Assembly: GCF_002795265.1 (NCBI RefSeq)
Contig: NZ_CP024870.1
Location: 620,001 to 684,000, forward strand
DNA from: Spiroplasma clarkii
GTDB taxonomy: Bacteria > Bacillota_I > Bacilli_A > Mycoplasmatales > Mycoplasmataceae
Length of the DNA stretch: 64,000 bases
Direction: 5' to 3'
Shown here one piece after another: positions 1 to 64,000 of the stretch (positions are counted from its first letter, which is position 1; each line of letters opens with the position of its first letter). The translations under genes were made by a program, and so were the position numbers. The notes under the pieces are model-generated. The model saw only the letters and a list, made by a program, of their open reading frames with translations. It searched no databases and was not told where the DNA came from.

Positions 1-2
1 AC

Positions 3-296
3 CAGTACTATGGTTTGATTAGCCCAAAAATAATAATGGAATCAGATAATGATGAGTCTAAATCAGATTTTAAGGATTTTGCTTTAATTATTAATAAGTC
101 AGAAAGTGCATATTTGAATTTCTTAAAGTTTGGGTATATTAAAGTTGATGTTGTTGAACCAACTATATTTTGAGATTTAAAACCAAATCCAGGAGAAGAA
201 TATGAAAGCTTTTATGTAACTGAGATGAGTGTTAAAAATACAGATGGCTATTCAGTTTTTTGAGATGTAAAAGACATTCCAAAACCTAAAAATTAA
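3..296 (+). CDS. C-terminal end of a hypothetical protein (5' truncated)
   Basis: An open frame enters from the left edge and stops at TAA 294-296, giving about 97 residues. It uses TGA twice as Trp. The visible part is acidic and hydrophilic, with no motif I recognise. It ends in the short tail KDIPKPKN. It could be the end of a surface or lipoprotein, but the N-terminus that would show this lies outside the window. The roughly 150 bases after it are very A+T rich and show no clear hairpin, so the next gene probably has its own promoter. Confidence 0.6.
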
Positions 297-444
297 CTAA
301 CTATTTTTAAAACAAAAGTTATTTTTCATTTGCTTTTTTGACAAAAAAATAATAAAAAAATCAAAATATTTCTATCATTTGTTGTAATTTTTTGGTAAGA
401 TTACTTTGCTTATATCTAAACAATTTAAAGAGGAGGCTTGTACA

Positions 445-588
445 ATGCGTGAAGGAGTAATCTTACGTTGTTCAAATTGCAAAGAAGAAAACTATATTGC
501 AAAAAATGACAAAAGAAAAGAAAAAATTGAAGTAAAAAAACATTGCTTTAAATGTAATGCTCACCAAATCCATAAACAAAAAAAATAA
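445..588 (+). CDS. rpmG: 50S ribosomal protein L33
   Basis: A 47-residue zinc-ribbon ribosomal protein of the large subunit. It opens [12 protein letters not shown], the family's usual start, and carries two CxxC pairs (CSNC and CFKC) that bind zinc in this L33 type. An upstream ATG-less extension is open, but ATG 445 is chosen because AGGAGG at 431-436 lies eight bases before it and because family members begin here. The C-terminus HQIHKQKK is typically basic. It is followed by a weak A+T-rich hairpin and T run around 600-635, so it is probably transcribed alone. Confidence 0.95.
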
Positions 589-676
589 GGGAAAAGATTA
601 AAGTTTTATGCTTTTTTAAGAACTTATTTTTTTTAATTGACTATAATATATTTAGAAATTGAGAGGAAAAATAATT

Positions 677-1741
677 ATGAAAAAAACTATTTTAAATGAA
701 ATTTTACAAGAAACAAAAGCAGATGCAATTTTGTTGTATTCACCTCAAAATCGTTACTGATTTACTAGATTTAGTTCAAGTTTAGGTTATGTTTTATACA
801 CTAAAGACAAAACTTTTTTATTTGTCGATGGTCGTTACTTAACTGCTGCTAAGGAATCTACTATGGTAACTAATGTCGATGAAATTATCGGATTTGGATC
901 AATCTTTGAGTTATTAAATGAAAAAATAGCTCAATTAAACATTAAAAAAATTGTCTTTGAGGCTGATTGAGTTTATGTCAATGAAGCTGCAATATTTACA
1001 AAAAAATTAAATGCAGAAATGCAAGCATATAATTTTGCAACTGTTAGAATGATTAAAGATGAATGAGAAGTTGCCCAAATTAAAAAAGCTTGTGATATTA
1101 CCCATCAAGTTTTTCTAGATGTTTTAAAATTTGTAAAACCACAAATGACTGAAGTAGAACTAGCAAGATTTGTTAGTGATGCCTTTTTAAAACATGGTGC
1201 TGAAAAATTAAGTTTTGATACAATTGTTGCCAGCGGAGAAAATGGTAGCAAACCTCATGCAGTACCTACAAGTCGTCAGATGCAAATTGGTGATTTTGTT
1301 ACCTTAGATATGGGTTGTTATTTCAATGGCTATGCTTCAGATCAAACTCGTACTTTTGCTATTAAAAATAATGATAACCAAAAATTACAAGAAATTTATC
1401 AAATTGTTTATGATGCACAACAATTGGGAATTGCAGCTATTAAACCTGGAGTGACAGGACAAACAATTCACAAAATTTGTTTTGATCATATTGCAGCTCA
1501 AGGTTATGGAGAATACTTTACTCATGGAACAGGACATGGGTTGGGAATTGAAATCCATGAAGAACCCTATAATTCAAATGCAGGTACAAAACCACTAGTT
1601 CCAGGAATGTGTGTCACAGTGGAACCTGGAATTTATATTCCAGGAGTTGGTGGTGTTAGAATTGAAGATGATATTTTGGTGACAGAAACAGGATATGAAT
1701 ACTTAACTACTCCACTTCGTGAACTACAAATTGTGAAATAG
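677..1741 (+). CDS. pepP: Xaa-Pro aminopeptidase, M24 family
   Basis: A 354-residue metallopeptidase that removes an N-terminal residue linked to proline. The N-terminal half is the creatinase-like domain and the C-terminal half (from about residue 130) is the pita-bread catalytic domain. All five metal ligands are visible: D211 and D222 in LDMGCYFNGYASDQTR, H287 in GTGHG, E316 in VEPG and E330 in GVRIED. GAGAGG at 660-665 precedes ATG 677. The gene leads the row into uppS, only 14 bases away. The symbol pepP (papA/ypdF in other species) is assigned by family; substrate range cannot be told from sequence. Confidence 0.92.
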
Positions 1742-1755
1742 GGAAAGAAGAAGTT

Positions 1756-2463
1756 TTGAAACAATTAAATCACTTAGGAATTATTCTTGATGGTAATGGT
1801 CGTTGAGCTCAAAAATTGAATAAAGATCGCACTTTTGGTCATAAACAAGGAATGAACAAAATTTTTGATACTATCAAATGGTGTCAAGCTGAGAATATTG
1901 CTTATGTAACTTTATTCTGCTTTTCAACAGAAAATTGAAACCGACCAGTAAAAGAAGTTGATTATTTAATGAAATTCCCAGGTCAAATCTTTAGTGACAA
2001 GGAACTTAAAAAATACATTGCAAATGGGATTAGAATAATTTGAGTTGGACGTCGTACAAAAGTTCCTAAAAAAACCAGACAAGCTTTGGAAAATGCAGAG
2101 AGCAAAACCGAACAACAAACCAAAACTATAGTTAATTTGGCACTAGATTATGGTAGTGGTGAGGAATTGGTGAGTGCTGTGACAAAGATTTGTCAGGGCA
2201 TTTTGCAACAAAAATTTGAATTAAATGATATAAATCAAGATTTAATATATAATAATTTATATACTTGTGCCTCTCCACCAATTGATTTTTTGATCAGAAC
2301 TGGAGGAGAACAAAGATTAAGTAATTTTATGTTATTGCAACTTGGTTATGCAGAACTTTACTTTACAAAAATTTATTGACCTGACTTTGATGCAATAGCT
2401 TTGAAAACTGCTATTGCAGATTATTATGCCAGAGATAGAAGATTTGGAAGAATAGAGGTGTAA
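1756..2463 (+). CDS. uppS: Undecaprenyl/polyprenyl diphosphate synthase (cis-prenyltransferase)
   Basis: A 235-residue cytosolic enzyme that adds isopentenyl diphosphate units to farnesyl diphosphate. The hallmark motif DGNGRW appears near residue 11, the central STENWNRP block is present, and the C-terminal RTGGEQRLSNF motif binds diphosphate. No ATG fits; TTG 1756, six bases after AAGAAG, gives the normal family start just before HLGIILDGNGRW. A wall-less cell makes no peptidoglycan, so the product may serve glycolipid synthesis or yield shorter polyprenols (inference). It sits with cdsA and dxr, so isoprenoid supply and use are clustered. Confidence 0.93.
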
Positions 2464-2465
2464 AA

Positions 2466-3539
2466 ATGAAAAATATTGATTCTAATCAAGAAACACAAGA
2501 CTTGAGAACTCCCAAAGAGAAGCATTCAATAAATCATTTTAAAACCGCTGAAGGTAAGCGAAGTTTTATGACTAGATTATGATCTACAATTGTAATGTTG
2601 ATTTTATTAGTTTTATATATTTCTGCTGGTGCTGTTTATACTTATAAACAAGATCTGCCTTTAATAGAAATTGCAGCTTATGCTTCATATTTGGGAACTT
2701 TCTTTATTATTATTTTTGCAACCATTGAAATGAATAAAGCCACTGGTTTTAAAAAGTGATGACAGCATTTAATAATAAATTGTTTGGTATTATTGGCATT
2801 TTTATATCCAATTACTACAAATCTTTATCAATTTCATTTTTACTTACATTTTGGCAGAACCCTTAACACTATTGCCCAACCATGAATTTTTGTTCTAATA
2901 GTAATTTTAATTTCATTTGTCTTTATTTGTCTTGGAATTCTTGACAAGAACATTGGTTTACAAAAAGCCTTAATCAATTATTTAATGATGTTAGTGTTAG
3001 TGATTGGTTTCAAAGGGTTTACTATAACTAGTTTGTCACTATTTGGTTCACCTCCATATGAAACTAGGCTTTCATTTAACACTATTGTTTGAATTTGGTT
3101 AATGATTATTTTTGGAGATACCTTTGCTTATATTGGTGGAATGGCCTGAGGAAAAACAAAATTGGCACCAAAAATCAGTCCTAAAAAAACCTGAGAGGGT
3201 GCTGCTTTTGGATTATCAATTGCTTTTGTTGGTGGATTAGCTTATGCTCTTACCTTCTATTTTGCAGCAAGTAGTTTTGCTCCATTTACCAAGCCAATTA
3301 ATGATTGAGCTAGTAAATCTGGGGATGTTTATCCTATCTTAATTTATGTATTATTCAGTCTGCTTTTTCCAATCATTGGGATGTTTGGTGACTTATTGTA
3401 TTCTTGAGTAAAACGAACTTGTCAAATCAAAGACTTTTCTAAAATAATCCCTGGTCATGGTGGAGTTTTAGATCGTCTTGATTCAATTATCTTTTCTTGA
3501 GCTATTTTATTTCTAATTGTAGCTATCTTGATTTGATAA
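2466..3539 (+). CDS. cdsA: Phosphatidate cytidylyltransferase
   Basis: A 357-residue integral membrane enzyme that makes CDP-diacylglycerol from phosphatidate and CTP, the branch point of phospholipid synthesis. After a charged 35-residue cytoplasmic head come about eight hydrophobic segments. The C-terminal family signature is clear: [18 protein letters not shown] followed by LDRLD. The ATG begins two bases after the uppS stop, so the two are probably translationally coupled. The head is longer than in most CdsA proteins, which is common in mollicutes. Confidence 0.93.
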
Positions 3540-3551
3540 GGGGTCTTAATT

Positions 3552-4688
3552 ATGAAGAAAGTAATTTTATTTGGAGCATCAGGAAATATTGGTAGTCAAA
3601 CCTTAGAAATTTTAAAGGCAAATACACAGAAATTTAGTTTAACTGCTTTTAGTGTGGGGGATAATGACAAAGTTATTGCAACAATTTTAAATGATTTTAA
3701 AACTGTTAAAATGGTTTATGCAAATAATGTACAACCAGAACTACAGACCCAATTTCCACAAGTAAAATTTATCAAAACTGATGTCACTCAATTACTTAAT
3801 GAACCAGGAGATTTGATCATTAATGCATTATCAGGTTTTTTTGGTGTTAAAGTTACTTTGGCAGCTTTGCAACAGGAGAAAATTGTTTTAAATGCTAACA
3901 AAGAATCTTTTGTGGTTGCAGGTGCTCTCATTCAAAAATTATTAAGTCAGTCTCAACAGGCAAAAATTTATCCTTTGGACTCTGAACATTGTGCAATTTG
4001 ACAGTGTTTGGAAGCAAATCAAGAAATTAATAAGATTTATTTAACTGCTTCAGGTGGACCGTTTCGCACCAAGAGTTTAGCAGAAACTAAGAAAGTTGAT
4101 TTAGTGGCTGCTCTTCAACATCCAAGTTGAAATATGGGTGCAAAAATTACAATTGATAGTGCTACAATGTTTAATAAGGCATTTGAAATTTTAGAAGTTT
4201 ACCACCTTTTTCAAACCAACAAAATTGTGACCTTAGTGCATCCTGAATCAATTATTCATTCAATGGTAGAATTTGTTGATGGTAGTATTAAAGCACAATT
4301 GTCTGTTCCAGATATGAAACAAGTGATTAATTACTTTTTAAATTATCCTACTCGTACTAGTTTTATTGGTCAAAAAAATTTAAACTTTGAAGAATTAGTG
4401 ACTTTAAATTTAAAGATTATTGATCAAAAGAGATTCACCCCAATTGCAATGGCACAAGCCTGTTTAAATGAAAACAATTCATTAGCAGTAGCTTTGAATG
4501 CAGCAAATGAAGTTTGTGTGGCTCAATTTCAAGCTAATAAAATTTCATTTTATCAAATTACCAAATTAGTTCAACAGGTTTTTCAAGACTGTCCTTTGCA
4601 AGTTTTGCAAACATATCAAGAAATTGAAGAGTTTGATACTTTAGTCAGAAAATTAACTGAACAAAAAATTAGAGAGGAAATGAGTTAA
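3552..4688 (+). CDS. dxr: 1-deoxy-D-xylulose 5-phosphate reductoisomerase
   Basis: A 378-residue enzyme of the MEP isoprenoid pathway that turns DXP into 2-C-methylerythritol 4-phosphate with NADPH. The N-terminal Rossmann motif [16 protein letters not shown] binds NADPH. The metal and substrate region shows DSEH near residue 145, LTASGGPFR, and [22 protein letters not shown]-terminal helical domain follows. With ispH at 24.8-25.7 kb it shows that this organism makes its own IPP by the MEP route. Most mollicutes lack this route, although spiroplasmas and some mycoplasmas keep it. The stop overlaps the start of the next gene by one base. Confidence 0.95.
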
Positions 4689-5917
4689 TGACTGCAACAT
4701 TTACACTACTACTAGGTTTTTTTGTAGGAATAATTATAATACTAACCTTAATTACCATTCATGAATTTGGACATTTCATTGTTGCTAAACTGGCTGGTGC
4801 TTTTGTCTATGAATTTTCAATTGGTTTTGGTCCTAAGCTTTTTACTTTTAAAGGTAAAGAGACTTGACTTACATTTCGTTTATTGCCACTAGGAGGGTAT
4901 TGTTCAATTGCCTCAGACAAAGTTGACCCCCCAGCAGCACGAGCAGATTTAGAAATTCCAGATGAGAGAAAATTAGATTATATTAAACGCTGAAAAAAAT
5001 TATTGTTTATAATTTTTGGACCACTAATGAATTTGTTTGTGGCATTAACAATTTTTACTTTAACATTTGCCATTACCCAGTCAAAACCAAATGATCAAAA
5101 TTGAATTGGTGCAAACTATAGTCAAGATAAAATTGCTTGAAAACTTTTAGATGAATCAACAGCAAAACCTGATGCAAATCAAGTCTATGTGATTTGAGGT
5201 TGACAATTAAGTAATGGCTCAGAAATTGTTTTTGACAATATTTCTGAAAGAGATGACTGGAATGAGTTATCACAAAAATATAAAATAAATGAGGTTGGGG
5301 CAACTCGTTCAGCCAACTTTCTAAGAACAGCCACTAGTTTTAATGCTTCAATTGCTGATTTAAGGCAACAATTTGCAGAAACTGATGTTAAACTAAACTT
5401 GGCCTTTGCTTATAAAATAGTCAACAAGTTTAGTGGCACTACACAAGAATCTGATGTTACATGAACTCGACACAGTAGTGTCGATGAATATAGTTTGGGT
5501 GATTTAGTTGGTTTAGCCGCACCAACCCGATACTTTAAAGATTCAACAGTAGCTTATGCATATGGGTGAAGTGAAACTTTCAATCAATCAATTTCAATTA
5601 TTAAATCTTTTGGAATGATTTTTACAGGTAGATTTTCAAGTCTAGCTGGTCCAGTTGGAATTGCAGGGCAAACAGCTGCAATGTTTGGGAGTGCTCAACA
5701 ATTTTTCTTGTATGTGGGAATGTTAAGTGCCAATTTATTCATCTTGAATATGGTTTTCATCCCACCACTTGATGGTTATAAAACGTTAGAGATTATTTTA
5801 GAAATGATTTTAAGAAAAGAACTACCAGAAAAATATAAAATAACAGTGTATGTAATTGGAGCAATTATGTTTTTACTACTATTTGCAACAATTACAGTAG
5901 TAGATTTTATGCGGTAA
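4688..5917 (+). CDS. rseP: Site-2 intramembrane metalloprotease, RseP family
   Basis: A 409-residue membrane zinc protease. The active-site HEFGH (residues 25-29) lies in the first transmembrane helix and the second metal-ligand motif is the C-terminal FIPPLDGYK. Between them is a poorly conserved soluble segment where PDZ domains normally sit. It starts on the ATG that overlaps the dxr stop (TAATG). In bacteria such proteases cut membrane-anchored regulators or spent signal peptides; no anti-sigma factor is visible here, so signal peptide clearance or lipoprotein turnover is the likelier role (inference). Confidence 0.92.
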
Positions 5918-5934
5918 GAGGAGGATAAAAGTTT

Positions 5935-8900
5935 ATGGAACCAGGGCTTAAAGAGCTTTTAGAAATGATGAATATTTACTTCACTGAAGCAGAAGAACAA
6001 GAATATTTCAGTGGAGCTAAAATCATTGAAAAAGTTTTTTCAAAAAGTAAAAATGAAATTAGGATTTATTTATCTCTTAATGATTTTTTGCCAACCCATA
6101 TTTTACATAAACTTGAATTTGGTTTAATTAAAGAAACAAATCATTTAAAAGCAAAAATAAATTTATGTATTGCTAATAAAAATTATACTCATGATTTAAT
6201 TTGAAGATACATTGAATATGTTAAGGATAACAAAGCAGAATATAAAACTGGAACTATCTTGTCACTATCTCCAGCAAGTGTTTTATATGATTGTGAAGAA
6301 AAACAAGTCAGTTTTGTAACTGAAACTGAAACTGAAAAAAATTTGTTGCTCCAACATTTACAATACTACCAAGCTAAACTTTCAAAATATGGTTTTGAAG
6401 GTGTTAGAGTCAGGGTGGCTGTTAGCGAAAATAAAAGTGATGAAATCTTAAATGCAGTTAATGAGAAATTTGTTCAACAAGCCCAACAAATAGTGCAAAC
6501 TCAACAACCAGTTTCAACTCAAACAAATACAACTAATAAGCCAAAACAGATTTTTAAAGCAAAAGTAGATTTGGGGAAACCTGATTATGTTTGTTTACAT
6601 GATTTAGAAGAAGATGCTATGAATGTCACAGTTCATGGTCAAATTATTTCACTAGTAATTAAAAAATCTAAAGCAGATCGCAAAATCTATACTGTGGGAA
6701 TTGCTGATAAAACTTCAGCAGTTAAAGCAGTTTATTTTCAAAGGGGTGCTGAAATCACTTTGTTTGATGAGGTAGATCATGAAACTGAGCAATTTTTTGC
6801 AACCTCTGGTAATGATAAATTAAAAACAGGAGATTGAGTTGCTCTAAATGGTAATTTTACTTACTCATCTTATGACAAAGAACATGTGTTTTACATAAAC
6901 AAATATTGTAAAATTGAATCAAAAAATTTAGAGATAATTGATGATGCAGTTGAAAAAAGAGTGGAACTCCACACACACACAAAAATGAGTGCTATGGATG
7001 GGGTTAGTGATGCTAAAGAATACATTCAAACTGCAAAAAAATGAGGTTGAAAAGCCATTGCCATCACAGACCACTTAAATGTTCAAACCTATCCAGATGC
7101 TTTTAGTGCTTTAAAAGAAGTTAATGCTAATGTTCCAGAGGCAGAACAATTAAAGTTAATCTATGGTAGTGAAATTGTGGTATTAGAGGATGAATATTGA
7201 ATTGTTAAAAACCCAACAGGACAAAACTTGAGAGAAGCTAAGTTTGTGATCTTTGACTTAGAAACAACAGGGTTGTCACCTGAGTTTGATGAAATTATTG
7301 AATTTGGGGCAAATGTTTATGATTATGCAACTGGAAAATCAAAAAGTGAAGATTGACTTTTTAAACCAAAGCAACCAATTTCAGACTTTACTACTGAACT
7401 TACTAACATTACCAATGATATGCTAGAAGATAAAAACTCAATTGAAGTTGAGTTTAAAAAAATTTATGAGTTAATTCAAGGAGCGATTTTAATTGCCCAC
7501 AATGCTAACTTTGACTTTAACTTTTTAGATGCACTAGCACAGCGTTTAAATTACCCACCACTAACAAATACTGTTATTGATACTATGACTTTGGCAAGAG
7601 CAATCTTGCCAAAGTTAAAAAACCATCGTCTAGGAACAGTGGCAAAGTATTATAATATTGATTATGATGAAAAAACCGCTCACCGTGCAGACTATGATGC
7701 TGAAGTATTAACTAGTATTTTTGAAAGAATTTGAAGTGAAGCTCGTCAAATTCAACCTGTTGATTTGGATACTGATTGAAATAAATTTATCAAGTCAGAT
7801 AAATTAACTGATGAAAATCACAGTCGAGTTAGAGGCTATCACTTACAAGTTTTAGCTAAAAACCAAGATGGTTTAAAAGACTTATTTAAGATAATTTCTT
7901 TTTCACATACTAAAAATTTCCTCAACTCTCCAAAAATTTTTAAATCTGAATTAACTAGATTAAATCAAAATAAAAATCTTTTGTTGGGTAGTGGTTGTTT
8001 GAATGGTGAAGTTTTTGAAAATGTTCGTACAGGAACAAAAGCTATGTTGCATAATACTATCAGAGCACTTGATTACATTGAAGTTCAGCCGTTAGCAGTC
8101 TACAAAAAACTATTACAAACTGGAGATTTAACTGAAACTCAATTAAAACAATTTATCAAAACAATTATTCAAGTGGCTGTTGAAGAAAATAAACTAGTGG
8201 TTGCAACCAGTGATGCTCATTATGTGAAACCTGAGGCAAAAATTGTTCGAGATATTTATATTAACACAAAAGGTCTGGGTGGAGTAGCTCACCCCTTATT
8301 TGATTATCGTCGTCGAGTTAAAGATAATCCCGATCAACATTTGCGTACCACTAATGAAATGTTAGAAGAGTTTAAGTTTTTAGAAGATAGTGAATTAATT
8401 CATGAAATTGTCATTACTAATCCAAACAAAATTGCAGATTTAATCCAAGGTGATATCAAACCTTTAAAAACTGAATTATATACTCCAAAAATTGACAATG
8501 TTGATGTCTTGTTAAGAGATGAATGTTATAAAAACGCTCACTTACTGTATGGGGAAAATTTACCCCAAATTGTTATTGATCGACTTGAAAGAGAGCTAAG
8601 TTCAATTATTAAACATGGTTTTGCAGTTATTTATTGAATTTCTCATTTATTAGTTAAAAAAAGTTATGAAGATGGTTATTTGGTTGGAAGCAGAGGTTCA
8701 GTTGGTTCATCATTTGTGGCAACCACTTCAAAAATAACTGAAGTTAATCCTTTAAAACCACATTATCGCTGTGAACATTGTTTATATTCAAACTTTGAAA
8801 CACCTGAAGAATACAAATGTGGTTATGATTTACCAGATTTACCTTGTCCAAATTGTAGTCACCAATTAATTGGTGATGGTCATGATATTCCTTTTGAAAC

Positions 8901-10380
8901 TTTTTTAGGGTTTAATGCAGATAAAGTACCAGATATTGATTTAAACTTTTCAGGAGAGTATCAACCCATTGCTCACAATTTTACAAAAGAAATGTTTGGA
9001 GAAGCAAATGTTTTCAGATCTGGAACCATTTCAACAGTTGCTGCAAAAATGGCTTATGGTTACACTATGGGGTATTTTGAGGCACAAGGGGTAGAACAAA
9101 AACGTCAAATTGAAGTTGACTGACTATCAAATCAAGCAGTTGGAGTTAAAAGAACCACTGGACAACATCCAGGGGGAATTATTATTTTACCAAAAGAATA
9201 TGAAATTGAAGATTTTACTCCAGTTAATTTCCCTGCAGATGATAGAAACAGTTCATGGCTGACAACTCACTTAGATTTCCACTCAATTCATGATAATTTA
9301 TTAAAAATGGATATTTTAGGGCATCAAGATCCTACTGCTTTAAGAATGCTCCAAGATTTAACTGGAGTTGATCCTCAAAAGATCCCAACCAATGATAAAA
9401 AAGTTTATGCATTGTTTTCAAATTTAACTAGTTTAGGTTTAAATCCAAGTCAAATTCTGGGTGAAACCACAGGAGCTATTGGGCTGCCTGAATTTGGAAC
9501 TTCATTTGTGCGAAATATGTTAAAAGAAACTCAACCAAAAACTTTTGCTGATTTAGTTCAAATTTCAGGGTTAAGTCATGGGACTGATGTTTATGTGGGA
9601 AATGCCCAAGAACTAATCAGTAGTAAAATTGCCAACATCTCATCAGTGATTGGTTGTCGTGATGACATTATGGTTTATTTAATGTCAAAAAAAATTGATC
9701 CCTCAACTAGTTTCAATATTATGGAAAGTGTGAGAAAAGGGAAAGGTCTGAGTCAAGACTGAATTGATGTTATGAAACAACACAATGTTCCAGAGTGATA
9801 CATTAATTCTTGTTTAAAAATTAAATACATGTTCCCCAAAGCTCATGCCACAGCTTATGTATTAATGGCTTATCGAGTAGCTTGGTACAAAATTTATTAC
9901 CCAGAAGAATATTATGCCACTTGATTTACTACCCGAACAGACTTTTTTGACTTAGAAGCTGTTATTGGTGGTTTAAGTGCAGTTAAGTTTCAATATGAAC
10001 AATTTGAGCAAAAAGTTAAAAACAAAGAAGCAGTTTCAAGTAAAGAAAAAAGTTTACAACCAATTTATGAAGTTTTAATTGAAATGTTTGAAAGAAATAT
10101 TTTTATTAAAAATATTGACATTAATATTTCTGATGCTGCAAAATTCAAAGTAGTTGAAGAAAATGGCAAAAAAGTTATTTATCCACCATTTAATGTAATT
10201 GATTCACTTGGTGAAGCTGTGGCAAATTCAATTGTGGCAGCCCGAGAAGAAAAACCAATTTCAAGTATCAAAGATTTAACTACACGTTCTCAGGTGACAA
10301 AAACTCAATTAGAAACTTTTAGAAAATTAAAAATTTTAAGTAATCTTAAAGAAGATGAGCAACTTTCATTTAACTTTTAA
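5935..10380 (+). CDS. polC: DNA polymerase III alpha subunit, PolC type
   Basis: The 1481-residue replicative polymerase of low-GC Gram-positives. Domains in order: N-terminal domain and OB fold (about 1-330), split PHP domain starting ELHTHT (H346, H348), inserted DEDD proofreading exonuclease starting FDLETTG (D441, E443), remaining PHP part, zinc finger with CEHC and CPNC, then the polymerase core with the catalytic pair in PDIDLNF (D1000, D1002). Length and order match PolC rather than DnaE. The start is ATG 5935 behind GAGGAGG. Many in-frame TGA codons encode Trp. A strong terminator follows directly. Confidence 0.97.
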
Positions 10381-10406
10381 ACAGCTTAGTGATAAAGCTG
10401 TTTTTT
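10381..10406 (+). terminator. Rho-independent terminator after polC
   Basis: ACAGCTT at 10381-10387 and AAGCTGT at 10395-10401 form a 7-bp stem with a 7-base loop, followed by six T residues. Confidence 0.85.
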
Positions 10407-10479
10407 AAATTAAACTATTTTTTTGTTTGTTTGATTAATTTTACTTTATAATTAATTTATACAAAATAAGGAGCAAAAC

Positions 10480-10971
10480 ATGTCAAAAGCACAAATTATC
10501 ACTAAGTATCAAACCCAAATTCAAGAAATTCTAGCACAAAACCATTTGCAATTGTTTGAAATTAACTGAATTTATGAGCATGAAACCAATGTACTCCAAA
10601 TTTTAGCAGAAAATAGTGATTCAAGTGTGACGAATGTTGAATTTGATAACTTGATTGCAGCCAATGAAGCTATTTCTGTTTTGCTTGATGATGACACAGA
10701 TTTAACTGAACCTTATGTTTTAGAGGTTGCTAGTGCTGGAGCTGAGCGCCAAGTTAAAAATAAAGAAGTGCTTATTAATAACATCAATAAATACTTTTTT
10801 TTAAAGACAAGCACCAGTTATGAAGGGGTTAGTGAATTCAATGCCACTTTAAATACTTATAATCCAAGTACTGAGGAATTTACTTTTAGCTTCTTTTTAA
10901 AAGGAAAACCAAAGAAAGCAATTCTTAAATTTACAGAAATAATTTTTATCCGATTTGCCATTAAATTTTAA
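10480..10971 (+). CDS. rimP: Ribosome maturation factor RimP
   Basis: A 163-residue factor needed for 30S subunit assembly. The family core EPYVLEVASAGAERQ (normally DPYxLEVSSPGxxR) sits near residue 85, followed by the C-terminal SH3-like domain. AAGGAG lies six bases before ATG 10480. RimP normally leads the nusA-infB operon; here it stands alone, with terminators on both sides, and nusA is not in the window. Confidence 0.9.
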
Positions 10972-10982
10972 TGGTTTTTTTT
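10958..10982 (+). terminator. Terminator overlapping the rimP stop
   Basis: A near-perfect palindrome with arms CCATTAAA and TTTAATGG runs through the rimP stop codon and is followed by eight T residues. Confidence 0.8.
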
Positions 10983-11029
10983 GTGCAAAAACTCCAAAAT
11001 CAATACGATTATATAATTAGGAGGGCATT

Positions 11030-12988
11030 ATGCAGTACAAATTTATCCAACAAAAAATCAACAAGGATTGCGGGGTCGCAGTAACTTGTATGCTAATTAA
11101 TTATTTACAAAATAGTGAGCTCACTATTGAAGAGCTAAAATACCAGAGTGTAGTTTTTGACAATGAACTAAGTTTTTACAATCTGGAACTAATTTTTGCC
11201 AAATATAACATTGAATTTAAATCATACTATGCTTCATTTGAAGACTTTTGTGAGTTATGTCCAGCTGAACCGATGATTTTAAATTTAGTTATTGATTATC
11301 AAGAACATTTTATTGTTGTTTATAAAATCAAAGGCACCAAAGTTTTGGTTGGTGATCCTAATGACAAGGACATTAAATGAATTCAACTCAAAGAACTACA
11401 GACAAAGTTTAGTGGTTACTTTGGTATTGCTAGAAAACTAAACAAATATAAATTCAAGGTAAATTCATTATTTAATTGAAGTCATTTTCTTTTTGAAGAC
11501 ATTAAGAATTTTTCTTTTTACTTTGTGATTGCGATTATGCTGAATTTAGCAATCATGTTAGCAAATGGTTTTTTAAAAACCTATGCTCAAAATTTAAAAA
11601 TTGGTGTTGCAAGCAATAAGCAGGTCCTTTTTTTAGGCTATGGAATTTTATTTTTTATCCAAATTTTCTTAACTTGAAGTCTTAGTCGTTTAGTTTTTAA
11701 TATTCGCTTGAATTTAAACAAGAAATTGTATGACATCTATTTTAATAAATTGCTTGAAATTGATTTTGAAATCCTAGAAACACAAAAAAAAGAAGCCTGA
11801 ATCAAAAAGATTATGCACATTAATACAATTACTCAAGCTTTGATTCAATTTTGTTTAACGATTCCAAGTCAAGGGGTTTTATTTTTAATGGCAGTTGTTT
11901 TAATCTCATGATTATCACCAACTTTTTTAATTTTAATTTTAATTGAAAATACATTATGCTTTTTAAGTTCAATTTTTTTTAATAGCATTTTAAAGGATAG
12001 AGTTTTAGCAGCTCATCAAGATAGTATCAATTTTAGTGTTCTATTTCGAGAACTCTTGGATGGGAACCAAGAAATTAAAACCAAAAATTTAGAGCCAGTT
12101 TATCGCAATAAAATCAATTCAAGTTTTAACCTCAGTTTAGAACATGAAAACAAAATTGATGTGATTAAAAATTTTAATCATTTTATAGTTAATTTAGTGG
12201 TTAAAGCAGCTTTCTTACTAACTTTTTATATTGCTCAAATTCTGATTTTTAAAGAAAAACTAAGTTTTGAACAGTTATTATTTTATGTTTCAATCTCAGC
12301 ATATTGCACTAGTTTTTCTGAAACAGTTTTAAGTACTATTTTAAATCGTGAAACAAATAAAATTGCTCTTAATGAAGTTAAACTACTTTTAGAAAGCAGT
12401 GAAGAAAACCCAGAAATTGTTGAGTTAGAAACAATTAAAAGTTTTGAATGTAAAAATCTTTATAAATATAAAAATGAAGTTAGAACAGTTAATAATATTA
12501 ACTGTTCAATTAACCAAAACACTTTTATTTCTGGAATGAGTGGGAGTGGAAAAACTAGTTTTTTACAATTGTTATGTGGCAGCACTAACAATTATGAAGG
12601 AGAGTTATTGATTAATGGAATTGACCTAAAAAACATTAATAAAACCAAATTAAGAGAAAGTGTTTTATACCTTGGTCAATATGATTATTTATTTAATGGT
12701 ACAGTGTGAGCAAATTTACAACAATTTAAAAATAAAATTGACCTAGAGTTATTTAAACAACTGGATTTTTTAACAATTTTAAAAACCCATAATCTTGATT
12801 TACACAAAACTTTACGAGATAATGGGGCCAATTTAAGTAAAGGTCAAAGACAAATCATTAACTTTATGGCTTTATTTTTCACAAGTAAACAAGTATATTT
12901 AATTGATGAGCCACTTAGTAATGTTGATCATAGCCAGCCTATGATTTATTTGAGAAGTTTTTACAGTGTAAGTCAAACTCTCTGATAA
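11030..12988 (+). CDS. C39-peptidase-containing ABC exporter, frameshifted near the C-terminus
   Basis: A 652-residue open frame of the bacteriocin-type processing exporter family. Residues 1-120 are a C39 cysteine peptidase: Q8 and C14 in QKINKDCGVA, H93 in EHFIVVY, D109 in GDPND. A six-helix membrane domain spans about 160-400. The ATPase has Walker A SGSGKT (K508), signature NLSKGQ (601-606) and Walker B YLIDEP (D626, E627). The frame stops at TAA 12986, just where the H-loop should come. The missing residues TLIIMSDH and the rest of the tail lie in the -1 frame (12982-13059), so the gene is frameshifted at a CTCTCT run (12978-12983). Such enzymes cut double-Gly leader peptides during export; no precursor gene is evident nearby. 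Confidence 0.85.
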
Positions 12989-13059
12989 TAATGAGCGATC
13001 ATAACAAACATTATCAAAACTATTTTGCAAAACATATGGTGATTAAAAATGAAAAATAA
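12982..13059 (+). pseudogene. Displaced C-terminal tail of the C39 exporter (H-loop region)
   Basis: Reading the frame one base back from 12982 gives LIIMSDHNKHYQNYFAKHMV and ends at TAA 13057-13059. This is the expected continuation of an ABC ATPase: the beta strand after Walker B, the SDH H-loop, and a short tail. It overlaps the next gene start (ATG 13049) by 11 bases, the usual arrangement of translationally coupled genes, which suggests that the intact exporter ended here. The 12991 ATG alone has no good ribosome site and would make only 22 residues. Confidence 0.75.
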
Positions 13060-13429
13060 ATCATTGGGTAGCTATTTTTGTCATTGTTTACTAGCTCTTA
13101 CTGGTATAATTGGTTTGTTGTTTTTACAAAAAACAAACATTTATCATGAAGTTGTGGTTGTTCAAGATCAAGTGGATGAAACCGGACAAATTAGTCGAAA
13201 AGCCATTCTATTAACTCAAAGCAAAATAAACCTGAGTGAAATTAGGTATTTTACAATCAATTATGTCACAACAGCTCAAAATTTACCAACAAAACATTTA
13301 GTTTATAAAGATGGTTTGCTTTACTTAGAAGATGTTGATTTAAAAAATCTACAAAGTTTTGTCAGCACTGTGGAATTGTATGGGGCAAAAACTAGTCTCT
13401 TTAAGTATTTGTTTGCATCACTAGAATAG
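13049..13429 (+). CDS. Small membrane-anchored protein next to the C39 exporter
   Basis: A 126-residue protein with one N-terminal hydrophobic segment (about residues 8-26, containing C11 and C13) and a soluble, beta-rich remainder that would face outward. I do not recognise the family. The tight overlap with the exporter reading frame suggests an accessory or adaptor for it, in the position where a short membrane-fusion-type partner would be expected (inference). No separate ribosome site is obvious, consistent with coupling to the upstream tail. Confidence 0.7.
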   Translation: MKNKSLGSYFCHCLLALTGIIGLLFLQKTNIYHEVVVVQDQVDETGQISRKAILLTQSKINLSEIRYFTINYVTTAQNLPTKHLVYKDGLLYLEDVDLKNLQSFVSTVELYGAKTSLFKYLFASLE

Positions 13430-13439
13430 TTGTTATAAT
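13412..13439 (+). promoter_or_regulatory. Extended -10 promoter before ybeY
   Basis: TTTGCA (13412-13417), 16 bases, then TATAAT (13434-13439) with TG one base upstream of it (TGTTATAAT). It overlaps the end of the preceding gene and gives a start about 20 bases before the ybeY ribosome site. Confidence 0.5.
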
Positions 13440-13461
13440 TAACTTAGTGAGGGTTTTAAAT

Positions 13462-13932
13462 ATGGAAGAAATTAGTTTTACATATGAATTTGATTTACCT
13501 GAACTTCACAGTTATGAAGCAGTTTTTCAACAAATTTTAGCAATTACCAAACAACAATTAAAAATTACTCAGGATTTAATGTTATCAGTAAACTTTATTG
13601 ATGAAGAAAAATCACTAAATTTGAATCAAACTTATCGAGGTAAAGATTATGCTGGTGATGTACTTTCTTTTCCAATTGATGATCCAATGGGAATCTATGA
13701 CCAGTTGGATTTTAAAGAAATTGGTGATATCTTTATCACTTACTCAATTGCTCAAAAAAAAGCAAAAGAATACAATCACACAATTTACAATGAAATGGCT
13801 TGACTATTTACTCATGGCTTACTGCACATTTTAGGTTATGACCATGAACTTGATAAAACAGCAGCGGAAATAATGTTTAGTTTAACAGATAATATCTTAA
13901 AAGTGATTAATGTTGACTATAAAATAGTATAA
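13462..13932 (+). CDS. ybeY: Endoribonuclease YbeY
   Basis: A 156-residue zinc-dependent single-strand endoribonuclease involved in 16S rRNA 3' end maturation and ribosome quality control. The metal motif is complete: WLFTHGLLHILGYDH near residues 114-128, with three histidines. ATG 13462 is preferred over the in-frame GTG 13447, because that GTG is part of the GAGGG ribosome site. It begins the ybeY-dgkA-cdd cluster that commonly precedes era. Confidence 0.93.
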
Positions 13933-13953
13933 TATTAGGAAGGGAGCAGAAAC

Positions 13954-14367
13954 ATGGCAGATAAAGATAAAAAAATTAAAAAAAGAGCTAATGTCGGAAT
14001 TAGGGTAAAAAACAAATTTGGTAATGCAGCAAGAGGGGTTATTACTGCTTTAAAAGAAGAGTCTACTCTTATTGTTTACTTAATTGTAATTGTTTTGTGT
14101 GTAGGTTTGGGAATTTGATTAAAAATTTCAACCATTGAGTGATCAATTCTAATTTTAACAATTGGAGTTGTGGTTGGTTTTGAATTTGTTAACACTTCAA
14201 TTGAAAACTTTGTTGATTTGTTAAGTTTTGAATACAACATTAAAGCCAAAAAAATCAAAGATATTTGTGCAGCTGCAAGTATTATTAATGCAATTTGTTC
14301 AGTTGCAATTGGATTTTTATTATTCTTACCAAAATTAATTGACTTTATCATGTCAGTCACTTCTTAG
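13954..14367 (+). CDS. dgkA: Diacylglycerol/undecaprenol kinase
   Basis: A 137-residue integral membrane kinase. After a basic 30-residue head come three hydrophobic helices. The conserved catalytic stretch EFVNTSIENFVDL is present near residues 76-88, followed by KDICAAASIINAI. In Gram-positives this family phosphorylates undecaprenol. It lies 21 bases after ybeY and 17 before cdd, with GGAAGGGAG as ribosome site. Confidence 0.9.
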
Positions 14368-14384
14368 AATGGCAGGTAATTAAT

Positions 14385-14786
14385 ATGGATAAACAAGTAG
14401 TATTTGAAGAGTTAAAGAAATTAAAAGAAAGAGCCTATGTGCCATATTCTCATTTTAAAGTAGCTTGTATCATTTACTTAAAAAATGGGGAAAAAATTAT
14501 TGGAGTTAATGTTGAAAATGCTGCATATAACCCAACAATTTGTGCAGAAAGAGCTGCAGTACCTCAATTGGTGGCCCAAGGTTACAATAAAAATGATGTT
14601 GAATTGGTGGCTTTATACACTGATTCAGATAAATTTGGTTCACCTTGTGGTACATGTCGTCAGACTTTAATTGAAATTTTAGATCCAAATCAAAAAATGT
14701 GGATTTTTAACAAAAATGATTTTGTTGGTGAATACACAATTGGGTATTTTCTACCAGAAGGGTTTACAGCTTGTGATTTAGCTTAA
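14385..14786 (+). CDS. cdd: Cytidine deaminase
   Basis: A 133-residue homotetrameric-type zinc deaminase that converts cytidine and deoxycytidine to uridine forms in pyrimidine salvage. Zinc ligands and catalytic acid are visible: C53 and E55 in CAERAA, C88 and C91 in PCGTCRQ. In B. subtilis cdd also sits between dgkA and era; here two membrane protein genes have been placed between cdd and era. Confidence 0.96.
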   Translation: MDKQVVFEELKKLKERAYVPYSHFKVACIIYLKNGEKIIGVNVENAAYNPTICAERAAVPQLVAQGYNKNDVELVALYTDSDKFGSPCGTCRQTLIEILDPNQKMWIFNKNDFVGEYTIGYFLPEGFTACDLA

Positions 14787-14868
14787 TCCCCAAGTGTTAA
14801 TTTTATTAGTTTTAATATCATTTTAAGTCAGAATTTTATATAATGATACAAAGCAAGGAGGCAATTTT

Positions 14869-15546
14869 GTGATTAGTTGGTTTAGTTGAGACACAATAGT
14901 AACTGATGCTTTTGCAGCAGTGGGGTTTATTTTGGTTGTAATTACACCCCTAATTTTTGCTGCAATTCAAAGAAGAATTTTAAATGGCCGTTTACATACT
15001 AGAGTTGATGGTGAAAAGTTATTTGAAAAACTAAAGTATGACTTGAATTTATCTAAATTAACAAATGTTAACAAAAGGTTGCTTTACAGAGATGTTAACT
15101 ATGCTCGCTCAATTTTTGCAGGAGCTATGGAGTATAATAGTCGTGATTTATTATGATATTTTAATGAGTTGCACGCAAAAAACTTTATCTCATCTGCAAT
15201 TTGAGGAAAGGCTTGAACTCATTTTTGAGTTTGGATACTAACTGTGGGTGTAGTTATGGGTGGTTCTTACTTGGACTTTCCCAATTGATTATTTCAAATC
15301 AATACAATGACAAAAGTTAGTGGAATAGTCAGCATTTGTGTAATTTTTCTGTGTACTGTGTTTTTTTGTGGAATAATTAAAACACTTGAATTTTTCCGCA
15401 TCAAAAGAGTTGTCAACGATGAAGTTCGTCAAATCAATCTGGCAAAAAAAGAAAAAGTTTGAAAAGACTTTAAAATCATTTATTGATCATCTATTTCTGT
15501 CTTTTTTCTAGGTTGAGTATTAGTGTTTATTAATATGTTTTTTTAA
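14869..15546 (+). CDS. Membrane protein of unknown function
   Basis: A 225-residue protein starting at GTG 14869 (AAGGAGG eight bases before). It has an N-terminal transmembrane segment, a cytoplasmic middle part with charged helices, and about three more hydrophobic segments (roughly residues 115-135, 150-175, 203-223). Eleven or more tryptophans are mostly TGA-coded. I do not recognise the family. It is followed after 17 bases by a second, larger membrane protein, and the pair probably works together. Confidence 0.75.
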
Positions 15547-15563
15547 AAATTGGAGGTGTAAGA

Positions 15564-16721
15564 ATGGCAAGCAAATCTGGATTATCTGATCGTTTAGTTA
15601 TGGGAAAACTTGGAAATATCTATACTAAAAGATTTTTAAAATCTAAAAATGTTAATATAGTTTCTGAAGGTGATTTTTTATCAAGAATTAGAATTTTGTG
15701 TAGTGCAACTTATCTAATGCCTTTTCAAGCAGTTTGAATTTGCTTTTTCTTATATGCTCGTCTTACTGTCGGTCTTAATATTGGTTCTAATGCAGTTGTG
15801 CCAGCTGAACAACTTTGATTGTTAAAAGAACAAGTTTTTGTTTTAAATTTCTTTTTATCAGTCCAACTTTATCATATTTTCTTGCTAGCAATTGTTATGA
15901 TTGTGATGTTAAATATGACATTGGGGAAAGGGGTAACAATTTTTACAAGTATTTTTAATGCCTTGTACATTGCAGAGGCCATGCTTTATTCAAGTTTTAT
16001 CTTTATCTTAGCATGGGTTGGTATTTTACAGAATTTTAACAGTTTCTCAGGATTTTTCACTGTTATCACCACACAATGAATTTGAGTGGTCATGATAATT
16101 GGGGCAATGATTTCTTTTGCACCAATCTCAGACTTGTGAAGAGAAGTTAACATTTGAAATCGTGAATGAATTAGAATTGATCGTTATCGTCGTACTGAAG
16201 ACAAAGAAAATGGTTTTGTTTTTAAAACCTGAGTCACTCCTGGGGAAATCAAATCTCGTCGAGGAATGATAATTGCTGGGTGGTTTTCAATTTTTATTGC
16301 CTCAGTTTTTGAACTGATGGATGTGTTTGCTAACACTCAATTCTTAGTTTTTAAATATATAATTTTAATTTTTGGTTATGTTGTTTTTATAGCTTCATTT
16401 GTAGTGCCTTATAATCGACTAAGCTTAATTTTTTACTGATTAAACCAAACCTTTTTATTGGGTTTAGCCATTTATGGACTTGTGCTAATCCAAGGTCAAG
16501 CTTGACAAAGTGGTAACTGATATATGTATTGTTACATAATGCTGCTATTCCCTTGGGGATACAGTTTTAGGGCAGCAATTCGGTATACCTGAACTTTAAA
16601 AGATAAAGAAGAAATCAAAGCAGTTGTTTTAAATATGTTTGACAACAAAGATGATTTTGAAAAGTATTTAGAACAGCGTGAAGAAAAACAAGAAATCAAA
16701 GAAAGTGAAACTACCATTTAG
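15564..16721 (+). CDS. Multi-pass membrane protein of unknown function
   Basis: A 385-residue protein with about eight hydrophobic segments, a cytoplasmic loop rich in Arg around IDRYRRTEDKENG, and a charged C-terminus EKQEIKESETTI. GGAGGTG precedes ATG 15564. No transporter motif is visible. It is positioned directly before era, and its last codons run up to the era ribosome site, so era is probably co-transcribed with it. Confidence 0.75.
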
Positions 16722-16737
16722 TTTAGAGGAAATAGTT

Positions 16738-17640
16738 TTGGAAAAAATAAAATCAGGTTTTGTAAGTATTGTTGGTCGTCCCAATGTGGGAAAATCAACA
16801 TTATTAAACACATTATTAAATAAAAAAGTGTCAATTGTCACTGAAAAGGCACAAACCACTAGAAATAGAATTCAAGGTATTTTAACTACACCAGATGCTC
16901 AAATTGTTTTTGTGGATACTCCAGGGCTACATAAAGTTCAAAATGAATTGGATCGTTATATGAACCGAGTGGCTTTGCAAGCAACCAAGGGCACAGATGT
17001 AATTTTACTTTTAGCACCAAGTGATGAATTTATTGGAGAAAATGACCGCTTTTTAGTTAAATCATTACAAGAAAGAGATGTACCAGTTTTTTTACTCATC
17101 ACCAAAGCAGATCTAGTCTCAAAGGAATTATTAGATTTAAAAATCCAAGAGTGAAAAAATTATGGTTACAAATTTGCTAAGATAATTCCAGTTAGTGCAA
17201 CAACTGGTTTAAATTTACCAGCTTTATTAGATGAAATTAAACAAGTTTTTCCTAATACAGGAATTAAGTTTTATCCAGATGACCAGTATACTGATCAACC
17301 TGAGCGTTTTTTAATTCGTGAAATTATTCGTGAAGAAATTTTACTACAAACCGAACAAGAAGTTCCTCATAGTGTAGCAATTTTGATTGATAAGTTTGAA
17401 GAAAAAGATACTTTAATTAAAGTTATTGCCTCGATTATTGTTGAAAGAGATAGTCAAAAGGGAATTTTAATTGGTAACAAGGGAAGTAAAATTAAAGCAA
17501 TTGGTACTGAGGCTAGAAAAAAACTTGAAGAACTATTTAATAAACAATTTTACTTGGAGTTATATGTTAAAACCAAAGCAAAATGAAGACAATCTGCTTC
17601 ACTAATTAAGCAGCTTGGTTATGATAAGGATAGTTATTAG
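16738..17640 (+). CDS. era: GTPase Era
   Basis: A 300-residue GTPase that binds the 16S rRNA 3' end and helps 30S assembly. G1 is GRPNVGKS, G3 is DTPGLHK, G4 is TKAD, and the C-terminal KH RNA-binding domain contains GILIGNKGSKIKAIG. TTG 16738, seven bases after AGAGGA (16725-16730), gives the normal family length. A longer in-frame GTG at 16678 would overlap the previous gene by 44 bases and add 20 lysine-rich residues without a ribosome site. Confidence 0.94.
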
Positions 17641-17648
17641 GAGCAAAA

Positions 17649-18431
17649 ATGAGTGCTGTAAAAATTGAGGGAATTGTTTTAGATAGTATTGATTATGATG
17701 ATTTTGCCAAAATTGTTAAGGTTTTTTCAAAACAATTTGGGATTTTATCTTTTTTTGCTCCTGGAGTTAATAAAGAGGGTTCAAAAAATAAATACTCAGT
17801 CCAAAATTTGACTTGTAGTGAATTTGAAATATTTAAAGCTCGTAAAGATGAGAAGGTTAGTAAGCTTAAAACAGGGAGACTAATTGTTGATTTTTATGCC
17901 ATTGCCACAAATTACAATAACTATGTTTTTGTCTCGATTTTGGTAAATTTGTTAACCCAATTGTTACCCCCAGGTTTTAAAGCAGTAAATATTTATTATG
18001 CTTTTAAAACAGTTTTAGAAAACATGAAAGCCAAAAGAAATGGTTTTTTAAACTATGCAATTTTTTTGCTTTACTTTATTCAAAATAGTGAATATCGTTT
18101 GCGAACTAATCGCTGTAGTCGTTGTAAAAAAACCACCAACTCATATGCTCGATTTGAATATACTGATAAAACACTAGTTTGTGTTAAATGCTTATGACCT
18201 GGTGAAAAAAAACAACCACCATCATTTGTGAAAATTTTTAGTAGTTTTAATGAATTTAATTTTACCCAATTAACAGAAATGATTTATAATACTAATGATT
18301 TAATAGTTCTCCATCAGTTTTTGATAAACTATTTGGTTGATGAATTGGGTGTTTTCATAGGGGCATTAAAAATTATTAAAAATAGTGCAGTTATGAAAAT
18401 TAACGATAAAATAATAATGAACTATCAATAA
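17649..18431 (+). CDS. recO: DNA repair protein RecO
   Basis: A 260-residue recombination mediator that loads RecA with RecR on SSB-coated DNA. It has the N-terminal OB fold (about 1-80) and a helical domain with a zinc finger, CSRC and CVKC, around residues 155-182. TAGGAGC overlaps the era stop and supplies the ribosome site. The era-recO pairing is conserved in Firmicutes and mollicutes. The primary sequence is divergent, as is usual for RecO. Confidence 0.9.
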
Positions 18432-18534
18432 CACTTATATTGGGTAGACAAGTATTAATTTTATAGGAAAATATGTGGGTATTTAATTTTAGGTTTTGGA
18501 TTTAAAATTATCTATTTATTTAGGAGATTACACA

Positions 18535-19899
18535 ATGAAAATTGAAATGGAAAAATTAATTGCTCACTTGAAGGCACAAGGTTTTATTTTTCAGGGGTCT
18601 GAAATTTATGGGGGACTTGCAAATTCATGAGACTATGGACCATTAGGTGCTGAAATTAAAGCAAAATTAAAAAAATTGTGATGGGGGTTTTTTGTTAAAA
18701 AAAACCCTCATAATTTAGGTTTGGATTCATCAATTATTCTTAATTCCAAAGTTTGAGAAGCTAGTGGTCATTTAAGAAATTTTAATGATCCATTAATTGA
18801 TTGTAAGGAATGTAAGTCTCGTTGGAGAGCTGATAAGCTAATTGAGGAAAAATTCCCTGAATTAAATGTTGGCGGGTGAACCAATCAACAACTTGAAGAG
18901 TTTATTACAGCCAAAAAGATTTTATGTCCTAAGTGTCAAAAACAAAGTTTCACCAATATTCGACAATTTGCTTTAATGTTTAAAACAAATCAAGGTGTTG
19001 TTGAAGATGAAGGGTCTGTAGTTTACTTACGACCTGAAACAGCACAGGGAATTTTTGCACAATACAAAAATTGTCAAAGAGCAATGCGCAAGAAACTACC
19101 ATTTGGAATAGGACAAATTGGGAAGTCTTTTAGAAATGAAATAACTCCTGGGAACTTTATTTTTAGAACTCGTGAGTTTGAACAGATGGAATTAGAATTT
19201 TTCTTTGCTCCAAGTGATAATTTTGACTGATTTGAATACTGGTTAAATCAAGTTCAAACTTTCTTGAAAGATGTTTTAAAAATTCACCCCAATAATTTTT
19301 TAGTTAGAGAACACAATAAAGAAGAGTTGGCACACTATGCTAAAAGAACAGTGGATATTGAATTTAAATATCCATTTGGAACTGGTGAGTTATGAGGGAT
19401 TGCACATCGTGGAGACTTTGACCTATCTCAACACCAAAAATTTAGTGCTCAAGATTTAACATACTTAGATCCAAATACAAATGAAAGGTATCTACCATAT
19501 GTAATTGAACCAAGTGTTGGAGTCGAAAGACTAATGTTAGCAATCTTTTGTCAAGCATACACTGAAGAGGCTGTTGAAAATGGTGAAAGGGTAGTTATGA
19601 AATTACCAAATAACTTAGTTCCATATCAAGTGGCAGTCTTTCCTTTACAAAAACAACAAAATGCAGCTGCTGAGCAACTTTATGAAGAGTTGTTAGTAGA
19701 TTTTGATGCAGTTTTGGATGTTACTGGAAATATTGGTAAACGTTATCGCCGACAAGATGCCATAGGAACTCCACTTTGTGTTACAATTGATTTTGACACA
19801 GAAACAGAAAAGACTGTAACTGTCAGAGATCGTGATACAATGAAACAAGTCAAAGTGGCATTGAGTGAACTTAAAAATTACTTAACAACAAAATTATAA
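18535..19899 (+). CDS. glyS: Glycyl-tRNA synthetase, single-chain alpha2 type
   Basis: A 454-residue class II synthetase that charges tRNA-Gly. Visible motifs: GGLANSWDYGPLG near the start, a zinc-type CKEC/CPKC insertion, motif 2 around [32 protein letters not shown], and motif 3 in [12 protein letters not shown]. The C-terminal anticodon-binding domain starts near [11 protein letters not shown]. The 103-base leader has no T-box signature. The gene order recO-glyS-dnaG-rpoD is the familiar Gram-positive macromolecular synthesis arrangement. Confidence 0.96.
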
Positions 19900-19918
19900 A
19901 AGATGTGAGGTGATGGAC

Positions 19919-21895
19919 ATGGCAATTAATCAAGCACAAATTGATGAAGTCATTAATAAAGCAAATATAGCAGATATTATTGGCAAATACTTAGATATCC
20001 AAAAAAAAGGTCGCAATTATTTAGCTGTTTGTCCCTTTCATGACGATAAAGATCCATCTTTACACATAGCTCCATCTAAAAAAATCTTTAAATGTTTTGT
20101 TTGTGGAGTTGGGGGTAATGTTATTACCTTTGTTCAAGAATTTAATAACACAACCTTTTTTAAAGCACTAAATATTGTAGCCTCAACAGTCAAAGTAAAA
20201 ATTGATGGTCTAAAAAATCTTGATGATCGCCCTCGATTTAACAATGCTGAGGCTAGAGTTTTAGTTATTAATAATGAAGCTGCTAAATTTTTTAATGCCA
20301 TGTTAATTACAAAAAGTGCTAAACTAGCTCGAGAATATCTAATGCAAAGAGGCATTAAAAAAAGTGAAATTTCAAAATTTCACATTGGTTTTGTTCCAAA
20401 AGATATGGACTTAAAGCAATATCTATTAAAAAAAGGCTTTGAACTTAGAGATTTAGAAAATTCTAAATTATTTTCAAGTAAGGGTACCAAAGAATGAAAT
20501 TTCTTTGAAAATAGAATTGTTTTTCCAATCTGAGATAATGAAAATAATATTATTGGTTTCTCAGGGAGAGCCTTTCAAACTGGTGATGAACCCAAATACA
20601 AAAATAGTATTGAAAATATAGTTTTTAAAAAATCTCAACTTGCTTATAACTTTGCTAATGCCATCAACCACATTCGAGTAGCTAATGAAATTGTTATTCT
20701 AGAAGGTTTTATGGATGTAATTAGTTTAGAAAGAATTGGCATCAAAAATTCAGTAGCAATTATGGGGACTAATTTATCAGACTACCATGTTAAACTTTTT
20801 TCAAAAGTCACTAAAAATTTTAAACTATTTTTAGATGGCGATAAAGCTGGAGTAAGTGCTGCTTTAAAGACTGCAGTATTTTTAATGGACCGCAACATTA
20901 ATGTATCTATTATTGAAAACAAAACCAATCAAGATCCTGATGAACTTGTGGTTCAGGGGAACAAGAACCTGGTTGAAGAAATGATCTTTAATGCGCGGCA
21001 CCCACTTGACTTTGCCATGGAGTATTATTTGCAGTTTCTTAATAAGAATAATTCAACAAGTCTAGCAGAGTATGTTAAAAAAATTGTTGAAATTATTGAG
21101 CATGAACGAGATGCTATTATTAAAACAACCTCAATCAATCGTCTAGCAAAAATTAGTGGTGTGGAAATTGATGAAATAAATAAATTAATTAAAACTGTAG
21201 CAAAAGTTGAAGTAGTTCATCCAGAAGCCACTTATCGTCCTGAAGAGTTTGATTATAATAATTTGTGAGTTGATCAAACTTTTGAAAATAAAGATGTTGT
21301 TGATGATTTTATAATCCACACTAACATAAATCAAAACTATGAGTCAGATTTTCTTAATCCTGAAGCACAAAACTATGAAACTGTTAAACTTAATGTTAGC
21401 CACTCAACTCAGCAAAAGAACTTGTTTAGTGAACGTCGCAAACGAGCTGAATCACTACTGCTTGTTAACCTTGTTGGCAACTCAGCAAATCTTGAAGTGA
21501 TTAAAAATAATTTAGAATTATTTACAAATTTCAGTTACATGAAAGTTATTCAGCATATTATCAGTATGTATGAAAAAAACGAATACCAAGGAAATTCACT
21601 TGAAACCATTCAAACTTCTTTGGCTAAAGTTAAAGGGCTGAGTGAATCGCCACTATATGAAACTAAAAATCGACTTGATTTTACCAAAGATGACAAGCAC
21701 TATTCAATTGGAGGTATTAATGACATGCTTGACACAATTAAACTTTATAAATTGTGGGCAAGGCATGATGACACATTGAGAAAAATGATTAAAACCACAG
21801 ATTACCAAGCAAAGATAATCTTGCATGAACTATGTGATAAAATTATGCAAGAGATTCGAACAATTATGACCAAGAAAGAGGAGAGGAATAAATAA
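19919..21895 (+). CDS. dnaG: DNA primase
   Basis: A 658-residue primase that lays RNA primers for replication. The zinc-binding domain has CPFH (C38, H41) and CFVC (C59, C62). The TOPRIM core contains [10 protein letters not shown] and LFLDGDKAG. The C-terminal part binds the helicase. ATG 19919 is chosen over ATG 19913 because GAGGTG at 19906-19911 gives proper spacing only to 19919. The stop overlaps the rpoD start (TAATG). Confidence 0.95.
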
Positions 21896-23298
21896 TGGCA
21901 CTAAATTACAAAAAATTTGAAACAATGGAAGAGTTTAAGGAATACTTATTTAATTATTTAGAAAAAAATGATAATGAAGTATCACAAGAAGAAATCCAAG
22001 AGGTTTTTTACAAGAAGTTTAAAGATATTGATGAAGAAGAAATCAATGAACTATTTGAAGAACTTGCTAACAGAAATGTAGTTTATACTGATGAAATTAT
22101 TGATGAAGAAGACCTTGAAAAATTAGCAAAAATTGATGATGAAGATGATGAAGAATCTGTTGAAGATATGGTTGAAGGTTTTGCTGAAAGAAAGCGAAAA
22201 GCAAAAGACCTAAAAAAACAAAATCAAAATAACACCACAGTTAAATATCGAGTTGGTGGGATTAGCAATGAAACTAAAATTCAAGATATTATTAAATCAT
22301 ATTTCAACCAAATTGGTTCATCAAAAATTTTAACCAAAGATGAAGAGGTTGAATATGCAAAAATGTTAGAAAGTGAAGATGAAGCAGATAGAAAAGAAGG
22401 AAGAGATAAGTTGATTACTTCTAACTTGAAATTAGTAATTTCTGTAGCTCGTAAACATCTAAATCGTGGTCTTGATTTTGCTGACTTAATTGAAGAAGGA
22501 AACATTGGTTTAATGAAAGCAGTTGACAAGTTTGACTATACCAAAGGGTTTAAATTCTCAACTTATGCTACTTGATGAATTCGTCAAGCAATTACTAGAG
22601 CAATTGCCGATCAAGCAAGAACAATTCGGATTCCGGTCCATATGGTGGAAACTATTAATAAATTAACTAGAATTGAAAGACAATTAACCCAAGAATTAGG
22701 AAGAGAACCTTTACCAAGAGAAATCGCAAAAAAATTTGGGAAAGGGATTACTGCTGCAAAAGTTGTAGAAATCAAAAAGCTTTCAATTGAACCAGTAAGT
22801 TTAGAAAAACCATTTGGTGATGAAGATGATACCCATTTTGGTGATTTTGTTGAAGACAAAGATATTTCATCTCCAGATGAATATGCAGAAAAAGAAGCAT
22901 TACGTGAAGTAATTGATGATGTTTTTGCAGATATTCTGCAACCCAGAGAAGAAAAAGTTATTAGAATGCGTTTTGGAATTTTACCAACAAAATTAAGAAC
23001 CTTAGTTCGTCTAGCAGAGGAGTGCGATGATGACTCTGCAGAACAATTAAAAGAAGTGATTGCTAATTTAGAAATTCATTATGATACTTCAATTGAAAAA
23101 GTTCAAAGATATAAAGCTGCAATTATTCAAATGCATCTTTCAAAATATGACTCTCTCAAAACTTTAGAAGAAGTTGGTCGTGAATTAAAAGTTACTCGTG
23201 AAAGAATCAGGCAAATTGAAGCCAAAACTATTAGAAAGTTCAAACCTTCAGCATCTAATCCCAAAGCTAAAGTTTTAAGGGACTTCTTTAAAGGTTAA
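21895..23298 (+). CDS. rpoD: RNA polymerase primary sigma factor
   Basis: A 467-residue sigma-70. Region 1.1-like acidic head (1-115), region 1.2, region 2 with [22 protein letters not shown] and the promoter-melting TYATWWIRQAI (both Trp coded by TGA), region 3, and region 4 with the helix-turn-helix [20 protein letters not shown]. An unusual stretch of about 45 residues ([16 protein letters not shown]...) interrupts region 4 between MRFGI and LKTLEEVG, where most sigma factors have only a few residues; the flanking motifs are intact and in frame. The start overlaps the dnaG stop. Confidence 0.95.
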
Positions 23299-23299
23299 G

Positions 23300-23998
23300 A
23301 TGAGTATTGTAACCCCAAGATTATTTGCTATTGCAAATCTGATTTCCGATGGTGAAGTTGTAGCAGATATTGGTACAGATCATGCTTATTTGCCAATTTA
23401 CTTAGCAAAGTCTGGGCATGTTACAAAAGTCTATGCCACAGATATTGCCAAAAAACCTTTGCAAGTTGCTAAAAACAACATTCAAAGTTTTGCAGTAAGT
23501 GATAAGGTACAACCAGTTTTAGCTGATGGAATTGAATGATTTAAAGAAAAGAGAATAAAAATTTCTTCTTGCATTATTGCTGGAATGGGTGCTAACACAA
23601 TTTTAGAAATTCTTAAAAAAGATCATGAGTTTATTGATTGTTATGTTTTAGCACCAAACACAGATGTGGAACCACTAAGGAGATGAGTTAAAAAAAATAA
23701 ATATTATATTGAGACTGAAACCTTAGTTCTAGATAATGAAATTATTTATGAAATAATAAAGGTTAACAAATTTGCAGGACATAAAGTCAAAAGTAAGTTT
23801 GATTTGTTCTTTGGACCAATCTTGTCTAAAACTAAAAATAATGCCTTGTTAGAACAAAAGCTTTATTTAGAAGAACAAAAAATTATCAGTTTATTAAATC
23901 AAATCCCAAAAAAGGATAAAAAATATAAGCAGTTTATGAAAAAGAAAAAACTTATTAATAAACTACTTAAGAAGGAGAAAACAAATGTCAAAAGTTAA
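23300..23998 (+). CDS. trmK: tRNA (adenine(22)-N1)-methyltransferase
   Basis: A 232-residue SAM-dependent enzyme that methylates A22 of tRNA. Motif I is VADIGTDHAYLPIYL, followed by YATDIAKKPLQVAKNNI and IAGMGANTILEIL, all typical of TrmK (YqfN). The gene begins one base after rpoD and overlaps the next gene by 14 bases, in the same order (rpoD-yqfN-yqfO) as Bacillus. The C-terminal third is lysine-rich and coiled-coil-like. Confidence 0.92.
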
Positions 23999-24776
23999 CA
24001 CAAATAGTTTAATAAACTATTTAAATGATCTATTCCCTCAAACTCATGCAGCTGAATGAGATACAGTTGGATTACAAATTGAAGAGGTTTACAATTTACC
24101 AAGTCAAGATGAAATTAGTGCCGTGGTGGTGTGTTTAGATGTTACCAAAGATGTTGTTGAAAAAGCAATTACTACTAAAGCCAATTTTATTATTTCACGT
24201 CACCCTTTCTTTTTTGGTGACATAAATGAGGAGTTGCAAAATCCTGCTAAAAAAGAAGTCTATGATGCTTTAATAGCTCATGAAATTCAAGTTTTTTCAA
24301 TTCACACAAACTATGATAATAGTGAATCAAATAATTTAATTGATTTATTAGAAACTAGATTTAATATCAAAAAATATGAAGTTGTTGGTGAAAACCAAGA
24401 AGGGTATAAAATTGAGTTTTTAAGAGAAATTGCTTTATCTGAAATTGTTGAAAATATGAAATTGATTTTTGGTCAAGAACAGTTAGCTTTGTCTGTTAAC
24501 TCAGACCTCAATAAACTTGTTCGTAAAATTTATTTAACTCCAGGTTCAGGTTCTGATACTATGTCACACTTAAAGCTGCAAAATGCAGTTTTTGTGACTG
24601 GTGAAGTAAAATGACATGAATGACTATATGCAGACCAAAATCATGTGGATCTGTTAACCCTAGGTCATTATATGGAAAATCACTTTATTGATGACATTAG
24701 AAATAAACTATACAAAACATTCACAGATATTGTAGTTTATGATTATGATATCAAAAATCTTTTTAAAGTAGTTTAA
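23985..24776 (+). CDS. Nif3-like dinuclear metal centre protein
   Basis: A 263-residue member of the Nif3/YqfO (GTP cyclohydrolase I type 2-like) family. Metal-binding landmarks are SRHPFFF, SIHTNYDN and the C-terminal VTGEVKWHEW. Members form hexameric toroids with two metals; the in vivo reaction is not settled. It overlaps trmK by 14 bases with GAAGGAG as ribosome site inside trmK. It lacks the PII-like insertion of longer homologues. Confidence 0.9.
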
Positions 24777-24787
24777 GTAAAATCTAA

Positions 24788-24813
24788 AAGTCTGACCACT
24801 GGTCAGACTTTTT
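24788..24813. terminator. Bidirectional terminator between nif3 and ispH
   Basis: AAGTCTGACC and GGTCAGACTT (10-bp stem, loop ACT) between two convergent genes, with T residues on the plus side and A residues before it that act as a T run for the minus strand. Confidence 0.9.
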
Positions 24814-25681
24814 ATAAACTTTGTAAATAGTTGATAACTTCATTTTGAATGATGCTTGAAGTACTGGCTCCAGCAGTTACTGCAATGGTGTTAAGTTGAT
24901 AAATTTGTTTTACATCAATATCTGCTTTGCTGTCAATTCTGATAGCTTTTATACCCTTAGTTTGGGCCAATTCCACTAATTTAAGGGTGTTATTGCTTCT
25001 TTCATCCCCAACAACATATAATAGGTCAATTTCCTCTGGATTTAGGTCTAAGACAGCTTGTTGACGCACTAGAGTGGCTTGACAAATATCATTTTTTGCA
25101 ACAGCTTGAGGATATTTTTTTAAAATTGCTTGATAAATTAAATTAGTATCAATGATTGATAAAGTAGTTTGATTTGTAATAAAGATTTTTGCACTAGTTA
25201 AATTTAGTAGGGCAACTTCTGCAAGTGAGGTAACTAAATGAATGTGTTGAGGATCTAAACTGGTTAAAGCCACAGTTTCTGGGTGATTGGTTTTACCAAT
25301 GAAAATAATTTCATAACTTTTTGCTAGGTGTTCTTGAATTAACACTTCAGTTTCAAGAACTCATTCACATTTTGTATCAATACAAGTTAAATTACGTTGC
25401 AGTGCTAATTCTACAACTTTTGGATCAGTTCCATGAGCTGAAAAAATCACAACACTATTCTCAGGTATTGAATTAACTAAATCATAGCGAGATTTTTTTC
25501 AATCATCTAATACTTGAATTCCTAAGTTTTTCAGCTCATTGACAATGATTTTATTGTGCACAAGCATACCAATCATAAAAATTTTTTGATTTGGATATTG
25601 TTTAACAGCATTTTGGGCCATTTTGATTGACCGAACTACTCCTAAACAAAATCCTCTTGGAGTTACTTTAATTACTTTCAT
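24812..25681 (-). CDS. ispH: 4-hydroxy-3-methylbut-2-enyl diphosphate reductase
   Basis: A 289-residue [4Fe-4S] enzyme that finishes the MEP pathway, giving IPP and DMAPP. The three cluster cysteines are in FCLGV, DTKCEWV and CQATLVRQ; conserved FSAHG and GKTNHPE are also present. The second Cys context (usually DATCPLV) is unusual. It is the only minus-strand gene found. AGAGGTG precedes the ATG and TATAAT on the minus strand (25710-25705) is a plausible -10. It completes, with dxr, the evidence for an MEP route. Confidence 0.95.
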
Positions 25682-25779
25682 TTATTTTCACCTCTCTTAA
25701 TTTTATTATAAAATCTAGATATTCTTTTAAAATTGGACTAAAAATAATTTAAAATAATAGTATTGTAAGGAGGCACATT

Positions 25780-26553
25780 ATGAAAAAAATCCACAGTTTT
25801 GTCACCAAACTAAAACCTTATAAAAGATTGTACAAGATTTTTTGAATGTGCTTTACTATTACTTGCTTGTTTATCTTTCAAATCCTTATGCTAATTTTAG
25901 CATATGCAGTTCCACATCTACGAGGTTCATTTTCTTACTGGTTTGAAGGTTTATATTCATTATTGGTAACTTCTCGAGTTGAGCCAAATTCTGCTCAAGG
26001 TTTTATTTTTGCAGCCACTGTAATTGGGTATATTCCCATTATTCCCATTATTCCCTTTTTGTATTTTACTTTTGCTAATTGATTTATCCAAGAAAAACTT
26101 AGTGATAGGTTTATTGAAGTACCCAAAGAAGATTACTTAAAATGAACAAAGTTCATTCATTTTTCAATTCTGGGTGGGTTATTTATTTTAATTCCTGGTC
26201 TAATAACTTATGCTGGAGGTGGGGGGATTTTACCTCATCAAGCTTTTCATGCAGTGCCTGGAGCAATTTCAGAAGACTTTGCTCAAAGAGCTGCTGGGGT
26301 TTCAGCTGTTTTATATTATGCAGTTGGTTGTCTCTTTACAACCATTATTTTATTATGAACTTTAGGAATGGTATTAGTTTGAGTTTGAGGAAAAATCTCA
26401 GACTTCTTTAGTTATTTGGGAGATTTGCGAGCCCAACGCAAAGATGCTCGACTTCAAGCCAAACATGATAAGTTAGATAGTAAAGTTTCTAAAAGAAAAC
26501 CTCCAAGTAGTAGTGGAGACACAACTCATTTTGATACAAGTGATGATTTTTAA
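25780..26553 (+). CDS. Membrane protein of unknown function
   Basis: A 257-residue protein with about four to five hydrophobic segments and a hydrophilic, Lys/Ser-rich tail (about 210-257) that should be cytoplasmic. A 9-base tandem repeat at 26032-26055 encodes IPIIPIIP inside a transmembrane segment. GTAAGGAGG gives a good ribosome site. I do not recognise the family; it is divergent from ispH, and a shared intergenic region of 98 bases probably holds both promoters. Confidence 0.75.
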
Positions 26554-26582
26554 GTCTAGTCAAAAATTTGGTAGTAATTTTT

Positions 26583-26607
26583 AGTCTAATTTAGTTAGAC
26601 TTTTTTG
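26583..26607 (+). terminator. Terminator after the 25.8 kb membrane protein
   Basis: AGTCTAA (26583-26589) and TTAGACT (26595-26601) with a five-base loop and a T run. Confidence 0.85.
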
Positions 26608-26614
26608 TTATAAT
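26606..26614 (+). promoter_or_regulatory. Extended -10 element before the large lipoprotein
   Basis: TGTTATAAT ends 21 bases before the lipoprotein ATG and directly follows the terminator T run. No convincing -35 box is present. Confidence 0.45.
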
Positions 26615-26635
26615 ATTCAAAAGGGGAGTGGAAGT

Positions 26636-28927
26636 ATGAAAAAATTATTAACAATTTTAATGGCGACTGTAGTAATTTCAGGATCATTAACAAATGTAGT
26701 TGCTTGTAAAAAAGGTATTAATTTAACTAACAACACTCCTGATTCAGTTAGAATGCTTTCAATTACATCATTGAATACAAATATGTTAGTTAGAAATAGG
26801 GTCAAAATTGGAGCTAATATTAGTCAAAGTGATTTAAAAGATTTAATCAAATTGTTGGGTCTAGAAACCTCAATGAACCAAAGTATAAATGGTCCAAGTT
26901 TAGGTTTAAGTTTTAGAGTGGTCTTATTGGCAAATCAACTATTGGGTAATATTTCAGCATCTGTGCCAAACTACCAATGAATTAATTCAAAATTACAATG
27001 ACAATCTTCACGATGAGGTTTTAATCAATTTCTAAGACTTTCTGCAGAACGAGGAATTGCTTCAAATGCCAGTGCTTGGTTACCAACCAATGACGATTTT
27101 TCATTATCTGTAACTTTTTTAGATAGTGAAAAAGCTGGTTGAAAAGGTGCTGGAAATCCAAAATATGCTAGAGTTAACATTAACAAACGCATTGTTGTTG
27201 ATGATAAGGGTATTGTTGATGTACCTAAGTCAAATGCTGATGCAGTTTGGGTTTTACCAAATGCAGATCCAGCAAAACTTAATGCTGCAATTACTGTAGA
27301 GCATTCAACTAACCCTCAAACCCAGAACCGTGGTCATATTTACCAGGGTTTTGTAAATAGTTCAGAATTAATTGATTTACAAGATATTTTTGATGACTCA
27401 ATTACAACTGTTCCAAGTTCAGTTTTTGGATATACTCCATCAGTTGTTGATTTGGTAAACAACATGTTTATTAACTCAAATATTGTAAATAAAGTATTGG
27501 CAGATAACCAAGCAGAAATTGAGGATGCATTAAATGACTACTTAACAAATGAACCAATTTGGTTAGGAAGTAAAGTGATTCTTGAAGATGTTAAAACTAG
27601 ATTAAGAAATCAAATTTTCTTAATGATGTTTAATGGTATGTTAAATCGTTATGACAACAAGTATGATTATAGTGATTCAGATTTAGAATATGCTAACCAA
27701 ATAATGATCACTATTTGAGAAAAAGTTAGAAGTGCAGTATATAGAATTAAAGAATTAGAGCATCTAGAAGATGTTGCAAAACAAAGAGTTCTTGTGTTTT
27801 ATGAAAGTCTGTCTGACAGTCAAGAAAAAGATAGAAATGGTGAACTAACTAGTTCAGAGATTTCAGCAATTATTAATGAACTAAGATATGCTATTAAGAT
27901 TTCAAGAGAGAACGGTACTTTTGGATCAACTGAGGATGACATAGCAGCAATGTCAGAGTTGAAAACTAATTTTTATTACAGTGATATGGATGGAAGAAAC
28001 CATGAAATTAAGTCAATGGCAAATTTATCAAATTTTGGAGCAAACCCATCTCAATTATTAAATATTGGTTACTTTTACCAAAGTCTAGACCCTCTTGAAG
28101 ATAATGTTGATAAGTTAACTTATAGTCCAGATAAAGGCAAAGACCAATGATCAACAGATCAGGAGTTTATCTCAGATGACGGATTTTTAAATGCTTTTTA
28201 TAATGATAGATTTAATAAAATTTATCCAGAAATTGCAAAAGAATCTGGATGAGGTCAAGGAGGTAATGATAAAACTGTTCAGTCTGAACCATTTGACTTA
28301 AGCAAACTAGGAGATGATACTGACTACAGTGATGAAGATTGATTTGCTGGGGCTGGATACTTGGATCAGTTTAAAGTTAATGACAACAATAAAGATGAGA
28401 TCTCAATCGCTATGATGGCAAGGTTAATTTCAGATGGTGCAACTAGACAACTTCAAGATGCCTTCGCTATTGGTTTTGCAGGAGGGATTTCATTTGATAA
28501 TTACTACCAAGGAAATTTCTCATATAGCTTTGAAGATAACAGAAAGGATGATGATGAGGCATTTTTAACTTTAATTACTAGTGAAAATTTTGTTCAATTA
28601 ATTGACTTAGCAAAAAATACTGGCAAATCAAACTTGAGAGATACAATTTATGATTCTGGCTTAGAGTTTGGCTCTGCAGAGATTACTCTTTACATCAATA
28701 ATAGCTTTGATAGCTATGGGAATATAAGACTCCAAGATAAGCCATCACTCACATGATGAAGTCTACAAGACTCAAGCATTGAGAATCATTCATTCAATGT
28801 TATACTAAACATTGACAATGATAAAGGTTCAAAAGGAGCTCTTATTAACTATTGAAAAAGTTGAGTTATGAATAATCCAGATAATTTAGATCACAAGATT
28901 CCCCCACTTGAAAATCCTAGTGGTTAA
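26636..28927 (+). CDS. Large surface lipoprotein
   Basis: A 763-residue predicted lipoprotein. The signal peptide MKKLLTILMATVVISGSL has a lipobox ending in VVAC (C24), so the mature protein is lipid-anchored on the outer face. The remainder is hydrophilic, Asn/Asp rich and contains many TGA-coded Trp; two acidic stretches with SDSDLEY and YSDEDWFAGAGYLDQ occur. No enzymatic motif is evident. It is monocistronic between an extended -10 element and a strong terminator. Such proteins are typical fast-evolving mollicute surface antigens or substrate-binding proteins; the exact role is unknown. Confidence 0.85.
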
Positions 28928-28955
28928 AACACCTTTTTAAAAGGTGTTTTTTTAT
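28926..28955 (+). terminator. Terminator after the large lipoprotein
   Basis: AACACCTTTT and AAAAGGTGTT form the stem, followed by a T run. A second hairpin with arms AAAACCACAC and GTGTGGTTTT lies at 28979-29001 and has T/A tracts on both sides. Confidence 0.85.
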
Positions 28956-28978
28956 TATTAAAAGGAATTGAAGAACTA

Positions 28979-29002
28979 AAAAACCACACAAAGTGTGGTT
29001 TT
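28979..29002. terminator. Second hairpin, able to terminate in either direction
   Basis: A 10-bp stem, AAAACCACAC with GTGTGGTTTT and loop AAA, sits between the lipoprotein terminator and the structured RNA. Its A and T flanks would allow termination on either strand. It could back up the first terminator, or end a transcript coming from the minus strand. Confidence 0.6.
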
Positions 29003-29020
29003 TATAATTATATTATAATC

Positions 29021-29236
29021 AGCAAATGCATAAATGCATCTGTTTGTTGATTTGCTAATAATTAAAAAGATATGAATGAGTAATGAATAAGACTTATATC
29101 AACTCAAGCTCAGGCATTTGATATAAGATAAGTCGAAAGAAAGGATGATATATATTTTTACCCGAATGAAAGTGATGTGTTGGGCAAAAATATAGCCTGA
29201 GTGGTCCGAAAGGACATTCTTAAATATATCATATTC
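29021..29236 (+). ncRNA. Candidate structured noncoding RNA with a pseudoknot
   Basis: No reading frame covers this stretch, yet it is packed with mutually consistent helices. They are: AGCAAAT 29021-29027 with ATTTGCT 29050-29056; CTTATATCAA 29093-29102 with TTGATATAAG 29118-29127 (10 bp); the loop of that hairpin, CTCAGGC 29109-29115, with GCCTGAG 29195-29201 (a pseudoknot); a 13-bp helix 29151-29163 with 29182-29194 having one mismatch; a GTCC-GAAA-GGAC tetraloop hairpin 29204-29215; and an enclosing helix GATATGA 29069-29075 with TCATATT 29229-29235. TATAAT at 29014-29019 could be its -10. It lacks the signatures of RNase P, SRP and tmRNA. The strand is chosen by the promoter and is not certain. 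Confidence 0.6.
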
Positions 29237-29309
29237 TACAAATTTATCAAGTATTTTTGTTAAAAAAATTCAATTTTTTTCAATTTAATGAAATTAGGGG
29301 GGTATCAAT

Positions 29310-29332
29310 ACCCTTAAATTAAGGTCTTTTTT
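29310..29332 (+). terminator. Terminator between the candidate RNA and the next gene
   Basis: CCTTAA and TTAAGG around a short centre, preceded by GGGTATCAATACCC and followed by eight T residues. It separates the structured RNA from the downstream gene, so the RNA is not a leader of that gene. Confidence 0.65.
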
Positions 29333-29333
29333 T

Positions 29334-29342
29334 TGGTATAAT
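29334..29342 (+). promoter_or_regulatory. Extended -10 element before the 29.4 kb gene
   Basis: TGGTATAAT immediately after the terminator T run, 28 bases before the gene's start codon. Confidence 0.5.
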
Positions 29343-29369
29343 TATATTAAGTTTTATTTAGGAGGTATT

Positions 29370-31085
29370 ATGTGAAATAACATGACAATGTATAAGAAAA
29401 TCTCTGGAACCAATGATTTCTTAGACAATAATCAACAATTGAACTATTTTGATTATTTTGGAATTTCAGGAGCAGATATTAACACAATGATAGTGTTAAT
29501 GAGAGCAAACCTTAATAATATCTCTGCTTTTAAAAATGAATTAGCAGAGAAAATTCACTTTTTATTTAATAGCTATGTTACAAAAATTCAAACAAAAACT
29601 GGAGCAGTAGTTAAAGCAGTGAGCAATAATGCTCTTGAAACTAATCAAGCTTATGTTACTACAGCTTTATACTTGGGAATAAGACTTTTAGCACAAGAAT
29701 TTGTGATGCTAACAAATGTTGATAAAGTAACTTACAAAACTCCAATTACTGTTTTTAAATTCAATCAAGAAAGCCATACTTATCGAGCATATTTGAAAAG
29801 TATTCGTTGCTTTTATGAATCATTAACTGCTTGAACTTTACAATTGCTGAATTTTGATAAAAACACTGCTAGTAATTTTAATTTTATGGATCAAATGATT
29901 GCAGCCAGGGTTTTTGATTTAAAACCCTACAAAAAATTGTTTATGTTAATTTGAATGAGTGGTTATGTTAATCAAATGATTGCAGCAAATGAATTTCAAG
30001 AGCATTTAGGAGTTGAAAATAAAAAAACTTGCACTTTAAATGATGATGCTTTAAACCCAATTAACTTTGACCCTTTATTTGAAGATTCACCAGGGTATGC
30101 TTCAGCTGATGATCTTGCAATTTTAACAAGATTTAGGCAATGAATTGATCACAGTTTTATAGATAATTTAAAAGATAATAAAACAGCAGCACTAGCAAAA
30201 ATTCCTTATAATGATGAAATTTCAGTTGCTGATTATTTTGATTTATTAAAAATAATTGCCATAACATTTTATGATAATAGTGTTTTTGATTTTAAAAACC
30301 ATCAAGATGATTTTATCAACTTAATTTTTGATAGAGGAAAACAAAAATATAGTGTACAAGTCATTAAAAAAGTCTTTTTAGAATTAGTTTATTTACAACA
30401 AGGTTTAACCTCAGGAGAGGTTTTTAACAATTTTGCTGACTTTGGCAGTTACAAAAAACCAATCTTGTCATTTTCAGATAATTTAAACTACCATTATTTA
30501 TGTGCCTTTCCAGAGATTATTTTAATGGGTTCATATTGTCAAAAAGAGTTTGTTTTAATTGCTGAAAATGTTAAAACCAATGTTTTAACTCAATTTCAAG
30601 CACTTGTTAGAAGTAGTGTTGATAAAGTATTTTACAAAATCCCAAAAAGATTTTCAAACATGACAACTTATATACCATCAACAATTCCATTTTTTTCAAA
30701 TAAATATGTTGAGGGGGAAACAGGGTCTTTCCCAAGCATAATTATTTATGAAAAAAACTTGAATAAGTGCTTGATAATAATTGAAAATTTCTATCAAGAA
30801 TCTGCACGTTTATGAACAGATGAAAAAAATGCGATGAACCTATTGGTGGGTAAAAATCCTAAATTTATGAGTATTTTAAATCAAACTTACTATGCTTGAT
30901 TTAAAGATTTTAAGAAATTAAGAAAATCTTTAAAAATCCCAAAAGATGCTGAAATTGAGATTGTAATTGCAGTCAATCGTTCTTTAAAAATAAAGCCAAA
31001 AATAACTGTTGAAGATTGTGTAGTTTATATTATTGATATTGCCTTAATCGATCACTTTTTAACAAACTTTATTTATAAGCGTTAA
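29370..31085 (+). CDS. Hypothetical protein, 571 residues
   Basis: A soluble, mostly helical-looking protein. ATG 29370 follows AGGAGG by about five bases; its second codon is TGA (Trp), so the start would be missed with the standard code. An in-frame ATG at 29382 is an alternative. No signal peptide or transmembrane segment is evident. Landmarks include FDYFGISGADI near the start, a YKKPILSFSDNLNYHYLCAFPEI segment split by a glycine-rich turn, and a C-terminal DCVVYIIDIALIDHF. I recognise no family. It is transcribed alone between its own -10 element and a terminator. Confidence 0.75.
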
Positions 31086-31343
31086 AGCCACATAATTGCT
31101 AAAATTTTGATTTTTAAAGACAAAGTTTGAAACTTTGTTTTTATTTTTTGGTCAAATAAAAAACCAAAAATCTTTATTAAAATCTAAATAAAAGCTGATT
31201 GGATTGTGATATTATGAAAATATCAAAACAAATAAGTGGAATTCTACATTTATGCTTGCTAGATTTTGATATTTAAACTCAATGGCAAAATTAATTATTT
31301 AAAAGCTAAAATGTAGTAAAATAAATTTGAGAGGTGGAAAAGC
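31086..31343. other. Intergenic region with terminator and small inverted repeats
   Basis: Contains a terminator at 31120-31145 (ACAAAG/CTTTGT arms and T run), a small hairpin GATATT/AATATC at 31208-31224, and the pair CTACATTT 31244-31251 with AAATGTAG 31309-31316. A 20-codon frame from ATG 31214 has no ribosome site and is not called a gene. Confidence 0.6.
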
Positions 31344-32204
31344 ATGCAGTATCCTTATGTTGGTAGTGATTTAGATGGAACAATTGTTAGAAATGAAGAT
31401 TTTCAAATTCTTGATGAAACCATAGCAGATATTTTAAATTATCAGAAAGTAAGTGGGGGTAATTTTTTTATTGTCACAGGTAGAATGTATGAGGCTATGA
31501 AACTTTACATTCATCAACTTCAAGTTAAATTACCAGTGATTTCATGTAATGGTGCTGTGATTACAGATCCAGTTTCAAAACAGGTAATCTATGAAAATAA
31601 TCTCGCAAAACCAGTTTGTTTAAAAATCATTAAATTTGCTCAAGCAAATCAACTTGATTTGATGATTTATACAGCAAAAACAATTGCAGCACTAACAACC
31701 TCAGAAAGAGGTCAAGTGTTTAAAAAACATTATGGTCATTTACCACCTGAATTTGCCCCAAATCTACAAGAGTTTGAAAATTATGATTTGATGTATGCTC
31801 AGGTTGAAACAAACATTTTAAACCCAGTTAAGTTTTTATTTTCTTTTCCCAAAGCAGGTATGGAAGCTGAAAAACAAAAAACTTTAACACTATTAGATGA
31901 ATTACAGTTAAATCATCCAACAACTTATATTAATGATCGTTTTTTAGTTGATGCTATGAACAAGTCAACAACCAAAGCCTCAGGAGTGGCTCAATGAGCC
32001 AAATATATGAAAGTTAATGTTAAAGACATTCATGTCATTGGAGACAACAACAATGATCATGAGATGGTGCAACAATCAAATTATGGAATTGCTGTTGAAA
32101 ATGGGGTTGCTTCTTTAAAAGAACATGCAGATATTGTGATTGAACACATTGATGAAAATGGTGTGGGTAAATATTTACAAAACCTGATAGAAAAAGTGGC
32201 TTAG
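31344..32204 (+). CDS. HAD-superfamily phosphatase, Cof type
   Basis: A 286-residue hydrolase of the Cof/YwpJ group that removes phosphate from sugar phosphates, nucleotides or cofactors. Motif I is SDLDGTI (nucleophile D9), motif II is VTGR, and motif IV is VIGDNNND near residues 231-238, with a C2-type cap between. GAGAGG supplies the ribosome site. The stop is directly followed by the nadD fusion gene, so the two form an operon. Substrate cannot be told. Confidence 0.92.
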
Positions 32205-32206
32205 TT

Positions 32207-33307
32207 GTGAGAAATGTAGCCCTATTTGGGGGAAGTTTTGATCCAATCCACACAGACCACATAAACATTATTAAGGCTTGTTATGAAAAACTTGGTTTTG
32301 ATGAAGTTTGAGTTATTCCAGCCTATGTAAATCCATTTAAAAATCTTTCAGCCTCATCAGTGAGCCAAAGAATTGAAATGATTGAGATGGCAATTGCAGA
32401 TCTTGATTATGTTAAGTTAAAAACCTATGAGGTTCGCAAACAAACCCGAAGTTACACTTATGACACAGTGGAACATTATCAAAAAAATTATCCTGATTTA
32501 AAATTTGCTTTTATAATGGGTTCTGATCAATTAGACTCATTTGAAAAATGAGACAAGTTTGATAAATTAATTGCGGCAATTGAATTTAAAGTTTTTTTAA
32601 GAAGTGATCGCTTCAATGAGAAAATTGTTGAAAAATATAATTTAGAAACCTTTGAATTTGAAAACAATTATTTGAGTTCAACAAAAATTCGTAACCTAGA
32701 AGATGTTCACTTGCAAATCAAAACAGTCAATAACTATATTAACAATAACTTAATGTACATTTATGAACGCTTAGAATCTAAAATGGGTCAAGAGAGATTT
32801 TATCATTCGCTAAATGTTGGACAAACAGCATTAAATTTAGCAAGGTTAAACAATTTTGATTTGAATCGTGCTATGGTTGCCGGAACTTTACATGACATTG
32901 CAAAAAATTGACCTAAAGAAAAAATGCAAGCAATCATTGCCAAGTATGATTCAAATTTATTAACTGAACCTGAACCCACTTGGCATTCTTTTGCAGGGGC
33001 ATTTCATTTGCAACAAGATTGAGTTTTTGAAGATGAAGAAGTTATTACAGCAATTTACAAACACACAGTTGCTGCCAAAGAGATGAGTATTTTAGACATG
33101 ATTGTTTTTTGTGCTGATAAAATTTCAGTTGAAAGAGATTATCCTGGTGTTGAAAAATATCGTTCAATTACTTATGCAGATTTAAAAACAGGTTTTAAAA
33201 CTTTGTTAAAACAACAATATCAAGTTGCTGTAAAAAAACATGGTAATGATAAAATTGGTAAACAGTTAATTGCAGCTTACAAATTTTGAATAGAAGAGGA
33301 TAATTAA
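32207..33307 (+). CDS. nadD: Nicotinate-nucleotide adenylyltransferase fused to an HD-domain hydrolase (NadD-YqeK)
   Basis: A 366-residue two-domain protein. Residues 1-190 are NadD, which makes NaAD from NaMN and ATP: ALFGGSFDPIHTDH at the start (canonical HxGH here HTDH) and SSTKIR near residue 157. Residues 200-366 are a YqeK-type HD domain with FYHSLNVGQ and TLHDIAKN; free-standing YqeK hydrolyses Ap4A. The fusion is a known mollicute arrangement. The start is GTG 32207, two bases after the HAD gene; no ATG fits. Confidence 0.93.
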
Positions 33308-33308
33308 C

Positions 33309-33974
33309 ATGATTGGAATTATTTGTGCAATGGAAGAAGAGATTCAAACTTATTTGAACAAGAGTCAAGCAAAATTAATTGAAACTAGTCCTTATAAAAT
33401 TTATCAAAATGAAAATGAATTGATTTTAATTTCTGGAATAGGTTTAGTAAATGCTGCAAGTTCAACTTCATATTTTTTAACAAAGTATGATTTAAATATT
33501 ATTATTAATATTGGAACTTGCGGTACAGTTTCTCAAAAATTAAAAGCACTTGATTTAGTTTTTGTAGATCATGCTTATTATAGTGCAGCTGATGCCACAG
33601 CCTTTGGATATGCTTATGGACAAATTCCTCGTATGCCAAAATATTTTGAAAGCGATAAACAAGTAACAAATAAAATTTGTAAAGTACTTCCTTTACAAAA
33701 TGTAAATTTAGCTGCAGCTGATATTTTTATAAGTTCTTATCAACAAAAAGAGTTTTTCTTAGATAAATTAAATGCAGAAATTCAAGTTGTTGATATGGAG
33801 AGCACAGCAATTTTTCAAACAGCATTTATTTTTGCTAAACCAATTGTTTCATTGAAAGTCATTAGTGATTCAGTTTTTATAAAAAGCAGTGCTGAACAAT
33901 TTAACAAAACCATACAACAATGTAGTATTAAAATCTCAGAAACATTAACTGAGATTTTAAAATTATTAAAATAG
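33309..33974 (+). CDS. mtnN: 5'-methylthioadenosine/S-adenosylhomocysteine nucleosidase
   Basis: A 221-residue nucleoside hydrolase that splits MTA and SAH to adenine and thioribose products, recycling SAM by-products. It shows MIGIICAMEEEI at the start, IINIGTCG near residue 60 (normally NTGxAG), and VDMESTAIFQ near residue 160 with the ribose-binding Glu. It begins two bases after the NadD fusion, with AGAAGAGGA as ribosome site, and is followed by a methyltransferase whose by-product SAH it would clear (inference). Confidence 0.92.
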   Translation: MIGIICAMEEEIQTYLNKSQAKLIETSPYKIYQNENELILISGIGLVNAASSTSYFLTKYDLNIIINIGTCGTVSQKLKALDLVFVDHAYYSAADATAFGYAYGQIPRMPKYFESDKQVTNKICKVLPLQNVNLAAADIFISSYQQKEFFLDKLNAEIQVVDMESTAIFQTAFIFAKPIVSLKVISDSVFIKSSAEQFNKTIQQCSIKISETLTEILKLLK

Positions 33975-33986
33975 TAAGTTACAAAT

Positions 33987-34724
33987 ATGTTTAAAAATAA
34001 ATATGAGAAATATAGTAGCATGTTGTATGATGAAACTAAACCGTCTGGTACAAGTGTTGACGGTGATTTAGAATTTTATAAAAATATTTTATTACCAATT
34101 GAGGGGAAGGTTTTAGAAGCTGGAGTTGGAAATGGAAGACTGTTAGTTCCTTTTTTAAAATATAAAATAGATCTTGTTGGAGTTGATAAATCATCTGAAA
34201 TGTTAAAATTATGCAAGAACAATTTACAAATAAATAATTTATCTTGTGAATTGATTTGTGCAGACTTAAAAAATTATCTTGTTAAAAATTATTTTGAAAT
34301 GATAATTATGCCTAATGCAAGTTTTTGTTTAATCGAAAATAGAATTGATGCAAAAATAATTTTAAAAAACTTTTATGAATCACTTATTCATAATGGACAG
34401 TTAGTTTTGGATTTAATTTTTCCAGTTGAATTTGTTGCTGGTGCAAGTCATGAATATATTCATAATGTCAAAGGAATTAAACTATTAGTTAAAAATTATT
34501 CACAAACAATTAATTGAATTGAACAATACACAATTAATAAAATACAATATTTTATTAATGAAGAAATTCAAGAAGAACAAAATGTTAAACTGTCATGATA
34601 TGGAGTTGAAGAATTTAAATCCATATTAAATGAAATTGGTTTTAAAGAAATTGAAGTTGTCTTAAACTACAATAACAAAAAATTAATTAACTTGAAAACA
34701 GTTACATTTATTTGTAAAAAATAA
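33987..34724 (+). CDS. Class I SAM-dependent methyltransferase
   Basis: A 245-residue protein with motif I VLEAGVGNGRLLVPFL near residues 37-52 and the acidic strand-2 end VGVDKS. The following ADLKNYL and IIMPNASFCLI correspond to motifs II and III of the fold. Target unknown. It lies 12 bases after mtnN. Codon use is somewhat more A+T rich (ATA for Ile, ATTA-rich) than in the housekeeping genes, as in the next genes, which may mean later acquisition. Confidence 0.82.
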
Positions 34725-34742
34725 ATTGAGAGGGTTTTAAAA

Positions 34743-35663
34743 ATGAAAGAAATAAAAATCAAAAGTTTTGATGAAAAAGAATTACATACATCTTTATGAG
34801 ATGATGTTGAAAAACCAGTTGGAGTTTTACAACTTGTTCATGGAAGTTGTGAGCATGCCTTTCGTTATAATGATTTTGCTTCAACGTTAAATAAAAATGG
34901 CTGAATAGTTGTTGCCAATGATCACCGAGGACATGGAAAAACTGCAGACTTAGCCAACAATGAATTAGGATACCTTGCAGATGATGATGGTTGAAACACA
35001 ATCATTCATGATTTAAAAATTGTCAATGATTTTATTAAAAAAACATATCCTAATTTAAAAATTGTAATGTTGGGACATTCAATGGGAAGTTTTATGGCAA
35101 GAACATATCTAATTGATTATCCAGAAACTTTGAGCGGTTGTGTTTTAAGTGGTACTGCTTGACATAGTAAATTTGTTTTAAAATTCGGAACTAATGTTGC
35201 TAAGAAGAATCAAAAGAAATTTGGTCCAAAACATATTGATAAATATATTTGAAAATTAAGTTACAGACCATTAAATAAAAAATTTAAAAAAGAAGGAACT
35301 ACAGGTTGTGAGTGATTAAGTATTAATCAAGAAAATGTTAAAAAATTTAATGATGATGAACTTTGTGGACAAATTTTTACATCATCAACTTTCAAAGATA
35401 TGTTTAGTGGAATTTTATATAATCAAAATCAAAAGAATATTTTGAAAATGAATTCAAACACACCAATCTTGCTAGTTGCAGGAACCAATGATCCAGTAGG
35501 AGCTTATGGGAAAGGTGTAAAAAAAACTTATCAAGCGTTTTTAAAAGCTAACAAGAATGTTAAGTTAAAATTTTATGAAAATTTAAGACATGAAATATTG
35601 TTTGACAATGATAAAGATCTTGTTGAAAAAGATACAATTGCTTTCTTGAATTCTTGCTTATAA
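34743..35663 (+). CDS. Alpha/beta hydrolase, monoacylglycerol lipase-like
   Basis: A 306-residue serine hydrolase. The nucleophile elbow is GHSMGSF (near residues 113-119), the oxyanion region is QLVHGSCEH, and DHRGHGKT is typical of the lysophospholipase/monoglyceride lipase group. The catalytic Asp is likely in AGTNDPVG and His in NLRHEILFD. No signal peptide, so it acts inside the cell, perhaps on host-derived glycerolipids (inference). GAGAGGG is the ribosome site. Confidence 0.88.
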
Positions 35664-35687
35664 AAAATTAGTTTAAGGTAAAAACTA

Positions 35688-37751
35688 ATGGAAGGTTTAG
35701 TATTAAATAAAGCACAAGATGAAATTGTTAAAGCAATTAACTCAGGAAAAAATTTAAAAATAATTTCACTGCCAAAGTCCGGTAGGAAGACTGCAGTTCT
35801 TAAAGCAATTGGCAGTCAGAAAAAACTTCTTTATATATGATTTAATAATTTTAATATCAAACCAAATTTTTTGAAAAGATTTAGTGATCAAGAAAATATT
35901 CAAATCATAAATTTAAAAGATATTAATAGTGATACTAATTTTGAAGAGTATGATATTTTTTATTTTGAAAACATTAATTTTTTGAATAACAATAAATTAT
36001 TAAAAGAAGCTTTAGCAATTATAAATGGTAAATTGTTTAAATGTTTTGCAGACCCAAGGCCAGAGTTTGGTTGAAATAACCACATTGATGATGATTGTAA
36101 TAAAAGTTCTCATGAAAAACAAATAATTTTTTGTGCTAGTTTTCCAGTAAATATATCAAAAAAATCTAGTGGACTAATTGAGCAACAAAATTTAATATCT
36201 ATAATTGATGAGTTGATACCATATTTTACAAATTATTTTATTGAGATAACAATGAGTCAGAATTTTTGATTTTCAAAATATGATTTGGAGGTAATTAAAC
36301 AAATATATCCTGGAAAACTTGATCATCTCACAAGTGAAAAACAATTTAATCGCTTTAATATTCATAACAGTAATATATTTTCATACTCGAAACTAGAATC
36401 TAAAGAAACAATGATAGTTTATGACTTTGAAAATGTTAGCATTAAAAAAGTTAAAACAGAAGTTGGACATGATCAAGTCATTAACATAAATTTTTTCAAA
36501 ACACCAGAGAAAACAGTTGACTTTAAATATTATAATTTAGTATTATTGGTTGGCAAAAGTAATATTAGTAAACCTGAATATTTCAATAATTGATATAATT
36601 CATTTTTAGAAATTATTGGTTTGATTACAAATAAAATTTATATTGTTGGTAAATTTACAAAAGATGAGTTCATAACAAAAATTAGTAGATTAAAATCTGG
36701 CATGCTTCAAGGTCGAGAATCTAATTTAAAAATAATTGTTTCAAATCTTATTAATAAAAAGTTTTTGAAAAGTAATCTTGGTTATTTAAAATCACTTGAA
36801 CAATATTTAGAAATTAAAGATATAACAAAAGATGTAGAAATTCATAATGGAGTTAAGTTGACTGGATTAGAGCAGCTTAGAGATGAGTTTGAAAATCTTT
36901 TAAAGCAAAGCAATGAAATAATCATAAAACAAAAAGCTGTATTCTACTCTCAAATAATTGAGTTTTATATTTATTTCAGCACTATGAAATATAAATTAAG
37001 CAATATTAGTTTCAAAAGTAGTACAAATCAAGCAAATGCATTTAAATTTAATTTTGAAGAAGATGTAGAAGATTTTTTTGCAGCATTAAATGACAATTCA
37101 AACAATTGAATTGCAAAAATCACAAAAAATATAGATCAAAATGACAGTAGTGAAAAAAATAAAGTTGCTAATATCCAAAAAGCTTATGAAAAAATCAAGA
37201 GATTTTATAACAGAAGCAGTGAAAGTATTAAAAATTCAATTTCAAATTCACTAGTTGAAACAAATAAATTTAAAAATGTTTTTTTGCAATCTAGCAATAT
37301 TGAGTATCACAAGAAATGTTTAAGCAAAATTGGTAAGTTTCATGTCTCAGGAGAAATTGATTTCATTGACTTAGATTCAAATAAAATTTTTGAGTTGAAA
37401 GTTAATAAAGAATCTAAATTGTGTGCTGTTGAGATAGATGAATTTAAAACAGCTGAAATTTTACACAATTGCTTAGAATCAACCAAAAGTCCTAAAAAAT
37501 CCCAGATTGAAATTACTGATAAGGTAAGTATAAAAAATTTTGCTGGAGTTGTGCAACTGATTTTATATGCAATGAGTAACTTGGAGGACAATGGTGATAA
37601 TTTTTCAAAGCTAAGTCTTTATCTAGTGGAACTTTACACCCCAAGTATTTGGAGTGTAAAAATTAATTCATACTCTAATTTAACTAAGATTTCAATAATT
37701 TTAGAAAGATACATTATGACTTACATTTTAAGAAGATTTTGAAATATGTAA
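35688..37751 (+). CDS. Decayed UvrD-like ATPase domain joined to a RecB-type nuclease domain
   Basis: A 687-residue protein. The N-terminus LNKAQDEIVKAI resembles the UvrD Q-motif, followed by LPKSGRKT (28-35) in the Walker A place but without the normal GKT glycine. IFYFENINFL (90-99) sits where UvrD has VDEFQD, and FKCFADPRPEFGW (117-129) where it has FVVGDxxQSIYxW. The motor motifs therefore look decayed. The C-terminus has a PD-(D/E)XK pattern that looks intact: H541, D558 in GEIDFI, E569 and K571 in FELKV, and Q623/Y627 in QLILYA, the RecB-family QxxxY. The middle is helical and unrecognised. Possible roles are DNA repair or defence against foreign DNA (inference). Codon use is richer in ATA than in core genes. 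Confidence 0.6.
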
Positions 37752-37832
37752 AATTTTTTTTCATATTTCAATTTCCATAAATAATCACAAAATCTAGAAT
37801 ATAATTATATTAAAGAAAAGGAGTTGTATTTT

Positions 37833-38078
37833 ATGGAAAAATTCTCAAAACAACAAGTTGGTAACCTAGTAAATATGTTAGATGGTTATATGGCTAATGG
37901 GGGACACCACTTAAATGTCAATGTATTACGTAGAGAGGTTTTAAGAGATGCACAAGCCCATCCAGAAAACCACCCACAATTAACAATTAGAGTTTCTGGA
38001 TATGCAGTTAACTTTGTTAAATTAACAAAACAACAACAAGATGAAGTTATCTCAAGAACTTTCCACGAATCAATGTAA
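37833..38078 (+). CDS. Small soluble protein, 81 residues
   Basis: A short, charged protein ([20 protein letters not shown] at its start) with histidine-rich GGHHLN and AHPENHP segments. No transmembrane segment. AAGGAG at 37818-37823 points to ATG 37833; an in-frame TTG at 37824 is too close to it. It has a strong ribosome site, its own gap upstream and a terminator downstream, so it is probably expressed alone. I do not recognise it; the HxH-rich part could bind metal (guess). Confidence 0.75.
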
Positions 38079-38092
38079 TTTATGATATTATA

Positions 38093-38143
38093 AAAATCAT
38101 CTTCAATTCTTAGTTTGTTTAGCTAAGAAATAGGTGATTTTTT
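38093..38143 (+). terminator. Large terminator hairpin after the 81-residue gene
   Basis: Outer arms AAATCA and TGATTT enclose an inner stem TTCTTAG/CTAAGAA, followed by a T run. Confidence 0.7.
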
Positions 38144-38184
38144 CTTAATTTTATAACAATCACACAAAAGCGAAAGGTGTTATT

Positions 38185-39318
38185 ATGTCAAATTATCAAA
38201 ACAATTATTATATTCCTAAAAGTCTGCAACAAGGTTTCACAACAAATCCAGAAGTCTTTTCATATGATGGTATCCAGATCTTAGAACACAAGAGTTTGGA
38301 TTTCAAATTTAATTTAGCTTTTACTAACCAAAATCAAAGTCAAAACCAGTTAAATGTGGATTTTGAGGAATTTTGTAAAACTAATATTGACCCAATTTTT
38401 AAGAAAATAAGTCAACAAAATTGACAAGGGGATTTGACCAGAGATGAAGTGCTTAAATTAGCTAAGTTTTACTTAATAAATTACTTAAGAAATCCAAGTT
38501 GATTAAAATTATTGGCAAATGACGAAAAGAGATGACACAAAGCCATCAGTGAAGCTTTGAATTTAGATATAAAAAAAGCAAATAATCATTCAATTAACTA
38601 CAATGATTTTCAAATACCTGTGGTTACACAGTGATTTATGGAGAAGACAATTTTTAACTTTTATTATTTGGACAAACCAGTCACTTTTTTCTCACCAGCA
38701 AACTTAATGACCCAAATTCCCTTTGAAGCCTTAGAAGATGGAAAAGAATCGGTCTTTGATCTAGTTTTTGCCAAATCAAAATACACTCCATTTGCCTTGC
38801 TTTCTCATGTTTGTCCAAATCAAGTGCTGATTATTAGTTCACTTGAAATTTATGAAATATATCATAGCACAATCTCACAAATGTTGAGTGGCAAAGGTGA
38901 ACGTCCAAAAACAGTGTTTAATTACTTTGGCTATGACCAAGGTGTAGGTTTTGAGCAACCCAAAGTTTTAGCAGAAAACAAGCAGCCAATCAAAACCTCA
39001 GCTTTAACTGATAAATTTAATTATAAAACCAAAGTTTTTAGCCCAAAAAATAGTGCAGCCTATATTGGTGCTTTAATTGCAGCAGTCGGTAATGCAACTT
39101 GTATTTTTACAAATAAATCAGAAATGAAACAGTTTTTACAAGGATTAATTTCAGACTATGAATTAATTGAAAATTGAATTATTGAATGTGAAAAAACAGG
39201 TAAAATCTTTAATGATGAAATCATTCGCAATAACTTGCTAAGTGAGTATGCAATTTGAAAAACAACCCAAATAACAACAATTAAAGAACTTACAAAGTTT
39301 AAGATGGATTTAAAATAA
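38185..39318 (+). CDS. Hypothetical protein, possibly DUF4238-like
   Basis: A 377-residue soluble protein. The opening NNYYIPKSLQQGF followed by VFSYDG, and LAKFYLINYLRNPSW near residue 100, resemble the HYxPxFYLxxF...YD and FxxxxxxRxP pattern of DUF4238 proteins; this is a weak match by eye. The C-terminal half contains ISSLEIYEIYHSTISQ and KNSAAYIGALIAAVGN. ATG 38185 follows GAAAGGTG. A terminator follows directly. Function unknown. Confidence 0.7.
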
Positions 39319-39350
39319 CAAGCAACTCAGTGGTGCTTGTTTTATTTTTT
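39318..39350 (+). terminator. Terminator after the 38.2 kb gene
   Basis: ACAAGCA (39318-39324) and TGCTTGT (39334-39340), nine-base loop, T-rich tail. Confidence 0.85.
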
Positions 39351-39429
39351 TTAAAAAAGTTTGGAAAAATTCTTAATATCTTTGAGCAAAAGTGTGGTTA
39401 TTGATTATAATAAATATGAGGTATTAAAA

Positions 39430-39843
39430 ATGAAACAAGGTGATCAAAAGCCATTAAGAGAGGTAAAAATACTTAAAAAGATTAAAAAGCAAATTGAATT
39501 AGATTCACTTGAAACTATGGGTGTAGAACAAGAACAATTGGTAGAGACATTTTTAAAAAAAGTCAGTTCTATTACAAAAAATGGTGAAAAAGTGAACTTC
39601 AATTTTGCTTACCTTTATTTAGAGGCTAAAATTATTAGGAATTGTGGTGAATGTCAAAATAATTATTATAATGAATTACAAACCAATTTATCTGATGAAC
39701 AGTTAATTAATTTACTAACTACAAGTCAAAATATCACTCACTGTTTAAATTGTAATAACCATCAGGTTCCAAACCACAAGTGCAATTGGTGTTATCAAAC
39801 TATGTGTAACAGCTGTTGTCCAAATTATTTAATTAAAAATTAG
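39430..39843 (+). CDS. Cysteine-rich zinc-ribbon-like protein A
   Basis: A 137-residue basic then cysteine-rich protein. The first half is charged and helical; the second has NCGEC (near 78-82), HCLNC, CNWC and CNSCC, enough for two zinc sites. ATG 39430 is chosen because GAGG eight bases upstream fits it; an upstream in-frame TTG at 39361 has no ribosome site. It is followed 12 bases later by a paralogue that shares NCGECQ and HCLxC, then by a phosphatase gene. I recognise no family. Confidence 0.75.
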   Translation: MKQGDQKPLREVKILKKIKKQIELDSLETMGVEQEQLVETFLKKVSSITKNGEKVNFNFAYLYLEAKIIRNCGECQNNYYNELQTNLSDEQLINLLTTSQNITHCLNCNNHQVPNHKCNWCYQTMCNSCCPNYLIKN

Positions 39844-39855
39844 TTGAGGTGTCAT

Positions 39856-40287
39856 ATGAAAAACAAAGATTATGAAAATCTAAGTAATGCTCTAAAGGAA
39901 CTCTCCATAGAGAACAAGACTTTAGAAATTACAAAAGAGTACTGGCAAGAACTTGAAAGTGTAATTCTTAACACTTACATAAATAAAAAAAATAGTAAAT
40001 GTAGTTTTGAAAACCCTTTAAGAAATTGTTACCAAATTATTACAAAAAATTGTGGTGAATGTCAAAAAATTAATAGTCCGATTTTTAATAATGACAAAAT
40101 TGATGACCAAACAATGTTACTCAATTTTGAAAAAATTGAACTAGAAGATTTGTCAAAAGAAGTTTTTGCAATGATTCATTGCCTGTATTGCGACATCCAT
40201 TTTCCTAACGAACAACTAAGTTTATCAAACTCATATAGTTGTTCAAATTGTCAGCCAAAATTATATGACAAGATAATTACCCAATAA
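39856..40287 (+). CDS. Cysteine-rich zinc-ribbon-like protein B, paralogue of A
   Basis: A 143-residue protein. It shares with the preceding gene the order: helical head ending NTYINKKNSK, then ITKNCGECQK, then MIHCLYC, then a final CSNC. GAGGTG overlapping the upstream stop gives ATG 39856. The two look like an old tandem duplication that has diverged. The conserved CxxC pairs suggest structural zinc. A role with the next gene, a protein phosphatase, is possible only from position. Confidence 0.75.
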   Translation: MKNKDYENLSNALKELSIENKTLEITKEYWQELESVILNTYINKKNSKCSFENPLRNCYQIITKNCGECQKINSPIFNNDKIDDQTMLLNFEKIELEDLSKEVFAMIHCLYCDIHFPNEQLSLSNSYSCSNCQPKLYDKIITQ

Positions 40288-40301
40288 AAAGGAGAGTTAC
40301 T

Positions 40302-40739
40302 ATGAGAAAAATAACAAAAAATCTATATTTAGGAGATCAACATTCAGCTCCAACAGATACCAAATTGCGTTTGAGTTGTGCTGAAGAAATTTATTTTGAT
40401 GTAGCACCTGATCAAAATACCTCTAAGTTTCATGATGGTAATGTGATTTATTACAAATATGCAGATTATCCTCAATATGAAAAAATGGATATTGGTCTAA
40501 TTGATGACACTATCAAACAAATAGAAAAAAACATTGCTAATAAAAAGATCTATGTGCATTGTTTATGAGGTGTTAATCGCAGTGCCTCAATTGTATTTAT
40601 GTATATGGTGCGAAACAAATTAATTGGGGGTAATAGTTATGCTACTGCTCAAAAAGAATTTTGAAAAATCTATCCAGATCATGCCCCCAATCCAGGGTGA
40701 AAGATCTTTTTACAAGAAAAATACCCATACAATTTTTAA
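40302..40739 (+). CDS. Dual-specificity (tyrosine/serine) protein phosphatase
   Basis: A 145-residue cysteine phosphatase. The signature HCLWGVNRS (C87, R93; its Trp is TGA-coded) matches HCxxGxxRS, and the start KITKNLYLGDQHSA matches the DSP family opening (I..xLYLGxxxxA). The general acid Asp is likely in YKYADYPQ. AAAGGAGAG precedes the ATG. It is 17 bases before a ROK kinase. Substrates unknown; few such enzymes are described in mollicutes. Confidence 0.88.
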
Positions 40740-40756
40740 TAAAAGGAGAAATGAAA

Positions 40757-41608
40757 ATGAATTTATCAATTGATATTGGGGGAACCAAAATTAGGTTTGC
40801 CCTAGTTAAAGACAATCAAGTAGTTAAAAGCTCAGAGTTTTTTAACAATGTAAAAAACTATAAAGAAAACATTCTTAAAATCAAAACAACCTTTGACCAA
40901 TGAGCAGAAAAGGTTGAGTTTATTGGGATTGCTTGTCCAGGCCCACTTGACATTAAAAGTGGGAAAATTTATAACTCGCCAAATCTAGAAGATTGAAACA
41001 ATAAGAATTTAAAAGAAGAATTTGGTTCAGTTTTTCAAGTTTGAGACATCCGTATTAACAATGATGCCAATGTGGCAGCTTTAGGGCAATTTAATGTCAG
41101 ACATGATTTACACTCATTGCTTTACTTTACAATTTCTACAGGAATTGGTTGTGGAATGATTATTGATCAAAAAATTTATAATGGTTTTACAGGTACAGCT
41201 TGTGAGATTGCAAATTCTTTTCCAGATTTAGATTTTGGAACTGCTAAATCAGGAATTGAATACTTCGCTAGTGGGAAAAATATTGCTTTAAAATTACAAA
41301 GTCTTGGAGTTTCAGTCAAAGACACCAAAACAGCTTTTGAAATGTACTATGCAAAAACAAATCAGATAGTTAATGAGTATTTTGCTAAAATCAAGCAAAA
41401 ACTTGTGGTAATGTTTGCCACTGCTATTTATTTTTTAAATCCTGAAATAGTTGTGGTTGGTGGAAGTGTAGCAATGCACAACCAAGAGTGATTTGAAGAA
41501 ATTTTTGCAGAGGTTATTAAAGTAACACAAGATATTAATTACCAAACAAAGTTTGAATTTGCTAAAGATCTTGATGAAAGTACATTTATCGGTTGTGCAA
41601 ATCTATAA
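40757..41608 (+). CDS. ROK-family sugar kinase lacking the zinc motif
   Basis: A 283-residue kinase. Phosphate-binding motif SIDIGGTKIRFALV is at residues 4-17; GIACPGPLD and NNDANVAALG (catalytic Asp) follow, then FTISTGIGCGMII. The zinc-binding CxCGxxGCxE segment of most bacterial ROK kinases is absent: the region reads GTACEIANSFPDLDFGTAKSG with no cysteine cluster. ATG 40757 is preferred over ATG 40751, which lies too close to AAGGAG. It probably phosphorylates glucose or a hexosamine; the missing zinc motif makes the substrate uncertain. Confidence 0.88.
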
Positions 41609-41655
41609 AATAAGTATGCTTTTGCAAGATAAATTTAAAAAAACTTATTTTTTCT
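41609..41655 (+). terminator. Weak long-loop terminator after the ROK gene
   Basis: AAATAAGT and ACTTATTT arms with a loop of about 30 bases and a short T run. Confidence 0.4.
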
Positions 41656-41697
41656 CCACTTTTTAATGTATAGTAAATAATGAAGGGAGTGTAAATT

Positions 41698-41934
41698 ATG
41701 GGACAAACAGTAAAAGTAACTATTACAAACTTGGCTAACTTTGGAGCATTTTGCGATGCTGAAATTGATGGAAAAGTTTACAAAGGATTAATCCACATTA
41801 CTGAAATTACTAATGGATTTGTATCAAACATTGCAGATTATGTAAATGTTGGTGATGTTAAAGACGGTTATGTAATTTCAGTTGATGAAGAAAAAAACCA
41901 AGCAAAAATTTCTTTAAAAAGAGTTAATGCATAA
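41698..41934 (+). CDS. S1 RNA-binding domain protein
   Basis: A 78-residue single S1 domain: VKVTITNLANFGAF at the start, GLIHITEI in the middle, VGDVKDGYVISVDEEKNQAKISLKR at the end (an OB fold). It resembles the Gram-positive general stress protein 13/YugI group that associates with ribosomes. GAAGGGAG gives a strong ribosome site. It is monocistronic and ends before a bidirectional terminator. Confidence 0.88.
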   Translation: MGQTVKVTITNLANFGAFCDAEIDGKVYKGLIHITEITNGFVSNIADYVNVGDVKDGYVISVDEEKNQAKISLKRVNA

Positions 41935-42043
41935 TTAAGGATATTGAATTGTTTATAAATTGTTTATATTTTAAGAAATAGTTACTTTTATACCAGTAAT
42001 TTTCCACTTTTAACATAAATCGTTTAATGAATATTTTAATCTT

Positions 42044-42074
42044 AAAAAATAATGAGCCCGACTCATTATTTTTT
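42044..42074. terminator. Bidirectional terminator after the S1 gene
   Basis: A long palindrome: an A-rich arm ending AATAATGAG and its complement CTCATTATT with loop CCCGA, flanked by A and T runs. The 250-base gap around it (41935-42187) otherwise shows nothing. Confidence 0.85.
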
Positions 42075-42187
42075 ATTTGCTGCAAATTTTACTAGCCTAG
42101 AATAATGAATCTTTTTACAAAATCTTAAACTAATTAAATTTGATAATGTTAAAATATTTATAGAATTAGTTGCGGATGTGGTAAAAA

Positions 42188-42724
42188 ATGGAGAAGTTTG
42201 AAACAGTAGCATTAAAGAGGCTAAAGACTATTTTGACCGAAAATAAAAACAGTCAGATAAATGTAAATCGCAAGCAAGATTTAAGTTACACTTATGAAAA
42301 CCAGCCTGCAACACTGCATAATGTATACCTTGTTTCATTCTATAATAAGTCAAATATTAAAACCAATTTATATATTCGTTTTAATGCAAGTGAGGCTTTA
42401 TTTTTTATACCAAATGATGGTAAAAAAAGTGAGGCCCTTTATTCAAGTCGTGTGGATACAGAAGACCAAATAAGGCAGTACCTTGCAGCCACTGAACTTG
42501 ATCATTATGAAGCCTTGTTAAAAGCAGGGTTCAAAGAGGTTTCACCAAAACCTCATTCAAAGTTTATTAGATTTTTAGCAACCTTAAGACCAGATGAAAT
42601 TAATATGACTGTTGAAATCTTAAAGCATGCAAACCTGGCAGAACAAATTGCCAATGAGTACACCTGTGACTATTATGATTCATTTTATAATTTTATTAAT
42701 AATTTAATAGCAAAAATTGCCTAA
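42188..42724 (+). CDS. Hypothetical protein, 178 residues
   Basis: A soluble mixed alpha/beta protein. Landmarks: NVYLVSFYNKSNIKTNLYIRF followed by EALFFIPNDGKKSEALY, then a helical C-terminal half with LRPDEINMTVEIL. No known motif. ATG 42188 has only a weak ribosome site (GGATGTGG). It is followed 15 bases later by another unknown gene, likely in one operon. Confidence 0.7.
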   Translation: MEKFETVALKRLKTILTENKNSQINVNRKQDLSYTYENQPATLHNVYLVSFYNKSNIKTNLYIRFNASEALFFIPNDGKKSEALYSSRVDTEDQIRQYLAATELDHYEALLKAGFKEVSPKPHSKFIRFLATLRPDEINMTVEILKHANLAEQIANEYTCDYYDSFYNFINNLIAKIA

Positions 42725-42739
42725 AAAGGAGGAGTGTAA

Positions 42740-43561
42740 ATGTATGAAGAAAAAAGATGCTGAATTTGTGAAGATTATATCCATCCAAGAGATGCTTGGA
42801 TAGTTTTTAAAATTGTTTGATTATTGCAAAGAAGAGAAATCCATGAAGAAGCTTTTGCTCACATGAGTTGTATTGCTGAAGATATGCCTGAACATAATTT
42901 CCGCATGAGTCATCCTTTATTTGAAATTAATTTATTTATTAGAACAAAATGAGTTGGAGAATTTGAAACCACAATAAACATTAATTATAACCAACCAATT
43001 TACATTGAAGCTGAAGATTTAAATGAAATCATTGAAAATGAAGAAATTAATGGTCGTTTAAATAACTATAAAATTGAATTGAACTTATTTTTGCATTTTA
43101 TTAAGTTAGATCACATCAATGAATGGTTTAAAAATATTTTGTTAATAGTTTTACCAACCATTAACCGAATGTTAGTTTTAAGTCCTGAGAAAAAAGAAAT
43201 TGAATATAAATTAAAACGTTTAAATAAGTTTTTAAACTTTGATGTGATTTTGTCGAAAATTACTTTACCAAAAAAATTAAGCATGAAATATAGTTATGAT
43301 ATTTATGAAAGAATTAAAGACCCAGATTTTCAAAAATGCTACACAAATATGCAAAAAAATGACTTAGAATTCATCAAAGATGGGGTTGAAAAACTATATA
43401 AGATTGTTGTCACTGAAATGAGAAAAAGCTATGCAGCAATCAGTCAACCATATTTACATAGTCGTAAATATAATAAATATAAACCTCAACGAGTTCGCGC
43501 CTTTGAAATGGATGAGTTAATTGAAAAACCTATTGTTGAAAAGCCAATGGAAGAAAAATAG
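42740..43561 (+). CDS. Hypothetical protein with N-terminal CxxC
   Basis: A 273-residue protein starting MYEEKRCWICEDYIHPRDAW; the CWIC pair and nearby HMSC could form a zinc site (C7, C10, H44, C47 approximately), reminiscent of a small treble-clef. The remainder is helical and basic, ending in an EKPIVEKPMEEK tail that resembles the VEK/IEK repeats of the gene at 44.7 kb. TTTGGAGG-like AAAGGAGGAG precedes ATG 42740. The early TGA codon means the standard code would miss this start. Function unknown. Confidence 0.7.
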
Positions 43562-43947
43562 TAAAAACTAATTTTACAAAAATTAGATAATTTTAATTGT
43601 TTTGTGTGATTTGAAAAGAGTGAATTTAATCACTTTTTTATTTCAAAGTAATAGTCCAGTTTTGTTTTGATAACATTTAGTCCTTTTTTGTTTTGATAAT
43701 CAGGAATTCTAAAATATTTATCTTATATCTGTTTATATTTGCCTTAATATTGTCTATAATATTCATAAGGTACCTTTTTTCTATGTTTTTTGTTCAAATA
43801 TATTATATAAAAAAGGGTTCCTTTTTTTGTGTTTAACCAATAAAAAATAATGCATTCCTTATTGTTGCCTAGCATAGATTTAGTGAAAAAACCCGCTAAA
43901 TTATGGTATAATTGTTAAAGATTAAATTAGTATAGGGGCTGGGCAAA
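43562..43947. other. Intergenic region with terminator, 26-base tandem repeat and promoter
   Basis: Holds a terminator at 43616-43640 (AGTGA/TCACT arms and T run), two copies of a 22-base unit at 43652-43673 and 43678-43699 differing at two bases, and an imperfect long stem joining 43771-43784 with 43811-43825. Near its right end is the extended -10 promoter of the next gene. I see no gene. Confidence 0.6.
43904..43912 (+). promoter_or_regulatory. Extended -10 promoter element
   Basis: TGGTATAAT 36 bases before the GTG start of the 43.9 kb gene; an A-rich TGAAAA sits at the -35 distance. Confidence 0.5.
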
Positions 43948-44574
43948 GTGAAGTACTACATTATAACTATTAATGGTAAATATGAAGTTGTTGATGCAGT
44001 TTCTGATGTTGTTATTGCAGTTTTTCAAGATAATGCTTCATTACAAAACTACTTAAAAATGAAAAAAATTGAAGAAACCAACATTGAAAAAGGAATTATT
44101 GATCCATCAAAACGAATCAGAAAAGATTTTTCAAAAATCTTAAAACGCAATTCACTTGATGTAACTCCAGAAATTAAAGCACTTGAAACAACACAAGTTG
44201 TTACACCAACTGGTGAGATTGAAACAATTTCAACTGCAGCAGTTGCAAATGGAGGTATTAATTCTGGTGGTATTCCAATTGCACCAATTGATCCAGAAAC
44301 ACAAACTCTTGATTTTACAAATCAAGCAACTAGTGAACTTGGTGAAGTAACCCAAGAAATTGATGTAGTTACAAATGCTAATGAAAGTGATGAAGTGACC
44401 AGTGATGTCATTGTCATAGATTCGCACACTGGAGAAGATGATGAAGATCTTCCAGTAAAAAAAGTAAGCAAAAAGGATATCAAGTTACAAAAAAAAGAAC
44501 AAAAGCAAAGAGAGATTGAAATGGCAAAACAAGCCAAAGCAGAACTAAAACTCAGCAAAAAAAACAAAAAATAG
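43948..44574 (+). CDS. Unknown protein with N-terminal YY-V domain and charged tail
   Basis: A 208-residue protein starting at GTG 43948. Residues 1-40 (KYYIITINGKYEVVDAVSDV...) resemble the first 40 residues of the next gene: both have an aromatic pair, a strand ending YxVVD, then a helix ending in YL. The middle (75-150) is Thr/Glu/Ala rich and probably disordered. The last 35 residues are almost all Lys, Glu, Gln and Ala, likely a coiled coil. No transmembrane segment. Family not recognised. Confidence 0.7.
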   Translation: MKYYIITINGKYEVVDAVSDVVIAVFQDNASLQNYLKMKKIEETNIEKGIIDPSKRIRKDFSKILKRNSLDVTPEIKALETTQVVTPTGEIETISTAAVANGGINSGGIPIAPIDPETQTLDFTNQATSELGEVTQEIDVVTNANESDEVTSDVIVIDSHTGEDDEDLPVKKVSKKDIKLQKKEQKQREIEMAKQAKAELKLSKKNKK

Positions 44575-44674
44575 GGTTAGTTCACTCATACAGTTAGTGT
44601 ATGAAAAGTTTGAAAAATAGTGTATAATATAAGTAGATTTATTTTAATATAAATCTTACAGGAGGGTGAGTTAT

Positions 44675-45445
44675 ATGTATTATGTATTACAAAATACAGA
44701 TGTTTTTTATGTTGTAGATCCAACCATGACAAAGTTGGGTGAATTTAATTCATTTGAAGAAGCTGAAGATTTTTGTGCATATTTAAATGATCAGTTGAGC
44801 AATAATCCAGCCTATGGACAAAAATTTTATCCAGTAGCAAACACAATGCCAGTTCAAAGCCAACAAGCCTGTCAACCATTTATGAACATGAATCAAATGA
44901 TGCCAATGCAACAAATGCCAATGCAATACCCTATGTATAATGATTTTAACCAACCAGCAGGTATGCCATTTGGTAGAGGAATCTCATATGGTAACATTAC
45001 AGTTAATTGCAGTGGACCTGGAGAACAACCAACTGTTGCACAAACTCCAGCACAATACACACATACTGCACCAGCTCAAGCAACAGTTGGTGGGGTTGTT
45101 GAAAAAATCATTGAAAAACCTGTTGAAAAAATAGTTGAAAAAATTGTTGAAAAACCTGTTGAAGTTATTGTTGAAAAAATAGTTGAAAAAATTGTCAAAG
45201 TTCCAATGGAACAAGTAGAAGAAGGTCCAATTAATTATTTAAAAGATGAATCTTTATCTACATCAAGTTCTTTAGAAAGACTAAGACCAAACAGAGGGTC
45301 TGCTATTAGAAATAGACCAAAAAGAGCACCAATTACTTCAAGAATTAAATTTAGAGGTAGAACACATGGTATATATGATGAAAACACAAAATCATGATTG
45401 ACTCCAACTGAATTAAACAATTTTATTTCAAAATTAGAGCAATAG
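44675..45445 (+). CDS. Unknown protein with YY-V domain, Met/Gln/Pro-rich linker and VEKIVEK repeats
   Basis: A 256-residue protein. N-terminal 40 residues (YYVLQNTDVFYVVD...) match the preceding gene's domain. Residues about 55-95 are Met/Gln/Pro rich (NMNQMMPMQQMPMQ). From about 145 to 185 comes a run of EKIVEK and EKPVEK units. The tail is Arg rich (RLRPNRGSAIRNRPKRAP). ATG 44675 is set by AGGAGG at 44661-44666. Linker-and-repeat proteins of this type occur in mollicute cytoskeletal and adhesion structures, so a scaffold role is possible (inference). Confidence 0.7.
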
Positions 45446-45460
45446 GATGCTCTTTTTTTG
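45436..45460 (+). terminator. Terminator overlapping the stop of the repeat protein
   Basis: AGAGCA (45436-45441) and TGCTCT (45448-45453) span the TAG stop and are followed by seven T residues. Confidence 0.85.
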
Positions 45461-45486
45461 TGAAAGAAGTTTAAAGGAATAAAAAA

Positions 45487-46062
45487 ATGGGTGAAAGATT
45501 TACACTAGTCATTATTTTTGCAAGTATTTGGATAGCTGCTTTAATTGTAAGTGGATCACTAGCAATTTGGTGAAGGAAAAAATTTAAAAACTTTAAGATT
45601 CAAAAAAAATTATATCAAGAAATGCTGACAACAGCATTGGAAAATTATAATTTAAAACCAATTGAGATTGAGTATCCCTTACCAGTTGGAGAAACTGCTT
45701 ATGCAAGCCTAACAACTAAATTGTTTTATAAAAAAATTAAAGAGAAACATTTTAAAACTAGTTTTTTTGAAAATAATTTTAAGAATGATTATCGCTTATT
45801 TTATTCAAATAAAAAACTTCTAGAAGAAGAGTGTAGGGTAATTTTAACAAATAAGAGACTTTTATTAGAAGCTAAAATGGAGTATTTAATTGTCAAACTA
45901 ACTTCAAAGTCAATCATTCATGAAGTGACCTTTAGTAATTCAAAAACAATCTTCAATGGTTTTGAACTAAATGTTTTAGATAAAAGATTTCTGATTGCTT
46001 GTGAAGATAATTTTGATTTAATACTTGCTTATAAAAAAATTAAGGAGCATCACAATGAGTAG
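45487..46062 (+). CDS. Single-pass membrane protein of unknown function
   Basis: A 191-residue protein with one N-terminal transmembrane helix (about residues 6-29) followed by WWRKKFK, so the rest is cytoplasmic by the positive-inside rule. The soluble part contains LFYSNKKLLEEECRVILTNKRLLLEA, which resembles the short beta-rich motif of bacterial PH-like (bPH) domains (weak, by eye). It overlaps the next gene by eight bases. Confidence 0.7.
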
Positions 46063-46630
46063 TGTATTTACAGGAATTGTATTAATTGGGGTTTGCAGTA
46101 TTTTAATGATAGCAATGTTAATTAGAGTACTTGTTAAAATTTGTAAAATTAAAGCTAGTAAATTTGAAAGAATCTATAAAAATAGAAATTTAATTATTTG
46201 ATTTTATGTAGCTTTCTTAATAATTTTACCTGGTCTGTTGGCACCAACAATTGCTTTTGCAGTTTTAACAATTCTGCAAAACAATCTTAATTTAACAAAT
46301 GATGAGAAATTAAGTCAACTAAAATTAATTTTTAATATTCTTTATTTAGTTTACACAATCTTTATCTTGGCAAATTTATTAATGATGGGGAGATTTACAA
46401 AGTCATTAATTATTGTTGAACATGAAAATAATTATTTATTTTTAGATGGAACAATTATTAATAAAGATAAAATTAGAACAATTACTCATAATTTAAAAAG
46501 AACTGTTTTGATGATTGCCTATTATGATCCCCAAGATGTTTATGAAGTTATGGTTTTAAGTTATAACTTTCGCTTAAAAGATTGATTAAGCGAAAGCACA
46601 GCTTTGGAAATAAAATTAACTCCTCAATAA
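46055..46630 (+). CDS. Membrane protein of unknown function
   Basis: A 191-residue protein with about three hydrophobic segments in the first 120 residues, then a soluble end with IVEHENNYLFLDGTIINKDKI. AAGGAG inside the previous gene serves ATG 46055; the overlap suggests coupling. A perfect 11-bp inverted repeat lies in its last codons (46567-46596). Family not recognised. No obvious terminator follows. Confidence 0.7.
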
Positions 46631-46693
46631 TTATTAATACTCACAAAATTTCACAATACTCCAAGCTACTCCATTGTAAGATGAGAGCAAAAG

Positions 46694-46702
46694 TGGTATA
46701 AT
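46694..46702 (+). promoter_or_regulatory. Extended -10 promoter element
   Basis: TGGTATAAT 19 bases before the ATG of the PTS-like permease gene. Confidence 0.5.
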
Positions 46703-46721
46703 ATTGTAAAGGAAAATTGTT

Positions 46722-48797
46722 ATGGAAAAAAATGTAAAAGATATACAAGTCAATAAATTAATTGACTATAAAAACATGATTAATAAAAATAATGTTTTGA
46801 TTGAAAATTGAGAGTACATCGATGAAAATGACTTTGTTTTTTTGAAAAAAATGAATGTCAATGATAACCGAACAATGCTTTCTAAATTAACAGGATCACT
46901 AATGCTATTAGTTATTTTCATTCCAATTGCTGCCTTTTTTTCAATTGGTTGAACAGCATTGGCAAAATTTACAAATAATACACAAATTGCAAATATCTTT
47001 AAAATAGTTAGTGAATTAGTTTTTTTAAACATTGGAGTAGTTTTGGTTTTTTGTTTAATGTATTCATTTACAAATAAAAAACTTTTTTCAATTTTAAGTT
47101 CAATTGCAGCTCAAGCTATTTTTGTTTTGGTTACAAGCCTTTTGACTACAGAAGTTGGTGATCAAGCACAAGTGTTGTTTTATAAAAATATTAATTACAA
47201 TTTCTTTGCAGTAAGTTATGGCTTTATTAGTTTTTGAAATACATCAGTCTACTTTTTGGTAATCACTGCAATTATTATTCTAATAACATACAAATTTTTA
47301 AAACCTTTAAAATTTAGTGGGGGATTTTTAAATGGTGAAAAATTAGCTTATATATTAACTCCAGTAATAATTGTGGTTTTAACATTTATTTGAATTTTAG
47401 TATGACCAGGAGTTTGTATTGGTCTAATTTCTCTACTAGGATTAATTGCAAGAGCACCAAAAGGGTTAGATATCTTTTTGTTTCAAATTTTAGAGGCACT
47501 AGGTCAACCACTTAATACAGTGAGTTTTATTAGAGACCCCTTATTAACAACAAGTGTTGGAGGAAGCTTTGATGGCAGTTATTCAAGAATTTTGGCAGTT
47601 TATTTAAGAAGAGCTGCTCAACAAACTGATGTAAAAATGTCAACTCAAGATTTTAATCATGTTTATAACTTAGGTCTAGATATTGAGGGTTTAAAAGAAC
47701 TATATTCAAGTGAAAGTGATCCAGTATTAAATTCACTTACCTATACAAAATGAACAGAGTCATGACTTAAATTTGCTATTGAAGGTGATGGAGTTAACTT
47801 ATTTTCACAAGTTGGAGATCAAAATATTGCTCATAAAGTTTTAGAATACAACCGCCAAGCTTGGATAGATTCAGGTTTTGGAGAGGTTGATAGAACCAAA
47901 TTACCATATTTATACATTGAAGATTTATGAGCTGCTGGAATTTATGTTACTAGATTTTCAGCAACAGGATTTTTAAGCTCAATGTTTATTCTTCCAGCAG
48001 CAGCTATTGGAATGTTGTGTGCTATGAACAAAAAATCTGCAATAAAGAATTTACCACTTTTCTTAATAGCAATGCTAACTTCAGTTCTAACTGGTAATAC
48101 TTTCTTGTTAGCTTTAATTTTACTCATAGCTTCACCAGTTTTCTTCTTGGCAATTTATTTACCATTTATGGCCTTTACAGGAATGACTGCTATGTTTATT
48201 AGTATGTTTATCATAAATTATAATTCAACAGGGCTGTTTGACTTTATTATTGGAGGAGTAATTCCATATTCTGAATTTGGAGCTTCTACTGCTTATAAAG
48301 CACTTATTGTTGGGGGAGTGAGTTTTGGTTTAATGTCTATTGCTAGCTTTGCTTGATTTAAATTCTTACACTTTAACCCATTTGAATATTATAAATCAGC
48401 AGAATATAAAACAAAACATGATGTTCAAGATCTTGTTAAATTATTTGGAGATTACCACAACATTCAAAAAGCAATTATTAAAAATGATAAGCTGTATGTA
48501 ATTTTACATCATGATGTAAAATTACCTGAGAAAAATAAATTCTTTGAAGAGGTGGTTAATGTTGGTGATAACATCTATATCTTTAAAATTAAACCAAATT
48601 GCAAAGCAACAATTGGAAGTTTCTTAAGTTATATTTCAATTTACCGAAATAGTGTAGCAATGCAAATTGAAAATATTGATACATTTAGAGAGATACTTAA
48701 TGTTTTCAAAGTTTTAGAAGAGGAAACTTGAGAGAAAAAATACTTACTTGTTAAATATAAATTTAACATTGATAAATTTTATAAAACTACAAATTAA
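46722..48797 (+). CDS. Degenerate PTS glucose-type EIIC(B) permease
   Basis: A 691-residue membrane protein. Several segments align by eye with PtsG: LTGSLMLLVIFIPIAAFFSIGW near 57 (PtsG GKALMLPVAVLPVAGILLGIG), the block ending YSFTNKKLFSILSSIAAQA, KLAYILTPVIIVVLTFIWILVWP, and FILPAAAIGMLCAMNKKSAIKN at 422-443. But the catalytic TGITEPLEF motif reads TGNTFLLAL (457-465), the GLHH motif is gone, and the EIIB-like end DVQDLVKLFGDYHNIQKAI has no phosphorylatable Cys (Lys/Asn at that place). A large soluble insertion follows the central GGSFDG. It cannot work as a normal phosphotransfer permease; it could be a facilitator or sensor (inference). Confidence 0.7.
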
Positions 48798-48807
48798 TTA
48801 TTTGAAA

Positions 48808-48853
48808 TTAACCATTTTTAAACTTGTTTATTTGATTGAAGATGGTTTTTTTA
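48808..48853 (+). terminator. Terminator after the PTS-like permease
   Basis: AACCAT and ATGGTT arms around a loop of about 24 bases, then seven T residues. Confidence 0.65.
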
Positions 48854-49172
48854 ATTAATTTTTTTATCACAAAATTATATTGGTGATAACCACTATAATC
48901 TATTTTGCTCTATTTTTAGCAATTAACTAGAAATGACTGTATCAAAAAAATGATTATTCAAAAGTTTGATAAGAGTCTTTATACTAATTTTTGAAAGCTT
49001 TAGATTTTTGATAATAATGGTTTTGAAAGTCTCAGATTGATGGTTTTGCTTGAAAAAACTGACTTAATATGATACTATTTAAAAAGATTAGTATCAAATT
49101 AAGCGAAAAAATTGGCTTAGGAGATGCTAATCGGGTTAATGAGGATTTGAAAATGTCAGGAAGGTGAAGATA
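48854..49172. other. Intergenic region, mostly empty, ending in a promoter
   Basis: About 320 bases of A+T-rich DNA without a supported gene. The last third contains a good promoter (49050-49078) with an inverted repeat over its -10 box. A 24-codon frame from ATG 49124 overlaps the next start out of frame and is not called. Confidence 0.6.
49050..49095 (+). promoter_or_regulatory. Sigma-70 promoter with inverted repeat over the -10 box
   Basis: TTGAAA (49050-49055), a 17-base spacer and TACTAT (49073-49078). GATACTA (49071-49077) and TAGTATC (49089-49095) form a 7-bp inverted repeat covering the -10 box and start site, as an operator would. Confidence 0.6.
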
Positions 49173-50972
49173 ATGTTTGCGAAATCTGAAATTATTAATA
49201 AGAATATTATCACAAAACGTGTTAAATTTGCCTCGTTAATTAGATTTGTTTGGAGAACTTTGTTTTTTGAAAAAGCTACAATAGTTACTAGTAGTATTTG
49301 TATAGTGACTTCATTAATGTTTTCACTGCTTTTCCAGGTTTTTTATAAGAGTCAAGAACAAGTTGTGATAATTTTTAACTATTATTTCATTTTTTATGTT
49401 TCAATTTTAATATTCATTTTATGTTTAAGATTGTGTCAAATTTTATGAAGCAATAAAATTGACGACCGAACTGTTATGAATTTAGCAATTTCAAATAATA
49501 GCCGTAGCAATATAATCTACTCATTTTTTTTGTGTAGCTTTTTATATTTAACTACAATAATTGTTGTAAACTTTTTTGTTGTTGTAATTCCTGAATTAAT
49601 TATCAATCAAACAATTGCGAGTTTATTAGTTAAAAACACTTTTGTTTTATCATTATATGGTCTGTTTATTGGTTTATTATTATTTTCATTTTTAACTTTT
49701 GCTTTTTTGTTTTTTAACAAAAATATTGCCTTGATGGTTTCCGTGTTAATTTTAACTTTCCAATTTGTTTCTGCAATTCCCCAAAAGTTTCATGATGAAA
49801 AAAATCCAAGTATTTTTATTCCATTTTATGACCAAACCTCAATGAGTGTTGAGAGAATTAGAAATGTGATTGATTTACAAAAAAACATCAAAGCCAAAAA
49901 TATTCGCTATCCAAATTTATCAGCTTATATCAATAGTAGCTTTTTAGAAGGAGATTTTAAAAAGGGTACCACTTTTGCTAGACCTGAAACAGTACTAAAA
50001 AGAACAGAAATTTGAGAAAAATTGGGTTTGACAAATGATCAAACAACCCATTTACAATATCAAAATCTTGAGTTAGCTAGAAGAGCTGAAGGATGACCTA
50101 CTGCTTGGGCTAATAATAGTAGTGTTGATTTAAACATTATTTTCATTGATGAAATTATTGATTTATCAGCACTTGAAGTTTTGGTTGAAAATGCAACAGA
50201 ATATAAGGAAATTTTAAGAGAATTTTATAATTTTGTGATTGATATTCAAACAAACTTTTCAACAACACTAGAATTTCAAAGTAACTATTGAGATCTTTTT
50301 GATGTTTTTCAAAATGTTTTAAATACTTGTGACTCAAATTCAGATTGTACTGATGAGCAAAGCTATGTTAAAAACAACAACCTTGAGACAAATAATTTAC
50401 GAGGTTTAACTACATTAAATCTAACTAACTTATACCAAAATTATTTTTATGGTCAATCTGGACTTGCTTTGAGAACTAGTGATGAATTAACTGAGTTAGT
50501 CACTCAAAAACTTTTCAACCCAGTTCGCCTGGCAGTTAGAATTTTGGAAAATTACTTTATTGAATCAACAAGTGATTTCAATTTGATTACTTCAGTTGAA
50601 AACATTAATCCAGTGGTTGTCACAGATCAAAGATGAATAGATTACCAAAGTAGTGTTAGATTAAATAATTTACTCTATATTTTAAACCCAGTGGCTACAA
50701 CTCAATCAATTTATACAACTTTTACTAGTGAGTCTTCAGAAGACATTTGATTTGAATATAAAAATCGTTCAAATATTATCTTTACAAAGCAACAAAATAT
50801 TTTTATGACTTATCCGCGATACTCAATTGTTTTAAATAGAGATTACGTAATTAAAAATGATACCTATAATGAAGTTTCTCAAATTTGAGTCTTCATTTTG
50901 ATTCAAACTCTATTTTTATTATTTTTCTTGGGAATGTCAATTAACAAGTTTAATCGCTTGGATCTAAATTAA
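49173..50972 (+). CDS. ABC-type permease with large extracellular domain
   Basis: A 599-residue membrane protein. Six hydrophobic segments occupy residues about 20-215, then a soluble region of about 340 residues, then one last helix near 575-592. ATG 49173 is set by AAGGTG; GTG 49164 is inside that ribosome site. The next gene, 14 bases on, encodes the ATPase, and its ribosome site AAGGAGGTG overlaps this gene's stop. Topology is like the ABC-2/lipoprotein-release class of mollicute permeases, but the soluble part falls between helix 6 and 7. Substrate unknown. Confidence 0.8.
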
Positions 50973-50986
50973 GGAGGTGGTTAAGA

Positions 50987-52117
50987 ATGATAATTAATGA
51001 CAAAAACCCTGATGGCCCAAAAGAAGATAAATATGCTCCATATAAAAATATAAATAAACAAGTAAAAAAACCTGAAAAACCAAAAAAACCTGAAAAAATA
51101 AATAAAAAAGCAAAAGTTGTTAAAACCACTAAAACTAAAGTAGCTAAACCTGGAAGAATTAAAGTTGATAAAAATTTTAAAGTAAAACCAAATACGGTTA
51201 TTGTTTTTAAAGATTTTCAAAAACGCTTTAAAAGTAGTGCTATTGGACCAATTTCTTTTGAAATAAACAAGGGAAATTTTGTGGGTTTATTGGGTTCTAG
51301 TGGTAGTGGGAAAACTGTGGTTTTGAATACTATTACTGGGGCAATAAAGCGCTTTGATGGTAATGTTTGGGTTGAAGGTCTCAATCGTCATAAGTGAAAT
51401 TCATTTCATGCCAATGCCAAAATTGGAGTTTACCAACAAATGGACTTTAGCTTAGAGACACTTTCATGTGAAAATTATTTAAAAAATTATTGCACTTATT
51501 CAGGTATCAAAAAAGAGTTTCAAAATGAGGCAATTAAGTTTTGACTACAGTTTTTTGAGCTTTGAGAACATAAAGATAAAAATGTTCGTGATTTTTCTTG
51601 AGGAATGAAAAATAGGGTTAACTTGATTTTGTGTTTTTTAAAAAATCCAGAAATTATGATTCTTGATGAACCAGGAGCAAACTTAGACTCAATTTGAAGG
51701 GCAAGAATCAATAAGTTATTTAAATATTTTAAAGCAAATGAAAAAACACTAATAATCTCTAGTCACAATATTGATGAGATTATTGATTTAATAGATTATT
51801 ACATTGTTTTACACAATGGAAAAAAAATCTTTGAAGGTCATAAAAATGAATTAAATCTTTACAATAAATACAAGTTATTTTTACAAGAAGACTTTAATGT
51901 TGAAGATTTTAGAAAATTTTTACAAGAAAAAAACATGAAAACTTTTAAGTATGATCCAAAAGAAAAATCAATTGTTTTTTCAACAAATGATTTAGTTGAA
52001 ATAAATTGAGTATTTTTGTACTTTATTAAGAACGGGGTTCCAATTTTAAACCTTATTAAATTGTCAGTAAATATGGAATCAATTCATAAAGCACTTGAAG
52101 GAAAATTTGAACTTTAA
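50987..52117 (+). CDS. ABC transporter ATP-binding protein
   Basis: A 376-residue cytoplasmic ATPase. Residues 1-70 are a Lys/Pro-rich extension (KKPEKPKKPEK) not found in ordinary ATPases. Then Walker A GSSGSGKT, Q-loop YQQMD, signature DFSWGMKNRV (LSxGM type), Walker B IMILDEPGANLD and H-loop SSHN. After the ATPase comes a C-terminal domain of about 100 residues as in drug and lipid exporters (CcmA/DrrA class). It pairs with the permease directly upstream. Confidence 0.9.
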
Positions 52118-52214
52118 TTATTTATGATAAAACTTTTAAAAAAAATGAATTACTGTGTTGTATTATGAATATTTATTTAATATAATATAGTTATATGTGA
52201 GAGGAACAAAATAT

Positions 52215-53924
52215 ATGAAAAAATTATTAGAAATTTTAGCAACCTTAGGTTTAACAGCTTCGTCAACTGCATCTGTACTTGCTTGTGGTCCTAAAGAAGT
52301 TCCAGATGAAATTTTACCAGACCCTGTTGATCCTGCTGAACAAGAACGTTTGAAACTTCAATTCATTCAAGAAGTTAGGTCAGTAATTACTGCAAGTGTC
52401 AGCTCAAAGGCTAATTCTTTATTTTTGAGCAAGACTAGTGCTGAAAATGAAGGTCTTCAGTTTTTTACTTTTGAAAACATAGGTAATATTTATGAAGGAA
52501 ATGATGAAGTTATTAGTTTAACTCCTGATAATATTAATGCAATTAGAGCAGATTTAAACAATTTATTAATACTTTCAAAAATCAATGAATTGGTAAAAAG
52601 TCAAGTTGCAGAGCAAGCCAAGTATAGTTTTTTACTTGAAGGAATTGATACTGACAAGATTGTTAAGACAACAACACCAATAATTGGTGATGAAATGAAT
52701 CTTAATATGACAAGTTATGGTGATGATGGGAGCATTTATCAGGGAACAATAGACTTTGGACTTGAATTCATATTTATGTTTAATGGAAAAGAAGAAACTG
52801 AGAATTTCCAAAATAATTCATTGAGTTTTGGTATTACTGATAATGAAATAATTATTAATGGTATCCAAAAAATTGTAGAAGATTTACCTAGAACTATGTA
52901 TAAAAAATATGGAGATTTATTTAGATTAACAGATGATGATTTTGAAGGTGATACTCAAGCACAAGCTAAATTTGTAGCTCAAAATAATAATGCTCGTAAT
53001 TACTTTTTAAAACCTGAAAATAAGAAAGAATTAAAAACTAAAATTAGTGATGAAATTAATCAGTTGGTGCCAGATTTAACAGGGTCAACAGTTGAAAACT
53101 TAGATATTACAGATAGTGTAAGTTACGATAGACTTTATAGCAGTAGTAGTATTAAAACTGCAATTCCAAAAGATGGTTTTGTTGAAAATGCAATGTTTTT
53201 CAAAAATGATAGAACTGATGATCAATTAATAGAAGAATATAATGAGCAATTATCAAGTAACTTTGATTATACTGCATTTAAAGCCAGTGCAGAAACTAGA
53301 ATTTTAGGAAATTTAGGTATTGATCTTAATTCTAATGAAACTGATTTTAGTGATTATGGTCATATTGGACTTGGTGAGTTTACTGTTAAATTAGCAGATG
53401 TTGAAGTGACTTTAAATGAGATAAATTTACTTTACTTATATAATTCAACTGAAAATTACGGATTAGCAATTTCTAAATTATTTAAGTCATGACAAGCATC
53501 TTGAAATCTTAAAACAACAGAAGATAGAAATGCTTTATATAAAATTGATGCAACAGATTCAAATATGGCAAAAGATGTTTGAACAGCAATTAGTAAAAAC
53601 CCAGCCCAACCATTTAAAATCATTGGTGATGATAGAGATAAATTCTTTGGAGATGCCGTTAAAAACACAGCCTTTAATAATTTCTTTGTAATACATATAA
53701 ACAGTAATAGAAATCCATATGCATCTGTAAATGATAAAGGTTTTGGTGTTAACTATAGTGGATTTCCTGGTAATACATGAACATTTATAAAATCATGAAG
53801 AATTGAATTTGTTCTAGATGATGTAAGGTTTGCAATTGATTTTACTTCAAATGAAGATTATAGACCAACACAATGAAGTGGTTTAGGTTCAAAACCAACT
53901 CCTAGATATCTTTTGGAGAAATAA
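52215..53924 (+). CDS. Surface lipoprotein
   Basis: A 569-residue predicted lipoprotein with signal MKKLLEILATLGLTASSTAS and lipobox VLAC (C25), followed by an acidic Pro-rich linker DEILPDPVDPAEQ. Residues 55-130 and the ANSLFLSKT/AAQNNNAR regions look helical. No enzyme motif. ATG 52215 is set by GAGAGG at 52199-52204. It lies 97 bases after the ABC ATPase, has TATAAT near 52183, and a terminator follows. It could be the partner of the ABC system, but position is the only evidence. Confidence 0.82.
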
Positions 53925-53951
53925 AAATTTATTAATAACTAAATTATTTAG

Positions 53952-53980
53952 CCTGAAACTTTTAGTTTTGGGTTTTTTAG
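53952..53980 (+). terminator. Terminator after the 52.2 kb lipoprotein
   Basis: CCTGAAAC and GTTTTGGG pair over eight bases with two G-T pairs, then six T residues. The rest of the gap to 54152 contains TATAAT at 54074-54079 and no gene. Confidence 0.65.
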
Positions 53981-54152
53981 TTGCTATTGAACTTTATTTA
54001 AATCATAAATCATTCTACTAAGGGTATAAAACTTAATGTTTACATTTACCAAAAATATTAACCTAATTTAAACTATAATATTTTTAAAGATGTATTTGAA
54101 ATACTTAATGATTTGCTGTGACTTTGGTATTTTAATGAAAAGGAGTCGAGAG

Positions 54153-54893
54153 ATGGAAAACTTAATAAAGAAACTAATAAAGACTATTAATGAAGAAGAA
54201 GTAAATTCAATAAAATGAACCATTGCTTCATTTTTTATAGATAATTTAGATTTTGTAGCTCAAAGTCAAACCAAAGAAATTGCAAAGCAGTGTCATGTAA
54301 GTCCAGCTTCAATTATTAGATTTTGTTCATTGTTGGGTTATAGTGGAATTAATGAATTAAAATATATAGTAAAAAATTCAAAAGCAAATTACCCAGCTAG
54401 AGAAAACTGAGATGAAAATGAAAGAAACTATTTAGAGATTTGAACTGAAGGTTTTTTGAATTTATCTACGAATTTAAAGAACAATAAGCAAATCTTTCAA
54501 TGCTTTGAAGGTGATAGAAGTATTTATATTTTTGCATTTAATGTTGCCTACTTTGCTTCAAAAAACTTTTTACAAAGAATCAGAGTAAAAAACTATAAAG
54601 TTTTTTTAGAACAAGATATTTCAACAATTGATTGATATATTGACCACATCAAAAATGATGACGTCATAATCTTTGTGAGTCTTAGTGGAAATAACTATAT
54701 CTTACAAAATTTTGCAAAAAAAGCAAAAGGAAAATGTCAGACTTTTGCAGTAATTGGAGATAGACTTGGTTTTGAAAATGATGTTGACAATCATTTACTT
54801 TTAGAAAATAAAGAATCAAATTTTTGAAACCTTTATTCAATTAGAAGTCAGCTGCTACAACAATTGTGAGACTTGTTGTTGATCCAGTTATAG
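54153..54893 (+). CDS. RpiR/MurR-family transcriptional regulator
   Basis: A 246-residue regulator. The N-terminal helix-turn-helix is clear (KEIAKQCHVSPASIIRF then LLGYSGINELK), and the C-terminal SIS domain, which senses sugar phosphates, shows IIFVSLSGNNYIL. AAAAGGAG precedes ATG 54153. It lies 100 bases before a fructose-type PTS gene on the same strand; the gap carries an imperfect palindrome that is a good candidate for its operator. Confidence 0.88.
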
Positions 54894-54937
54894 AAATCGG
54901 TTTCAGTTTTGAAATATGTTTTAGAATAGTTTAAAAG

Positions 54938-54963
54938 TAACAATTGAAAATTTTGAACTGTTA
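54938..54963 (+). promoter_or_regulatory. 26-base imperfect palindrome, candidate operator
   Basis: Outer arms TAACA and TGTTA with an AAAATTTT-like centre; 11 of 13 position pairs are complementary. It lies between the RpiR gene and the PTS gene, 31 bases before the PTS ATG. Confidence 0.5.
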
Positions 54964-54964
54964 T

Positions 54965-54985
54965 CCTTTAAATGTAATTTAAAGG
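54965..54985 (+). promoter_or_regulatory. Hairpin that masks the PTS gene ribosome site
   Basis: CCTTTAAAT (54965-54973) and ATTTAAAGG (54977-54985) form a 9-bp perfect stem with loop GTA. The right arm contains the first part of the AAAGGAGG Shine-Dalgarno sequence (54981-54988) of the PTS gene. Confidence 0.55.
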
Positions 54986-54993
54986 AGGACAAA

Positions 54994-57087
54994 ATGATAG
55001 ATCAAAATATTTTAAATAAAGATTGTGTTATCTTAGATTCACAATCTCAAACAAAAGATCAAGCTCTGCTAGAATTAGCAGAACTTGGTGTAAAGTTTAA
55101 AGTTGTCAAAAAATCTCAAAATTTATTTGAGGGCTTTTTGAAAAGGGAATCAGAATTTTCAACAGGTTTGGAATCTGGATTTGCCATACCACATGCAAAA
55201 ATTAGTGAAATTAAAAAACCAATGATATTTATAGTTAGGTATGGTTCAGAAATTGAGTGAGGAACACTTGACAATTCAAAAGTCAAAGTTGCAATTGCGT
55301 TAATGATTCCACAAAATTCGAACAGTGAACACTTAGCCTTGATGAGTAATATTTCTCAAAGATTGCTTGCTGCTGAGGTAAAAAAAATTTTAAAAACTAG
55401 TTCAGACCCTCAAGAAATTATTGAGGCACTGAGTGTTGTTGAGGTTGCAACCCAAGCAACTCAAAATTATGAGGGTTACTTGATTGCAATTACAGGCTGT
55501 CCGGCAGGGGTTGCCCACACCTACATGGCAGCTAAAAAAATTGAAGACTTTGCTAAATCAAAAAATTGAAAAGTAAAAGTTGAAAAACAAGGGGCGGCTG
55601 GTTTTGAAGACAAATTAACAAGTGAAGATATTGTTAATGCAAACGTCTTACTTGTTGCTGCAGATATTAACCCTGGTGAAATGGAAAGGTTTACTGAGAT
55701 TCCAATTGTAAAAACTTCAGTGGCTGAACCAATTCATGACATGACAAAAATTTGAAAACAGTTGTTATCAGCTAAACGAGAAGTTGCAAATCAACAATTT
55801 CAAGAAATTGCTAAGACTACCCAAAAAGAAAAATTTAATTTTAAAGTAGCTTTTAGAAAACAAACTAAGACTTTAAAAAATTCAATTTTAACAGGAATTA
55901 GTTATGTTGTTCCAATAATTGTAGCTGGAACCACAATTGTGGCTCTAATAACTATCATTAATCAAATTTTTGGACAAGAAACAGTTGCCACAAATGCAAA
56001 TTGATTAAATAAACTTTCAGATGTTTCAGGTGGAGCACTATCAATTTTATTAGCTCCAGTTTTAGCTGGCTACATTGCCTATGCAATGGCTGACAAGCCA
56101 GGTTTATTTCCAGGCTTTCTAAGCGGGCTTGCTTGTAATGCTGTAAGTTATTCAAAAATGGTTGATGGAACTGAAACCACTATTGTTGGTGGATTAGGTT
56201 TTTTAGGAGGTTTAATTGCTGGGATTATTTCAGGGTACTTGATGTTAGCTGCTAAAAAATGAGTAAAATCTAAAAAATTTCAAGGAGTTTTAACTTGATT
56301 TGTGTATCCAGTTTTTGGATCACTAATTGTAATGTGTATTATCTTATTTGTAATTGGAACACCATTAGCATTATTAATTAGTTTAATTTTTGATGGTTTA
56401 ACTAAACTTCAAACTACAAATGTTTCATTTTTAGTAGGTTTGATTGTCGGAATGCTTTGTGTAATTGACTTGGGAGGACCTTTCAACAAAGTAGCTTGGG
56501 CATTCTCATTTGCTAGTTTTACCCAAGCCTTTGATGGAAACACTGTGGTTAATGCAAGTTTATTAGCACCTTACACTGCCTTTTGAGCAGCCGGAATTGG
56601 AACCGGTTGAACTACAGCTCTCGTTTCAATCTTGTGTAAAAAAATTATTACCAAAGAGGAACAAGAGGCTGGCAAAATTTCATGAATTATGTCATCACTG
56701 GGGATAACTGAAGGAAGTATTCCCATGATGCTGGCAGATCCTTTTAGAGTAATTCCATCATTTATGGTTGGAGGAGCAGTCAGTGGAGCTTTAAGTTATG
56801 CTTTAAATCTTGGATCAACCATTACTGGTGGGGGATTTATTACAGTAGCAGGAGTAATTTCAACTTCAGGTGCTCTAAGTGTTGGAGTTGCTATTCTCTT
56901 ATTTATTGTTATTGCTTTAATTGGTTGTGCTATTTCAACTGGAATGATTGTTGGTTTAAAATTATTACATTTAAATCCCAAAGCAGAAGCAAAAGTGGGC
57001 AGAATTCTTGCTCAAGTCTTTACATTAGGAATTATTAATGTTAAATTCAAAAAAGAAAAAGCAAAAGTAACAGAAGTTAAAGTATAA
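54994..57087 (+). CDS. fruA: PTS fructose-type EIIABC permease
   Basis: A 697-residue three-domain transporter that phosphorylates its sugar on entry. EIIA (1-150) has the phospho-His in FAIPHAK (H67). EIIB (160-260) has the phospho-Cys in ITGCPAGVAHTYMAA (C169). EIIC (about 285-680) has nine or so helices, with DLGGPFNKVAWAF and ITEGSIPM typical of the fructose family. Sugar is probably fructose, though mannitol or another hexose cannot be excluded; no 1-phosphofructokinase gene lies beside it. Confidence 0.93.
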
Positions 57088-57107
57088 AAATAGAATTTGG
57101 TGATAAA

Positions 57108-58292
57108 ATGAAAACTGACTTTGAAAAAATGCTAAATCGTTCCCAAACTAATGAACGCCGTTGAAATCCACAATACATTGAGGCAACTTTCAAGATTAAT
57201 TACAACAAAAACACAATTGATTCATCAATTGCAGATCTTGATTTTAAAACCCCAACCCCAATTGTGGAGGCTTTGCAAAACAGAATAAATCATGGCACTT
57301 TTAGTTACACCTACATTAGAGAAGATGTTTTACAAGCAATCAGTAGTTGGTACAAAAATTATCATCAACTTCAAGTTGCCACCAAAAATATTAAATTAGT
57401 CCATGGCACAGTTAATGCTATGCACCAAATTGTTAATGCTTTTACAAAAATTGGTGAGGGAGTTTTGATTCAAACCCCAATCTATGAACCATTTGGGAGA
57501 TGTATTTACAACAATGATAGAGTAGTTGTAGAAAATAAGTTAATTTATGAAAACCAAACCTATAAAATGGATTTTCAAGATTTTGAAGCTAAAATCATAG
57601 CTGATAAGATTAAACTATTTTTCTGATGTAATCCTCACAATCCAGGTGGAGTGGTTTGAAGTAAAAGTGATGCTAAAAAATTAATAGAAATTTGTGAAAA
57701 GCATCAAGTTTTATTGGTTTCTGATGAAGTCCACTCAGATTTAATTTTAGAAAACCAAAAATTCTATTCTCTACTAGATTTCAAAGTCAAAAACAATTAC
57801 TTTATAATTTGTGCATCACCAAACAAAGCTTTTAACCTTGGGGGGTTAAAAGGATCATATTTGATTATAGAAAATGAAGAAATTAGAAAAAAAATTGATA
57901 AAATTTATGAAGCAAATTCAATTACTTCACCAAATGTTTTTTATCCAGAAGCCATCAAAGCTGCATATACATCAAAAATTGTGCTTAATTGGTTAACTGA
58001 GTTAAAAGCCTACATTTGAGCAAATTATCAATTGTTAGTTAAAGAGTTTCAAACTTTAAAAAATGTTGAAATTATGAAACTACAAGCTTCATATCTTGTT
58101 TGAATTAAATTTGATGACAAAATTTATGATGTTAAAACCATTAAAAAACAGATGCAAGACAATGATATTATTGTTAATTGAGATACTGATTTTTATGGAG
58201 CAACTCCAGGTTGATTTAGAATAAATATTGGATCTCCTGAAAGTTTAGTTAGAGATTTAATTACCAGATTAAAACAAATATTTAATAAGTAA
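57108..58292 (+). CDS. patB: PatB/MalY-type PLP-dependent C-S lyase (cystathionine beta-lyase-like)
   Basis: A 394-residue fold-type I PLP enzyme. Landmarks: FERRWNP-like NERRWNPQYIEATFK, substrate region LVHGTVNAMHQIV, WCNPHNPGGVVW, the PLP-binding Asp D206 in SDEVHSDL and Schiff-base Lys K240 in ASPNKAFNLGGLKGS. MalY/PatB enzymes split cystathionine or cysteine to pyruvate, ammonia and thiol. It follows the PTS gene by 20 bases and RidA follows by 11, which makes sense because RidA removes the reactive enamine made by PLP lyases. Confidence 0.9.
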
Positions 58293-58303
58293 AGGAAAAA
58301 AAG

Positions 58304-58687
58304 ATGAAAAATATAAAAATAACTTGTAAAAATGCACCCAAAGCAATTGGACCATATTCACATGCAGTTGAAGCAAGTGGTAAATTATTATTTGTTTCAG
58401 GACAATTACCTGTGGACCCAAAGACAAATAAATTTGTTGCTAGGGGCATTGTAGAACAAACTCAACAAGCACTGATGAATGCAAAAGCTATTCTCAAAAC
58501 TGCAGGTTATGAGCTAACAGATATTTGTAAAACCACAGTGTTTTTAAGTGATATTCAAAACTTCACTGCAATGAATCAGGTTTATGCTGAAATTCTTGGA
58601 GAAGTTAATCCGGCTCGAAGTGCTTTTGAAGTTGCCAATTTACCACTAGGAGCTTTGGTTGAAATTGAATTAATTGCTAGTAAATAA
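58304..58687 (+). CDS. ridA: RidA-family enamine/imine deaminase
   Basis: A 127-residue YjgF/YER057c/UK114 protein. It opens AP.AIGPYSHAVE, followed by LFVSGQLPVDP, a central QALMNAKAIL helix, and the end NPARSAFEVANLPLGALVEIE, where the Arg (in PARSAFEV) binds the substrate carboxylate. It speeds the release of ammonia from 2-aminoacrylate made by PLP lyases such as its upstream neighbour. A terminator follows at once. Confidence 0.95.
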   Translation: MKNIKITCKNAPKAIGPYSHAVEASGKLLFVSGQLPVDPKTNKFVARGIVEQTQQALMNAKAILKTAGYELTDICKTTVFLSDIQNFTAMNQVYAEILGEVNPARSAFEVANLPLGALVEIELIASK

Positions 58688-58712
58688 AAATACCCTTAGG
58701 GGTATTTTTTAA
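58685..58712 (+). terminator. Terminator after ridA
   Basis: AAATACCC and GGGTATTT with a short TTAG loop and T run. Confidence 0.9.
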
Positions 58713-58769
58713 TTCAGATATTTTTGTGTAATGGAAGTATTTAAAAACTATTTTTAAAATCAAGGACTG

Positions 58770-58807
58770 TGATATACTTTATTTGCAATGAAAGAAATTG
58801 CAAATAA
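58770..58807 (+). promoter_or_regulatory. Extended -10 promoter with inverted repeat at the start site
   Basis: TGATATACT (58770-58778) followed directly by TTATTTGCAA (58779-58788) and TTGCAAATAA (58798-58807), a 10-bp perfect inverted repeat with a nine-base gap that would cover the transcription start. Confidence 0.55.
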
Positions 58808-58835
58808 GAGTTATAAATAAAATGGAGAATTAATA

Positions 58836-59585
58836 ATGAAAATCAATAGAGGTAAATTTTTACTGAATATTTTTTTGATGGTAGTTTTATTGGGCTGTGT
58901 TAGTTTTATCTTTGCTACACCTAAAACAAAATATGAAGTAAATCGCATTAAAACCAATCAAAAGATTGTAATGTTAACTTTTGACGATGGGCCAGGTTTT
59001 GAAGATGAAAAAATCTTAGATATTTTAGATCAAAATAATGCTAAAGCAATATTCTTTGGCATTGGTAAAAATTATGAAAAATATTGAACTGATGTAAAAA
59101 TTAAAAACATAGTTGATCGAATGATTATGACTGGTAATTCACTAGGTAATCACTCTTTCACTCATGTAAATTATCATTTCAACATTAAAAAAGCAGTTGA
59201 TGAATTTGTTAGAACCGATGAATTAATTCAAAAAATTTATGCAGAACATGGAATGAAAATTCAGGCAGCAGATATTCTTGTAAGAATGCCATATTTACAA
59301 TATTATAGTGGCTTAGATTATTTACAAAAAAAATTAAATGTCAATTATTTTGTTCGAGGTTATTTAGGTTGTGATTATAATGGAGCTGTTTGTGGTAAAG
59401 AACACATCATAAAACAATATAAAAACCATTTGCAACCAGGGAAAATTTTAGTTGCTCACAGCAAAGATTTTGCTCAAGAATGACTGCCAGAGTGAATGGA
59501 TTATTTAAAAACAATGGGTTATCATACTGCTAATTTTACAATTGGTCATTATTGCTATCAAAATTATGGGAGGTTAGTTTTTTAA
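58836..59585 (+). CDS. Polysaccharide deacetylase (NodB homology), membrane-anchored
   Basis: A 249-residue enzyme of carbohydrate esterase family 4. Catalytic motif TFDDGPGF (D50, D51), metal motif GNHSFTHVN (H106, H110), then RMPYLQYYS (in the place of RxPY) and AHSKDF near the C-terminus. The N-terminal hydrophobic segment (8-27) ends in LLGC, so it is either an uncleaved anchor or a lipobox with C21; the domain faces outward. In walled bacteria these enzymes deacetylate peptidoglycan or chitin; here a host or capsule N-acetyl sugar polymer would be the substrate (inference). Confidence 0.88.
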
Positions 59586-59902
59586 TGTGATCAACAGTAG
59601 AAATCTTTCAGTTCATTTGTTTAAATATTGCAGCTAGTTTTTTTATATATTTTAATTTATTAAATGTTTTAAAAAGAGGAGAAAACAAAATCTTTTGAGG
59701 GTTTTATATTGGATTTTTAGTATTTAACTGCATTTGGTTCTTGGGAATTTATTTTATAGATTTTGTTATTTGAAAATATTCATGAGGAACATTTGCTTGA
59801 ATTCGCTATGGATTTTTAACCATTAGTGTCTTACAATTGACAATTTGTCTAATTTTTGATAAAAATGCACAAAAAAATTTTGGATTCCAACTTAAAACCT
59901 AA
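59585..59902 (+). CDS. Small three-helix membrane protein
   Basis: A 105-residue protein whose ATG overlaps the deacetylase stop (TAATG) and whose second codon is TGA (Trp), so it is invisible under the standard code. Hydrophobic segments at about 5-27, 36-60 and 70-92; the residues WGTFAWIRYGF lie between the last two. The tail KNAQKNFGFQLKT is basic. Coupling to the deacetylase suggests a partner in the membrane. Family not recognised. Confidence 0.8.
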
Positions 59903-59908
59903 ATCATT

Positions 59909-59935
59909 CTTGTCAATTTTTGACAAGTTTTTTTT
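59909..59935 (+). terminator. Terminator after the deacetylase operon
   Basis: CTTGTCAA and TTGACAAG with a three-base loop and eight T residues. Confidence 0.9.
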
Positions 59936-59965
59936 GACTTAAAATTTCTAATTCGCTAATAACAC

Positions 59966-59994
59966 TTGATATAGACAAGTATATTTTATATAAT
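59966..59994 (+). promoter_or_regulatory. Consensus sigma-70 promoter for the twin lipoproteins
   Basis: TTGATA, a 17-base spacer, then TATAAT, 105 bases before the first lipoprotein ATG; the leader in between has no strong hairpin. Confidence 0.7.
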
Positions 59995-60099
59995 TGTCTT
60001 GAACATTACGTATTTAATAAGTTGTTCTTATTTTAATTCAGAAGAAATAAAATAACTAATTAAATTATGAACTTTATGAAAGAAAAGGAAATTAAAACA

Positions 60100-60696
60100 A
60101 TGAAAAAATTATTAAGCATTATTGGAGCAACAACTCTGATAACTTCAACTGTTGCAAGTGTTGCAGCTTGTAGTAAAAGTGAAATGAGCATAAAAGTAGA
60201 TTCAGGTTGGATATCTAAAGACAGTGTTTCTGATATTACAGCACTGGCATTAGACAAAATTGCCTTTCCAAATATCAAAAAAGCAATTGTGAGAGAGTAT
60301 GGAGATGAATGATGAACAAAAATTTACATTTCTTATTTAACATTTGCTTGAGAATTTAAAGAAAATGGTGAAGTTTATAAAACTAGTGATTTACAAAAAA
60401 ATGTTGGTAACGGACTTTTTGATATCTTAACTTTAGACTACACTATTACATATTTTTCATTTTATAGTGAGGAGTATGAATCTCCAATAATAGTTGATGG
60501 ATCACATAATGGTTATGAAACAAGAAATAGAAACGTGTTAACAATGCAAGCTGTTCACCCAGATATAAATGGAAAACAATATAACTCAAGTCATAGTTAT
60601 GACATTCCATCTAGTGAAAGAGCAAGATTCCAACAAATTATGAGTGGATGAGCACATCGTAAACTTGTTATTGATATGAAAGTTAAAAAAATTTAA
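60100..60696 (+). CDS. Small lipoprotein A of a tandem pair
   Basis: A 198-residue lipoprotein: MKKLLSIIGATTLITSTVAS, lipobox VAAC (C25), then SKSEMSIKVDSGW. Later WTKIYISYLTFAWEFKENG and FDILTLDYTITYFSFYS have close counterparts in the next gene. ATG 60100 is chosen over 60067 because it gives a standard lipoprotein signal. No enzymatic motif. The fold is probably beta-rich. Confidence 0.82.
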
Positions 60697-60715
60697 AAAC
60701 AGGAGAATGGGTATT

Positions 60716-61273
60716 ATGAAGAAATTATTAAGTGTTATTGGAGCAACAACTCTGATAACTTCAACCACTGCAAGTGTTGCAGCTTGCAGTAAAGAGGAAT
60801 TGAAAATAAATGTTGAAACTGATTGAATAACTAGACGTGGTGGGAGTCAGTATAACGAGATGATTTTGCTTATGTGAAATGAAACTATTATTCCCAGAAT
60901 TAAAAACACAATCATAAAAGAATACAACAATGATTGATCAACAAAAATTGAAATTTCATATTTAACTTTTGGGTGGCAAATTAAAGGTGTTGACAGAATC
61001 TATGCAACTTTAAATAGGTTTATTGTTTCAAAAGATTTTTATAATATCTTGGCTTTTAATTATACTATTAGAAGTTATTCTTTGTACAGTGTTGCATATA
61101 GTGATGAATATAGTAATCATTTAAGTATTGGTGCAATAGATCCAACTGGTGAAAAAACTTCACTAAGTATAAATGAAACATTTGATACTACAGAAACTGA
61201 GCAAATCCCAACTTTAGAAGCAGATTATAGAATTGTTGTTGACATGAGAGTAAAAAAACTTCAGAAAAGTTAA
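60716..61273 (+). CDS. Small lipoprotein B of a tandem pair
   Basis: A 185-residue paralogue of the preceding gene, 19 bases downstream with AGGAGA ahead of it. The signal-peptide DNA is nearly identical to that of copy A over about 80 bases, while the mature parts have diverged strongly (STKIEISYLTFGWQIKG and NILAFNYTIRSYSLYS mark the shared core). Lipobox VAAC gives C25. This looks like a tandem duplication with selection on the mature surface part. Confidence 0.82.
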
Positions 61274-61440
61274 AAGTATTGGTGTGACTTTCTAAGTGCT
61301 TTATATTTTTTAAAACTTTTACAAGGCAAGTGATTTTAAGATAAGTTTTACTTTTAAGTAGTTAATTTCAAAATTGTTAAAAAAATCTGAAAAATTTATT
61401 ACAAAATTAAAACAACTTGTCAGGAAAGTGTTATTTGTAG

Positions 61441-61449
61441 TGCTATAAT
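61441..61449 (+). promoter_or_regulatory. Extended -10 promoter element
   Basis: TGCTATAAT 50 bases before the 70-residue gene. The 225-base gap upstream (61274-61498) shows nothing else of note. Confidence 0.5.
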
Positions 61450-61498
61450 AAAAATTATCCTTGGTATTATCATTTTTTCCATGGATTAAGGAGGCAAT

Positions 61499-61711
61499 AT
61501 GAGTAAAGTTTATCGAATTGGTAAAGTCGTCTATGTTGAAATTGATGGTGTGACAATTTCACTGCAAAGTAAAGATGATGTAAATACATTAATGTTTGCA
61601 TTACTGCCACAACTTCAAGATGTTAAAGATAAAATTTTAGATCATGTCTATGATGCTTTAATTGAAGTTTTTGAAGAAATTAAACATAAAAACGAAGTTA
61701 TACATGCATAA
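61499..61711 (+). CDS. Small hypothetical protein, 70 residues
   Basis: A short acidic protein: a beta-type N-terminus SKVYRIGKVVYVEIDGVTISL followed by a helix LPQLQDVKDKILDHVYDALIEVFEEIK. AAGGAGG seven bases before ATG and an extended -10 promoter support expression. A 12-bp inverted repeat begins in its last codons. Family not recognised; no cysteines or membrane segment. Confidence 0.75.
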   Translation: MSKVYRIGKVVYVEIDGVTISLQSKDDVNTLMFALLPQLQDVKDKILDHVYDALIEVFEEIKHKNEVIHA

Positions 61712-61802
61712 CAAACAAAAGCTATGAAAATGAATTTAGCAAATCTTTTCTCAACTTATAACTTCGTTCAATTAAAATGAACAACTTAGGGGAAATGATT
61801 TA

Positions 61803-61832
61803 AAGATATGTTTTAATAAACATATCTTTTTT
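61803..61832 (+). terminator. Terminator after the 70-residue gene
   Basis: AAGATATGTTT and AAACATATCTT form an 11-bp stem with loop TAAT, followed by T residues. The gap to 61969 holds nothing else supported. Confidence 0.9.
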
Positions 61833-61969
61833 ATACATTGTTTTAACATATAGCTGAGATTATAAATTATTTTGAGAAAGGCATTGCTAGTGAAAAAAAT
61901 ATTAAAAAAATTTTGGGAAATATATTTAGAATAACTATAATTGTATTGTAAGAAAGAGGGAAACAAATT

Positions 61970-62428
61970 ATGGAAAGTTCAATTTTAGTAGGCAAATATC
62001 TAAAGGAATTTAATACTGAATTATTTAATAGTAAAGAAATCATTGGTTTTAATGGTAAAGATGTGTACTCAGGTGAGTTTTATCTACACAAAATTATGTA
62101 TCTAGCAAATATTTTTCATTTATTAGTATTTGAAGAAGAGTTAATACCAACTTCAGATTTTTTAAATTGAGAAAATGGTCTAGTTAATATAAGACTAATA
62201 AATCCATCAAATGAAGACAATATTGAAATTTCAAATGAAACTAAGGTTTTTTTGAAAAAAATTACTATTTTCTTTAGTGATTCAAAACCAGATGAATTAT
62301 ATGAAATTATTCAATCTGATATTGCTTATAAAAACACTAGTTTAAATGAGTCAATTAATATAAAAAAATTTATAAATTTTTATAAAGAAGAATATGCAGA
62401 GGCAATAAAAGAATTCAAAAATCTTTAA
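61970..62428 (+). CDS. Possible Panacea-domain (DUF4065) protein
   Basis: A 152-residue protein. LHKIMYLANIFHLLVFEEELIPTSDFLNWENGLV matches by eye the KLLYLAqxxHLxxxGxPLFxDxxxAWxxGPV core of the Panacea (DUF4065/SocA-like) fold, and KVFLKKITIFFSDSKPDELYEIIQSDIAYKNTS matches its second half (LxxVxxxYGxxSxxxLxxLTHxExPW). The final helical tail is charged. Panacea proteins often act as antitoxins; no clear toxin gene adjoins. AGAGGG precedes the ATG. The match is inferred from the pattern alone. Confidence 0.6.
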
Positions 62429-62745
62429 AAATTTAATTTAGAAACCAATATTTACCACAAAAAAACACTTAAAAGAAAATGGTTGAAACAAATGGGGTAA
62501 TTTGTTTTGACGATAATGATTAACGTCAATTTATGAATGTAAAGCTATTATAAAAGGCATTTAATTCCAAATAATAATCTTAAATATTACTTTTAAAGTT
62601 TTAGTTAAGTTAATTATAAAGGTGAATGCCTTTTTATGTTTTGCTTTTAAAATCTACTAGAAAATTTCAAGAACATTGATTTATGAAAAATTGTTGTTTA
62701 AAATATTAATAAGATAAATGAGTATAAATAGTGAAGGAAAGAAAA
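62429..62745. other. Intergenic region with inverted repeats
   Basis: Contains TTGACG (62507-62512) and CGTCAA (62524-62529) as a spaced inverted repeat, and the pair AAAAGGCATT (62552-62561) with AATGCCTTTT (62625-62634) followed by a T, which could be a long-loop terminator. No gene is seen. Confidence 0.5.
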
Positions 62746-63516
62746 ATGAAAAATATTCGAGAAACATTAGTAAATTTAGCTAAGCAAGAAAATACTAAAG
62801 CTAAAAATCTTGATTCCTTTATAGCAAACGCAATTTTAAAAAATTACAATTCAGGAATATTTTTAAACCAAGTTCAATTAGCAGAACAGTGTTTTTTGTC
62901 AGCAAGTGCAATCACCAAGTTTTCAAAAAAACTTGGTTTTACTGGATACCGAGAGTTTAATTTTAATTTAAAAAATGAGTATTTAAAGTATTATGTTAAG
63001 GATAAGCAAGAGATTAATTCAACTTCAAAGATTAAGAATTTTTTTGATGTTTTTGTTAGTGAAATTAATGAGCAGCTAGATTTTGTCAATGACTTTATTA
63101 ACATGATTAAAACTGAAAAGCGATTGTTAATTGTATCAAGTTACCAACTTCAAGATAGTGCTAAATATTGCTATGAAATTTTTTCAGAATTAGGAATTGA
63201 AGTTGCTTTTCAAACTGTAAGAATAATTAGTAATAAAATACTAAGTACAAAGATAAGTGAAGTTCCAGTGCTATGTTTTTTAGCTGGTCAAGACAATTAC
63301 TTTTTAGTGGAGTGTTTGAATCGATTAGATCATCAAAACTTAGCCACCAAGCTTTGATTAATTTGTACCGAATCACAAGCAAATAAGGTTGTTAATTTTC
63401 ACCAAAGATTTATAGTTTCAAAATCTGGTTATGCACCATATAAATTTAGAAAGATATTTATTGATTACTTAATTTTAAATATTTATTGTGAACTTGTGCA
63501 ATATTTTACAAATTAG
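62746..63516 (+). CDS. RpiR/MurR-family transcriptional regulator
   Basis: A 256-residue regulator with N-terminal HTH (LNQVQLAEQCFLSASAITKF then KLGFTGYREFNFN) and a C-terminal SIS-type domain that looks degenerate (LLIVSSYQLQDSAKY in place of the usual GxG/S loop). ATG 62746 is set by GAAGGA; GTG 62731 is the edge of that site. It stands 76 bases before a glucose-type PTS EIIA gene and probably controls it. Confidence 0.85.
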
Positions 63517-63592
63517 AAAGTATAGCACTTTAAATGATAATTGTAGAATTTTCCCAATTTTTCCATCAAAATTATTTTGAAAGGAGAAATTT

Positions 63593-64000
63593 ATGGATAA
63601 ATTCTTTTTAAAAATATATGCACCATGTGATGGTTTTGTAAAACCGATTACTGAAATCAAGGATGGTGCTTTTAAAACAAAACAACTTGGTGATGGAATC
63701 TTTATTGTTCCTGAAACTGATGAATTCTATTCACCACTTGAAAAGTGTGAAATAGCTTTAATTGCTGCAACCAAACATGCAATTTATTTTTCAAAAGATG
63801 AAGTCAATGTCTTAATGCACATTGGTTTAGACACTGTTAAATTAGCAGGAAAACCTTTTGAAGTCTTTACTAAAGTTGGTCAAACTGTGCAAAAAAATGA
63901 TCTTTTAGTTAAATTGAAGAGAAGTGAGCTTGATGAGATTAATTTAGAGACACCAATTTTAGTAGATGTCAGTAACTTTAAAAGTTATAAACTAAATTAT
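63593..64000 (+). CDS. PTS EIIA, glucose-family domain (3' end outside window)
   Basis: The first 136 residues of a PTS protein. IYAPCDGFVKPITEI opens the EIIA-Glc fold; TKHAIYF and MHIGLDTVKL contain the two conserved histidines, the second being the phospho-accepting one. The open frame runs off the window. It could be a stand-alone EIIA (Crr type) or the EIIA end of a longer permease. AAGGAG lies nine bases before ATG 63593. It follows an RpiR regulator. Confidence 0.88.
   Translation, partial: MDKFFLKIYAPCDGFVKPITEIKDGAFKTKQLGDGIFIVPETDEFYSPLEKCEIALIAATKHAIYFSKDEVNVLMHIGLDTVKLAGKPFEVFTKVGQTVQKNDLLVKLKRSELDEINLETPILVDVSNFKSYKLNY

Follow-up and report, generated by a model that had tools for sequence, protein, structure and literature searches.

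The window analysed here is a stretch of 64,000 nucleotides, to whose numbering all positions refer unless a genome coordinate is given, and it belongs to a single-contig Spiroplasma clarkii genome of 1,560,007 bases in which the genes at this place read TGA as tryptophan. Between two protein genes lies an intergenic RNA gene of about 240 nt (Table 1), with which the upstream protein gene is convergent. Two terminators stand side by side there, one of the upstream gene and one of the RNA. With gene, strand and structure taken jointly, we are highly confident that this is a free-standing non-coding RNA gene of the minus strand; comparison of genomes shows the gene, its strand, its structure, its single copy and its conservation. 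No ORF was common to the 21 minus-strand sequences, thus the RNA is non-coding. A small ORF was also considered and rejected: minus-strand ORFs of at least 90 aa overlay the RNA in 4 of 20 ten-kb loci, each of them a singleton judged spurious.

Starting from its 5′ end, the minus-strand RNA is composed of hairpin P5, the 5′ strand of P3, hairpin P4, block A, the 5′ strand of P2, the 3′ strand of P3 lodged in the P2 loop, the 3′ strand of P2, block B, the small hairpin P0 and the terminator. P3 and P2 form the core, an H-type pseudoknot; its first loop contains P4 and the nearly invariant, C/U-rich strand of block A. A first-pass annotation of the sequence had drawn these main helices on the plus strand, and they are indeed present: the perfect 10-bp hairpin (CTTATATCAA with TTGATATAAG, now P2), the pairing of its loop over 7 bp with a site 80 bases away (CTCAGGC with GCCTGAG, now P3) and the 13-bp helix with one mismatch (now P4). 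They go beyond chance and show compensatory changes in homologues, whereas the outermost helix is not conserved; this AGCAAAT...ATTTGCT stem is built partly from the conserved tail, and relatives do not show it in this form. The GAAA tetraloop exists as GTCC-GAAA-GGAC on the plus strand, but the RNA itself has a UUUC loop there, which varies among relatives. The limits first given, 29021-29236, have to be shifted, as the gene extends from about 29216 to about 28978, some 40 nt past the lower limit, and its promoter reaches 29250, past the upper one.

Table 1. Positions in the window of the RNA gene, its structural parts and the adjoining signals.
Feature	Position	Strand	Basis or remark
Whole RNA gene	28978-29216	minus	~239 nt, with its 5′ end at about 29215-29217; judged from promoter, terminator and conserved structure in 21 loci
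-35 box TTGATA	29245-29250	minus	TTG-type box in other loci
Extended -10, TG-A-TATATT	29223-29231	minus	Sequence and comparison of loci
5′ hairpin P5, GUCC-UUUC-GGAC	29204-29215	minus	94.9% of cells paired (helix alignment)
Pseudoknot helix P3, 5′ strand CUCAGGC	29195-29201	minus	Two-sided changes, 8/9 pairs
Hairpin P4 in pseudoknot loop	29151-29194	minus	29182-29194 with 29151-29163; pairing maintained despite sequence change
P4 apical loop	29164-29181	minus	Contains ACAUCACUUUC in many relatives
Block A, unpaired AUCAUCCUUUCUUUCGA	29133-29149	minus	14/15 columns invariant, 20 sequences
Helix P2, 5′ strand	29118-29127	minus	Two-sided changes, 4/6 aligned pairs; plus-strand TTGATATAAG
P3 3′ strand GCCUGAG, inside P2 loop	29109-29115	minus	Covariation
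Helix P2, 3′ strand	29093-29102	minus	Covariation; plus-strand CTTATATCAA
Block B, unpaired tail UUAUUCAUUACUCAUUCAUAUCUUUUUAAUUAUUAGCAAAUCAA	29047-29090	minus	35/38 columns invariant, 20 sequences
Small 3′ hairpin P0 (AUGCAUUUAUGCAU)	29026-29039	minus	By eye, most loci, stems changed
Intrinsic terminator of the RNA, hairpin then U run	28978-29001	minus	Strict rule over 21 loci
Terminator of convergent upstream gene, separate from that of the RNA	28928-28953	plus	Sequence

Strand and transcription signals

The minus strand almost certainly encodes the RNA, because the promoter, the terminator and the balance of G.U and A.C pairs in P2 point there. A script applied to the minus strand found a -35 box and an extended -10 ending 5-7 nt ahead of the 5′ hairpin in 20 of the 21 loci, the best promoter per locus having 15-18 nt between its two boxes and a TG placed two bases upstream of the -10. 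For L006 the script chose another spot, and TTGCAA...TGATACATT can be seen by eye at the usual promoter place. The mean promoter score was 10.95 on the minus strand (shuffles, 8.97) and 8.14 on the plus strand (shuffles, 8.74), where there was no signal above shuffles; as AT-rich sequence scores fairly anyway, with 73% of shuffles at 9 or more, the fixed place of the promoter and its likeness across loci outweigh the score. We consider it a promoter of the housekeeping type. A study on S. melliferum describes promoters there by TAWAAT, a TRTG extension, a TTGACA -35 box and a first base G or A (PMC5138195).

Under a strict rule, an intrinsic terminator follows the RNA in 19/21 loci on the minus strand and in 0/21 on the plus strand. 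L010 and L022 fail the rule, a hairpin with a T run being visible by eye, and in L006 the terminator that was scored is a more distant one. The terminator which the first-pass annotation had set between the RNA and the next gene exists, but it lies on the minus strand and is the RNA's own. For the wobble pairs, G.U and A.C were weighted alike, an A.C on the plus strand being a G.U on the minus strand. Counted on the plus strand, P2 has 24 A.C and 5 G.U, P3 hardly decides the strand (16 A.C, 12 G.U), and P4 leans to plus (30 G.U, 23 A.C). Also, P2 folds better on the minus strand in 17 of 21 loci and on the plus strand in 4.

The fold of segment 28976-29217 gave z = -6.85 on the minus strand and z = -6.12 on the plus strand, and 0/200 shuffles were as good on either; within 29021-29236 the values were -3.57 and -2.84, respectively. 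The absolute folding energy is lower on the plus strand (-63 vs -56 kcal/mol). The plus-strand structured RNA between two plus-strand genes proposed at first can thus claim a stable fold of its own and the slight lean of P4, but the promoter, terminator and P2 wobble counts rule against such a transcript, and we give it hardly any credence. Consequently, expression tests must probe the minus strand.

Covariation and distribution of the RNA

The pseudoknot is supported by compensatory change, and the covariation expected among relatives, should the pairing be real, was found. In the alignment of the 20 sequences of the genus (without L126), P3 has two-sided changes in 8 of 9 pairs and 88.6% of cells paired. 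The joint covariation score of P3 and P5 was 0.324 against 0.155 in shuffles, a value reached by 0/500, and versions slid out of register had 24.5-40.0% of cells paired vs 90.6% in register. Further pair types in P3 and P5 were not above shuffles (15 vs 16.8). P2 was evaluated on 11 of the 21 sequences, L126 being unaligned over it: two-sided changes were seen in 4 of 6 pairs, a number also reached by 148/500 shuffles, and the covariation score was 0.461 against 0.236 in shuffles, reached by 0/500. The helix alignments were made with MAFFT and contain some misplaced rows. An alignment-free comparison of each arm with its own partner and with that of other species gave means of -13.3 vs -6.2 kcal/mol for P2, -14.5 vs -7.9 for P3 and -9.0 vs -4.2 for P4. 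The own partner was best or tied in 8/21 loci for P2, 12/21 for P3 and 10/21 for P4, few loci, because close relatives can share arms.

Sequence constraint is distributed otherwise than pairing. Over 20 sequences, invariant columns numbered 6/14 in P5, 2/51 in the P2 and loop region, 5/81 in P4 and 0/10 in one P3 strand, against the nearly invariant blocks A and B of Table 1. The core of block B is retained in L126, of another genus.

A DNA search (BLAST) recovered the region in every one of the 20 genomes from the genus (g1), and model R1 returned the same 20 genomes and 0 of 40 other genomes of the family at E < 0.01. On those 40, model R2 added G025, from another genus (E 5.1e-6). This match (L107) is a true homologue: its RNA sits at the same place, flanked by homologues of both neighbouring genes seen in the window, and the sequences of P2 and P3 are new there and yet again pair (AATTGTTTT with AAAACAATT; GTCGTAATAA with TTATTACGAC). 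Across the order, model R3 at E 0.01 was positive in 21 of 320 genomes, namely the 20 of g1 and G025, and it found no RNA in the other 299, with stricter filters applied above 40 genomes. Of the 21 sequences that R3 found, 11 had served to build it; the 20 of the genus had been found independently by BLAST, and the 21st by R2. The RNA is thus present in two genera of the 50 in the order search, as a single copy in each of the 20 genomes of the genus. The mollicute-specific distribution supposed at first holds as a restriction to a lineage, but this lineage is narrower.

A sensitive search of 39 genomes of the family's other genera, with the window's genome as control, returned the control alone up to E 0.3. 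Those weaker matches of R1 and R2 in other genera that were inspected were discarded as coding or unrelated sequence in appearance (L071-L073, L075, L097-L099, L108, L109, L111-L114, L116 and L120). An exact-motif scan of named genomes, a collection that may omit near relatives, produced two unrelated records only, and the RNA was not found in the phages, plasmids and viral contigs searched.

Comparison with known RNA families

Neither Rfam (4,227 families) nor ARAGORN gave a match in the window, and Rfam gave none on the loci of seven relatives, including that of G025. At a permissive threshold, 35 weak Rfam matches were obtained, all far under their cut-offs and the best over the terminator hairpins. 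A structured, pseudoknotted, non-coding RNA outside RNase P, SRP and tmRNA, as first described, is therefore borne out by fold, covariation and the Rfam result; nothing in the analysis favours the catalytic role also suggested. The genome carries its RNase P RNA (RF00011) at G000:C1:1165819-1166163, its tmRNA (RF00023) at G000:C1:1463426-1463837 and its SRP RNA (RF00169) at G000:C1:8342-8439. Two adjacent weak matches to the tmRNA model, below cut-off, were seen at G000:C1:1392474-1392631 and are possibly tRNA genes.

Like RNase P RNA, tmRNA and SRP RNA, the new RNA is single-copy, structured and kept by all genomes of the genus; unlike them, it is confined to two genera and differs in sequence and fold. 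It shares with 6S RNA a standalone, structured nature and a similar length, but 6S RNA is a long hairpin with a central bubble, whereas here a covarying pseudoknot is found, and 6S RNA was rejected in the window and at the seven relatives' loci. MCS4 of Mycoplasma capricolum, reportedly a U6-like RNA of about 125 nt, is likewise a small stable RNA of a mollicute. The RsaE/RoxS type, which we take to exemplify the C/U-rich base-pairing small RNAs of Firmicutes, resembles it in having its own promoter and terminator and an unpaired C/U-rich loop able to pair with Shine-Dalgarno sequences; the present RNA differs by its lack of an Rfam match at gathering score, its H-type pseudoknot core, its much longer invariant tail and the candidate status of its targets. 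No earlier report of such a Spiroplasma RNA was present in the literature searched, which covered few subscription papers, so that this absence is not proof that the RNA is unpublished.

Possible function and rival readings

Reduced genomes such as those of Spiroplasma encode few regulators, and to our knowledge regulatory RNAs have hardly been described in this group. A single-copy RNA carried by every genome of the genus, with a pseudoknot and two nearly invariant unpaired blocks, offers a testable candidate for a general regulator. Our preferred reading, a lineage-specific trans-acting regulatory RNA, adds a base-pairing mechanism to the gene, strand and structure, and as a full statement it is put forward tentatively. 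The RNA would act in trans: the pseudoknot would stabilise the molecule and display block A, block A may pair with Shine-Dalgarno sequences and the tail (block B) with leader and start regions, and such pairing would lower the translation of one or more mRNAs. As in trans-acting sRNAs, the RNA seems to be an independent transcription unit, judging from its predicted promoter and terminator, and it has conserved unpaired segments, blocks A and B.

The contrast between invariant unpaired blocks and freely changing helices is consistent with this mechanism. Block A shares UCCUUUCU with the 3′ tail of 16S rRNA (CACCUCCUUUCU), an 8-nt identity with the anti-Shine-Dalgarno tail, so the complement of block A resembles a Shine-Dalgarno sequence. 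For block B, the complement is similar to a leader with AUG, and one leader in the genome (L002, G000:C1:922563-922591), in front of a small ORF and adjoining PTS genes, matches the tail complement at 27 of 29 positions. This site, like the rRNA identity, counts towards the mechanism, and L002 is a candidate target, or a chance match: a Gumbel fit gives about 0.0015 such matches as expected per genome, and the raw shuffles perhaps as many as 0.01, 1/400 of these having reached 46 vs 48 over a fifth of the genome.

Other results count against this mechanism. Over the start regions of 193 sampled genes, drawn from 304,000 bases (~19% of the genome) with a Shine-Dalgarno-like triplet required, which favours block A, pairing did not exceed that seen with shuffled blocks (z = -0.69 in the case of block A and -1.58 in that of the tail, the internal controls giving +1.08 and -1.44). 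No long complementary site recurred across the genus, a secondary tail match being present only in G000 and G003 of the 20 genomes. Moreover, a nearly invariant tail of 38 nt is long for a seed. Pairing with rRNA was rejected, as the best duplexes with the 16S-23S region were no better than those of shuffled blocks. Since the pairing tests gave no proof and L002 does not recur across the genus, regulation by pairing is held at slightly less than an even chance, and a substantial if smaller share goes to a scaffold.

In this main rival, the RNA would be the scaffold of a lineage-specific RNP, and the tail and block A would be protein-binding or structural sites that do not pair with mRNA. The single copy in 20/20 genomes of the genus, the pseudoknot fold, the invariance of 35/38 columns in the tail and 14/15 in block A, and the weak target signal would all fit such a particle; however, the likeness of block A to the anti-Shine-Dalgarno tail suggests pairing, these sequences allow no candidate protein partner to be named, and, the RNA not having been found in the other genera searched, a universal housekeeping role is excluded. 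We think it unlikely that the RNA is a new class of small RNP or a global translation regulator which arose in one Spiroplasma lineage; its pseudoknot would then present a copy of the anti-Shine-Dalgarno tail and a nearly invariant 38-nt strand. If true, that reading would imply a general regulatory role in cells without most transcription factors.

A role in cis seems quite improbable, be it as an antisense or 3′ regulator acting on the convergent upstream gene, or as a leader or promoter element belonging to the divergent one. The end of the convergent gene always lies 76-161 nt ahead of the conserved anchor, in every locus, but a terminator separates the two, and both neighbours switch family across genomes whereas the RNA stays. 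A cis leader or riboswitch was likewise rejected, the next gene along the minus strand being convergent in 21/21 loci, with a terminator between them in 19/21 under the strict rule. On the other, open side, the first gene judged real (n = 20) is F5 in 11 loci, a Cof-type hydrolase in 4 and others in 5, and as this plus-strand gene varies, the RNA is not the leader of one gene.

Several features of the surroundings were observed in passing. Among L032-L050 the open-side genes vary, with F5, a Cof-type hydrolase, PTS-like genes and others; the fixed RNA has a variable site beside it. F5 (29370-31085) encodes a 571-aa protein without Pfam match and adjoins the RNA in many genomes, including G025; it is also retained in G024, which has no RNA, no copy being recognisable upstream of F5 there. 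Positions 25780-28927 encode a membrane-type protein of 257 aa and a lipoprotein-like protein of 763 aa, both without Pfam match and conserved in most genomes of the genus.

Follow-up and report, generated by a model that had tools for sequence, protein, structure and literature searches.

A predicted RecB-type nuclease joined to a probable degenerate UvrD-like motor in a variable chromosomal region of a Spiroplasma-type mollicute

AddA and RecB place a motor ahead of a RecB-type nuclease, and in the AddAB pair AddB joins a dead motor to a live nuclease. The AddB nuclease is flanked by the cysteines of an Fe–S cluster, three of which are C-terminal. RecB/Cas4-type nucleases cut DNA ends, flaps or single-stranded DNA, and GajB of the Gabija system has, to our knowledge, no RecB nuclease. 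Mycoplasma pneumoniae and M. genitalium have been described as lacking both RecBCD and AddAB (PMC3720892), systems whose distribution in bacteria was surveyed in 2005 (PMC1193525). In the part of the open-access literature covered by our searches we found no description of a mollicute family of helicase/RecB-nuclease proteins, nor, in open-access text, any paper treating Spiroplasma, UvrD and AddAB together.

The window analyzed here is a stretch of 64,000 nucleotides (G000:C1:620001-684000) from the 1.56-Mb, single-contig genome of a Spiroplasma-type mollicute, in which TGA is read as Trp; genomes of its taxonomic family range from 0.7 to 2.2 Mb. The protein of interest, P0001, is encoded by an uninterrupted ORF (Table 1). 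Dinucleotide-matched random sequence would be expected to contain ~42 in-frame TAA or TAG codons (minimum 26 in 500 trials), and this frame has none. Its base composition by codon position is gene-like, with a codon score that is the lowest among 20 genes compared. The ORF is real and coding, and it matches exactly the span of the original prediction, with all 687 codons open under code 4. That prediction read P0001 as a possibly unnamed mollicute protein combining a degenerate UvrD-type motor with a conserved-looking RecB-type PD-(D/E)XK nuclease, and profile alignment to an intact family supports it. P0001 is probably a diverged member of this helicase–nuclease family, motor-dead and carrying a predicted RecB-type nuclease that would be ATP-independent and probably active.

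Table 1 Positions within the window of P0001, its predicted domains and motifs, and the surrounding variable region.
Feature	Position	Strand	Basis
Whole ORF, 687 aa, code 4 (TGA = Trp)	35688..37751	+	Open frame and codon composition
Predicted degenerate SF1A/UvrD-like motor region, aa 1-305	35688..36602	+	Profile match aa 4-54; low-confidence AlphaFold model, Z ~8
Q-motif-like LNKAQDEI, Q10 invariant in family	35703..35726	+	Family alignment
Walker A remnant SLPKSGRKT: G to K30, K to R33, T to K34	35766..35792	+	Family alignment
Walker B remnant YDIFYFENINF: D, E, Q to E94, N95, N97	35949..35981	+	Family alignment
Probable motif III remnant IIFCASFPVNI, aa 146-156 (family LGDxxQxIY)	36123..36155	+	Alignments
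Probable SFR-motif remnant ITMSQNFWFS (family R to W194)	36246..36275	+	Alignments
Region of motifs V/VI (YSKLESKETMIVYDF ... NLVLLVGKSNISK), register uncertain	36384..36572	+	One alignment, not reproduced in 74-row alignments
Predicted RecB/Cas4-like PD-(D/E)XK nuclease core, aa 531-659	37278..37664	+	Profile match aa 547-577; strand/helix order of model; weak Foldseek matches
Putative catalytic motif FHVSGEIDFIDLDSNKIFELKV: G555, D558, E569, K571	37338..37403	+	Family alignment
~40-aa insertion, aa 577-615, absent from other members	37416..37532	+	Alignment
AGVVQLILYAM: Q623xxxY627	37542..37574	+	Alignment
Variable region between methyltransferase gene (33987-34724) and sugar kinase gene (40661-41608)	34725..40660		Other genes there in other genomes of the genus

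P0001 is encoded within the variable region. The block upstream, which encodes a 571-aa protein, a HAD hydrolase, a nadD-type fusion, a nucleosidase and the methyltransferase, is wholly or partly present in 14 other genomes of the genus compared, and a similar sugar kinase gene lies downstream of the variable region in several of them. Across the genus the region holds PTS and glucosidase genes, pyruvate-dehydrogenase genes or transporters, and in one genome (G018) a type IV-restriction-like helicase, a cytosine methyltransferase and a GmrSD-like protein. The flanking genes had been called metabolic. This describes the conserved backbone correctly; P0001 itself, however, lies where gene content varies across the genus. 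Several other proteins encoded in the window drew our attention. An 84-aa ORF (37824-38078, +) matches the glycine-radical domain (PF01228, E 7e-22) and resembles a free-standing spare part for pyruvate formate-lyase. A 377-aa protein (38185-39318, +) has a DUF4238 match below threshold, and two adjacent short proteins of 160 and 147 aa (39361-40287, +) share a cysteine-rich NCGECQ ... HCLxC pattern with no Pfam match. Outside the variable region, a protein at 44666-45445 (+) carries a low-complexity repeat of the VEKIVEKPVEKI type.

Direct searches with P0001 gave no usable match in Pfam, PADLOC, NCBIfam, PHROG or PDB sequences. Weak matches to TryThrA_C and AFTRAX fall within its helical middle and were taken as chance. 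No relative was found in phages and plasmids (tblastn), in IMG/VR and GTDB contigs (pattern searches), in the genomes of 99 relatives, in the 20 genomes of the genus, or in 320 genomes of the order (BLAST/phmmer); the one weak match in the order (G126, E 0.005) was rejected as a thymidine kinase. P0001 is a singleton in the sampled genomes.

A likely relative of P0001 came to light through the equivalent variable region of another genome of the genus, G014, which encodes an intact 699-aa protein, P0002 (L047:2943-5039), composed of a UvrD-like helicase and a C-terminal RecB/Cas4-like nuclease. Its motor motifs are intact (GTGKST, IIIDEAQD and GDADQNIYRF), and its C-terminus reads GVASCFD...WDFK...QLLVYK. 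The nuclease of P0002 has a Ser where the first catalytic Asp is expected (GVASCFD...WDFK) beside an intact motor, a mirror image of P0001. The family of P0002 is patchy in mollicutes: 8 of 60 genomes searched in the taxonomic family have a member, as do 32 of 298 in the order. It also occurs in many Clostridia. Its motor profile matches PcrA/UvrD, FBH1, AddA and RecB chains in the PDB as well as the UvrD Pfam models, and the C-terminal part of an intact member gives weak matches to Cas4 (E 0.001) and PDDEXK_1 (E 0.006). PDDEXK_1 (PF12705) does not match P0001; with a score of 16.9, even an intact relative stays below the gathering cut-off of 22. In several members a DEDDh exonuclease is either fused to the protein or encoded by an overlapping gene (RNase_T in L075; a DEDDh model in the neighbor of the L101 member). 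One member, an 846-aa ORF (L059/L072), has an N-terminal extension that, by eye, resembles an RNase H1/caulimovirus-type hybrid-binding domain. One full-length member of 684 aa with motor and nuclease motifs present was found on an IMG/VR contig (L188:4989-7043, +), which may derive from an element such as a large eukaryotic virus; neighboring ORFs encode asparagine-rich and repeated paralogous proteins. The host genome of P0001 holds a second family copy (C1:1032581-1034627; L105 ~8600-10650, -), with an intact Walker A, which is split into two ORFs and adjoins genes for a cytosine methyltransferase and a GmrSD-like protein. Broken members were also seen in G012 and G291.

Pairwise BLAST and HMMER see no relationship between P0001 and this family, from which it differs at all but ~15–20% of positions, and the whole-length HMMER score is negative. 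Profile–profile comparison nevertheless yields two collinear matches, of aa 4–54 or 6–53 to the family start and of aa 547–577 to the nuclease core. The 16-member profile scored 34.6–35.5 (N-terminal) and 30.7 (C-terminal) against shuffle maxima of 18.0–26.5 and 20.5, and the 73-member profile 38.9 and 29.7 against maxima of 22.8 and 21.7 in 60 shuffles (p 3e-4 and 4e-3). With 27 members the scores were 37.8 and 28.4–28.8, compared with a best non-family score of 24.1 for the nuclease columns among 237 natural mollicute proteins. When 48 random member subsets were aligned with P0001, G32 of Walker A was placed in 100%, Walker B in 83%, and D558 and K571 in 98%. The collinear match to motor start and nuclease core that marks membership by descent is present in P0001, and on these profiles we consider it likely, short of proof, to be homologous to the family.

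Comparison with the intact members indicates what the motor has lost. The family residues at positions 30 (G), 33 (K), 94 (D), 95 (E) and 97 (Q) are invariant in 16/16 and in 73/73 members, of which only 27, from profile and protein searches, count as independent for this contrast because Walker A/B formed part of the patterns that retrieved the other 46, and all five are replaced in P0001. The 27-member set leaves out one further member, removed by a text filter, whose Walker A (GAGKTT) is intact. Where active SF1A helicases (UvrD/PcrA) have Walker A GxGK[T/S] and Walker B DExxQ, P0001 reads KSGRKT and, at 94–97, ENIN. Of the losses foreseen by the original prediction, those of the Walker A glycine and of the DE pair in IFYFENINF are borne out by the family alignment, with the additional loss of the Walker A lysine, and the predicted Q motif aligns to that of the family. 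The Walker B register was recovered by four MAFFT methods (28 rows) and one of two 74-row alignments, though not by the '--add' alignment. S151 probably replaces the motif III Asp and, in two 74-row alignments, W194 the SFR Arg, at family positions that are invariant or nearly so; the register of motifs V and VI is uncertain. FADPRPEFGW had been proposed as the GDxxQ motif III, but most alignments choose IIFCASFPVNI and leave FADPRPEFGW as an insertion, with a few member subsets favoring the proposal. P0001 keeps Q10 and G32. Because the invariant motor residues that can be placed are replaced, the motor is predicted to be unable to hydrolyze ATP or to unwind DNA by the normal mechanism.

The nuclease region, by contrast, keeps the family pattern G-x2-D ... 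E-x-K. D558 and E569-x-K571, previously assigned to a RecB-family site, line up with the family nuclease residues. Their conservation in homologues had been set as a test; P0001 shares all three with the family, across which conservation is judged because P0001 is a singleton. The assignment of Q623xxxY627, which lies behind the insertion, is less firm: these residues line up with those of the family in 55% of subsets on average and in the 17-row alignment, but not in the 74-row alignments, which the insertion disturbs. H541 had also been listed as a nuclease residue, a role that does not fit the family alignment, where its position is not conserved.

Structure prediction was of low confidence, with a pLDDT of 35 without an alignment and a mean of 45 with 17 rows (AlphaFold). 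In the 17-row model the N-terminal 110 residues (pLDDT 52–70) run beta-loop-alpha, as in a P-loop domain, and aa 531–659 show the strand/helix order expected for a PD-(D/E)XK core. This model is not independent of the choice of register, because its 16 member rows were picked among 48 random subsets by motif register. The best Foldseek matches were XPB helicase, the Cas4-like ACE1, RecE and SSO0001, all with E >0.01. VIA-align placed aa 1–118 on many helicase RecA-like domains with Z up to 8.3, a generic level, and no UvrD-type chain was among the matches listed. The structural results are compatible with a RecA-like domain followed by a PD-(D/E)XK fold, without being decisive.

These observations bear on several explanations of P0001. 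Each profile match is weak if taken singly, as would be expected if P0001 were AT-rich but unrelated to the family and resembled its motifs by chance. We regard this as quite improbable, since the two matches occur in the right order and positions in a protein of the same length, both exceed all shuffles, and Walker B aligns between them in most subsets. The main rival to our reading holds that P0001 is a fading relic, its motor lost and its nuclease inactive or without a role, and that decay set in too recently to have closed the frame. Decay appears to be common in the family, because the second host copy is split and the G012 and G291 members are broken; the low codon score and the lack of any P0001 relative in the sampled genomes point the same way. 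Yet a protein that has diverged this far from the family without a frameshift or stop in 687 codons would need long selection for an open frame, and the loss of motor residues with retention of nuclease residues is selective rather than uniform decay. We therefore consider a relic unlikely.

A dead motor with a live nuclease is also the division of labor seen in AddB, and P0001 could pair with a separate helicase–nuclease that is active, contributing a nuclease and a dead motor to a two-subunit end-resection machine. The cysteines of P0001 are at 119, 137, 149, 544, 579 and 595, and an AddB-type Fe–S cluster cannot form because none follows aa 595. The absence of a partner gene noted in the original prediction holds: P0001 has no addA-like gene next to it, and apart from the split copy no further family member was found in the genome. 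An AddB-type subunit is on these grounds very improbable, and the earlier term AddB-like stands as an analogy rather than as membership. AddB and RecC share with P0001 an inactive motor domain, and AddB a RecB-type nuclease, but P0001 is much shorter. AddA and RecB have the same motor–nuclease order, whereas P0001 is a single chain with a dead motor. Cas4 and Gabija were considered as identities for P0001 and not adopted. Cas4, RecE and ACE1 resemble it in PD-(D/E)XK residues and in weak profile and fold matches, but P0001 lacks Fe–S cysteines and carries a motor relic on the same chain, and neither CRISPR nor Argonaute genes were recognized near it. GajB models match the UvrD-like motor of the intact relatives, but no GajA was recognized next to P0001. 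The intact UvrD–RecB family of mollicutes and Clostridia (P0002; L100:7727-9844; L075:1441-4326) is closest in length, in profile matches at both ends, in nuclease G/D/E/K residues and, for P0002, in genomic position. P0001 departs from it in the loss of the residues of Walker A, of Walker B and, probably, of the SFR motif, in lacking a fused or adjacent DEDDh exonuclease, and in its ~40 extra nuclease residues.

We hypothesize that P0001, as a strongly diverged member of this single-chain family, folds into a protein whose former motor region may stay as a DNA-binding or docking module. Its C-terminal nuclease, which retains the residues for metal binding and catalysis, would cut DNA ends, flaps or single strands in a Mg/Mn-dependent, ATP-independent manner. 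Its gene probably either arrived in the variable region by acquisition or diverged there. As to the anti-phage function suggested in the original prediction, P0001 has no PADLOC match, and no defense gene was recognized among its neighbors (by eye and Pfam). Two of nine inspected family loci adjoin restriction-modification or CRISPR genes, namely the split host copy and a locus flanked on one side by cas1/cas2-like genes of type II and on the other by a DpnII/Dam restriction pair (L100:677-11619); the other seven have no obvious defense neighbors. A defense role is possible. More tentatively than its family membership, we suggest that P0001 may be a lone nuclease of a new kind, in which motor loss yielded an ATP-independent, DNA-structure-guided enzyme that selection has retained in a variable region, possibly acting against phages or plasmids.

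Single-chain helicase/RecB-nuclease proteins occur intact, though patchily, in mollicutes, some of them accompanied by a DEDDh exonuclease, yet two mycoplasmas have been described as lacking RecBCD and AddAB. What is new here is P0001, a predicted motor-dead variant within a helicase–nuclease family that has intact-motor relatives in other mollicutes and in clostridia. P0001 is the only family member seen with a dead motor and a kept nuclease site, and therefore the use of a dead motor to a RecB-type nuclease, as in AddB, would be testable in one small protein.
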